Both the position numbers and the translations under genes were made by a program. The notes below the pieces were generated by a model. The model was not told where the DNA came from and made no database searches. It worked only from the letters and a program-made list of their open reading frames with translations. Below, piece after piece: positions 1-64,000 of a stretch of DNA of 64,000 nt; within the stretch, counting starts at the first letter, position 1, and each line of letters starts with the position of its first letter. The stretch is from Anadara kagoshimensis (Eukaryota; Mollusca; Bivalvia; Arcoida; Arcidae). Location of the stretch: the NCBI GenBank assembly GCA_021292105.1, contig CM037870.1, positions 16,649,234 to 16,713,233 on the forward strand. The letters run 5' to 3'.

Positions 1-44
<44 letters not shown>
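1..44. repeat. (GA)n microsatellite
   Basis: Uninterrupted GA dinucleotide run that extends off the left edge of the window. Confidence 0.95.
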
Positions 45-46
<2 letters not shown>

Positions 47-1445
47 CCAACAAAATTGTGACCAAAATTGACAAGTTTCATGTGGTATTCAATGGTATGC
101 TAGAGTTTACGGACTTCCAATGTCTTTACTAGTACTCCAGATCTGCTATCAAAGTAAATCTACATTTGGCAATAATAAAGTGATTGAAACAAGAGAGGTT
201 ACCAAGAGATGGAGCAGTATTGGTAAAGTACATGGTAATGATTTCATGGGGATTGCTGCTGCAGCAGGTGATTCCCCTGTTTGTTCAGACATGGAATTAT
301 ATCAGTTCATATTTTCCTGTGTTGTTCTGGAAATTTGTGACCTAAACATTTTTGCATAAACATTAAAGGGTGGTGATGTAGAGCGGTGAACCCCATTTTC
401 ACTAGCTCTTTTGCATTTCATGCAGACAAGTTTAACTGAAATGGATGTTGTCTTTCTGCGTTGGTTTTGGATAATTTAAGACTGTTCTCAAAACACCCAT
501 GAAATAAGTCAATACTGTCAAAAATGGCAAAAAAATAATCCAACACAAACATTTATTCAATAGTAATTCTTCCACATAAAAGTGTTAATCTCTTGTCAGT
601 AATATTTATGTAACAAGTAGCATCTTTACGACAAAAAAATGCAGTTGAAGAAATGGGCATGTTAAAATGAGATGAAGAGTTATTTTCTACAGAAATCAAA
701 TGGTATTAGCATTTTCACCGAGATTCTAGATTCATTTTGAAGCACATTTAAATGTCCAATATCTATAAATGAATAAGTATCAAATAGGAGGTCATTTTAT
801 GGGCATACACTAAAAGAACTCGAACTGGGAAATCCATGTTTTCCTAATTATGTGCATGATCAAAATATAAATAGCCAATGGCACATAGATCTACTTTGCT
901 CAGAAATTAAGAGACTTTCCTCATTTTCTGCAACCACAATATACCAAATTCCCATGGTGAATTCATACGATCTTACAAAAACAACATTGGATTTTAACAC
1001 GTTAAGTCTGATTTTAGATAAATTTACATTGTACCATTTTGCACATTAACTAACTTTTTGAGTTGTTTCAATAATGGCAGCAGTTTTGAGGAAAAATGCA
1101 TCAAAATACATGGTTAAATTTTTTTATAATTAAATGCATTTTTACAAGCCACATGTGAAATATAACAAATAAATATCATACCATGGGTAACATTAATTCA
1201 CTTATGGTTTCAATAACAGCAGCAGTTTTGGGGCAAAAAATGCATCAAAATACAAAAATTTACAATGGAAATGCTGAAGAGAATTCTCAAAACCGTTACC
1301 AGATTTAAACCTGAAGCACAAATATAATACACATTGTTTAAGAACTTCCAACATTTATTATCATTATTAAGAATGTTTGGCAAAGCCACTGAAATATCTG
1401 GCAAAGCCACCAAGTGATATATTGCCACATGTGAACCCCGGCCAG
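45..1445. other. AT-rich intergenic sequence
   Basis: Downstream flank of the RAP1GAP gene. It contains short direct duplications (for example a TTCAATAATGGCAGCAGTTTTG-like segment near 1065, seen again near 1208) but no convincing gene. Open frames here are under 95 codons and show no recognisable family. Confidence 0.5.
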
Positions 1446-1449
1446 TGTA

Positions 1450-1628
1450 CAGTGAAATCTGTCTATAAAGGCTACCCAAGGGAACCAATAAAAGTGGTCT
1501 TTATGAGCAGGTGGCCTTTACATACAGGTTCAAATAATATGAATAAAGAACAATTGGGATACAGTTCTACTGGCCTTTATAAGCAAGTGGTCTTTATATA
1601 GAGGTAGCCTTTAAGGCAGGTTCAACAG
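1450..1628. mobile_element. MITE-1 copy (mariner-like, TA-flanked)
   Basis: About 179 bp with inverted ends: the left end reads CAGTGAAATCTGTCTATAAA and the right end is its imperfect reverse complement. TA lies directly outside both ends, the target site used by Tc1/mariner elements. Other copies are at 16399, 29440, 52276 and 53410. It is non-coding, so it would need a transposase from elsewhere. Confidence 0.75.
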
Positions 1629-1629
1629 T

Positions 1630-2809
1630 ATTATTCTTTTTTATCATATACCACAGGTAAACTTGATAATTTTAATTCTAATATGATTTTAATAAAAGCC
1701 ATTGAAATTAATGCTGCAAACTCTTTTTTCAGAGGTACATTTTGCTATTCATTTACAAAAAGGTTCATTGAAATAATTTGGCTGTTGACATTACCTCCAT
1801 TGCAACAAATGATTTTATAAATGAAAATTCCGTCACAATTATTGTTCCCAACACATAGCATAACATCACAAGGCGAGTAAGGGAATATGTCATTAAAATG
1901 GAACAGCCATGGGTATATCATTTGTTTTACCACAGTAAGCTAACATTACAAGGTGAGTAAGGGAGTATGTCATTAAAATGGAAAAGCCACAGTTAGCTAT
2001 CTTCATGTTTCATATGAAGTAAAAACTAGGTCATGTCAAAATAACAAATACATATTGAGGTATACCGACAGAGGTACAAGTTTTGTCAACTGGAATTCTT
2101 AATGTTAACTAGGAATTGTGAATAAAATGACACCTTCAGCCTTGGCTTTGAAAAAAAAACACCAACCTTGTCGCTAACAAAGCAAATTTTTCATATCTTT
2201 TTTGTTGAAATGGTTTAAGTGTAGTACTATAAAAGTTACAAAATTTACGGAAAATCTTAGTTACAGAATGCTAGTGAAACAGGGGCCACGGGGCCTATTT
2301 CATTATGAATAATGTACTGTATAAAAAGAAAAATTTGCGGGTTACAAGAAATTCATGATTTTCACGGCGACTCTTGTATGTGAATATATCTTCTCAATTC
2401 TTATTATCTTTGGTACACTTTCTCTAAAATTGGATCTGTGAAGATTTAATAGCACGAACTAGTTTAACTAAAAGATAACCACAAAAGTTTCCTTCCGCTA
2501 ATGATTATTCTTATAAAGTATCTTATTATTTCGAAAGCGTTGTGATACAGTAATGTTTTTTGTAGAAACTAAATATTGGTTTTTAATCAACAAAAAATGT
2601 ATATATTTTTAACTACATGTATTGGTATAAAATCATTAGTACCTTTCCCCTCATTCTCATGTCTGAATCTCTGAATGAAAGACTTCAAAACCCTTTTTCT
2701 TCAACAACATTCAAATAAAAATATATTCAAGCACCTAAAAATATCACTTTAGTCTCAATTTAAATATATCCTTTGTCTAAAATGTCAGTAATACACAGCC
2801 CTATATAGA
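1630..2809. other. AT-rich intergenic sequence
   Basis: No gene seen. A duplicated segment of about 70 bp (CACAAGGCGAGTAAGGGAAT near 1868, CAAGGTGAGTAAGGGAGTAT near 1949) is the only structure noted. Confidence 0.4.
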
Positions 2810-3245
2810 CGTCCAGCAGTTCACTGGACTTCAGGTGACCAGCACTTCACTGGACTAAACAGATGTCCAGCATTTCATTGGACTATACCTATGTATATAG
2901 ATGTCCAACATTTCATGGGACTATACACATATCTAGAATATCTGGACAATACACGTCCAGCATATAACTGGACATTATGTTGGTTCATGAATATCCAGTA
3001 TGCTCAGGCAGCACACAGATCCAGCATATCTGGACAGCACACATTCAAAATATCTGGACAGTACATAATTCCTGCATAATACTAGACATTATGCTGCTTC
3101 AGCAATAACCAGCAGATCTGGACAGTACATTTATCCAAAATATCTGGACAGTACACAAGTCCAGCATACTACTAGACTTTATGTTGTTTCATCAGTATCC
3201 AGCATATCAAGTCAGTACATACATCCATAATATTACTGGACATAA
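2810..3245. repeat. Degenerate minisatellite (CCAGCAT...CTGGACA)
   Basis: Repeats built on GTCCAGCATATCTGGACAGTACA-like submotifs, many of which are themselves short palindromes (TCCAG...CTGGA). A longer unit of about 125 bp containing ACTAGACATTATGTTG is also repeated. It lies about 380 bp beyond the stop codon of the RAP1GAP gene. Confidence 0.7.
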
Positions 3246-3339
3246 TCATGTTTCACGTGTAAGCAAAACTTGGCTTCGACCTGACATGTACAAGATTCCA
3301 AATAAACAAGAAATCCTTAGAGATTATTAATCAAGTATA

Positions 3340-3508
3340 GTAAAACCTTGTTATATGCCACTTCACATATCACAAGGTTACTTTGAAGTCCTAAAATCCA
3401 TTTCTTCTATCTTTTTCTTTATAAGCTTCCCTCAATTTATTGCTACACCCCTTTAAAAAGCCATAAATTTGACTGAACAAATGGTGTCAATGAATCAAGG
3501 TTTTGCTG
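3340..3508. mobile_element. MITE-2 copy (TA-flanked inverted-end element)
   Basis: The ends GTAAAACCTTGTTAT and ATCAAGGTTTTGCTG are inverted copies, with TA on each side. The inside shares GAAGTCCYAAAATC and CCCTCAATTTAT with copies at 39558-39774 and 46907-47448. This copy lies in the probable 3'UTR or immediate downstream flank of the RAP1GAP gene. It includes a minus-strand AATAAA at 3436-3441, about 190 nt past the stop, which could serve as a polyadenylation signal. Confidence 0.65.
3436..3441 (-). promoter_or_regulatory. Candidate polyadenylation signal
   Basis: AATAAA read on the minus strand about 190 nt after the stop codon at 3628-3630. It is the first such hexamer noted downstream. 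It lies inside a MITE, and a hexamer alone is weak evidence in AT-rich DNA. Confidence 0.3.
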
Positions 3509-3599
3509 TATGTGAACTATCAATAATACACCATTTAATAGCAAGAAATGATAAAAACATTTTCCTTGTCAGAACAAAGTCTCTGTTACACATACACAT

Positions 3600-3622
3600 T
3601 GACCCCTACTGGGCAGGGGTCA
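3600..3622. repeat. Perfect stem-loop just after the stop codon
   Basis: TGACCCCT, a 7-nt loop, then AGGGGTCA: 8-bp perfect arms beginning 5 nt after the TGA stop on the gene's strand. It could form a GC-rich hairpin at the start of the 3'UTR. The arms also resemble nuclear-receptor half-sites. No function is shown. Confidence 0.6.
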
Positions 3623-3627
3623 GTCTC

Positions 3628-3759
3628 TCATACTGTGGCCTCTGTGCTTATTTCTATCATGGAAAGTTTTAAGCGCTGAATCTCTCGATAAGCCATCGTC
3701 AGATCTGACCTCAGCTGGTTTTCTCGCTCTCGTAAATCTCGGATTTCTTTTTGACTTGA
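3628..3759 (-). CDS. RAP1GAP: RAP1GAP exon 21: C-terminal coiled coil and stop
   Basis: Acceptor CTTTCAG, then 43 codons and TGA. Residues 724-766. The sequence is rich in E, R, K, L and Q with heptad-spaced hydrophobics ([15 protein letters not shown]...[10 protein letters not shown]), continuing the coil begun in exon 20. It ends in STEATV. Vertebrate RAP1GAP does not, to my knowledge, end in a coiled coil, whereas SIPA1-family RapGAPs do. Confidence 0.88.
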   Translation of the reverse strand, partial: SSQKEIRDLRERENQLRSDLTMAYREIQRLKLSMIEISTEATV

Positions 3760-6700
3760 CTGAAAGAAAAAAAAAATTTCCTTTGTTAGAACAAATGAGA
3801 AACAAGAATGTCTGTAGGTAAAGCAAAATACAATCATTTTCACTTCTGGCAATTTCAAAGTGGCATAACTTTGAGAAATTTGCAGAGTTCTTTTCTTGTC
3901 AGACACAAACATATCCTGGTGATCATGTATACCAAGTTTGGTTAAAATATTTCCACAAGTGCTGCAGTAGAGTAATGGTGTTTTACGTCCAGTCAAGATT
4001 CTTTAAATCAAGGCTGTCAGTTCATGGATGGTGGAAGAAACAGGAGTGTCCTGAGAAATCCACTGAACTGCAAATGAACTGACAAACTTTCTCGAACTAT
4101 CTGTCCAGAGTGAGATTCGCACCTTTGTGGTGAGAGATGCTGTGCTCTCTAGACAACTTAGGGCACCTTGATGGTGTTGGAGAAGATTGACAAAGGTCAG
4201 TGATTGTCTATTGTACTTTGGTTTCCTTAAAAGTGTATTTTGAGTTGTAAACAAATATTTAAAAACTCTTTTTTTCAGCAAGTTGTACAAGCCATACCTT
4301 ATTTTTCTGTACCAGTTCAAATCTCTCATTTTTCAGTTTGTTTAATTCGGTGCGTAGGACATCAAGTTGTCGTATACTTCCATCACACGCTGTACAAAGA
4401 AACAGAGAAAAAAATCAAGTTGAGATTGTATGTATATAGAGATCACATAGAAGACCTAAGACATATGGACTTTATAGACAGGTGGTCTTTAATATAGAGG
4501 TTTTATGTTTCTTAAAATGTGAATTTCAGAGAAGAGTTGAAAAATTTTCCTCTAGTGCTTAACAAGACACACACACATATATATATATATAATGATTTGT
4601 TGAATTACCAATATAAAAATCAACTGACACAAAAATTAACTGACTGAACAAATACTAACACAAAAATTAATTGAAAAAAATTACCCAAGCTGAAAATCAA
4701 ACACGAAATAAAATAACACGAAAATTAATCAATATGAAAATTTTCTGATCTACAGTACCCAACTGGTCCCGTAAAATTTGATCTAAAGGTATTTGATACA
4801 CTTACAATCTAAATCAAACACACATCCATCTTCACTAAAGCAGTTAGATAGTGATGTCTTAACGTTGTTACAGGGGGTACCCGCAGATGACATACTCTCC
4901 TGAAAATAAACAGAAATCTATATATAACAGTGACTTCATACTGATTCAAAATATACAAAATTCTATATAACAGTGACTTTACTTATTCACTTATATATAA
5001 CAGTCCTTGGAGATAATCATGCGACATGAATTTAAACTGGGGGGGGTGGGGGTTGGGGTGAGGAGTGATCTTAAGCACGAGCTTATGAATTACAGTGCAT
5101 CTCACCACCTATAGGTTCGAATCTCATATGGGGCAAATCCTAGTGCAAGAAAATTAATCAATTCACTTGCATTAGGTCAGTGCTGGTTTTCTCCAGGTAC
5201 TCCACCATTCCAGAACTGTCTGCCTCAATATAAGTGATAAAATCTTAAATGGGGCATAAAACGCCATTTCTCAACTCCAAACCTTCCAACTGAACCTACC
5301 ATATGCCAGTATCAGAACTGGACACCTCAAGAAAAATCAAAGTCCAATGTGCAAATAGTTTCATAGTATGGGTTTTAAAAAAGTCAGAGTGTCTATATGC
5401 TAAAGATAATACTGAACTTACTAGTCTTACAGACAAAAGAGATAATTTCACTCTCTCTTTATATTATTATAAGTGAAAAAGTCTTAATTCAAGAGCTGCC
5501 AACCCTCATTTACCCATGAATTCCCACCAAAAAGGGAATGAACCTGCAAATGACCACAGAGTTTGAGGATATGCAGTGTTCATTCATTGCCACTAAAATC
5601 ACCTGCATTTGCAGCTAATTTGGGCAATTTGCATGATGAACTAAGGGTGTTATAATGGATTAATTTTGTGCCAGATGCGGGTAAAAAAAAACACAAAACC
5701 ACGTGTGTGTACTGTATCCATTTCTCTGTGAAATCACACCACAATGCACCTTTTTTAAGATCTAATTTTCAATATTTTTTTGATGGGGATGCTCCCTCCC
5801 TACCCAATCCCTTCACCTGGGTAGATTTCGGTTGGACCAATAATTACACAAATTAAGGTTGGCAGCTCTGTTTATTGGGGTGTAAAACACAATTACTCCA
5901 CTCCTCTGAGTCTATTACTGAACCTACCATGCCAGTATCAGAATCTTCATGGTTATGAACAGCTTGTCCTGATGTGAAGTCCTCCATACTGTTGAATGAA
6001 CTCTCAGAGTTAGCTGGAGAAATCTGGAAACTGTTTTGACTGATTCTGTAAATACAAAATATTGAAATGAATGAAAAACGAAAACTTAAAAATTACAATA
6101 AAACTTAGATGTTGGCATTATAAAGAAGTTTGGTTATAAATCAAGAAAAACATAGAAGAAAATGGATTTTGGAACCTCAAATTGACACAATTCCAGCCAC
6201 GCCCACAATGTTCCGACAAAGGTCCGACATGCTTGAATCAGACGCAAAAAGAATGAAAACTTGGCCTGAATTGTGCCGTTTAATGATGTCACTGACACTA
6301 GTACTTAGTTGCCTTGACACTGCTTTGGTACCGTGATTGGAGGCCAGTGTTGGAACATTGTGAGCGTGGTCGGCAAAACGTCAATTATTATGGTGATAAA
6401 CCTTCATTGCCTCCAACTTCTGAAAACTCTGAAAAACAATCAGAAATGTAAATGATACCATGATGGTTTCTTAATAATGATTGAGAAATGCTTGATACAC
6501 AAACTAATTCAAACAAAAACAAAAGTTTATGTTATCATCATACCTGGTTGCAGACGTAGAGCTACTGGGACTAGATTGTGGACTTGATGGGGCACTACAG
6601 GTTTTGTAAGATGACTGAGTACTTTGACTGTCAATTCTTTGAACCCTAAAATAAATAACATATAAAAGTTAAATATTAACTATAATAAATTAACATTTAC

Positions 6701-8082
6701 AAAAGTCTATCATTTCATACAAAATGGAAACTAGCAATTACAAAAATATTCAAAAATTCAGCTTACACCAAGATCAAACTAAAACTGTCTATCGAGAGAC
6801 AAATACCCCTGCCCCCAACAGTTAATGTTTTCCCGCAACCTTGACCTTTTTTAATATGACAGTGAATCAAAGCCATGACACACTTTTGGACCATGAAGAT
6901 TATTCATGTAAAGTTTTATGACAGTCGTCCAAAGCAGCTATGAGATATGGCCCGGACAAGATTTTACATGGACAGACAGACATGGTAATTCCTATATATC
7001 CCCTCAAACTAGTTTGCAGGGGTTATGACAACTTCTATGGCTACTGTATATCGAAGATTTCCACAAGTCGATTTTAAACATATGCAAAACAAAAGATATT
7101 AAAGAAAACAAGCTTTCATACATGTCTAATGATTTGTGAGCTTGTAAGTGCATGTATATAACATGCTTCATGATTTGTGAGCATGAATATAACTTGCTTC
7201 ATGATTTGTGAGCATGTACATTTATATAACTTACTTAGTAAGTTGTGAGCATGTATATGAATGTAACTTGATTAAGATTTATGAGCATGTACATTACTTG
7301 CTTAGTGAGTTGTGAGCATGTACATAAATGTAACTTGCTTATGATTTGTGAGTATGTACATGTATATAACTTGCTTAGTAAGTTGTGAGCATGTACATGA
7401 CTGTAGCTTTCTTATGATTTGTGAGCATGTACATGTATATAACTTGCTTAGTGAGTTGTGAGCATGTACATGAATGTAACTTGCTTCATGATTTGTGAGC
7501 ATGTACATGTATATAACTTGCTTCATGATTTGTGAGCATGAATATAACTTGTTTCATGACTTGCAAGTTGAAATAATTTTTGAGTGGATATCATTATTTA
7601 TGAATGGATATCATCATTTGAGAGTTGATATCATGATTTGTGAGTGGATATATACACAAAACTTACGGTTTGTCTTTTTGTTTCTTTTCAAAACTTGAAG
7701 AAAGTTGTCTATTGATTTTCTTACGGCTACATGGAGATTTCTTTGGCTGTAAATTTTAAATAAATCATTAATGTGAAAGTGTCAATATCACTTTGAAAAA
7801 TAATACTTTTTGGTAAAAATTAAATGTATGGTTTTTTTTTTTACATATTTTCAACACTGCTAAAGGCATATGCAATTTTTTTTTTATTTATTTAGTTACT
7901 GTTCTTTGCCAAGCAGTCAGCATTTAGAAATGAAAGTCACAGGGTCCTTAGTAAGAGATCTTGGAAAAAATATGCTCCATGTCGTGGAATACATGACACA
8001 CTAAAGAACACTCCCTGCACATTGACCCGAGTGCAATACAAAGGTAAAGTTTCTGGGACTTCACCAAAAGCTGGCAATGTCT

Positions 8083-8157
<75 letters not shown>

Positions 8158-11100
8158 ATACAAGTGAAATATTCTTGACTGTGATGTTAAACTCCATGCA
8201 ATAAATCACTCAATCTACCATTACAGAATTTACAGTGAATTTAAAACTCTTGACTCTCAGGTAAAACACTGTGAATCCACTCTATTTCTTGGTAACATTA
8301 AGATCAAATCCTATTGTTATACCCGTGTTTTTGTATTTTTAAATCATTTTATAAAACTAATTGAAATAAAACAAATACTGTGATGTATTAATATTCGTGA
8401 TTTTCAAGTCAATTCTTAGCCACATAAGTAAGTACATGTACACTATTATATTTTATACATGTTGAAAAATACAAATGGGCTTACCTACTGCTTCAAAATA
8501 AGTACATGCAAACATATTTTTTAATGTTAAACTGTGAAAGTTTCTACTAATAAATATTTCTCATTTTACAGTAATTTATTAATCTCGTGGGTAAGAAATA
8601 AAATAATTAAATATAAAGAAGCTTACACTGGCAGGTTTTTCATCCTCTCCGACTGTTGGTAATGCTCCATTAGTTTTCCGACTGTTGTTACTTAGACTGG
8701 AATCCGATGATTTGGCTTTTGTGCTCCATGCACGCTTGAATGAGTCGATAAATCGTACACCTTTGTTTGGAACTTGGGACAGTTGTGGTTCCAAAAATAT
8801 CGGTATTTTTACGATGGAGCTCTTGATGGAGAGTTTCCAGTAAAGCAGATCTGGTTCTTTCCTGAAAAAAATTTCAATTAAAATTATTTTTGTTTCTTAA
8901 TATTAGATAATTACAAATAAGACCATCAATATAATATTGATAAACTACATAGCATGTAGGATAGAACAGAATAGATTGGAAGAAAATACTTAAAGTTCTA
9001 TAATTACATTTTACAATAAATTGATTTTGATGCCCTTGCCAAGATTATTTTACTGATATTGAGGCAGTCCATTCTGGAATGGTGGGGGAAACCAGAGTGC
9101 CAGGGAAAAACCATCAACCTCTGCAAGCAAGCTGACAAACTTTCTGTCCCAAATGGGATTCAAACCTAAGCAATGAAAGGCCCTGTGATAGATAAGCTGG
9201 TACTTCAGAACCCTAGGTCACTGAGGTCCCTTTTCAGGGGAGATAATCATGGTATTACTTCTAGTCATACCTCTAACTTGGAGAACTGTTCAGCTTTGTA
9301 ACTGGATAATTCAGCATTTATCAGTTTGGTCAAAATAAAATCTGCAAATTCTGGTCCCTACAAACAGAAAAAAATAATGTTTTAAAGTATAAACAAGCAA
9401 ATTCAGGGAAGGGAATTGGGATCTCACACAAGTAGGTACTTCTTTGTGATTAGCACTTATGTTCAAAGGGCCATAACTCCCAGGAAAATTGAACTAAGGT
9501 TAATGATATGTGCATCTCTATTTAATGTTGATGCCAAGTTTAATAAAATAGTTTTGGAGGATTACTTAAGACAATAAGGAAGCAGTTCAAATTCTATATC
9601 CCCTCATTCTTTGAAAAGCAGGGGATAAAAAATAAGAATATATGAAACTGAACAAACAAAATAATACACGTATATATTACAGATCTCACCTGAAAATTAT
9701 GATGGCAGATAACTTAATGCATTTTCACGCTGTAAAGATTAAACTTATGTTTATCCAAACCATTATCCTTAGACAAAGTAAAATTCCCTTTCTCCACTGT
9801 CATTTGACTAGTGTCAAATCCCCAGTGGTAAGAGGTATTAGGTCAAAAGAAACAAGCTTTAACCACTTTGTCACAGGGCCCTGTAAATAATTTTAGTGTA
9901 AGTATACCTTGTTATAAATGGATGGATTACTTAATGTTGGTCCAAATTGTGGTACATCATTTCTGGCCGCTACCGCCACCTGTCGTAAAACAACAACAAA
10001 TGTTAATCCTAAGTTAGAATTCATAATAGAGGTGGTCACTAATGTATCTACTATATACTGTATAAATTATCTATAAATATATAAAGGCCATGGCCGAGAA
10101 GTACTGTCACTGGCTTTTGAAGTCAAGGGTTGTGGGTTTGAACCTCAATAGGGACTTTGAAAATTTTCTGAGACAATGTTCATCTCCTGCCCATACAAGG
10201 GGTGTTAAAAGCTCAATACTAGAGTAATCTTTCAGATGAGACCTAAAACCGAGACTTTGTGTCTAAAGACACCTCTGTAGAATTTTAAAAAGGTCCTGTG
10301 TCTCAGTGCACGCTAAAGACACCTCTGTAGAATCTTAAAAAGGTCCTGTGCTTCAGTGCATGCTAGACACCTCTGTAGAGTCTGAAAAAGGTCCTGTGCT
10401 TCAGTGCAGGCTAAAGGCACCTCTGTAGAAATTTAAAAAGGTCCTGTGCTTCAGTGCATGCTAAAGACACCTCTGTAAAGTCTGAAAAGGGTCCTGTGCT
10501 TCAGTACACGCTAAAGACACCTCTGTAGAAATTTAAAAAGGTCCTGTGCTTCAGTACACGCTAAAGACACCTCTGTAGAAATTTAAAAAGGTCCTGTGCT
10601 TCAGTGCACGCTCAAGACACCTCTGTAGAGTTTTAAAAAGGTCCTGTGCTTCAGTGCACACTCAAGACACCTCTGTAGAGTTTTAAAAAGGTCCTGTGCT
10701 TCAGTGCACACTCAAGACATCTCTATAAGAGTTTTAAAAAGGTCCTGTGCTTCAGTGCACACTCAAGACATCTCTATAAGAGTTCAAAAAAGACTAGGCC
10801 ACATGTGGCCCCTACAGAGGATGCTTTTTGCTAGAAGCGATTGAAACAAAATAAGCCAGATAAGACATATAACCTACCCTATATTGTGTGTTGGCTGTAT
10901 TCGGATTTATGGGTTGTACAACTATGTAGGCATGTAGGAAGTGTGAAGCTATCATATTTGGCACGAATGGTGTGTTCTGTTCTTGGAATACTATGGCAAC
11001 TATGTCGTTTCCTATATGGCGTTTTCTCTGTAGCTGTGTGTAAAGAAAAAAAAAGATTAAATATAAATGAATCCAATTTAAATTTTAGATCACTCCAAGA

Positions 11101-11965
11101 CTTGACATTATTGGTTTTTATTTTCTTTTATTTTTATACTTTTTATTATACATAAAAAGGAATTTTCATAATGTAAGATTTAAATTTAAAAGCAACAATT
11201 TTGTTGTTGTTGTTGTTGACAAATTTATAAAAATTTGAAAATCTTACTCAAAAATTTATTCATAATTCATATTCAACTTTTTCACCTAATAAAACATAAG
11301 TGAAAAAATACCAACCAAAAATTGTCAATGACTTAATGGTGCTATGAAAGAAGAAGCAATATTACATTTCCCTCCCCCTGCTTATAGCAGAACCTGAGGT
11401 TAAATGAATCTTTGATATTGGGGGCATAAAAAGAAATCTTCAGAATATGGTAGGTTTCTACAAATTTAAAATTATTAGCAGTCCAACTTCAAAAATATGT
11501 GAAAATATAGTCCTTTAAAGCATTTTTCTCAAATAGGATATTTTTGGAGCCAGAAACAAGTAGGCGATGATTATTTTGGCTACTGTAAATGGAAACATGT
11601 CCTACCTGTTGTGGGTCACCATCTGTAAATGGAAGTAAGGTCGATACATGGAACATAATTTCTCTATCCTGATATTTAGTAAATACAGATTCAGCACCGG
11701 TTTGACCGTGTTGTGTATCTAAACCTCCACGGAATCTACAAATATATAACACAACTAAAATAAAATAAATGTGATGAGACTACATATCACTAAATTTATG
11801 GACTGTCAGACAGTATATCAACCAAGTCCTAATGAATAATACATGTAGCAGTTTTGAAGCCGGTGTTAAACTGACAACAGGCATAATAACAGAATTCCTG
11901 CAGAATTGTGATCATTGAGATGTCCTGATGTAAGTGAAATATTCTTGACTAGACATGAAACCCCC

Positions 11966-12002
<37 letters not shown>

Positions 12003-12961
12003 CATCTGATATGATGACTTACCCTTTAAAATCTTTTAATTGCACTCTATCCCCGATGAGATTTAGAAACTCCTCCATGGCTGGACTATGGGACTTATTA
12101 GAAAATAACTCTTCTTCTTTTGTCTGAAAAAGAAAAAAAGAAGTGTCAAATTACAATAACCAATTTAATTATTTAGATTTGACAAATTCTTTGTGATTTC
12201 ATGTGTTGAATTGCAAACAAAAAAAAAAATAAAATAAAATAAAATAAATAAATAAACCACGTCAATTATTTATTATAAATTTTAGGATCCCATGTCTAAC
12301 ATTTATAAATACTGAGTGCTTGCAAAAGAACAGTCACAACCTATTCTCAAGTCTTGGTCAGATTCGAGCTGGGGTTCAAACTTACAACCACCCACAAACA
12401 GAGTAAGCACTCTACCAATTGGGATACTGTAGTGGTCCATGGTATTACTGACACTGCTATCACTGGTCAGATCCGAGCTGGGGTTCAAACTTACAACCAC
12501 CCACAAACAGAGTAAGCACTCTACCAATTGGGATACTGTAGTGGTCCACGGTATTACTGACACTGCTATCATTTCAGATTCCAAGAAAAAAATGTGGAGA
12601 GGAGTAACTTACAAGTGATTCAAAGTTCCGTCAAAATTCTTTCAAATTATACCAAGAGAAGTCCTTTCTGGGACTACCAAGGAATCACAATTGACCAGAT
12701 GATAATACTTAGAGGTTGATGGCACCGAGATGTCCACCTGTTTGACAGTGATACTTAGAGATCATTGGACATGAGATCAAACTACCTTTGGTAAGCTAAC
12801 AGTCAAACTTTCTCACACTAAGATCTGCCTGGATGAGAATCAAACCTAAATATTGAGAGGAATTGTGATCTTTAAGCTGACATTTTAAACCACTGCCACT
12901 AAGACCCTCAAAGTCAAAAAGGTAACAAGCAAATTCAGTGAATTAGGATTCCCCCACCAGC

Positions 12962-13007
<46 letters not shown>

Positions 13008-14144
13008 TGATTTGTACATATGTTCAAAGGGCCATAACTCCTTCAAAATGAGAAAACCAACTTGAATAACAATATGTGCATCTCCTATCTATGTTGATAC
13101 TTTGCAAGTTTTATGAAATAGTGCTTCATAGTTTTTGAGAATAGCGCCGACAAGAATTTCGGACAGACAGATGGATTGAAGGATGAAAAGACAGAAACTG
13201 GAATTTAACATTCCCTCTTTCCTCGAAAGGCAGGAGATAAAAATGTCAGGGTTATAGGTTATGACCAGGGCTAAAGGTGAGACAACAATACACACCTGAC
13301 CAAATGTCTGGTATATAATACCAAATTTGTGGTGATTTGTGATGCTGTGTTCATCATATTGCACTATTAACTCGGAACCTTTAGACGATAATACTGGATG
13401 TAATCTGTCGGTCGTTATGTCTTCCCGCAAAAACTGAAAGTAACAAAATCATAAAAGATTTAAACATTTAATAAGGGTGTGAGCATGACTTCACTATTAT
13501 CAAGAAACACATGATTTAAATAAACAAATAAATAAACAATTCTTAATAAATAACTTTTCATAAATAAATTAATAAATATTTGCAAGACTTAATCTTAAGC
13601 TTTTAGTACATGCATTAATTTATACAAGGCTAAAATGAACTTTCATAGGTTTAAATTAACTTTTGCAAATTTTGGCATTAAAAGCACATTTTTTGGAATA
13701 GAACTATCTGCTGAATAAATATTTGACAAACAAATTATAAAAGTCTAGCATAATTTTCTATTATAAAAAATACCTTGGGTTATCTCCCCTTTGACCATAA
13801 TATTGTACTAACCTTTATAACTTTCACTGGATTTGGTATGCCATCTAAATCTTGTAATGGAATTAATCTTTCTTCAGTACAAAATTTTGTTCTATAAGAA
13901 ATAAAATTAATAAAGTTAAATTATATTGGTAATGGATTGATAGATAAGTTGAAAACACAAAATAAGTTATAATTCAATATTTTAGACTTTTTAAGAGGCA
14001 GCTGTGGCAATTTTACCATTTAAATTACATGACCCAATAGATATACATATTTTGTTGGTTTTATTAAACTTAAGATGATAGAAATCATGGCATGTTTTAT
14101 CTCTCTCTGTCCCTCTTGTCCCATTAATTTGCAATCTCTCTCTC

Positions 14145-14175
<31 letters not shown>

Positions 14176-17100
14176 TGCACTTTACCTTAGGACAACTCTA
14201 ACATTTTCTATATCAGAATTAATTTCTTCTCTCATAGACATAATGAGTGGTCCGTAATTCTCATCCAAACCATAATAATTAAAATGTTCCTGAAATTGAA
14301 AACTGAAAATCTCAGTGATTGATTAAAACGAAAGAGTGTATGAGAGTTTATGTAAGTGTTTCTACTTTTTTTTATAAGTGCGGCGCTTTAATTTGTGATA
14401 CTATGCTCTATGACCTTCAGGTTCAAAGGAGGTTAATGGGTCAGGTTATAGGTCATTAGAAAGGTGAAACAATGATCCACACCTGACTAACATCTGGTAT
14501 ATAATACCAAATTTGTGGCGATTTGTGATACTGCGTTTTTATTAAATTGCAAGAGGTACTTTCCCTGCCGGAGCACCAGGTCTCACTTCCATGGTGGAAG
14601 TTCACATGATTAATTTAATTTGTCAGTTTCAAAGTTTTAATTTTGCTTTGGACATGGATTAGTATGCTTTTGAATGCACTATTAACTAACCCCGATTTGA
14701 ACCTAGGTGGTGATAGGTGTTAAGCTTACACCTTAGACTATGCAGTCAACCACTGAGGCCCTAAAGGTCATCTGTCCATTAAGACCAATGTTTTACTTCA
14801 ACCGAAAAGAACATTTTTGTAAAGACCAACGGTCCAAATTCCTTAGGTCCTATGGGTGGTTCTACCGTATGACATAGTTGGCATGGGCAGTGAAGGGTGG
14901 TCTTTATATACAGGTTTCACAGTATTTATATTTTTTACCTTTCCTAAGAAATGCTGTCTATAACTGTGATAATTTTTGTTAGCCTCAATCTGGATTCTTG
15001 ATGATCTTGTGTCGGGAATGGTCGGTTTTCCACCAATCAGAGCTGGAGAATTAATATCAACGCCATCGATCCAATAACCGCCATTGACAGGTTCCAGTAT
15101 CATTGGATAGGGACCGTCACCATGTAAAATCTGAAAATATATCAAATAAGTCAAGATTCAGAAACCATACAAGAATAACAATCTCCCCATCCAGGTGGTA
15201 AGGTATGTGATGGAGTGGGGTGGAAACATGGCCTGAAATTGAGTGAAGTACTTAACTAGAGGAGAGGTGCAGAGTGGAACGAAGTGGATTAGAATGGAAT
15301 AGAGGAGTGGAGTGGAACAGAAATGAGAAGAGCAGAGTGAAGTGGAATGGATTGGAGTTGAGGTGAATGGAATTGAGATGAGCTGAGAGAAATGGAGTAA
15401 AAAGTAGTGTCATAGAGTAATGGCGTTTAATCTGGTTAAAAATCTTTATTTAACCTACACCAAGGCAGTCAGTTCGTACATGTAAGAGGAAATGAGTGCA
15501 CTTATAGAAAACAACTGACCTAGCTAAAGCAAGTTGGCAAGGTATAAGAAAAAATATGGAAACATCATGTAAAACTGTTATTACACAAAAATGTTAATTA
15601 CAGCATCCATGACAACCCAGTAAGGCAAGATAAATAATTTATTTCTGCTTATAAACGTCCTTCAAGCATATTACAGATATTTTTACTAATACACTGCATC
15701 AGGTATATTGGACATAGTCAGGTTATCATTGAATTATCTCCCCTTTGACCACAATTGTATGTACTGACAATAGGATAGGAGCTCATTTATATTAGATTAG
15801 ACTTACCTATATGACCAGTCAGGTGGCCTTATGTGTACATACGCACGAAGAGGACTAAGTAAGTAAGTAAAAGACCAGTCAAATATATATGACCAGGCTC
15901 TAAAAAACCAAATATTACCTCTATTAGCCAAGGCTGTGTCTCAATACTTATTGAATGGGTATCAATCTATATTTCCAGATTGACTTTTGACAGGAATTTA
16001 ATTTTATTTCAACTCAATCTACTATTTTTGTAGTCAATTTTTTCAATTGTGAAAATCAGTTTGGTGTTTGTGAAAAAAAACTTTTAATTGTGAATGGGGC
16101 CCAATATTGGTCCCAAATATGACCCAGTAAGAAGAGCGTCCTGTTAGCAGTTAACATCTGTTGCATGGGAAGGCTATGTGTAGATATTATTTCCGACACT
16201 TGTGCAGATCAATACAGCATTTAGTTTTAACAGAACTCATTACCTTTCTCTTCAGAATCATCTGGTTAACACCAGTTAATTAATAACACAAGACGGCAAT
16301 CAATAAACTCAGGAATAATTAAAGATTACTTAGGCCAAATAACACTGAGGTTTATGAGTTTGGACTTGGCTTCTCAAGTTCACAATTTGCATTAAATACA
16401 GTCAAACCTGTCCATAAAGACCACTCAGGGGAACCAGTAAAAGTGGCCTTTATATTCAGGTGGCCTTTATATACAGGTTGAAATAATATGGATAAAGAAC
16501 AATTGGAATACAATTCTACTGACCTTTATAAGCAGGTGACCTTATAAAAAGGTGACCTTTGGCAGGGTTGACCGTAATATTATTGATACATTGATGAAGG
16601 GCACTATAATCTGTAAACCAGCACTTTAGACTTCTTACTTTACTTACCAATTCTAAAGTGCATTGTGAAAAAGGGATTTCGCACTAAATTTGGTCAAACT
16701 TATTTCAAAACCCATAGAAGAAACAGATTTTGTAACTTTAAGAGATTGGGGCAATATGTGAAGTGATACAGTATTTGAAACATTATAAAAAGGTTTTACT
16801 GTAGTTTCAAGAGTGGAGTAATGAAGTTATACACTCCAGCCAAAATTCTTTCGCTTATATCAAAGCAGATAGAAGGAACCAAATTTAGATATTTAAAGAG
16901 ACTGAGTCAATATGAGAAGTGATACAATAAAAAGGTTTTACTGTGATTTCAGGAGTGGAGTAAAGTATTTGAGTTTTACGCCCCAGCCAAAATTCTTTTG
17001 CTTATATCGAGACAGTTCAGGGATGGCGGAGGAAACTGGAGTGCCCAGAGAAAACCACCCACCTTTGGCAAGAAAACTGACAAATTGTAATATCAGTAGT

Positions 17101-18011
17101 AGAGAAGAGTAAAGTAATGGAGTTTTATGCCCAAGCCAAAATTGTTTTGCTTATATTAAGACAGGTTAGGGATGGTGGAGGAAACTGGAGTGCCCAGGGA
17201 AAATCATAAGCTTAGGCAAGCAAAATGACATACTTTAACACACTAGGATCTGCTCCAGGTAGGATTCTAACCTAGGTGGTGACAGAAGTTGTTATCTGTA
17301 AGCGCACTTCAGACCACTTAGCAACTGCGGCTCAGTGCTCTTCAGACCACTCAGTAACCACAGCTCAGTGTTCTTTGGACCAGTCAACTACCGAGGCCTC
17401 TGACAATAACTGAAGAAATAAAATAATTCAGACATTATAAAAGGTTTGCCTGAATTTCAATGACGGTTTTCTCACCTCTTCGACATGTTCATAGTCCTTC
17501 TTCTGTTCTGTGGGAGTGACTGCTGGGGAAGTCTGAAATGTACAAAATACAATAAATTTGCTTTAAAAACATTTTGAGATTGAAATAAAGGTTTTTAAAT
17601 GGAAATTTTTAAAAATCTGTTTCATTTAAAATAAAACTATCATCTGCAACTTTTTGTCATCTTACTCCCATTTAAAATAAATGATAATTCTGAGAAAATG
17701 AACGCACTGCTTAATTTGCTCTTTGTTCTCATCTTTCTGTTGTTATGCTAATCATGTTTAAAATGCTACTCCCAACTGAGAAGCTCACACCTCTACAAGT
17801 CTCACTCACTCTATATTTTTGGGTTTTCTTTCAACTAAAATAAACTGTAAGCTTCTGAAACTTATTGGCCTAGTTGTCATCATCATCATCAAACCTCTCT
17901 CTCTCTCTCTCTCTCTCTCATCATCATCATCATCATCAAACCTCTCTCTCTTCTCTCTCTCTCATCATCATCTTCAAACCTCTCTCTCTCTCTCTCATCA
18001 TCCATCTTCAA

Positions 18012-18053
<42 letters not shown>

Positions 18054-18329
18054 CATCATCAAACCTCTCTCTCTCTCTCATCATCATCATCATCATCAAA
18101 CCTCTCTTTCTCTCATCATCATCAAACCCCTCTCTCTCTCATCATCATCATCAAAACTCTCATCATCATCAAACCTCTCTCTCTCATCATCATCATTATC
18201 ATCATCAAACCTCTCTCTCTCATCATCATCATCATCAAAACTCCCTCTCATCATCATCAAACACCTCTCTCCCTCTCTCTCTCTCTCTCCATCATCATCA
18301 TCATCAAAACTCTCTCTCATCATCATCAA

Positions 18330-18365
<36 letters not shown>

Positions 18366-18466
18366 CATCATCATCAAAACTCTCTCTCATCATCATCATC
18401 ATCATCAAACCTCTCTCTCTCACATCATCATCATCATCAAAACTCCCTCTCATCATCATCAAACAC

Positions 18467-18508
<42 letters not shown>

Positions 18509-18661
18509 CATCATCATCATCATCAAAACTCTCTCTCATCATCATCAAACCTCTCTCTCTCTCTCTCTCATCATCATCATCATCAAAACTCTCTCTCATC
18601 ATCATCAAACCTCTCTCTCTCACATCATCATCATCAAAACTCCCTCTCATCATCATCAAAC

Positions 18662-18701
<40 letters not shown>

Positions 18702-18748
18702 TCATCATCTTCATCATCATCATCATCAAAACTCTATCATCATCAAAC

Positions 18749-18780
<32 letters not shown>

Positions 18781-19295
18781 CATCATCATCATCAAAACTC
18801 TCTCATCATCATCATCATCAAGCCTGTTTCTCTCTCATCATCAAACCTCATTCTCTCTTTCATCATCATCAAACAACAAATTCAAATTCAACAGGTGTAT
18901 ATGAAACATTTTGCAAAACAAAATGTGTGATCTATCCTCTAAACATCACATGACAACTACTAGAGACATCTCTTATTCACAATCAACAACATGCAAGTTT
19001 TAGATATAAAAAACATCTATTGTAATATAATAGGTGACTATATATACAGAATATCTATAAAAACAACATGATTCTCTATTTAAAGTTCTTGTTTCAACTA
19101 CCAGTGACTAAAAGCCATCTCTCTCTCTCTCTCTCTACATGTTTCAACAACATAAATTTTTAAAACTCTTTCTACATATTTCAAATAAACCAAGCCCCTC
19201 TTGTTTTCTCTCTCTCTCTCTTGATTCAACCCCCCTCTGTCTCTCTCTCTCTCCACGTTTCAACCACAAAACTATCTGTGTCCCTCTCTCCCTCT

Positions 19296-19327
<32 letters not shown>

Positions 19328-22300
19328 ATTCAAACCTCAATATCTTTAAATTCCCCTTTCTCTGTGATAGTATCTCTTGATTCAAACCTCAATCTCTGAA
19401 ATCAAAGCTCTCTCTCTCTCTCTCTCTCTCTTCCCCTCTCTGTCTTTTCCTCTGACTTAATATTGATTTTTATACAGGGTAAACAAAATATACATGTAGA
19501 TATATATAAATTCTGAATACATTTGTATAATATGAAATATAGTAGTCAATTGCAGTGGAACCCGTGTAAACAAATTCTTGAAAAAAACAAAAATCTGTCA
19601 ATATATTGAACAGATTTCAGAATACTGGTAAACAATCTAAAAAGATCTTTAATGATCAGATTCCTTAATAAATTGAAAATTGTCTACATATTGAATAGTC
19701 ATCTGGACACCATGCATAAACCAAAAACCCTAAAAAGTCTTTATGATCAGATTCCTGAATTAACTGAAAATCTAAACTGGGCAGTTTTTTGGTTGTTGTT
19801 TTTTACCCTTTTTTCAATAAACCTGCACCACTAATATCTTATGTGTACACAAAAAAAAACTGCATCTAATAAAACAATAATTTTGTTCGAACAAGTGGTC
19901 CATTGGGCATATTTTCCCCTTTTTGATATACCAATACCACTAATATTTTATGTGTACACAAAAAAGACATCTAATAGAAAAAAAATGTTCGAACAAGTGG
20001 TCCATTTTAACAGGTTCCACTGAATATACCAAGTAAATGAATATGCTACTTTAATACATATACTTATTTTTATAATAAAATATATAAAAAATATATTAAA
20101 CTACATGTACAACATATATGAATGTGCTGCTACGTAATAAACACTTTGATGTACAGCTAATATTGCACACACACACAAATTTTAATATACGACAACTGCA
20201 ATACACAATGAATTAGCAATCATTTCTAACCTTATACAGTCATTCAATATTAATTTCTCAGTTCGTCAAATTTTAATATACGACAAATGCAATACACAAT
20301 GAATTCGCAATAATTTCTAACCTTATAAAGTCGTTCAATATTAATTTCTCAGTTCGTTAAAGTTACGACTTTGATAAAAGAAAGACCACCTGCCGCTAAA
20401 ATCCGGCAATATCTTTTATAGATCAATCATTAACGATTTCAGAATTAGTTATAGGTAAACAACATTGACCTGTCCGTTTGACCTTTCATTAGGAATATTC
20501 ATATAGGGGGGTCCACCCAATACATGGGTAGCATCATGATTCGCGGTTAATACATATCCACATTGCCCATAATTGGTGTTTACATGAAGTAGACAAAATA
20601 AACATGCATGATCCCTATAACTTAAATTTACTCGTCCATATTGAGTAATTAAATCAAAGGTCAAACGGACAAGTCAAAGTTTTTTGCCTATACTATTACT
20701 CAGTATTATCATGGGTTTTTTTTTATAGAATTAATATTTTTAAGTCTCATGCCACACTGTGTGTGGGAGACTTATTGTCCTTATTCCATTTCTTTATTAT
20801 TATTATTATTATTATTATTCCACTTTATCCACACACATTTGCTTTCCATTTTCTCAGAGATACCTCACTCAATCTCAACCAAACTTTATAGCAACAACAT
20901 ATCAACCATCCAAGCAGATGTGCAACATTTTTTTTTTTTTTTTTTTTTTAAATATTTTTTTTATGTTTTATATTCTTTTTTATTTTACTTTATACATATA
21001 TTGGTCGTTTTTTTTTTTTTTTTTTTACATAAATTTTTCTCTGATGTTTTCTGATTTCAAATTTAATCACACCGATAATTTCAGATTTCAGATTTAACTA
21101 CAGGGTAAGTAGATATTGATATCAAACACAATAGGGAGAAATTTCAGATGTAGCATGTGTGTCATTTAAAAATACAGGAAACTACGAGTCCTGGCCAACA
21201 CCACTGCCTTAGGTGCTCCAAACAGCTGCAGTAGGTAAGAGACCCTGATATCAAACACAAAAGGGAAAAAAACAGGTGCAAACTGTGTTGTTCGAAAATA
21301 CAGGAATTAAGAGTCAAGTACCGCTGCCTTGGGTGCTCTGAACTAGTTTGCGGTAGGCATATTTTATGACAAGCAGTTGTTATGATATGTATCTACTAAA
21401 CTATGATTTATGGTATACAGAGAAGATGGTGAGATTTAAAAAGGAGGAAACTCCAGATTTGGGATCAGGAAGCTTGAGGCCACACAGATAAGATTGAAAT
21501 CAATGGAAAGTTCACGATACTTTAATGGGAGAGGCAAAATATTGTCGAAATTTAAACACCCTAACCAGCTAATGACAAAGATAACTGAATCACTCTGTAT
21601 TTTATAAATGTGTTCATTTTTATTTTTTTTATTTTCAAGTGAAAAAGTGGACTGGTGTATGTGTGTTTTATGCCCCAGTCAAGAGGGTTTCACTTATACA
21701 GTGGCAGTCAGTTCTGAGATGGTGAAGGAAACAAGAGTGCCCAGAGAAAACAAACTTTCTCACACTAGGAAGTTGTCGGAGTGGGATTCAAACCTAAGTC
21801 ATGATGAGAGGTGCTGTGAACATTAAGTGTGTGGTCACTCGGTCAACGAGGCCCTCTCAAGTGAAAAAACCTCTCCAAAATTTATTTTACTGATCATTTA
21901 ATTGAAGTTTAAAATCAGTGGGAGGAAGGCAAGTTGAAGGGGGTGTTAAAAACCCAGTCAAGATTGATTCTCTTTGTTATACTGAAGTGGTCAGGTAAGA
22001 AGGTAGAGAAAATTGGAGTGCCTGGCAAAAACCACAGACATTTTGCAAACAAACTGACAAAATTTTACAACGAGACTAGTCTAAGTGAAATCAAATGGAG
22101 CTAGCCTTTTAGACTGACTAGCCATAGATGCTCCATCAAAATCTAGATAAAATATTAAAACTCTGTATCATAACAACAAAAAATTATTGGTAACCATGTG
22201 TCGTCAGATGAGATCTCTGTAGAGAAAATTTGAAAATAAAAAAGCACCATCTGTGGCCACTTGGCAGAGGACCACAATATAGCTATAGAAATGACTTAAT

Positions 22301-25300
22301 TACTGTAAATATCCAAGGTCGATAGTGGGAAATGCACAAACACTTATGACTCAATAAAGATAAGGCATAAAATTGTTGTATATGCAGTGTTTCAGTCTAG
22401 TTATGTCCTGACCCAGGCCCTGAAAAACAGGGCTATTACATTGTGCCCATTAAGACAGTGTTCATTCTAGAAAGGGGGCCAAAGGGCTGTTGACCCCTAT
22501 CTTGCCAAATGGTCCCATTGTTAAGATTTTACTGGGTCATATTTTACATTACACAAACACTAAAATATTGATGTTTATATTGTGTTTAAGAGGGTTTTCT
22601 TTTGAGAATGGCCCCATCTGAAAAATCCTAGCATGAACACTGATAAGGCCTTAACAATAGGGTCATTTTAGCCAAATAAAGGGTCACATCCCCTTCTAGA
22701 ATGAAAACTGTGTATATATATTTTTAACAAAAGACACAATACCTATGATTATCCCACTAAGGCCTTGACAATGGGGTCATTTTGCAAATTAAGGAATCAA
22801 TGGCCCACTGGCTCCTTTCTAAAATGAAAATTTATTCAAACATAGGCATAATACTTATGATTTACCACAATAAGGCCTTAACAATGGGGTCATTTTGCAA
22901 ATGAAGGGACCAATGTCCCAATGGTCCTTTCTGAAATGAAAACATCTATTCAAACATAGACACAATACCACTGATCACATTACAATAGCAAATACAAAGT
23001 ACAAGTAATACTAATGGCACACTTAGCAAGTTCAACACAAAACAAACAGCATAGTATAAAACACATCAAGAGTGCAGTTTGTAAGTTAGTACCATGCATA
23101 CATAAAATACTAGAATAAAGTACTAAAGTACTATAGAAGATACACAGTGTTAATACAACATGCACGTGATCAGACCTTTGGAATAGGTGTAGGCATAGCA
23201 CATCGCTGGTCCTCCAAGCGACGACTTTGGTATTTAAGAAGCAACTCGTAAAAATCGGCTCCCTAAAATAATGGCATTGTGAATATAAGCAAACATTGTA
23301 TTTTAAGCTTTCTGAAACATAGTGAAAGCTTCAAGATCTAATAAAGAACTAGAACTGCCTCTTGAGAGCCAAATACCTCCCACACCTCCCCTAACATTTA
23401 ATGTTTTCCCACAACCTTGACCTTTCCAATATGACCATTGTTCAAGGTCATGACACAGCTTTGGACTATGAACATTATTCATGTGAAGTTTTATAACAGT
23501 CCTTCTAAGCAATCATGAGATGTGGCCTGGACAAAATGTTACACAAACTGGCAGACAGACAGACATGGTGATTCCTATATACCCCTTCAAACTAGTTTGT
23601 AGGGGGTATAATAAGCTATTTAAGCCAATTGTTTTTAATTAAATATATACTGATGATGGGACTAAACTAGAGGCTCCCAGGAGCCTGTATAGCTCACCTA
23701 GGTAGAGATGTTGCAGAATGAAAATCAACATTGTCTAATGTTTAAATAAATGCTTGAAATTTATTACACAATATTTATTTCTATCACAAATTTCAATATT
23801 ATTTCCTTTCAAAACTAAACCATATTTCAAAATTTTGAGACAATACATACCAAGTATCATCGACTTTTCATGTATAATACCTGAGAAATTTTCCTTATCC
23901 AAAAACTGGTCAATGGACCATGAAATTAAGGTCATGAACAAAAGCCATAAGGCAGTCTGACTGATGTTCTATCCAAGATCAAGCTATATACCAAATATCA
24001 TTGACCTACCATGTGTAGTATTCGAGATTCAGAGAAACTGACCTAATCCAAAAAGTTCAACATAGTCACTAGAGGGTTAAGTTTAGGTCAAAGACAAAAG
24101 TCATATGGCAGACTGACATGTACTCTCCAAGACTAAGATACATACCAAATATCATTGCAATTGGCCAAGTGGTTTCACAGGAGTTGATTTTTAAATGCAG
24201 ATGTTATTTTAAAATACCAAATGTAAAGACCCAATGACTATTGTGGCCGAGTTTGGTTCCAATTGACTCAGTAGTTTCAGAGAAAAATATGTTTGAACTT
24301 ATTTTCCCATAGGGTCACATGTTAAAATATGTTTTCCACTGACGGCCATCTTGGATTTTGTGTGGCCCTCAAAAACACCAATGTTGTAGGAGGCCACCCA
24401 AAGACTATTGTGGCCAAGTTTGGTTCCAATTGGCTTAGAGGTTTTAGAGAAAAAGATATTTGATATTGTTCCCATAGGGTCCAATGTTAACCTATGTTCC
24501 CCATTGGCGGCCATCTTGGATTAGGTGCAGACTTAAAAAAACACTGGTTTCAGATGGTACCATTTAAGGACTACTGTGACCAAATTTGGTTCCAATTCGC
24601 TCACTAGTTTCAGAGAAAAATATCTTTGAACGTATTTTCCCATAAGGTCCAATGTTAAAATATGTTCTCTGCTGGTGGCCATCTTGGATTTGGTGTGGCC
24701 CTCAAAAACAGCAATGTTGTAGGGGGCCATCCAAGAACTATTGTGGCCAAGTTTGGTTCCCATTGGCTAAAGGGTTTTAGAGAAAAAGATCTTTGATATT
24801 GTTCCCATAGGGTCCAATGTTAACCTATGTTCCCCGCTGGCCACCATCTTGGATTAGTGGAGACTTAAAAAAAACACCGGTTTCAGAAGGTAACATCTAA
24901 GGACTACTATGACCAAGTTTGGTTCCAGCTGGCTCAGTAGTTTCAGAGAAAAATATCTTTGAATGTATTTTCCCATAAGGTCCAATGTTAAAATATATTC
25001 TCTGGTGGCGGCCATCTTGAATTTGGTGCAACCCTCAAAAAACCCAATGTTGAAGGGAGGCATTCAAAGACTATTGTGGCCAAGTTTGGTTCCCATTGGC
25101 TAAAGGGTTTTAGAGAAAAAAATCTTTGATATTGTTCCTATAGGGTCCAATGTTAACCTATGTTCCCCATTGGCCGCCATCTTGGATTAGGTGCAGACTT
25201 AAAACACTGGTTTCAGAAGGTACCATCTAAGGACTACTGTGACCAAATTTGGTTCCAATTGGCTCAGTAGTTTCAGAGAAAAATATGTTTGAACGTATTT

Positions 25301-27982
25301 TCCCATAAGGTCCAATGTTAAAATATGTTCTCCGCTGGTGGCCATCTTGGATTTGGTGTGGCCATAAAAAACAAAAATGTTGTAGGGGGCCATCCAGAAA
25401 CTATTGTGGCCAAGTTTGGTTCCCATTGGCTAAAGGGTTTTAGGAAAAAAGATCTTTGATATTGTTCCCATAGGGTCCAATGTTAACCTATGTTCCTCAC
25501 TGGCCACCATCTTGGATTAGGTGCAGACTTAAAAAACACCGGTTTCAGAAGGTACCATCCAAGGACTACTGTGACCAAGTTTGGTTCCAATTGGCTCAGT
25601 AGTTTCAGATAAAAATATCTTTGAACATATTTTCCCATAGGGTCCAATGTTAATCTATGTTACCCCCTGGCGGCCATCTTGGATTAGGTGCGGACATGTC
25701 GGACACAATTTTTAAAGTAGACCACCCAAAGACTGTTGTGACAAAGTTTGGTTGCAAATGGCCCAGCGGTTTCTGAGGAGTTGATCTTTAACGACAGACG
25801 GACGACGACAACGACGACAACGGACGCAAAGTGATGGCAAAAGCTCACATGGCCTTTTAGGCCAGGTGAGCTAAAAAAGCAGATACATTCAAGTGATGTC
25901 ACTCATTTTATGCATATATGTGTGACATACATCATTTATTGGCTGTTCCAGCAACTGGATATGTATGTCATAAGCAGCAGTATTTAAAATTTCAGTCAGA
26001 ATTTAAAAATTAAAATATCATTTTCAAAAAATGTGAAATGTAAATATATAATTAACCACTGAACTGTCTAGAAATGGCTTTCATACATGTAACTTTCATT
26101 ATCGTGCAAAGCAAACTAATCTTATGTTCCTTAGCGCAATATTCAGTTTGTTTTGCACGGTAATGGAAGTTAAAGCACTATAAACATCATTTCTAGATCA
26201 ATATGGTTTAGCATAATTATTTTCTCCACAATTAGACAAGAGGCCCACTTGAACAGAAATGCTCACCTGGTTCAAATGATGTAATTCCATTTTAAAACTG
26301 GGATAAAGTTATCCGGAAATGGACCAGTTTGGAAATCAAGAAAAATCACAAAATTTGAAAAGAAACTAAAAGATCAATCACCATTTTAAAATTGTCCAAA
26401 ATGGTGTCATGGCAATTTTATCATGATGGAAGAATTTTAGAAACTACCCAACCTTTATATATAATGGTGTATATCCAAAAGGTACGAACAATAAATGGTC
26501 TTAAATGGTTATTAATAAATGGTGACACACAAAACTTCTGTTAGGGTAGGGGTATATGAAATCCTTCTGGCAATTTTTGACAGTTTTCTGCATATCACCA
26601 CTACTAAATTAACACAAATGTTTTAATAAAAAAAATTTTTCTTGATGTCCCTCTTTAAAAAAATTGTATTTCTAAGATTTATTTCTGATGTACATATACC
26701 TTAAAACTTTCTATCTGAATTATCTTTCAATGAAATAATCCATAAAAATACATTTTTCCATAGAATATTCCAATAATATAAATACTATTTTCTAATTAAA
26801 TTTCTTTTCCATAAAATATCCCCCCAAAAAACTCTTTTCCATTATTCTATTTTCATTCTTTTTGGGATTTTTCCTCCTTCCTTTTTAAAATCATTATATT
26901 TTTTTTTATAAAAATTATTTTTCAAATACCTGGTGAATATGGCAGTAAAATGAATCCCTGGTGGTTTTAAAATGCAATGGCTGGATGTCATCAACAAATA
27001 ACGCTTCATCCCAGAGTTTTTTGATGAAAAAACTAAACATGTCCCTAATAACTGACCATACAAAATTTAACTTGTCCATCTGACACTACCGTAATTTTTT
27101 TTCTAAAATGACCATTTTACGCCATGTGATAAATTTTAATGAATCATAACAGATTTTCTAAATAGTATTTCTATGTTATGTAAGATCAGTGGTCACTACG
27201 ATGTCCATCAGGGGCAATGTTTTAGTCAGTGGTCACTATGATGTCCATCAGGGGCAGTTTGAATTTTAGTCACTGGTCAAATATTTTTTTTGACTGGTAA
27301 AGCTCATATAAGGTGTAGTACTAAAAATGGTGGTGATAAATGAAATTCATTTGTAAAAAAAAAATCTTCACATTTTCTTCAGATTAATCTTTAAATGTGT
27401 CTATCTTCGTTTTTTTCATTTTTTTATTTTTGTTTTTCTTTTCTTTTTTTTTTTTTAATACGAAGATAATTTTACTTCATCATATAATTTTTTTTTTTAA
27501 AAAGTAACTATTTTCAATTTGAGACAAAAATGGTAAAATAGTTTGTTAACAGTTTTGACGTTAAAATTTACACTATTAAAGTTAAAATATAGATATGACA
27601 GAGTAGGTAGTGGGTGGGTGGTTATTTTAGTGGTTTAGTAATTTTTAGTAATGATTAAAAAAAAAACAGAATAAGAAAATAAAAATTGTGAACATTCTTA
27701 GAGGCAAAGGAAGCATTTGATCCATTTAGTTAAAAAAAACTATTAAAGTTTAAGTTATTAAATAATTTAATTAAAACACATAATAAATAAATAAATAAAT
27801 AAATATATTGTTTAAGAAGGGAGATAATCTATCTGATTGATGATCTTGACCTAATTAAGAACCAGTGTTTGTCATCGTACATGATGGATTTGTTAATTAG
27901 GTCATCCATCAGGTAAAATGACATATTTTAGGAAATGACATACCTGTAGTTACTACCGGTATATACTATATACAAATATTTA

Positions 27983-28021
<39 letters not shown>

Positions 28022-31000
28022 TTCACGTTGACATCGGTATATGATTCAAAATAAACCCAAGAATTACATATGAAAAATCTGGTTCTTGAAATTGCCACAT
28101 AAGTGCATTATTTCATATACCAATTTGAACTTAAATGTGAGATTAATCAGCACTTTTGTGCAATACAGAATTCGAATTTGACCTTGAAATTATCAGTAAA
28201 AATGGATATGACCTTCAATTGCTGGTAATTCTGATTCAGAATTCAGAATATAAAATTTGGATTTGACCTTGATCTTGCATTGATTTTGGGCTTCGCCTTA
28301 CAAAACAAATGACATTAAAAATGTCTATTTATTATTCTGATAAAATGATAAAACAAGTGAAAATTCTTTAATATTTTATATTTTTATTCTTAATGAAATT
28401 AAAAATGTCTGTTTATTATTCTTATAATTTAAAAAACAAGTGCAAATTCTTTAAATTTTTTTTTAGTTTTAGGTGTTATGGTATTGTGAAGCAGACAGGT
28501 GACAAATGGACAGACAGACAAACACCAGAAAAACAAAGTGACCAAGTGTTATAGAAAGAAATCAGTGAAGAGATGTGACAATGTGAGCAACAACATTTTT
28601 AGTGTCCAAACATGAATTATATACCGGGTACTTGAATGTATCTATCCAGATACCATGCTTAACATTAAATCATTCTACATATAAAAGTTTCCCTTCAAAC
28701 ATAGAAAGAGATACGCCATCTAATTGGGCATCAAGTGGCAATTTATTCCTAAGGTCAGAGTTCAAGGTTGTTGAAAGGTGAAAATATAGAATTACCTTGA
28801 AGAATGCTGACATGTCACACCTTTGGTCATCGATCCTCTTCCCTTGTAGCTGAACCAACATCTCAAACAGGTCATTAGTCTATAAATAAAAAATAACATT
28901 GTAAAAAGCACAATGAGTGGATGCTTCTACCTATCAAATGGCTGGAAGGGTTGGGCACTCTGTGACTGTAGGGTTGGACATTCTGTGACCAAGTGGTCTA
29001 AAGCCTGCTCCTACAGATCACACCCTCTCACAGCCACTCAGGACAGATTCTAGTGTGAGAAGATTGTCAGTTCACTTGCAGTAGGTTAGCGATTTTCTCT
29101 GATCAGGCCCATTTCCTTCGCCATCAATGAAGCAGTGGTCTCCATAAAGCCAGGCGACAAAAGTTGTCCGATACTTGTTTGGATTTGGATTAAGTTTGTT
29201 GCCTACTGCCATTTGTAAATTTGGTTTTTGCAGTACATACTGTATATTACTCTATTTACATGGCATCAAAATTTTGTGGTTTGACAATGCCCCAGTGTAT
29301 TCGCAATGTCAAATTTTCCCGGTTTTATTCGATTAAAGGGAAGGAAGTGGGTGAGAACCTGAAACATTTACTGAATGCCTCAAAATGTTGTATCCTGACA
29401 GCGGTTTTATTTTTGTGAATATGGTGAAAATTAAAAGTGCAGTCCAACCTGCCTTAAAGGCCACCTCTATATAAGGACCACCTGCTTATAAAGACCAGTA
29501 GAATTGTATCCCAATTGTTCTTCATTCATATTATTTGAACCTGTATATAAAGGTCATCTGTCCATAAAGGACACTTTTACTGTTCTCTTGAGTGGCCTTT
29601 ATAGACAGGTTTGACTTAACAGCGAAACATTTAACCCCATACTTGCTACCTTACTTTTAGAAACATGTCTTCTACTTCAAAATTTACTGATATGACTGGA
29701 ATCATTACTGATGAACTGACAATCTGGATATATGTGAAACAATTTTGACTTGGGACCTATAGCACCATTAATCCATCCCACACCTCTCTTATTACAGGTA
29801 TTGCTTTGTTTTATTGTTTGTATATATACCTGTTAACGAGTCAATAACCAACAATAACGACCTTTATATCTATATAAGTCACAGGTACGTCAATAAATTG
29901 ATAAATCAACAAGGGCCCGATAATGTGACAAGAATGATCAACAAAGAACCAATTACCTGACAAAATGACAGACAATGGTGTAGATCATGCAAATAAGCCG
30001 ACGTTTCTACCTCAAAAAGGAATGGCCATCTAATCTATTATAAATGCAATATTCAAGGCATTTTATTGGAACATGCCTCAGTCAATACCACCACCAGGGT
30101 AGCCCAACGGGTAAAATGCTTGCTCTGTATGTGATAGGTCAGGGCCTTGGCCAGTACAACCACCATGATAGCTCAGTTGGTAAAGTGCTTGCTCTGTATG
30201 TGATAGGTCAGGGCCTTGGCCAATACAACCACCATGATAGCTCAGTTGGTAAAGTGCTTGCTCTGTATGTGATAGGTCAGGGCCTTGGCCAATACAACCA
30301 CCATGATAGCTCAGTTGGTAAAGTGCTTGCTCTGTATGTGATAGGTCAGGGCCTTGGCCAATACAACCACCATGATAGCCCAGTTGGTAAAGTGCTTGCT
30401 CTGTATGTGAGGTCTGGGCCTGGGCCAATACAAGTACGATGGTAGCTCAGATGCTATAGAGCTTGTTCTGTACATGGAAGGTCAGGGTTCAAACCCTGAT
30501 CTGGGTCTGACCAGGCCTTAAAAATAAGAATTGGCTAATCTTTAGTCAAGCAGTCCACATTTAGTAATGACAGTTACTGGGTCTTCGCAAGAGACCTTAA
30601 AAACTAAGGTGGAGATAACCAGTCTCATAATATGGATCAAATATAAATCCTTTTTAGTAAAGCAGTCGGCACAAGTCAAACCCACAAGCTAGACACCGAA
30701 AGTAGTTTGGGGGCCTCAGTGGCCAAGTGGCCTAAAACCTACAAATCAATTGGCGCCTCTCACTATCTCGGTGAGAATCACATTCAAGCAGATTCAGTGT
30801 GAGAAAGTTTGTAACTATGCTTGCCAAAGTTCAGTGGTTTTACCTTGGCACTCCATTTCAGAACAGCCTGCCTTCATTTAAGTGAAGAATTTAAACTGGG
30901 GCATAAAACACCATCATGCCAATAGAGCTGCCTACCTCCATATATTAAGTGAAAATCTTGACTTAAGAAATAAGGTAATTTTCCAATGTCTTTATGAACT

Positions 31001-34000
31001 TGCATAGTATAATGGGTTGTCTCAAACTGCATAAAATGCAAAGCCTTTTGCTAAAAAATTTGAGACAGCTCATTATACTTTGCAAGTTCATAAAGTATAT
31101 ACAATATTTATAAAAATTAACTTTATTGCTGTCTCACATTTTCCATGTTAATTTTAAAACAATTTTGAAATGTGATGTTATGCATCTTTCTCATAAAAAT
31201 GGGTCGTCTCCTGTCAGTCAACGAGAGCATTGGACATCTGACGTCATCATGTCAGCGCATGGAGCAATGTCTCTATGAAGTTGCAAAGTATAGTCGATGT
31301 CAAATACTTTGTTGAAGCAAAGATTTTTGGGTCATAAAACACCATTACGTCAATCCAGTCCACTTCACGTCACTCGTCAACACTCTTGGTATAATATAAA
31401 TGTTTATTAGGGTGATAACTCCCGTTATTATCATATAGTTATCTAAATGACTTTATGACATTATGTCGCTGGTTCAATTCATCTCCCGTTATTGACATTT
31501 ATTATAGATAATACACTTTTATCAATTATACACCCTCAAAATCAACTTATATATAAAGAGAGCTAAGGCCTGACGACAGTTTAACACTAAGCTAACAAAA
31601 ACAAGTCCATTTACAGCTGCTGAGTGGCTAAAATATGGATAGCGGGTGACCTGAAAACCTTCCCAGAGACAGATAGCAGCCACCGAAAAACTGTCAAGAT
31701 AAAGCTAGCGAGAGGCAGATATGAGCTGGCAATTGGTTAGCTTAGTGTTAAACTTTTGACAGGCCTGTACTGTACGTTCTATCTATTTGTATATGACAGA
31801 AATTGAGAACGAACCACTCATACTCGAGAATATCTCGTTAAATAAAATGTTATAGTGCCCCTTTGGTTTACTTCCTTCTTTGCCACTTTGCTAGTTGGTG
31901 CGTCAGTGGCTGTGTCGTCTAAAGTGTGTGCTTGCGGATCACAGTGCCATTGACCCCCTAAGTCTAACCCCATTCTGACAGATTCTAGTGTGAGGAAGGT
32001 TTTTAGTTTGTTTGCTGAAGGTTGGTGGTTTTCTCTGGACACTCTGGTTTCCTACACAATGTTTAAAGTAACTAAGTTCACCATATAAGTGAAAGAATTC
32101 AATGTCTTGCTGAAAAAATCAATTCATAACCTGTTATTTTAGGCTTAAACCCAAAACCACCAAAACACAATTCATAACCTGTTATTTTAGGATTAAACCC
32201 AAAACCCCCAAAACACAATTCATAACCTGTTATTTTAGGCTTAAACCCAAAACCCCCAAGTCCGCTGTTCACTTATTGTAGCCACATATTTCCACACATA
32301 ACAGTAGAATAGCATTTTATGTCAATGACAATATTCTTTTACTTTTATCAAGGCAGTTAGTTCTGGGATAGGTGTAGGAAACTATAGTGCTGGGAAAATA
32401 TCCACAGACCTTCAACAAGTGAAATGACACTTTCTCACACAAGGATCTGTCAAGAGTGGGATATGGAAACTAGGAAGTGAGAGCCACTGTGATTTATAAG
32501 CTGGCGCATAAGGCCACTTGACCACCGAGTTACTATCACAGATAGGGATCACATGATAAGTTTTTTATATGACGTTAACTTACTTTTTCATCCGTTTCCG
32601 GAGATGTTGGACTCTGCTGTTGTTTGGGCGCATGGTCCTCACAATACAACTGACCATCCATGGCCTGTTTCCTGAAAATACACAAAAACAAAATCTTATA
32701 TAAAATCAATAATTGACTGGTCATCTATTGGTCACTCATCAATACCACCGGGCCCAAGTTTCACAATCTTTTCTTAATTAATATTTTCCTTAGCTTAAAT
32801 TTAGCAAATTTTGGCAAGCTCCTTTTGGAGTTTTGTCAAAACTAAAAGCAGATGTCAAAAGTTTGATATAATCTTTAAAATGACACCATAAATTTTTTAA
32901 TATCTTAACAATTAGCAAAATTGTAAAGTTTTTTAATTTGCCAGATTTAAGTTAACGAAAATTTTAAGTTAAACCAAGGCCCCAGTTAAATTTTAACTTC
33001 TGTTAATTTTGGCAAAAAATTTTCAAACTACAAATTAACGTTTTTGTAAATATTATTACAGATGCTTGAAGTGATCTGAAAAATATACCTTAAATTCCTG
33101 AACATCTTAAAAATTAACAAAATTATTTTAAAAGATTTCGTATTAACCAGATTTAAGATAAGGATAATATTAGTTAAGGAATTGATTGTGAAACTGGAAT
33201 TAAGATTATCTGAAATTAAGGAAAGGAAATAATGTGATATTAAACATAAACCAGGTTGTTTAAAGTTTGGTTTACCAGGTGCAAACTTGCACATTACATT
33301 TCATATTTAAGAACTGGAAAATTGCTGATGCAATGTTAAGCAGCATTCAATGATAACAACAACAGCATTTCCTCATTTATAAGACACTGTTGTTTTCAAT
33401 AACAACAGCAAAAGTTTTCACTTGGGGATTAAAAAAACAATAAAGTTTACATAGAATTTAATCTGATGGCATAGTGATTACATTTGATGTCAATACTGTT
33501 TTTCAACAAAGAAAGCAAAATGATTTTCACTGGGGGATTAAAACATTATATTGCCCCCAGAGTTATTTCATCCATCCATCATCTTGGCCTGAAGTTTTTC
33601 TAGGAATATAGCACACATAAGACACACATGAAAATGTAATACAACATGTCATTACTTACATATATCTTTTACAAGACACACATATATGTATCAATTTTTA
33701 CTACACATGTCACCATTCATGTTCTCACATCTTGTAAATACACAGTATGAAACAAACATAGATCATATCCTATTGACTGGGGCAATGTGCGAAATATGGA
33801 TTGCATTCAACTATTAGCTGTATTTACTGGCTACAATGAGGAACATTCCTTTTACTCCTTGCTGGGAATCGAACCCGGGTCAATTATCTATTGTTTTGTC
33901 TGAATGATATCCGTTATGCCTTAGTCACACATTCACAGGTCACCATCACCGATTAAATTTTATGGATGACCCGTGACTCTGACGAGGTGATCCATGTATG

Positions 34001-37000
34001 TGTGACTGGGGCATTAGGAGTGACATCTCTTAACATTACATACATGCTCTCTTCTGAATCCAAAGTGCTATTCAATATCTAACTTGAAAATACAGTCAAC
34101 GCTTTACATTCTGAAACTGATCAAATCCAATCAAATAGCCCACTCCTATTGCCAAATCAGTTAATATCTTAAAATCTAAAACCTATCAAATCCAACTGTC
34201 CACTTTTCAAATCCATGGAGTTAAAATTTTGCACTCCGAGTCAAATCAAATCAAATCAAATCAAATCAATGAGTCCAATTAAATCCAAACTGTGTGTGTT
34301 AAATCCTGTCATAATCTTGCAATCCAATCCAATCAAACTGTCACATACGGTCAATACCTGACATTCTGCATCAAACCAAAACTTCCAGTCCAACTGTCAA
34401 ATCTAGTCAACGAATTACACTTTAAATCCAATCAATTCAAATTGCCCAATCCAATCCAACTGCCAATATCTTACTCTGAATCCAGTCAAATTGTCTAATC
34501 CAATCCAACTGCCAAATCTAGTCAATATCTTGGTCTGAATTCAGTCAAATCAAACAATCCACCAAACGAATATTTTACTCTGAATCAAATCCGATCAAAC
34601 AGTCCAGTCCTACTGTCAAATCCAGTCAAGATTTTACACTTTGCCACTGTATATGTAAATCAATGGCATATTTGTGAATGATAAATACCAGCATAAATCT
34701 CTTCCTGGTCAAATAAAATGACCATTACAGAGGTCAATTCATGTAAAATGACCAATACAGAGATCTATTCCTGTTGTCCACTGTCCAAAATTAAGATACA
34801 GCTGACATTCTAAGTACAGATTAACTGCTGACCAATACATACAGGATGACCGCTGACTTGTAAATCATATTACATCCCTGACCAATGTCCAATATCATAA
34901 AATGTCCAATATCGTAAAAATCATTTATCATTCTAGGAGACTGACCATAGAAAATTTTTGCAATTATTCTATAAATTAGGCTAGCATTATTAGCACATTT
35001 TCCTATTCTCGGAAGGTGGAAATCAAAACAAAATAGAATAAAGTAGAGTTGGACATTTTATCTAAATTTTCCGTCCTTGGGAATGTGTCTAATCTTGTGT
35101 AAACAAAGAGGTCGAGAGTTTAATGTAACTGACTATCCACTACAATAAATTCAATAAAACACATTAAAATGCATTATCATCCGACACATTATATCACATT
35201 ATAGGCTCATGTAATTCCCAAGATACTGGTTTTCTCTTCTATCTGACCAAATTCCGTGTGAAGAGTGGAGTAATGGAGTTTTATGTTCCAGTCAAGATTC
35301 CTCCACTTATATCGAGGCAGCCAGTTGGAAACCAGGGCATAATGATTTAACACAATATAGGTAGTTATGATCAAAAACAGGGAAGTGAGACCGGGTGCTC
35401 CGGAAGGGTAAGCACCTCCTGTTTAGCTAGCTACACCCGCCACTTGTGTATTATTGTCTGAATCTGTGCCAGGGTGTGGAGAAATGTGTTTTACGCCCAA
35501 GTCAAGATTCTTTCACTAATATCAAGATGGTTAATTCAGAAATTGTTTGAGGAAAACCATCAATCTTTGGCCAGCAAACTGATAAGCTTATTCACATACT
35601 TGTCCTAGCCGGGTGTGAGGCCGCAGTGGCCTAATTGATAAGACATTAGTCTTCAAATCCAGGGTCTCTCACTGCTGCGAGTTCCGAGTCCCACTTAGAC
35701 CACATGTGGGAAAGTGAATTTTTTTTTGCCGTTGGCCTTTACTGATTTACCAGGTATCAGTATAATAGACTGGGGGAATGGTGACTTGTCTGCGGCATAC
35801 TGACTCTGTGAGCTAGCACATTAAAGTCACCCCAAATGTGCACTAGTACAAGGCAGACCATACAACACACTCGCACTTCACATGCATACATAAAATTGTT
35901 CATAGATTAATCCATAGGGATTAATAAAATAGTTCTCGCCGTGAATAGTTGAAAAATTGCTGATGTGACGTTAAGCAACATTCAACCAATCAAGCTAGAT
36001 GTGATCCGTTACCTGATGCATTGGACCATTTGGCCATTTAGGTTTCTACTTCAGACACAAGAGTTCTCAATGAAACAGGTTAGTGCCTGACCAGTACATT
36101 TAGTCAACAAAAATGTTTAAATATCAGACTCCAATATCAATATCAACTCCTTCACTGCAGATAGAATAAAAGCCATTTTGTACCATTCAAAAATCTTGAA
36201 ATTATTTCTCTAACTTAAGCAGCTTAGCTCTTGACCAGTGCATTTTGTCAACAAAAATGTTTAAATATCAGACTCCAATATCAACTCTCACACTGCAGAT
36301 AGAATAAAAGCCATTTTGTACCATTCAAAAATCTTGAAATTATTTCTCTAACTTAAGCAGCTTAGCTCTTGACCAGTGCATTTTGTCAACAAAAATGTTT
36401 AAATATCAGACTCCAATATCAACTCTCACACTGCAGATAGAATAAAAGCCATTTTGTACCATTCAAAAATCTTGAAATTATTTCTCTAACTTTAGCAGCT
36501 TAGCTCTTGACCCAGTGCATTTTGTCAACAAAAATGTTTAAATATCAGACTCCAATATCAACTCTCACACTGCAGATAGAATAAAAGCCATTTTGTACTT
36601 TTCAAAAATCTTGAAATTATTTCTCTAACTTAAGCAGCTTAGCTCTTGACCAGTGCATTTTGTCAACAAAAATGTTTAAATATCAGACTCCAATATCAAC
36701 TCTCACACTGCAGATAGAATATACTATTTAATAGTAAGCCATATTGTGCTTTGCTAAAAACTTGAAATCATTTCCCTAATTTGGAAAAAAAAAAATTTAA
36801 GCTAATGAAGAAATTTTTAGTTAGTCATCGGATTACAGATTAAGCTTTTAATCTTCAAAGCTAAGAAATCGACAATTTTAATTTCCGTTAAAAAAAACCA
36901 GCATGCTTTCAAACATTTTTTTCCTAAAAGACTTACTGACAAAAAATAACAATTTTAGAAACAAAGTTAAATCCCTAATACAAAGACAAAAACAATTGAG

Positions 37001-40000
37001 AAAAAAAAATCAATTTCATGACATTTAGCTTATAAGATCCTCTTAAAGTTCTAAGAAATTTTAAACTGACAAAGCAGTTAGCTTTAGGCCAAACAAAACA
37101 ATGTGTGGTTCAGATATCCTCACTGATCTTATTTTAGTATAGCTGGCATCAAAGTTTTTTACCATCCAGATTTTAGATTTTACAGATTTACTCTTCAAAC
37201 AATAATGAAAAAGATAGTAAATTGATAAAAATAAAATAAGTAAATATATTTATAGAAAGATCTTGGAGTGAAATGCATGTTTTCTTTTCTCACTGTACAA
37301 AATATTTGCATTTCAACGCCCCACCCCCCATCCCTTTAAATACTACAGGATTTGAACAGAAATTGATTGCATGTTTTGATTTAATAGAAATTGATCCAAC
37401 AGATTTTCATCATTGTCAGAACATGTTAATACCAAATTCATCACAAACACACTTATTTTGTATGGCCTTAAGTACCTAGAATGATTTTGAACACATAAAT
37501 TGATTGCATGTTTTGATTTTTCAATCCTTGTCAGGATGAGTTAATACCCAATTCTTCACAAACATACATTTTTTTGTTTGGCCTCAAGTACCTAGAATGA
37601 TTTTGAACATACAGGATTTTAACAGAAATTGATTACATGTTTTGTCTGGTCTTAATAGACAGGTGGTCTTTATAGAGGTTAGTTTTTATTGAAATATAAC
37701 ACAAAGAGACTTTAAATCACTGGTCTTAATGAACAATTAGTCAATATTAATTGATCTAACCATGTCAGGATGAGCTAATATCCAATTCATCACCATATTA
37801 CCTGACTGATAAGCTTTTACATATCAATTAAGATCCATGTTCTGTTAATATCATGTATTGGTCAACTGGTCAAGAATGTTACTTAGCATTACATAACTAT
37901 CAATATCTCAGCATTAGTGGACATTGCCCCAGGCCAGGCGCAATGACCTAAGACTGAGCAAGACATGACCTTTAGGGCTTTCAAATCTAGAAAACCTAGA
38001 GCCTATGTGATACTTGGGATCCAAGGAATATGGAATTTATAGACAGTTGGTCTTTAAATACAGGTTCATTTTTTATTAAAATGATCCTGAATCATTCTTC
38101 TACTGGACAGGTGGTCTCAGGTTTGGTAGAGGCATGAGACAAAGGGATCTTAAATCACTAATAAGTTGGACCGATGGTCTTTATACAAAAGTTCTTTTGT
38201 TTATAATTCACAGCAGAAGAATTTTAAAACAGTGTTCTTAACGGAAAGGTGGTCTTTTTATAGAGGTCCTGTTTGGTTGAGCTAGGAAGTAAAGGTACCT
38301 TACATCCCTGGTCTGAATGGACAGGTGCTCTTTACATAGAGGTTATTTTTTTATTAAAATATAAAACACAGAGACTTTAAATCACTGGTCTTAATGTCTT
38401 TGTAGAGGTTATTTTTTTATTAAAATATAAAACACAGAGACTTTAAATCACTAGTCTTAATGTCTTTGTAGAGGTTATTTTTTTATTAAAATATAAAACA
38501 CAGAGACTTTAAATCACTGGTCTTACTTTGTAGAGGTTATTTTTTATTGAAATATAAAACACAGAGAGACTTTAAATCACTGGTCTTAATGGACAGGTAG
38601 TCTTTATAGAGGTTACTTTTTATTGAAATATAACACAAAGAGACTTAAATATCACTGGTCTTAATGAACAGGTAGTCTTTGTAGAGGTTATTTTTTATTG
38701 AAATATAACACAAAGAGACTTAAAAATCACTGGTCTTAATGAACAGGTGCTCTTTACATAGAGGTTATTTTTATTGAAATATAAAACACAGAGAGACTAA
38801 ATCACTGGTCTTAATGAACAGGTGGTCATTATAGAGGTTATTTTTTTTTATTGAAATATAACACAAAGAAACTTTAAATCACTGATCTTAATGGACAGGT
38901 GGTCTTTATATAGAGGTTTTATTGAGTTGAGACATGATGCAAAGGAGCCTTAAAAGTACAGATGGTTTTTATGAAGAGGTGGTCATTATAGACAGTTTTA
39001 CTGTAGATGCATAACTAAATGAAATTTCCAGTATTTCAATTTATGCAAGTTTCGCTGTAATATTAAATGAATTGTAAGCAACAAGTCTTTCAAATAGGGG
39101 GTGGTTGTGTGGGACTATAGGATATTATCAAAACTACACACACATACACTTATAAATTACTAATCCCCTAAAAATATAAAATATGTTTAATATTTGAAAA
39201 AATGATTATAAAGCAATAATTTGATGACATTTTAAAACAAATTATTAATTGATCATTATCAATAAATATTCATTAATTATAAAATTTAAAACTATCATTG
39301 TCCAATTTATCTGATCATTTTGGCACAAAAACAAAAAATCTTTTTATTGCATTTCTTTAAGAAGCACCTGGGCAAAAAACCAAGTTAGAATGAATGTCAA
39401 ATATTATTTCATGAACCTTATAATATATTGATTACCTCAATGTTTAATGATTTTTCACAATTTTTCAAAAGATTGAAAAAATTAAAATGTTGATTACAGT
39501 GGGTAACAAAATAATAGAAACAACACACACACAAACATATGTACCGGTACATGTATACAGTAAACCCTTGTTATAATGCCTCACTTTAACTTTTCCATCT
39601 CTCTGGAGTAAAAAAAAGCTTACGGAATGTGTATAAATTGCCACAATACATTGAAGTCCCAAAGCCTAAAACTTTCAATTTTTCTTTATGATATTCCCTT
39701 GATTTATCACCAAACCTTTATCATCCCAATATCTGACAAAAAAATGGTGACAATACAAAGAGGTTCTACTACTGTATATGTTTTTCGCCTTTTTAAAAAA
39801 GGACTTGCTCAAGTTAAAATACATGCTTTAAGCCATCCCCTACAAAACTGTAGCAACTATAACTTGACATAAATTCATCAATTTTCACATAAAACAAACA
39901 ATGTACCCTCACTAATACCTTCTTAATCTCCAGTTTCCTTCTTCCTTAAATTCCCCTCAAAACTAGATCAAAATCTAGGAGAAAAATCTGTATATGCATA

Positions 40001-41595
40001 AAAACAAAAAAAATCACCTTCCTTGACCAAAAATATTCATGAAAATGTTGAAATGAAGTCACATCATATTCTTACTGACACAATTGCACCAAGATTATAA
40101 ATACAAATATTCTTATATGAGGTGAAGTCAACGTTCAATTAGAAAATCCCGGACAATCAACATTTAAATATTGTATTTGATTATCATATAAATTAAATCC
40201 TGGTTGGTGACTAGAGTACAGGGCGATATCAGCTAGATTTATTTAACATTATTGCATGTTATATCATCTTATAATGACTCCTATCCTGTGCGATATCCCA
40301 TATTAATGACCTATAATGCCCTGAATATGAAATAACACATCTTGATGACTAAAAATGTCACATAACATCAATCTGTAAATAACGCCCTGTGTAAAATTAA
40401 CACTCACGGTGGATAACTCTGTACCTGATAAAAATAACCAATTTCATTTGAATTTAATCTTCTCAATTTTTTATTTTTCTATTTCATTTTGGTGGGGGGG
40501 GGGGGTGTTGTGCAACAACAACTTAGTCTTTGATGACTACTTGGTCTAAAGTGCCAGCTTAATGATCAAAGTACCTTTCACAGTCAAGACTCAAATTCCA
40601 CTTGTCCTCAGACAGGGCAGTGTGAGAAAATCCTAACGATTCGATTGGCGCTTTTATGCAATGCTGACATCAAAATTGACCACAAAGTGAAGGACAGGAT
40701 AAATTTCATTCAGATTTGCTGAATGATCCTCAATCAGATTGATAGTTTTCTCCCCCATTCCAGAACCCAACCATCTAGTAATGGGGAAGATTCTTGACCA
40801 GGGAGTAAAACTACCCATCTTATGTATTGATGACAAGATGTTATGATATATAATTGACCGCAAAATGAAGGATGGGACAATTTTTCATATTGATCTGATG
40901 ATTGACCCTCAGTCAGATGGTGGTTTTGTCCACCATCCCAGAACTGACCATCAGACCTAGTTACGTGAAAGATTCTCGACTAGGGCGTAAACTCAATTAC
41001 TCTGACAAGAAAAAAAAAGATCTATTAAACTTGACCACAACATGAAGGACAGAAGCATTTTTATAATGACCTGCTGACTGACCCTCAGTTATGACTTTAG
41101 ATGGTTTTTCTCCACCATCCCAGAACTGACCAATGGTTACATGAAAAAATCTGACAAGAAAACAGGATCTATTAAAACTGATCACAACATGAAGGACAGG
41201 AGAATTGCTGACTGACCCTCAGTTATGACTGTAGGTGGTTTTTCTCCACCATCCCAGAACTGACCAAGATGAGTGAAAAAAACTGACAAGATAACGAAAT
41301 CTATTAAAATTGACCACATCATGCTGGACAGAAGAATTTTCATACAGACCTGCTGATTGACCCTCAAGTCACTGTATTAACCCACTAACACCTGATACAG
41401 ATCAGTATCTGGCCATTTGTATGCCACTTTGGGTTCCGATGAGTACTTTGGGTCCTGATGACTCTATTTCCACTAATTAGGTACTTTGGTACTTTTAAAC
41501 TCAATTGATTGTACATATTAAACAAGTATGTTTCAAATAAGCTTTAAGTACTTGCATGTTTTAATAGTTTTGGAGTAATGCATACTAGCATGTAC

Positions 41596-41644
<49 letters not shown>

Positions 41645-41864
41645 ACAGATATTCTCTGGTAACAGAGGGAAAACAATGCAGCTATTCTTTTCTCTGAGAG
41701 AGAGAGAGAGAGAGAGAGATAGAGAGATTTTCTGATAGCTAAGAGAAGAGATATTATTTTCTGATGAAAGAGAGAGAGAGAGAGAGAGAGCAATAACAGT
41801 TTTTCTCTGAGAACAGATGAGAGATTACAACATTGCATGTATTATCTGTTGAGAGGCAGAGGGT

Positions 41865-41922
<58 letters not shown>

Positions 41923-44900
41923 TTAATATAAGCCTAATACTCTTATTATTCTCTATCATACATTGCATACATTTGAAAACATACACTTTCTAAAAACTTT
42001 TACTATCACCCCACACTTATTTAAGTTTTTTTAGTATAAACAGGAATACTTTAACTAAGGTTACCATGACAAATAGGATATAAGTCATAGATAAACAAAC
42101 AAACAAAAACAAAAAATAAACAAATTATCTTAATTAAAAAACGAAAATACTATTCTTTATACATACATGACAATACTATTCCAAATCGCTCGTCTTAATC
42201 TCTGATGACAACGGATTAGTGATGCAATCCGGTGACTTTGTAAACACTTTAAAAGATCAAACCACACCAGTTCCTTTTTCTGAACATTACCACGAAGATT
42301 CACTTTCCTTGGGTTACTAATTAACTTTTATCTAACGAAAATTACTCATCCAGTAAACAACGATCCTTTTTGCATAATTAATCATTTTCACTATTGTCTG
42401 TTAAGATTTTAAAATTTTTAAATTTTTAAAAGGATATTTAACACCAATCTTTGATGACGAATTACTATACACATAAAAACAAATGTAAACAACTTAATTC
42501 AGCCGTCAGGAAGCAAATAATAAAAGTTTTTACCGATGAGCTGGTTAATCATTAAATATATGCGTGTATATGTAACTGGTTGTAATCTTAAAGTGGAGGT
42601 TTTAAGTGTACTTGAAACTTAATCCAATCAAATACCCCACAAACTTGCCCTTGAGTTTATCAATGGATAAAAGTAATACCTTCTTTACATATTTTTGAAT
42701 TTGAGTCATTTAAAAAAAAAATGTCAGTGTCTGTTTGTAATTTGAGGAATTTCCACATATAAAATTGTATGAGGGTTTTTGAAATAAATGTATATAATTT
42801 ATGTTTTACTCTAGAAACTTTTTTGAAGTTGATCAATGTGATTAACAGTGGAGTGTAGTGATGGTGTTTTATGCCTCAGTCAAAGACTCTTGCACTTATA
42901 TCAAGGCAGTCAGATCAGAGATAGTGGAGGAAACCAGAGTAACGAGAGAAAACCACTGATCATCAATAAAGTTTATCAATTTGATTTTTAGGAGTTGAGT
43001 GGAGTAATGGTATTCCATACCAATTTAAGAGTAAAAAACAACCTCATTCACTTTGTCACCTTACTCATTGCCAAAGTATTTTTAAGTCCCAAAATCTGTT
43101 AAAATTAAAAACAAACTTGAATTTTGTCAATAACTAGTATAAATCACAAAATCACAGTTTAGGGTCTTCTTGGCCAAGATGACCCTCAATAACCTTATTT
43201 CTAGATTTAACTCTTCCAGTGTTTTCACATCCATTTAAGGGCACTGGGTTTGGGTCCTACAGAATTTGGGGAAAAGCACCGTTTTATGCAACTTTGGGAA
43301 TAAATCTAATAGGAAATACACAGTAAAAATATCAAATTTGTGAAATTGCGGAAATTAATCGAAATTATTTGAGAAAAAATATAGAATTTGAATCTTAAGA
43401 ATGGGGTTGTTTTAAGATACCCAAATAACGAGGAATGACAACCCTGACTGCATATAAGATATAGCATACTCACTTTCTGCTACAAGCTTTTTTTCGATGT
43501 AACCATGTTGCAAACGACTTTAATTTTGACATATTGGTATTTTTATCCCTGTAATGAATTTTCCTACTTTTCATCGCATTCATCATCCTCATCATCGGCA
43601 CAAAACAACCTCATTGAGTAATAACCCAGACCGATATATCATTCTGTTAATACCGGCTACTGACCACCAGGGCTTAGTTAAAAGCCAATTAACCATTATC
43701 AGTGCGGTAAAAACCCCCAAAACCAATTCATTTCTTAACTGCCCACACAGAATTGGCTGGGAATCAAATTTTGTTCAAGTCGCTTTTTCCTTTTACCTGA
43801 TTTCAATCATACTAACTACATACAAACATGTATTACACCTGACCAGATAAATAGTAGCTATTTTTGTCGTTCCTTAAATGTGACTATTTTTGGAAATTTT
43901 AAGCCTCTTCTTGTCAAGGAGTACATGGGACTAATTACAGTAACGGTACTTTAATAGAGAGGACTTATCTGCCTTCTGCCACAAAGAGATTCAAGGTTAA
44001 ACTTTTAGAAACTTAAAACTAGTCCTTAAAATAACAAAAAATTGTGTCGTGAGTTACATTTATTTTAAAATTACAAAAAAAAAAAAAAAACAAAACAAAA
44101 CAAAAAAAAAAATCATTCAGTCATGTAGTATTACTGTGTAATTTAAATGGAACTTTCACAACTATAAATCGGTCTAAAAAATTGTGTTATGTTCACAAGT
44201 TGTTGTTTTTTTAATTAGCGAAATCAAATTAAAGTTATGTTGTTGGGGGTGCAACCCTGACAGGCCTTCCAGGAAGAGGGTCATGATCCCTAAGATCTTC
44301 CTGTCGCATGTAAATTCTGCCACCCATCTTTTTACTATAGCTGATGATGACACATCTTGTCCTTGTATTGCATGTGCAGTACTGGTATAACTATGTAATC
44401 AACGTAAATGAGGCTTTTCCACAAATATAAATCAGTCCAAAAAATTGTGTTATGATCATGAGTTATAATTTTTTAAAATCAAGGTTTGAATTAAAATCAT
44501 GCTGTCATGTGTATAGTATTACTAAGTAATCAAAGTTAATGTGTCTTTTGCAAATTGAAAATTAGTCCAAAAAATAGTTATATAAAAAATCAGTCCATGT
44601 GTATAATTTCATACATACTGTTTGTAATTTGATAGGTTTGAAGTTTGACATTTAGCTATAAAACTTACTATACAACTAATTCAGATAAAAGTTTTTATTA
44701 TTGCCAGTTCAATTAAATTTACATTGTTCATAAAATACACATCTACTGTAGCTCAGTTGGTATATAAATCGGTACCAGCAGGGTCTGACCAAGGCTTGAA
44801 TATAGGTACGGAGACTGTTTTTTGGTCAAGCATCGGTCATTTAATAATGTCATGGGTATTTTGGAAAAGAAATGAAAATACCAAATTTTATTCAAACTCA

Positions 44901-46481
44901 TCAGACTTTCATATGGCTGATTCTTAAGTTGAATCCTTACCATTGAGACAACCCATAGTAATAAAGTGGTTGTAGTTGTAGATAGGGTATCCTTACTCTA
45001 AATAAAACCAACGAATAATTCTGAAATCGGAGCTAGAATCCATACAAGCTATTTAGTATGTAAATGAATTCATCAACAGCTGTGGTCAGACATTTGTGTA
45101 TAAAAGCTTAACAACATATCATGTAACATCATCTGCTTCCTGAAATGAACACTTCTGAAATTGAGTAGGTTGAGGAACCAGTTATACCATACTGAAACTG
45201 AACCAACCAGTTTTTACCCATAACCAGGACAAAATACAGTTGACCCTGGTTGAAACCCCAGCTGTGAAACAACCTTGACCTTTGAAATAAGAGAAAGGAA
45301 TTTGTAACTATAAAACATAGTACTGGACAACAGCCAACACAATCAATCACATTTAAATGAGAAAACAGCCAAACAAGGCAAGAAAATATAAATACAAAGT
45401 TGTACTATTATAAAATTCTTGATTTTGGAAGGGAACTGGAGTTAATATTCAGTGTTTGTAGTAAAAGTACTTATTGTCAGAAGGCTTCAATCATCACATT
45501 TATTTTACCAGCAGTGGAGTAAATGTCCAGTGTTGTGGTTAAAGTACAGTACTATTGGAGGGTTCCCAAAACCATTCCACTTATTTAACAACCAGTAGTC
45601 CATTTGAAGGTCAATATGTCCACTTGGCTGCAGCAATCCAAAGTATCGGTATAACCACAATTAGAAAAGACTATAAGACCTTGTTACAAAACTTTTCCAT
45701 TTATACCTTCTTTGCCACTATGCTTAATCATTTACCCCTACGACAGCTCAGTTTGAGTGCTTTCTCCATTTATGGAAGGTTGGGACTATGAAATCCCAAC
45801 CTGATCTGACCAAGACTTGAGAACAGGTAGTGACCATTTTTTTGTTTTCAATTTTGAGAGGTTGTTAGCATTTCGAAATAAAAGTCTCATATTTAATACA
45901 TAACAGAAAAAAAATAAAATTGCTTTTGGTAAATCTATTAATTTTAACATACCCGGTAACCAACAGGTAACACACAAAACAACACTTGACAGGTGTCTGC
46001 CTAGATGCAAAATTCTAAATGAAAATGTCACAACATGATGCAGCATTGCTAGGAAAACGTGAAGTATCTAGCCGCAAGCTCTTACGTTTCTGTTTAACAA
46101 CGAATATTTGTATTTGCCTATGTTGATATCTAAAATTGACTTTTTAATAAGGGATATTGATAAAAGGCTTGTTTTGCAAATACTCATTTATAAAAGTCAA
46201 ATGGTATGTTGTATTAACAAAATACAGTAATACTTTATTATTTCTTTGCCATCTTGCTGATTGGCACACAATTTTGAAGTGTCAAAATTAATTTCATCCA
46301 TATTTTTTTTTATAAGTCTGTCAGTTGGCTTGCCAAAGGATGGTGATATTCTATTGGCACTCTGGTTTCCTACACCAGAGTTTTCAAAAAAAAACAAAAA
46401 ACAAAAAAAAAACACATAACTTCACTACACTAATCTACTTATAAAACTAAAAGAGTTGATTAGTTTGCTTGCTTAAAGTCC

Positions 46482-46521
<40 letters not shown>

Positions 46522-47716: not shown

Positions 47717-48665
47717 ATTGAACTCAAAATTTCCACACACAAATTTTTTTTGCTAATCAACACTGCTTTTATAATATATATCCTTTATGGTAAAAGAAGA
47801 ATTGTGTACCATAAATGCCACACCGTAATTATAACAAGGTCCAATTAACTTGACAATATTCCAAAGTACTAGGAGAAGAACGGAACATTCTTAAAAAACT
47901 TTTTCAGAATTTAAAATTCAAAACACAGAACTATTTTTCAAGGACCAGTTTTTAACTGTCCTTTATGCTAAATGAATTACAAATCACAAATGCCACAATG
48001 AAGTAATTCTTGCATATTCACCCTACATTATATTCCATAAGTTAAATGACAGTTCATACTATCCATATTATTACACTGGTGTACATATAAAATTACTTAA
48101 ACTTTTGATAGATTAAAATAATTTAAAATTCCAACACACAAAATTTTTTAAAGGATCCCTTTTTATGGTGAAATATATAACACCATGATATAAAACTATT
48201 CCTCAACTCCGAGAGACTCTAAATATTAAAACCTGACATTATTTTTGTCCGTTTTTATGGTAAACTTTAATACCACACAAAGTTTTGTAAAATTATTCCA
48301 TAAGTCATGTTTAACAGTGTAAATAGAAGTTGTATAAATATTCCTCAACTTAGATAGATTCAAAATTTAAAATCCAACACAGAATTTCTAAAAAATTATC
48401 CAGTTTATTTATCCGTTTTTATGGTAAAAATGAATTCACAAGCCTCAAATGCGACACAAATTTATCTTGTAAAGGTGGTCCACAAGTCATGTTAACAGTG
48501 TAAATAGAAGTTGTTTAAGTTTTCCTCAACTTTGATAGATTCAAAATTTAAAATCCCACACACAGATTTTTTTTAATGATCCTGGTTTTTATCCCTTTTT
48601 CGGAAGACTCAAACAAGACACAAATTCATCTTGTAAAGTAAGTCCACAAGTCATGTTAACAGTAC
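47700..48665. repeat. Tandem array upstream of exon 1a that includes part of the exon
   Basis: Five to six diverged units, roughly 140-200 bp, marked by AACTTTGATAGATTCAAAAT, TTAAAATCCMACACACAGA, GTTTTTATGGTAAA and GTCCACAAGTCATGTTAACA. The first unit (AACTTGGATAAATTCATATT, then TTTCCACACACAAATTTTTT) overlaps the start codon and first codons of exon 1a. The two units farthest upstream (about 48310-48660) are the most alike. Confidence 0.78.
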
Positions 48666-48901
48666 CAGTAGTATTTTTACTCTGAAGTAGTACATGCTGA
48701 CTGTCAGGAGTTTTACATCTACACTGTAGCAGTATATATGTAGTGTACTGTTATTTAAATTAACTAACTGTATACCTGAACTTGACCAGGTGTTACTGAT
48801 AAACTATGTGGAACAGGTATGACATACATACACCTACCATATATACATATATACATATACTGTACATACCATTATGTTTAAATAGAAACATTTTATATAT
48901 A

Positions 48902-49142
48902 TATAGTGCGACAAGTTGGACCTGATCCTTTGACCTTTAATTTGAATATTAGATTTGGTCAATAGACTGTGTGATTTTAGGTAAGACAGTATGTTTCATT
49001 ACCACCAACACCCAGTACCCAGTGTAACTATCATCTATACTTAAATATCAACTTCATATAATCCCTAAATTACACAATGGGTATCTCTGTTTGAATATTC
49101 AAATTAAAGGTCAAACGGCCATGTCAAACTTGACACACTATA
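48902..49142. mobile_element. MITE-3 copy
   Basis: TATAGTGCGACAAGTTGGAC, then CTTTGACCTTTAATTTGAAT pairs with ATTCAAATTAAAGGTCAAAC, then GTCAAACTTGACACACTATA. About 241 bp, same ends as 20450-20692. Confidence 0.75.
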
Positions 49143-49144
49143 CA

Positions 49145-50480
49145 TATATAAATCAATGGAAATTCTAAGGATATAATGACATCCGTTACTACAATTTCAT
49201 TAATTCAGTTCCATTCATACAGATTATCAGATATTTGGATAATCGGGATTTTTTAAATCCGTTAGTCAATAAATGATACAGAAAAAACTTTGAATTTTTA
49301 AACCCTCTAACTCTCTAATGAAATCCAAAATTAATTATTTCAATATCATATCAATGTTTCAGTAATTTATAAAATTGTATTGTTTTTTTTTCCTCAGACC
49401 TACATGCAGGGAGACCAGACCAGTGCTAGAGTTGGGGTTACTCCAGTATTAAAATAAAATATTTCAGCCTTGAGGAACTATAAGACTTATATTTTTGATA
49501 TATTTTAGCAACTCTGAAATATAATGAATTTTTTGTTGTTGTTTTGTTTTGTTTGTTGTTGCTGTTTGTTACTCAGAGTTTCTATATCTGAATATTCCAC
49601 ACACATACTCAGGCTGACCAATTCAATGGATTTATCTGTTTTTGACTGATTTGTACCATAAAAAGATAAAATGAAAAGGTAAAATTAGACAGAGTTTTTC
49701 CATTTTGATGTTTATCTTAAATTAAAAGTACTAAAAATTCGAACTTTTTGTATGGAAATTATACCAAAATCAAACACCTAACGATAAAAAAGTACCTAAA
49801 TGGCAACCTTGCAAACTAAAAATGTACTGATCTGGACAAATTAATAAATTTGATTGGTCAGCCCGCAATATTAACTTCAACTGCATCAAGTTTAAAGAAT
49901 TCACAAAGTACATTATTACCAGTATACCAGTAGACATCAGTACTTAGAAATAATCAGTATTCCCAGCACTTCCTGCATTGAATACATAATACCCATCAAT
50001 ATTACCATGTAGCATAATATTGGTTATGAGGACCATGTGGTGGTCATCATGTATCCCAAGGACCTGTCCTTAATTCAGGGGTCATAAAGAGGTCATTAAA
50101 CCTGTAGGTCTAGATGTAGAGGAGATAGTCGACATAGCTAGCTAGCTCAGATAGCCAGAGGCCTGAATTTGTTGACCCCCAAAGATATGCATAATTAAGT
50201 CTAAACATATAACATATGTAAATATTTTGGTATACAGTTCAACAGGTAGTGGTCTAATGGTGGTTTTGAAAAAAAAGTTGTTACACCCTCCCCCTTTTTC
50301 CCCCTCATCCCTCTTCTTTCCAAATTTTCAATCAATGTGAGTGGCATGCACAGAACTTGTAGAGTTATTTTTTAACAGATATTTCATTATTTTTAAACTC
50401 AATTTTTATTCATCCTGATTCTCTCTCTCTCTCTCTGGATTGATCCCTTTTCCTGGATTTTCTTGTCTGTCTGCATTTGA
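49145..50480. other. Upstream flank, unclassified
   Basis: AT-rich. TTG-rich low-complexity near 49534-49566. CTAGCTAGCT near 50138. No gene seen. Confidence 0.4.
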
Positions 50481-50484
50481 TAGA

Positions 50485-50700
50485 CAGTAAAACCTGCTAT
50501 AATCTATATAAAGACAACCTGTCCATTCAGACAAGTTTTTTCAAGCTTTTTATTACTTTGCATCATATTTGAACCGAAAAAGAATCTCTTTATATAAAGA
50601 CAACCTGTGCACAATGTCTCAATGAAATCAAACCTCTATAAAAAGACCAACTGTCTATAAAGTCCATATTTCTCAATAGGTCTCATGGGTGGTCATTTTT
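50485..50700. mobile_element. Diverged MITE-1-like element
   Basis: ACAGTAAAACCTGCTATAAT, TATAAAGACAACCTGTCCAT, CTCTATAAAAAGACCAACTG. Family boxes are visible, ends not clean. Confidence 0.5.
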
Positions 50701-50814
50701 TTTTTAAATATTGAACCGAAATATTCAAAATGACTTGATTCTGTCATTTTTAGGATTTTTCAATTTAATTTACAATTCCAGTAAAGGGTACAAAATTGAA
50801 GACCTTCTATTAAA

Positions 50815-51235
50815 TATATGGATTGCCATACAATTCACTATTAAAATGAAAATGGTCCATAAAAGTTATCTAGCAACTGAAATTGAATGTCCAGTTATAT
50901 TATACAGAAATTGACATACGGCATAGCTCATAAACATTTCCCAGAAATGGAGATGGTCCATAAAAAGTTGAGTGGCCCATTAAAATTGCACAGAAATCAA
51001 CATTGAGGACATGGCCCATAAACATACTGGTATCCTTGAAATGGAAAGGTCCATAAAAATAATACAGAAACCAACATATGGCAGCTCTTAAACAGTTCCC
51101 AGAAAACAGAAAAGGTTCATAATAATGCAGAAACGAACATACAACATGGCCCATAAACATACTGGTATCCCAAAAATGGAAATGGTCCATTAAAATACTA
51201 CAGAAATCGTCATACGCTATGGCTCCTAAAAATTA
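50815..51235. repeat. Tandem array, about 68-bp half units
   Basis: TGGCCCATAAACATACTGGT occurs near 51013 and 51147. Half units carry GAAATGGTCCATAAAA and ACAGAAATCRACATACGGCA. About six half units. Confidence 0.78.
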
Positions 51236-51239
51236 CCCA

Positions 51240-51805
51240 GAATTCATCAATTTTACTGACGATTTGTGTTTCAAATGTTAAGATCAAGGTATAGCAATTG
51301 TTTTATTACTGGTAGTTTACAAGTTTAAAATGTTCCGTAGATCAAAGGACAATAACTCCTTTATTAGTTTATAATAGTTAGGGACAGAAGGTGTTTTACT
51401 CACACCAAATCCTAACCCCACTCCTTCTCCCACTCTTTACGCACTTTACCTTTACGTGCTGTAAAGTAATATTATTTATTTACAAGATCAATTTATCCTC
51501 CAGTAAAATTTTCTCACTACTATCCACTCAAGTATCAATTAAGCAATTAAGCATTTGAAGTGTCGTTTATCTTTTTTTAATGGAATCAACAGGAAAATGT
51601 GTAAAACGTCCTTGCTACTCTTAAAACTGCACCATATTACCAATGCATACACAGTATCACATACATATATATGTGTGTGCACTCTTAAGTGCAAATCCAT
51701 TACTGTAAATATGCTCATAAATCATGCAATAAATTATATAAATCACAAAAAACGAACTTTTCCAGACAGAGTTGAATGTGGTATACACCATTGTCTCCTT
51801 GCAAA
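51240..51805. other. Upstream flank, unclassified
   Basis: No gene or classified repeat. An AT/GT microsatellite near 51664-51680. Confidence 0.4.
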
Positions 51806-51809
51806 TCGA

Positions 51810-52245
51810 ATTTTTCTCTGGGTTTTAATGCTCCAGTCAAATTTTTTTTCATTGATATTGAGGTGGTCAGTTCAGGGATAGTGGAGAAAACTGGAGCGCC
51901 TCAATAAAATCACTGAAAACATCTGTATTTAGCTTTGTCAAAAATTTTTTACAAAAAAAAAATTAATCTCCTCGCAAAACGTACTTTTCCAGAGGAAGTG
52001 CTGTGAAGTAATATAGTTTTATGCCCTAGTCAAGCTTTTTTTCATTGATATCAGGGCAATCAGTTTAGGGGTGATAGAGAAAACTAGAGTGTGGCAAGAT
52101 GAAACCAAAGACCTCAGCAAGCCAACTGAATAACTTTTTCTCACACTAGGATCTGTCTTGAATCAGAATGGGATTCAAACCTGGGTTGTGAGTGGCTCTG
52201 TGGTCGGTAAGTGAACACTTTGCGATCACTAAGCAATCGAAAAAA
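51810..52245 (-). mobile_element. Two SINE-2 copies (minus orientation)
   Basis: 51815-51945 (TGCTCCAGTCAAATTTTTTT, AGTGGAGAAAACTGGAGCGC) and 51995-52245 (GAAGTAATATAGTTTTATGC, TTTTTCTCACACTAGGATCT, GGGATTCAAACCTGGGTTGT). The second has the head. Confidence 0.78.
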
Positions 52246-52275
52246 CAAATTCCACCCTGAAACTGAATATCCATA

Positions 52276-52454
52276 CAGTCAAGCCTGTCTATAAAGGCCA
52301 CCCAAGGGAACCAGTAAAAGTGGCCTTTATGGGCAGGTGGCTTTTATATACAGGTTCAAATAATATGAATAAAGAACAATTGAGGTGCAATTCTACTGGC
52401 CTTTATAAGCAGGTGACCCTTATATAGAGGTGGGCTTTAAGACAGGTTGGACTG
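52276..52454. mobile_element. MITE-1 copy
   Basis: Best-preserved copy: CAGTCAAGCCTGTCTATAAA, then GGCCACCCAAGGGAACCAGT at left, and GGCTTTAAGACAGGTTGGAC, then TG at right, with TA at both borders. 179 bp. Confidence 0.85.
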
Positions 52455-52599
52455 TATATGTCCTACCTTAGGCAAAGGTAATCTTGATACCAAAACTGGG
52501 AGTACTTTATTATTAAACAACTGTAAATATCTGTTAAATATCACAAATAGATTTTGTGTGACATACACAAAAGATTTTTTTAATTTTCAGGAATATAAC

Positions 52600-52800
52600 A
52601 TTATTTTTGAGTGCTTGAAATACTAAAAGGTTTAATGCAGCGATGCATTTTCAATGCGATTAGAACAGTAAAGTGCAAATGTTTCAGACAGCATCCAGGA
52701 TTTTTAAAAATTTTATTTCCAGAGATTGATTGCTGGAAATACTAGAATGTTTACTGTAGCAATGCATTTTCAATGAGATTAGAACAGTAAAGTACAAAAC
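52600..52800. repeat. Two-copy direct repeat, about 120 bp
   Basis: GCAGCGATGCATTTTCAATG, then CGATTAGAACAGTAAAG recurs as GTAGCAATGCATTTTCAATG, then AGATTAGAACAGTAAAG. Confidence 0.8.
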
Positions 52801-52804
52801 CATT

Positions 52805-53405
52805 ACTAAGTCATTGAAATTAAAACGAGAAGTTCAAGTAAGCAGGAAATGTAGAATTACATTAATATGTTGATATCATAAGGTTTTATCACCTGTACGA
52901 TTTTATTACCTGTACGGAAAGGTAAGTTATACAGGTGTGCATTCTTAATGCATGTAAATTCCTACTTTTACATTTCTGACTCAATGTTAGTAAGCATGTT
53001 GTTGACTTTTTCATGATCACGAGTTCAAAAGTATCAGATTAAATTATAGCACCGCTCCCACTATATTTTATTATACACATTGGATTGTCAGTTCACTGTG
53101 CCGTAACATACTGAAGAACAATTTTTTTTTTCATCAGTCAATTTTCATGAGTAATTCTACCTTTCAAGTTCTTTGTATATCTTTATATTTGCATCCTCGA
53201 AGCAACCATTGCAAATGCAATTTAATTATATCAAAATTTTAAAATTATTCACAATTTTTTTTAGTTTAATTTTATGCAAATTTATGCAAAAATAAAGGTA
53301 TAGGAACCACTGATTGCAAATCTAAGGAGGTTGCTTCAATTTATAAATAAAGTAAAATGTTAATTCCCTTTTGGAAATAAAGTAAAATGTTGATTCCCTT
53401 TTGGA
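52805..53405. other. Upstream flank, unclassified
   Basis: A short repeat AAATAAAGTAAAATGTTRAT occurs twice near 53345 and 53376. No gene seen. Confidence 0.4.
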
Positions 53406-53409
53406 AATA

Positions 53410-53585
53410 CAGTCAGACCTGTCTATAAAGGTCACCTAAAAGAACCACAAATGTGCCCTTTATGGGCAGGTGGCCCTTATATAAAAGTTGAAATAACATG
53501 AAAAGACCAAGCAGGATAAAAATTTAATGGCTTTTAGAAGCAGGTGGTCCTTACATAGAAATGGCCATTAAGACAGGTTTGATTG
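53410..53585. mobile_element. MITE-1 copy
   Basis: CAGTCAGACCTGTCTATAAA to AAGACAGGTTTGATTG, TA at both borders, 176 bp. Confidence 0.82.
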
Positions 53586-53924
53586 TATGACCTTAATTTT
53601 TTCAAAGGCTGGGTCAAGATGGCCCCCCGCTTAATTCAGTTTTACTTGAAAAACATCACTTACTTCAGTTCTATAATGAAAACATTGGACTAGAAATTTA
53701 ATTAAACATTAAGAATGAGTAGCTAGTCTATAATAACAATAGAAAGATACTTATGAAAGAGCTGTAATCATCAATTTATGATGAGACTCTCTTAAGTAGC
53801 AATTGACAATGACATGCATGTTTAAGTGTTTTGTTTATTTGTGGTTTTCTTGTACTAAGTCCTCCCGTGTAGGGGAACACCTTAGTAATAAAGCATTTAT
53901 ATGCTCGATTGACTGATTGAATGG

Positions 53925-54240
53925 GGTTTTATGTCCCAGTCAAGAACATTTCACTTATATCAAGACATCACAGGCTATAGGTGAATTGCAGACATTTTGA
54001 CCTTTGCAGTATACGCAGGGCAATGTTCAGGAAGGGTTCTTTAACATGCCATGGCATGAAGCATATTAGTTTTTAGGGTCACTTCGACGGACCCTATGAT
54101 CTTGAATTCTTAAATACCAAGTGCTTGTCAAAAGAACAGTCACTGCCTTTTTTCAAGTCTTGATCAGAACCTGACCAGGGTTCAAACCCTGACCTCCAAA
54201 ATACGAAGTGAGCACTCTATCAACTGAGCTACTGTGTGGT
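53925..54240 (-). mobile_element. SINE-1 copy (minus orientation, diverged)
   Basis: TTTATGTCCCAGTCAAGAAC, ATTTCACTTATATCAAGACA, GGGTTCTTTAACATGCCATG, then the head, whose reverse complement has GTAGCTCAGTTGATAGAGTG (A box) and GGTCAGGGTTTGAACCCTGG (B box). Confidence 0.85.
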
Positions 54241-54249
54241 ATAATGAGC

Positions 54250-55097
54250 AAGGAGGGGTCTGAAACATACATTAAAAAAATAGAGAGATTTAATTAATAA
54301 CAGAAATGAAATTCTCAATTGATCTTAAATACTGATGATGAGTAAACAAACAAAAAGAACCTTTTTCTTGCCAAAATATTTTTTGGAGTACACATATACC
54401 AGATTGCCTCTGTAACACGGAGATTTACAGGTACCGGTACATCACAAAAATACCAACATAAAAACTATATCTCAATACACAATTATCCCTAATTACTTCA
54501 GATTTATGTCAATTATAGGTCCATTTTCCCATGCATCAAAACATATTTCAAATGTTAAAATTCACTTTTATCTGGTAACATCACACAGCAGGAGAAAGTA
54601 CTAATATCGTTATCTATATAATACATGGTAATTGCCCTATCATACTGCTCATCCCCAAAATTCGTTAGCATCATCCAAAAATAAATACACATGAAAGATA
54701 CCAAAGGGGGCACAGGGTTAATAGGCTCCTGACATTAAAGGCTAATGAACTTAAGTACCGTTTTTACCTTTACACTTACTCCAGGAAAACAACTAGCTTC
54801 ATAAAAGCACCTGTCCACCACATGCTGTCTAATGAATTCTAAAACTGCACAAGAGCTGAGTTCAAATTAAACCAACTTTCATTTTATCTCATCAAACATC
54901 TATTTTAGGGAACTCTTTGTCCACAAGAATTTTCTTTCAACTTTGATTACAAATGATAATATCGTTGTCACTTTTCTTAATGAATATTATCTTATAGAGC
55001 TAGCTGTCTTTTAATTAAGAATTCCACTGAACATATGCTACTCACTGCTGGCTATGTACAACTTCAAACAACAATACACTCAAAACTTAAGGCCAGG
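54250..55097. other. Unique-looking upstream flank with a weak first-exon candidate
   Basis: No repeats recognised over about 850 bp. The minus strand has a short open reading segment from ATG at 54823 to a consensus donor (GTAAGTG) after 54780, 44 nt, phase 2, encoding MWWTGAFMKLVVFL. The phase would fit exon 2, but a consensus donor is expected by chance many times in 64 kb, so it is not called as an exon. Confidence 0.3.
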
Positions 55098-55112
55098 CAG
55101 TACACTTGGAGT

Positions 55113-55454
55113 GAGTGAGTGAGAAATGGTGTTTAACGTCCCAGTCAAGAATATTTCACTTATATCGAGACGTCGCCAGCTATAGGCGAAAGTGCAGAAA
55201 TTTTGCCTGTGCGTTGCGCTTATGGCATTATACAGCAGGGTTCTTTAGCGTGCCAAGCCCACTGTGACACGGGACCTCGTTTATTTTAAGTTCCCATCCG
55301 AAAGAACCGTGACTTTCATTTCGTAATGCCGAGTGCTTGGCGAAAGAACAGTCACTACCCACTTTCAAGTCTTGGGTCAGACCCAGCCGGGGTTCGAACA
55401 CACGACCTCCCACTTACAGAGCGAGCACTCTACTAACTGAGCTACCGCAGTGGT
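55113..55454 (-). mobile_element. SINE-1, full length with perfect 15-bp target duplications
   Basis: Flanked by CAGTACACTTGGAGT at 55098-55112 and 55455-55469. The head (right end, read on the minus strand) has GGTAGCTCAGTTAGTAGAGT (A box) and GTGTTCGAACCCCGG (B box). The body includes CTGTATAATGCCATAAGCGC and ATAGCTGGCGACGTCTCGAT. The tail is (CTCA)n. It is a complete, recent-looking insertion, not a tRNA gene. Confidence 0.93.
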
Positions 55455-55519
55455 CAGTACACTTGGAGTTTTTAAACCTATGTACTGTAATTAATTTTTG
55501 CTGAGTACTTCTTTTAGCC

Positions 55520-55745
55520 ATTGAGTGGAGTGAAGTAATGGAATTTCGTGCCCCAGTTAAGATTTTTTACAAATATATTAAGATGGTCCATGAATAGATG
55601 GTGGAGAACACTGGAGCACCCAGAAAAATTCCAGACTTTCGGCAAAATAATGACATTTTTTTTTTACACAAGAATCTGTCCAGATAGGGATTCAAACCTA
55701 GGTGATGAGTGGGGCTGTCACTTTAGAACACTCAACTACAAGCAG
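55520..55745 (-). mobile_element. SINE-2 copy (minus orientation)
   Basis: GAGTGGAGTGAAGTAATGGA, GTGCCCCAGTTAAGATTTTT, GGTGGAGAACACTGGAGCAC, GGGATTCAAACCTAGGTGAT. Confidence 0.8.
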
Positions 55746-55835
55746 AAGGTGATTTGTGAGATTTACCCAAAATTCAAGACCATGATGATTTAACTAGGTT
55801 AATTAAATTTGTAAACCCTTAAATTAATACATTTA

Positions 55836-56125
55836 AAAAGTCTGTCCCGAGCCATTAGGCCCATCAGGCCGGAGCTTATCTCGGTTTCGGTGGCGTTAAG
55901 CGACTGAGAGTACAAGACTCTCCCCTGAATGGGATGCCGGTCCATCGCAGGGTTAACCCCCAGCATTTTGCTGGTACTCATTTATTTTTCAGCTGAGTGA
56001 ACTGGAACAATGTGAAATTAAGTGTCTTGCTCAAGAACACAACACATGGCCCGGTCCAGGGATCGAACACACGACCTTCGAATCATGAGTCCAACGCCTT
56101 AACCACTAGGCCACACGCTTCCACG
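55836..56125 (-). mobile_element. SINE-4 with perfect 14-bp target duplications
   Basis: Flanked by AATTAATACATTTA at 55822-55835 and 56126-56139. On the minus strand the head is GTGTGGCCTAGTGGTTAAGG (A box) and GTGTGTTCGATCCCTGGACC (B box). The tail region GATGGACCGGCATCCCATTC, then AGGGGAGAGTC and GATAAGCTCCGGCCTGATGG, resembles the 3' ends of L2-like LINEs and of several widespread SINE superfamilies. More GC-rich than its surroundings. Single copy here. Confidence 0.9.
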
Positions 56126-56224
56126 AATTAATACATTTACATTACTGGCATTATTGAAGAGTTTGCTCCTCAATCTTCAACCACTTATATTTATGTGATA
56201 TTAGTTAAATTGTGACAAAATGAA

Positions 56225-56480
56225 TGAATTTTAGAGCTGAACTGTATTTAAACAAATCTATATAGGTTTCAAGTGTTTTAAAAATTCTAAAAATTAATTT
56301 TTACATGTTACAATTAAAAAAATATTTACAATACTTTTATCATAGCACAATTTGCTCCTGAACTTATAAAGTTATATTTGTGTCAAAATGAATGGATTTT
56401 AGACTGAAAACAATATTTAAACAAATCTCAAAGCTTTCAAGTGTTTTAAAAATTCTAAAAATTAAATTTTACTAATTAGC
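56225..56480. repeat. Two-copy direct repeat, about 180 bp
   Basis: TTTAAACAAATCTATATAGG, then TTTCAAGTGTTTTAAAAATT recurs as TTTAAACAAATCTCAAAGCT, then TTCAAGTGTTTTAAAAATTC. Also paired are AATTTGCTCCTGAACTT / AGTTTGCTCCTCAATCTT and AAAATGAATGRATTTTAGA. Confidence 0.75.
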
Positions 56481-56673
56481 CATTCATTGTCTCTAATACA
56501 CAGATGTTTTCTCAGAATTTTTAATCAAGGACAAGACAATAATTTCTAATTAACACATCATCCCACAAGATCTTTATAGAATAAAGCCATCATTATAATC
56601 AAGAACTTTATAGTACCATTGAGACAATTAGGAGATTTTAAGATAATGGCGTGTTTCTTTCATCAAACAAGAG

Positions 56674-57019
56674 TTGAGTTGAGTAATGGTATTTAATGTC
56701 TCAGTCAAGAATATTTCACTTATATCGAGTTGTCGCCAGCTGTAGGCAAAAGTGCAGAAATTTTGCCTGTGCATTGCACTGATGGCATAATATAGCAGGG
56801 TTCTTTAGCATGTTAAACCCACCATTACACGGGACCTCGCTTATTTTAAGTTCCCATCTGAAAGAACTGTGACTTTTATTTCGTAAAGCCAAGTGCTTGG
56901 TGAAAGAACAGTCACTACCCACTTTCAAGTCTTGGGTCAGACCCAGCCGGGTTTGAACCCACAACCTCCCTACTTATAGAGCAAGGACTCTACCAACTGA
57001 GCTATCGCAGTGGTTAAAG
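56674..57019 (-). mobile_element. SINE-1 with 9-bp target duplications
   Basis: Flanked by AAACAAGAG at 56665-56673 and 57020-57028. Same body as 55113 (TATCGAGTTGTCGCCAGCTG, GGTTCTTTAGCATGTTAAAC). A box GATAGCTCAGTTGGTAGAGT. B box slightly decayed (GGGTTCAAACCCGG). Confidence 0.92.
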
Positions 57020-57110
57020 AAACAAGAGCACTGTTAAAAGGAGTAAAATATGCGGGTCATTATGTGAGCAGCGGAGGGAAAATATGTAGAGAGTATGATA
57101 AAATATTAAC

Positions 57111-59559
57111 AAGAGGCCCAGGGGCCACATCGCTCACCTGAGCAACTTGCTAGGTAGAAGCCGAAATGAGTTCATTATTGAAGTGAGTGCAGGGGAGGGA
57201 GGTTTTGTACAAACTGAAATCTATACTTCCTACCGATGCTTTTCACTAAACAATTTGTAAGTATTTCTATGTACCGTAAAAGGTTGATGTTTCGACAAGC
57301 CTCGGCTTATTCCGTTACCTTTTTCTTACAGCATTTCAACCAATGAAATAATTTTAAAAAAAATTTTCATCATGCAATCTACCAATCTCAAAAGAGAGAA
57401 AATGCATAGGCCGAATACTGTAATCGGGAAATGGCAAATAGAAATTATAGAATACAGCAGGATTTACATTAAAAATTAGCTTTTAAATACAAGTACAATT
57501 AATATATTTCTCATGAACAATATATTTAAATTTATATCAAAATACTTATATAAAAGAATACAGCATGGAAAATACACTATTATTTAACCATGATTTGAAC
57601 AAACTTGAATCTACACTACCTGAGGATGCTTCCATTTTAATTTGAGCTTTCCTGGCCTAATAGTTTTTGAGGAGAAGATTTTTAAAGATTCTCTCTATAT
57701 ATTCCTGTGTAAAACTTGACCCCCCTCTTGTGGCCCCACCCTACCCCTAGGGACTATGATTTGAACAAACTTGAATCTACACTACCTGAGGATGCTTCCA
57801 TTTTAATTTGAGCTTTTCTGGCCTAATAGTTTTTGAGAAAAAGATTTTAAAAAATTTTCTTTATATATTCCTATGTAAAACTTGATCCCCCTCTTGTGAC
57901 CCCTCCCTACCCCCGGGGACCATGATTTGAACAAACTTGAATCTACACTACCTGAGGATGCTTCCATTTTAATTTGAGCTTTTCAGGCCTAATAGTTTTT
58001 GAGAAGAAGATTTTTAAAGATTTTCTCTATATACTCCTATGTAAAACTTGATCCCCCTCTTGTGGCCCCTCCCTACCCCCGGGGACCATGATTTGAACAA
58101 ACTTGAATCTACACTACCTGAGGATGCTTCCATTTTAATTTGAGCTTTCCTGGCCTAATAGTTTTTGAGGAGAAGATTTTTAAAGATTCTCTCTATATAT
58201 TCCTGTGTAAAACTTGACCCCCCTCTTGTGGCCCCACCCTACCCCCAGGGACTATGATTTGAACAAACTTGAATCTACACTACCTGAGGATGCTTCCATT
58301 TTAATTTGAGCTTTTCAGGCCTAATAGTTTTTGAGAAGAAGATTTTTAAAGATTTTCTCTATATACTCCTATGTAAAACTTGATCCCCCTCTTGTGGCCC
58401 CTCCCTACCCCCGGGACCATGATTTGAACAAACTTGAATCTACACTACCTGAGGATGCTTCCATTTTAATTTGAGCTTTCCTGGCCTAATAGTTTTTGAG
58501 GAGAAGATTTTAAAGATTCTCTCTATATATTCCTGTGTAAAACTTGACCCCCCTCTTGTGGCCCCACCCTACCCCCAGGGACTATGATTTGAACAAACTT
58601 GAATCTACACTACCTGAGGATGCTTCCATTTTAATTTGAGCTTTTCTGGCCTAATAGTTTTTGAGAAAAGATTTTTAAAAATTTTCTTTATATATTCCTA
58701 TGTAAAACTTGATCCCCCTCTTGTGACCCCTCCCTACCCCCGGGGACCATGATTTGAACAAACTTGAATCTACACTACCTGAGGATGCTTCCATTTTAAT
58801 TTGAGCTTTTCAGGCCTAATAGTTTTTGAGAAGAAGATTTTTAAAGATTTTCTCTATATACTCCTATGTAAAACTTGATCCCCCTCTTGTGGCCCCTCCC
58901 TACCCCCGGGACCATGATTTGAACAAACTTGAATCTACACTACCTGAGGATGCTTCCATTTTAATTTGAGCTTTCCTGGCCTAATAGTTTTTGAGGAGAA
59001 GATTTTTAAAGATTCTCTCTATATATTCCTGTGTAAAACTTGACCCCCCTCTTGTGGCCCCACCCTACCCCCAGGGACTATGATTTGAACAAACTTGAAT
59101 CTACACTACCTGAGGATGCTTCCATTTTAATTTGAGCTTTCCTGGCCTAATAGTTTTTGAGGAGAAGATTTTTAAAGATTCTCTCTATATATTCCTATGT
59201 AAAACTTGATCCTCCTCTTGTGACCCCTCCCTACCCCCGGGGACCATGATTTGAACAAACTTGAATCTACACTACCTCAGGATGCTTCCATTTTAATTTG
59301 AGCTTTTCAGGCCTAATAGTTTTTGAGAAGAAGATTTTTAAAGATTTTCTCTATATACTCCTATGTAAAACTTGATCCCCCTCTTGTGGCCCCTCCCTAC
59401 CCCCGGGGACCATGATTTGAACAAACTTGAATCTACACTTCCTAAGGATGCCTCCACAAAAGTTTAAGCTTTACAGGCCGAATAGTTTTTGAGAAGAAGA
59501 TTTTTGAAAAATACCAACAAAGTTTCAATAATTCTCAATTATCTCCCCTTTAAAGAGGG

Positions 59560-59598
<39 letters not shown>

Positions 59599-59646
59599 TA
59601 GTGGTGCTTTGTGCCAAATTTGGTTGAAATCTGCCCAGTGGTTCGT

Positions 59647-59685
<39 letters not shown>

Positions 59686-59720
59686 GACAACGACAACGAC
59701 GACGACGACAGACAACGGAC

Positions 59721-59752
<32 letters not shown>

Positions 59753-59768
59753 TGGCTCAGGTGAGCTA
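57111..59768. mobile_element. Tandem-repeat-cored element, copy 2 (possible non-autonomous Helentron/HINE)
   Basis: Left end AAGAGGCCCAGGGGCCACAT with a perfect hairpin (GGCCC-AG-GGGCC), followed by CGCTCACCTGAGC. Right end: CGACGACGACGACAACGACA tract, then a 29-nt hairpin at 59738-59766 (GCTCACTTGAGCC-TTT-GGCTCAGGTGAGC), then TA. The outer GCTCACCTGAG / CTCAGGTGAGC are inverted. Core: twelve 165-166-bp units starting at 57591, 57757, 57923, 58089, 58255, 58420, 58585, 58750, 58915, 59081, 59247 and 59413. The architecture matches 23668-25876 in unit length, hairpins and GAC tract, though the core sequence differs. The HINE classification is inference. Confidence 0.85.
57591..59578. repeat. 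166-bp array with three unit types
   Basis: Unit frame TGATTTGAACAAACTTGAAT, CTACACTACCTGAGGATGCT, TCCATTTTAATTTGAGCTTT, GCCTAATAGTTTTTGAG. Type A has CCTGGCC, GAGGAGAAG and GTGGCCCCACCC. Type B has TTCAGGCC, GAGAAGAAG and GTGGCCCCTCCC. Type C has TTCTGGCC, GAGAAAA and GTGACCCC(T/A)CC. Order by start: A, C, B, A, B, A, C, B, A, A/C hybrid, B, then a diverged terminal unit. Neighbouring type repeats point to amplification in blocks. Confidence 0.88.
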
Positions 59769-59784
59769 ATAATAGAAAGGATAT

Positions 59785-60095
59785 ACAAGTTGCAGCCATT
59801 TTGAATTTTTTCAATTTAGAAAAAAACATACACTCCATCCTCAAGTCATTAGTTACAGAAATGCAAATTTCAAAATATTTGCTGAAAAACTGTATAAGTA
59901 GTCAGATGAACAAGATATGTTTACTGTAAAAATCCAAAATGGCCACCAAGCGGCCATTTTAAATTTTTCAATCTAGAAAAAATTCACAGCATCCTCAAGT
60001 CATAGTAACAGACCTGCAAAGTTTCAAAACATTTGCTCAAAAATTGTAAAAGTTATTTGATGCACAAGCAAAAAGTTAATGGACAGATCAACATA
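59785..60095. repeat. Two-copy direct repeat, about 165 bp
   Basis: GCAGCCATTTTGAATTTTTT, then CAATTTAGAAAA and CCATCCTCAAGTCATTAGTT recur as AGCGGCCATTTTAAATTTTT, then CAATCTAGAAAA and GCATCCTCAAGTCATAGTAA. The period is again close to 165 bp. Confidence 0.78.
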
Positions 60096-60099
60096 CGAG

Positions 60100-60386
60100 C
60101 GGTATGTCATATTGTCCTGTCAATTGACGGGAATATATAAACAAATGTAGACACTGGTCAAATTTTGAAGAGCAGAGATTAATGGTCAAGGATAAACAGT
60201 TTTAACCACATGCTACCTTGACCAGAAATTCCTGAGATCTAATTGGTCATTTGCATTATAACTAATTAAATAATGACTATCTTAAGTAGCCATTGGTCTG
60301 GTCATCTTGGGTGGTCATTTAGCTTAGTTTGCAGAACCAGTATCCAAGGGTGCATTACAGTATTACAGTTAAAAGTAGCAAAGAAT

Positions 60387-60390
<4 letters not shown>
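60100..60390. other. Upstream flank, unclassified
   Basis: Nothing recognised. Confidence 0.35.

Positions 60391-60437
<47 letters not shown>
60391..60437. repeat. (GA)n microsatellite
   Basis: Uninterrupted GA run. Confidence 0.95.
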
Positions 60438-60439
<2 letters not shown>

Positions 60440-61685
60440 GCATCACAGCTAAAAGCTGCACGTTTAAAAGAGAAGAAGAAAAGCCATATCTGCTCATGTG
60501 ACACATATACCACATGACCTTTGGCGATGTCATATTGAAAACAAAATAACATGACATCATCTTTAACCATTGATTGTATAATCTGTTTTACAATAAAACC
60601 TCAAATATTGTTCAGGGGCCTAGATGGCCCAATAGTCTCATGTGCTCAGTGGCCTTTCAATTCCTAGACCTGAAACCCCATTTCTCTATCCCACTCAACT
60701 TCAAGTTGACATTTTAATCCTTAACAAATGCACAGATTCATCCTATTAGCACATCGGAGTTTGCATCAATTCAAATAATATTCCCTCTTAAAGGATAGAA
60801 AAGATTAATGGCTAAGTTATGAATTCAGTCTTAGAAATGTCTGCTTTTTAAATAAGGCCAAAAAAGAAATTTTGCATGTTTTTGGTTATAAGAAATATGG
60901 TAGACAAAGATTTTTGTTTTTGTTTTTGCTTCAATTAAAAACTATGGAGAGCAGTCAGTGGCTTAAAGGAATTAAAGATTAATGGCCAAGTTATGAATTA
61001 AGTCTGGAAATTTCTGCTACTAAAATAAGGTGCATTTTTTGGTAATATCACTGCAAGAAATATGGTAAGTACACAAAGAGAATTTTTAGTTCAATTTAAG
61101 AAGAAGGAGCAGTTGGTAATCACAAGTGCTTGTTTAAAATTAAGGACAAAAATTAAGGGGTGGGCTTATATAAGAAGGGTTGCTCACAGGGTTACTTGAA
61201 ACACATATTTTCTTGTTTTGGCCTAACTGTAAATTATTCTGTAGACATTTCATTCATTTCCATCATTACAGCATAGTGAAGTTCCATCTTTTATAGAAAT
61301 GCCTTCAGTCACTGTCAAAATTACCGACTTAACACAATACACAAGAGTTTGAATTTCTGGGCTAGTCATTAACAGATGAAAATCTCAACACAAAGGATTC
61401 ATTTTATGTCCGCTGTGTAACAAATGTCACCTAAATCACAAGATGTATTATTCCTCGTCTTCCAATCAATACATTCCAATACCTTATACTGGGAAAACTC
61501 CCAGAGAAAAATCTGTCACATGGGTCTTTGTTTTCGAGAAACTGTCAAGGAATATGGGGTGAAATAAAAGTATTTTATATCCTTATCAAGGTTTGGTCAG
61601 CTCTCGGATGATGGACAAATCATTGGGTTTTTTTTTTTTACCTAATACTGAAGAATCAGGAAAAAATCTGTAACATGGGTCTTTG
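60440..61685. other. Upstream flank with weak direct duplications
   Basis: GATTAATGGCYAAGTTATGA, then ATTMAGTCT occurs near 60804 and 60976, and AAATCTGTMACATGGGTCTT, then TGT near 61509 and 61664. No gene seen. Confidence 0.45.
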
Positions 61686-61689
61686 TCTT

Positions 61690-61915
61690 TGAGGGGATGT
61701 AAGGAGTGTGTGGCATGGAGTAATGGTATCTTATGTGCTAATCAAGGTTCTCACATATTGAAATGGTCAGCTCAGTTTTCAGGAAATAAACTGACAAGCT
61801 TTGGGTCTACACCCAGACAGAATAAGAAGCTGTGATCCATAAGTCAGCGAAAGACCCTGTAACCCATAAGTGGACGAGAGGTGTTGGCACTTTAAATGAC
61901 ACAACCACTAAGCCC
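61690..61915 (-). mobile_element. SINE-2 copy (minus orientation, diverged)
   Basis: GGCATGGAGTAATGGTATCT, TGTGCTAATCAAGGTTCTCA, then a head with ATGACACAACCACTAAGCCC. Confidence 0.6.
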
Positions 61916-62124
61916 CTGTGTAAAGCAATATTGACAATACATAGACCCAATTCATAGCTCACATGCCCAATTAGTCCATACAAAAACTTGAAACTTAAGA
62001 TTTAAAATATCCAAATATCTGCCATGCAAGGTGTGCAAGGACTATAAAAATTGATGACTATGTTAAAATTTTGTCTTTCCTAATTTTCTGTACATTAAAA
62101 CTCAAAATAATTCAAACCCTGTGA

Positions 62125-62290
62125 CAACAAACCAAGCAAATTCAGTAACTTATGATTTTCCGCCAGTTATGTTCAAAGGGCCATAACTTGGAGGAATTAC
62201 TCTGGACAAGAAAACTTTAGTGTCTGGACAGACAGATGGAAGGATGAGGTTCAAATTTAATATCTCCCTATTTCTTCAAAAGACAGGGAA
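62125..62290. repeat. R6 repeat, third copy
   Basis: AACCAAGCAAATTCAGTAAC, GTTCAAAGGGCCATAACTTG, TGGACAGACAGATGGAAGGA, AAAGACAGGGAATA. Confidence 0.7.
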
Positions 62291-62329
62291 TACTTATTTT
62301 AGTGTGTTGGTCACATTATGGTGATTAAA

Positions 62330-62372
62330 AGAAAAGAAAGAAAGAAATAATGAAAGAGAGAAAGAAAGAAAG
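62330..62372. repeat. (GAAA)n microsatellite
   Basis: AAAGAAAGAAAGAAATAATG, then AAAGAGAGAAAGAAAGAAAG. Confidence 0.85.
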
Positions 62373-62668
62373 AGGAAATAATTTCCTGGTTTTAAGTACG
62401 CCGTCTATCATGAAACATTTTACAACCACATTGTTTATATTTTATAACATCCTGGATGAGATGTCCTCAAACAAGTCACGATGTCTTCCCTCAATTAAAA
62501 GTTTCCGACCGACAATCTGTATTTTGGTATGGAGAGGAAATGAAGGATTTAAACCTTTTTATTATAACTGATGCAATAGGTTAATTTAAAAAGAAACCTT
62601 TTAAATTTAACAATTGTGTGGTATAAATTTAAATTCTCTAATTTTTATCCATTTTAAGATTTTTTTTT

Positions 62669-63009
62669 ATAATAATAAAATAAACACTAACGACAGCATG
62701 ATTCTTCATATCGCAATATATTTCGAATACATAGTATTCCTTATCAAGCTTACATTATAACTGACTTAAAATTACAAAATACAAGATATATGTTTAGAAC
62801 ATTATTTACAAATTATACAATCTAATTACATAAAGGTGACACTTTTATGTAATTAGATTGTATAATTTGTAAATAATGTTCTAAACATATATCTTGTATT
62901 TTGTAATTTTAAGTCAGTTATAATGTAAGCTTGATAAGGAATACTGTGTATTCGAAATATATTGCGATATGAAGAATCATGCTGTCGTTAGTGTTTATTT
63001 TATTATTAT
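62669..63009. repeat. 341-bp near-perfect palindrome
   Basis: Centre at 62839, a single unpaired base within GTG-A-CAC. The two 170-bp arms are identical except at 62732/62946 (T opposite G) and 62835/62843. Outer ends are ATAATAATAAAATAAACACT and its reverse complement. No spacer, and no open frame of note. Confidence 0.97.
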
Positions 63010-63134
63010 CTATAAAATCCTCAACAATACCTGGAGTTTATTTTTTTTATGTTTTCAAATATCTTAGATTGTTTTTAGTTATTGTAAAAACCATACAGGA
63101 AACATGTGCTTCTTGTTCATTGAAGTAAAATCGA

Positions 63135-63434
63135 GTAGAGTAATGGAGATCTAATGTCTTCATCATGATTCTCTTACTTGTATTTAGGTGGACAGTTCAG
63201 AAATAGTGGAGGAAACCAGAGTTACAAAAAGACTAATAAAATAGTGTGGGTGCAATAATCGAGATGAGATGAGTGGAGTAATGGAGTTTTACCCCATAGT
63301 CGAAGATTTTTTTTCTTGTATCAAGGAGGACAGTGGAGAAAACTGAGCACCTTGTGGAAACTACATACCTTTAACAAGAGAACTTACAAACTTTTTAAAA
63401 CTAGGATTGGTCCAAGTGGAATTCAAACCTAGGT
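63135..63434 (-). mobile_element. Two SINE-2 fragments, the second interrupted by a SINE-1
   Basis: 63135-63240 (GTAGAGTAATGGAGATCTAA, AGTGGAGGAAACCAGAGTTA) and 63270-63434 (GAGTGGAGTAATGGAGTTTT, GGATTGGTCCAAGTGGAATT, CAAACCTAGGT). The second stops in its B-box region, where the next element begins, and resumes after 63734 (GGAATCACTG). Confidence 0.75.
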
Positions 63435-63724
63435 TGAGTTGAGTAATGGTGTTTAACGTCCCAGTCAAGAATATTTCACTTATATTGAGACGTCGCCAGC
63501 TATAGGTGAAGGTACAGAAATTTTGCCTGCGAGTTGCGCTTATGGCATTATACAGCAGGGTTCTTTAGCATGACGTGACACAGGACCTTGTTTATTTTAA
63601 GTCCCCATCCGAAAGAACAGTCACTACCCACTTTCAAGTCTTGGCTCAGACCCGGCCAGGGATCGAACCCACGATCTCCCACTTACGGAGCGAGCACTCT
63701 ACCAACTGAGCTACTGCAGTGGTT
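63435..63724 (-). mobile_element. SINE-1 nested in a SINE-2
   Basis: Flanked by AAACCTAGGT (63425-63434) and AAACCGAGGT (63725-63734), a 10-bp duplication with one difference. A box GTAGCTCAGTTGGTAGAGTG, B box GTGGGTTCGATCCCTGG on the minus strand. The body matches 55113. Confidence 0.88.
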
Positions 63725-63904
63725 AAACCGAGGTGGAATCACTGAATAAGAACATTAATTCTTACTTTTCACATATACTGTTTAAGTGTTAGGAATATAT
63801 ACATCTTTACCAAAAGCTGGTGGCATCTCAATTTAATTAAAATAAACTGGACATGATAAGAACCCCAACTCTCCTTGTTATTTTACAACTCAAAGGAATA
63901 TACC

Positions 63905-64000
63905 TGCATATTCATGCAAAAATGGCGATGTCTTGATTTAAGTGAAATAATTTTGATTTGGGGGTAAAAAACCACATATATGTACAATTAATCAATCCAC
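63905..64000 (+). mobile_element. SINE-1 3' tail at the window edge
   Basis: GATGTCTTGATTTAAGTGAA, ATAATTTTGATTTGGGGGTA, ending ATTAATCAATCCAC. Runs off the right edge. Confidence 0.65.

Follow-up and report, generated by a model that had tools for sequence, protein, structure and literature searches.

A predicted RAP1GAP orthologue of the bivalve Anadara kagoshimensis has two consecutive exons with one complete GoLoco motif each, the second possibly optional

The N-terminal GoLoco region that is expected of RAP1GAP is encoded twice in a gene of the bivalve Anadara kagoshimensis, and both motifs are complete. The gene lies on the minus strand of a 64,000-nucleotide stretch of contig CM037870.1 (GenBank assembly GCA_021292105.1, positions 16,649,234 to 16,713,233), hereafter called the window, in whose numbering all coordinates are given. 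Each motif has an exon of its own, and both exons belong to one gene, which also encodes the dimerisation and catalytic domains of RAP1GAP. From the splice sites and intron lengths we infer that the first GoLoco exon is regular and the second optional, which would give one- and two-GoLoco isoforms of RAP1GAP; the probability of this reading is, in our estimate, about 0.5.

The protein joined from the modelled exons contains a Rap_GAP catalytic domain (Pfam, E 3.1e-66, covering positions 2-184 of a profile of 185) and a Rap-GAP dimerisation domain (Pfam, E 2.9e-34, covering positions 3-106 of a profile of 106). The RAP1GAP domains are near-complete from end to end and are accompanied by two GoLoco stretches. 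The order of the parts, an N-terminal GoLoco region, the dimerisation domain and the Rap_GAP domain, is that of mammalian RAP1GAP. The joined protein also matches the Rap1GAP structures 1srq and 3brw (E 1e-129 and 6.9e-129, respectively), and the stretch RHIGNDIVA, which we take to be the catalytic asparagine helix of RAP1GAP, is identical in the joined protein and 1srq when the two are aligned. The orthology proposed in a preliminary description of this DNA is supported by these domains and structures, and the gene is, as judged from its sequence, an invertebrate RAP1GAP orthologue. A COX1 copy translated with the invertebrate mitochondrial code, the one code applied, runs through 446 residues free of stops; a molluscan haemocyanin profile had no match here, nor in any control genome. 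By this identity, its product is predicted to speed up GTP hydrolysis by Rap1.

Small phase-0 exons encode the N-terminal tail of the protein, and two of them each contribute one complete GoLoco motif. Exon 2 (32584..32671; this and all other exons are on the minus strand) is possibly the first coding exon. Its acceptor and donor score well, it ends in phase 0, and it has a candidate start ATG at 32661 whose context, for which the Kozak consensus is the yardstick, is gccATGg. Exon 3 (28796..28879; 84 nt, 28 amino acids, phase 0-0) carries the first GoLoco motif and is bordered by ttatag and gtaatt, while exon 4 (23176..23262; 87 nt, 29 amino acids, phase 0-0) carries the second and is bordered by ttttag and gtctga, all four borders being of the AG/GT type. 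Exon 5 (17476..17532) begins in phase 0 and encodes a linker of 19 residues. According to the domain and structure matches, exon 6 (14939..15130) reaches the start of the dimerisation domain; the remainder of this domain and the Rap_GAP catalytic domain are made from exons 7 to 14 (9271..14289). The conserved region ends in exon 15 (8627..8861), inside which the continuing reading frame shifts by one. With phase 0 at the end of exon 2 and at the starts of exons 3, 4 and 5, junctions 2/3, 3/4 and 4/5 are all phase 0, and the four combinations 2-3-4-5, 2-3-5, 2-4-5 and 2-5 all stay open. The sequence LYCEDH in exon 2 is reminiscent of the end of a LIM domain. This candidate was rejected: pattern scans of the window and 80 kb upstream, judged by eye, gave no credible LIM half, and Pfam gave WRC alone, at 16.0 bits against a cut-off of 28.6. 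A pattern scan of the same region for GRKRS-FG, presumably the motif of a vertebrate-type RAP1GAP first exon, gave nothing credible.

Both motifs score above the curated cut-off of the Pfam GoLoco profile PF02188 (25.1 bits), with 41.5 bits (E 8.8e-11) for exon 3 and 39.1 bits (E 5.1e-10) for exon 4. Their triads are DDQR and EDQR, respectively, and equivalent residues of the two motifs are 28 apart. Two whole GoLoco exons with D-Q-R triads in phase 0-0, and a tandem spacing of 28 residues if both exons are included, had been described before and are confirmed here. In available accounts of Rap1GAP, the arginine of the triad touches GDP (PMC12329598). Both motifs are predicted binding sites for G-alpha-i/o-GDP. 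When the codons of exons 3 and 4 are compared, second positions agree at 16 of 22 and third positions at 6 of 22, the pattern that continued selection on both protein sequences would leave.

In the 1.1 Gb genome, PF02188 exceeded its cut-off in six exons, all 34 of 34 candidates having been scored; the search ran exon by exon and missed an intron-split motif of the gene on C3, so that six is a lower bound. Two of the six matches are exons 3 and 4, and chance is therefore not a credible source of the pair. Of the other four, three are in one gene on C3, which we take to be Pins/GPSM2-like, and one is on C1, in a gene presumably of the RGS12/14/loco type. Over 20 core residues, exon 4 has 9 identities to exon 3 (score 60), 13 to motif 1 of the Pins-like gene (score 77) and 12 to the GPSM2 motif of 4g5s (score 71), while exon 3 has 11 to Pins-like motif 1 (score 63) and 12 to the 4g5s motif (score 70). 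Each exon is thus closer to a GoLoco motif of the genome's own Pins-like gene than to the other exon, and the earlier proposal that exons 3 and 4 are duplicates of each other is not established by these identities (9/20 against 13/20 and 11/20). Twenty residues are too few to tell a tandem duplication from a capture. Exons 3 and 4 are framed alike, with two residues ahead of the motif and an end on Lys|gt, and the exon of Pins-like motif 1 is, by eye, framed differently; the common framing favours duplication. A blastn comparison of the two exons, each extended by 800 nt in both directions, gave no trace of a recent duplication (best E 0.10 among 12 short matches), and among the 34 scored candidates of the family search there was no further GoLoco copy that could be a retrocopy recording the mature splicing.

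The two exons differ in their splicing signals. Splice sites of the 14 modelled exons were scored with a model of assumed frequencies and with a leave-one-out model derived from the gene itself, which rests on only 13 sites per test. The acceptor of exon 4 is the lowest of the 14 in both, with 1.09 (next 2.69) and 0.42 (next 6.53), respectively. Its donor, gtctga, is lowest in the assumed-frequency model and fifth lowest in the leave-one-out model, so that the weakness of the donor depends on the model; it matches the consensus at 5 of 9 positions, a level also seen in exons 13 and 15. Of 13 introns measured, the two that flank exon 4 are the longest, with 5533 and 5643 nt; the rest span 287 to 3704 nt. 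For exon 3, the assumed-frequency model ranks the donor fifth highest and the acceptor sixth highest of 14, and the leave-one-out model ranks the donor seventh lowest and the acceptor third highest. Exon 3 would be spliced in regularly, and exon 4, given its poor acceptor and long flanking introns, would be an optional cassette. Weak splice sites and long introns are no proof that exon 4 is skipped.

With an optional exon 4, the cell would make RAP1GAP with one or two GoLoco motifs. Docking through GoLoco would concentrate the GAP at membranes where G-alpha-i/o is abundant and couple the shut-off of Rap1 to the state of receptors, and a second motif 28 residues further on would raise the avidity. 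Alternatively, one chain could hold two G-alpha subunits, much like the multi-GoLoco proteins GPSM and Pins, and a RAP1GAP dimer would then hold four. The spacing of 28 is shorter than the 33 residues that separate the final two motifs of the Pins-like gene in this genome and the 34 of the GPSM2 construct 4jhr, and two G-alpha subunits may therefore not fit together.

The strongest alternative is that both exons are always included, the protein then always carrying a small Pins-like array of two GoLoco motifs on a RapGAP. The reading frame is open with both exons, both motifs are intact, and the second codon positions have been kept far better than the third, all of which is consistent with constitutive inclusion. 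However, the exon 4 acceptor is poor in both models and introns of more than 5.5 kb lie on either side of the exon, and we consider this alternative possible but doubtful.

It is unlikely that exon 3 is the alternative exon, with alternative promoters or first exons giving isoforms that start at or past exon 3 or that skip it. There is a mammalian parallel, in which the GoLoco region is whole or cut short depending on the N-terminal variant, as in the available description of Rap1GAP1a and Rap1GAP1b (PMC12329598); in addition, exon 3 has an in-frame Met within its motif, at 28861, and exon 2 is possibly the first coding exon. Against this, the splice sites of exon 3 are ordinary in both models, and a Met stands at the same place in two of the four motifs of the Pins-like gene, so that the Met of exon 3 is not special.

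The preliminary description had suggested a mutually exclusive pair, in which either exon 3 or exon 4 is used and the affinity or selectivity for G-alpha is switched. Its equal phase and similar length stand: the exons are adjacent, in the same frame, 84 and 87 nt long and alike in motif, and adjacency, frame, length and likeness of product are the features by which candidate exclusive exons were listed in the available text of a survey (PMC5740500). However, none of the simple means of enforcing exclusion is present. Intron 3, with 5533 nt, is too long for a steric block; GT-AG borders are seen in both introns, and their donors, gtaatt and gtctga, are not U12-like, which removes U2/U12 incompatibility; and joint inclusion of 84 and 87 nt in phase 0-0 keeps the frame. 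As given in the same text, 484 of 629 surveyed clusters also lack any of the three mechanisms (PMC5740500), and their absence here is thus no disproof. Two imperfect inverted pairs, at 70% and 78%, link intron 2 with intron 4 and could favour exclusion by a fourth known means, competing RNA structure formed by docking and selector sequences. There are 85 inverted pairs in all, and 21 of the 25 longest are poly-T/poly-A. The similarity of the two exons to each other is no greater than that to some other GoLoco motif. The GoLoco tail is of the disordered-region type. According to the available part of the survey, secondary structure elements contain 87% of mutually exclusive regions, whereas disordered regions are preferred by cassette exons; of 6,541 human candidates, 855 passed a strict test and 1,399 a looser one, with candidates lacking junction data counted among the rest (PMC5740500). 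Taken with these points, mutual exclusion is improbable. Less probable still is a chain that reads both states of G-alpha-i/o, in which an isoform starting at the exon 3 Met would keep a truncated first motif, of a kind that in mammals prefers G-alpha-o-GTP, the whole exon 4 motif would hold G-alpha-GDP, and splicing of exon 4 would set the presence of the GDP reader.

Several GoLoco motifs in series are also a feature of GPSM2/LGN, GPSM1/AGS3 and Pins, and each exon matches four PDB sequences, all of them GPSM2. Those proteins carry a TPR scaffold and not a GAP domain, and AGS3 and LGN are described as having four GoLoco motifs each (PMC4528294, available text). Mammalian RAP1GAP differs from the bivalve gene in that a single GoLoco, whole or truncated, is described for it (PMC12329598, available text); the single vertebrate motif stated previously agrees, for RAP1GAP1, with what is available of PMC12329598 and PMC4528294. 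Among the papers listed in literature searches, judged mostly by titles and abstract openings, none showed a RapGAP with two GoLoco motifs, which does not prove absence, and records of invertebrate genes may already show two. In mammals it has been disputed whether RAP1GAP acts as a G-alpha-GTP effector or binds G-alpha-GDP as a partner, and recent work, in the text available, points to variants of the GoLoco region: alternative N-termini of Rap1GAP1a and 1b alter this region and hence the state of G-alpha-o that is bound (PMC12329598). Two whole motifs on separate exons would provide a natural test of G-alpha choice and of its effect on Rap1 GAP activity, in which the isoforms with either exon alone, with the two together and with none could be compared. 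Even if exon 4 is an ordinary cassette only, the gene would still encode a well-studied protein with a different number of domains.

The RAP1GAP gene on the minus strand of the window can be modelled as 14 exons, exons 2 to 15, between 32671 and 8627, each of them bordered by AG and GT. The joined protein contains two GoLoco motifs, a Rap-GAP dimerisation domain (E 2.9e-34) and a Rap_GAP domain (E 3.1e-66), and its alignments to the Rap1GAP structures 1srq and 3brw span 331 residues (E 1e-129 and 6.9e-129, respectively). An ATG at 32661, in good start context, lies inside exon 2, which may be the first coding exon. The first GoLoco motif is encoded by exon 3 (28879-28796, minus strand) and the second by exon 4 (23262-23176, minus strand); the two exons are separated by 5.6 kb on a single strand. 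Each exon has AG and GT borders, is open in phase 0-0 and encodes a full motif that exceeds the Pfam cut-off, in agreement with the two complete GoLoco exons of the preliminary description. Each also matches four sequences of solved structures, all of GPSM2. Chance is not a credible source of these exons.

Other features were noticed along the gene. Part of exon 9, together with the flank downstream of it (13250-13351), recurs at 14444-14537 in intron 6, 1.19 kb upstream on the gene, with identities of 93% over 45 nt, 84% over 31 nt and 73% over 26 nt. The copy looks like a pseudo-exon, since no pyrimidine-rich acceptor was seen there by eye. Exon 15 (8627-8861) opens in the expected frame for 24 residues, while a continuation of 12 or more residues, which we take to resemble conserved sequence, lies one frame on; this could reflect a splice that the model misses, a genuine change of frame or an assembly base error. 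A long CT-rich simple-repeat region (17780-18904) occupies intron 4 directly upstream of exon 5. At the 3' end of the gene, segment 3631-4414 appears by eye to encode a coiled coil (24 and 30 residues).

The whole assembly, 1,115,223,567 bases, was searched exon by exon for GoLoco, and all 34 candidates were scored. Six matches were above the cut-off: three in a Pins/GPSM2-like gene on contig C3, one on C1, and exons 3 and 4. A further, intron-split motif of the Pins-like gene was overlooked by this search. There are 18 Rap_GAP exon matches, two of which belong to the RAP1GAP gene described here. Contigs C2 and C5, with 10 of the 18, have no GoLoco match in the exon search, and on C3 a distance of some 8 to 9.5 Mb separates the GoLoco matches, at 53.7 Mb, from the six Rap_GAP matches; the gene thus appears to be the sole GoLoco-bearing RapGAP of the assembly, as far as a search by single exons can tell. 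Among the literature matches listed there was no two-GoLoco RapGAP, though one may already be described; the comparison with vertebrate proteins draws on the PDB entries and the cited papers. Separately, C4 has four COX1 matches (4487676-4537603), three of which carry 8 or 9 in-frame TGA codons; the matches resemble mitochondrial DNA copied into the nucleus.

A comparison of exons 3 and 4 across 22 codons finds 9 first, 16 second and 6 third positions in agreement. Silent sites appear to be saturated while the pattern of the protein is preserved, so that both exons seem old and under selection. Exon 4 shares 13/20 residues with motif 1 of the Pins-like gene and 9/20 with exon 3, which is itself nearer to motif 1 (11/20). 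Tandem duplication is favoured by a sole point, the common exon framing; capture from a Pins-like gene is possible.

We favour, with a probability of about one half, a gene in which exon 3 is regular and exon 4 is optional, because the exon 4 acceptor is weak, its flanking introns are long and the splice sites of exon 3 are ordinary. That acceptor is the weakest of 14 both in a model of animal splice-site frequencies (1.09, the next being 2.69) and in a small leave-one-out model built on the gene itself (0.42, the next being 6.53). The weakness of the exon 4 donor, gtctga, is model-dependent: the first model ranks it at the bottom of the 14, the second places it fifth from the bottom, and the fit to the donor consensus (5/9) is no better for two other exons. 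The flanking introns, of 5533 and 5643 nt, are the two longest of 13 measured. Judged from the sequence, exon 4 carries marks of a cassette.

Constant inclusion of both exons, which would add 57 codons and keep the frame, is a weaker but tenable reading. Alternative N-termini around exon 3 are unlikely. The boldest reading is that a truncated form could start at a Met within the exon 3 motif, at 28861, but Met is found at the same place in two of the four Pins-like motifs. A mutually exclusive pair, exon 3 or exon 4 and never both, is ranked last: the equal phase and similar length on which the preliminary description drew do hold, but equal phase says little where the junctions 2/3, 3/4 and 4/5 are all phase 0. 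The 5533-nt intron is too long for a steric block, a U12-like donor is absent at both exons, and the frame survives with both. In a human survey cassette exons favour disordered regions, and 855 of 6,541 candidates passed a strict test and 1,399 a looser one; steric interference explains 57 clusters (9%), U2/U12 incompatibility 5 (0.79%) and frame shift others, and 484 are left for other regulation (PMC5740500), so exclusion by proteins or RNA structure could still operate. The stretch from exon 2 to exon 5 contains 85 inverted pairs; among the longest 25, 21 are poly-T/A, and two of the other four connect intron 2 with intron 4 in this one genome. These imperfect copies (32000-32073 in intron 2 and 21706-22060 in intron 4; 54 nt 70% and 46 nt 78% complementary) could pair across both GoLoco exons, or may be a mere dispersed repeat.

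In mammals, G-alpha-o-GDP is bound by the variant Rap1GAP1b, whose GoLoco is whole, and G-alpha-o-GTP by Rap1GAP1a, which is seven residues short at the motif start (PMC12329598). Exons 3 and 4 both encode whole motifs, as in Rap1GAP1b, and are for this reason predicted to bind the GDP state. Their spacing of 28 residues is shorter than the 33 that separate the final pair of motifs in the Pins-like gene and the 34 of the GPSM2 construct 4jhr, so that two G-alpha subunits may not fit at once. Splicing of exon 4 would set the number of predicted GDP-state sites at one or two.
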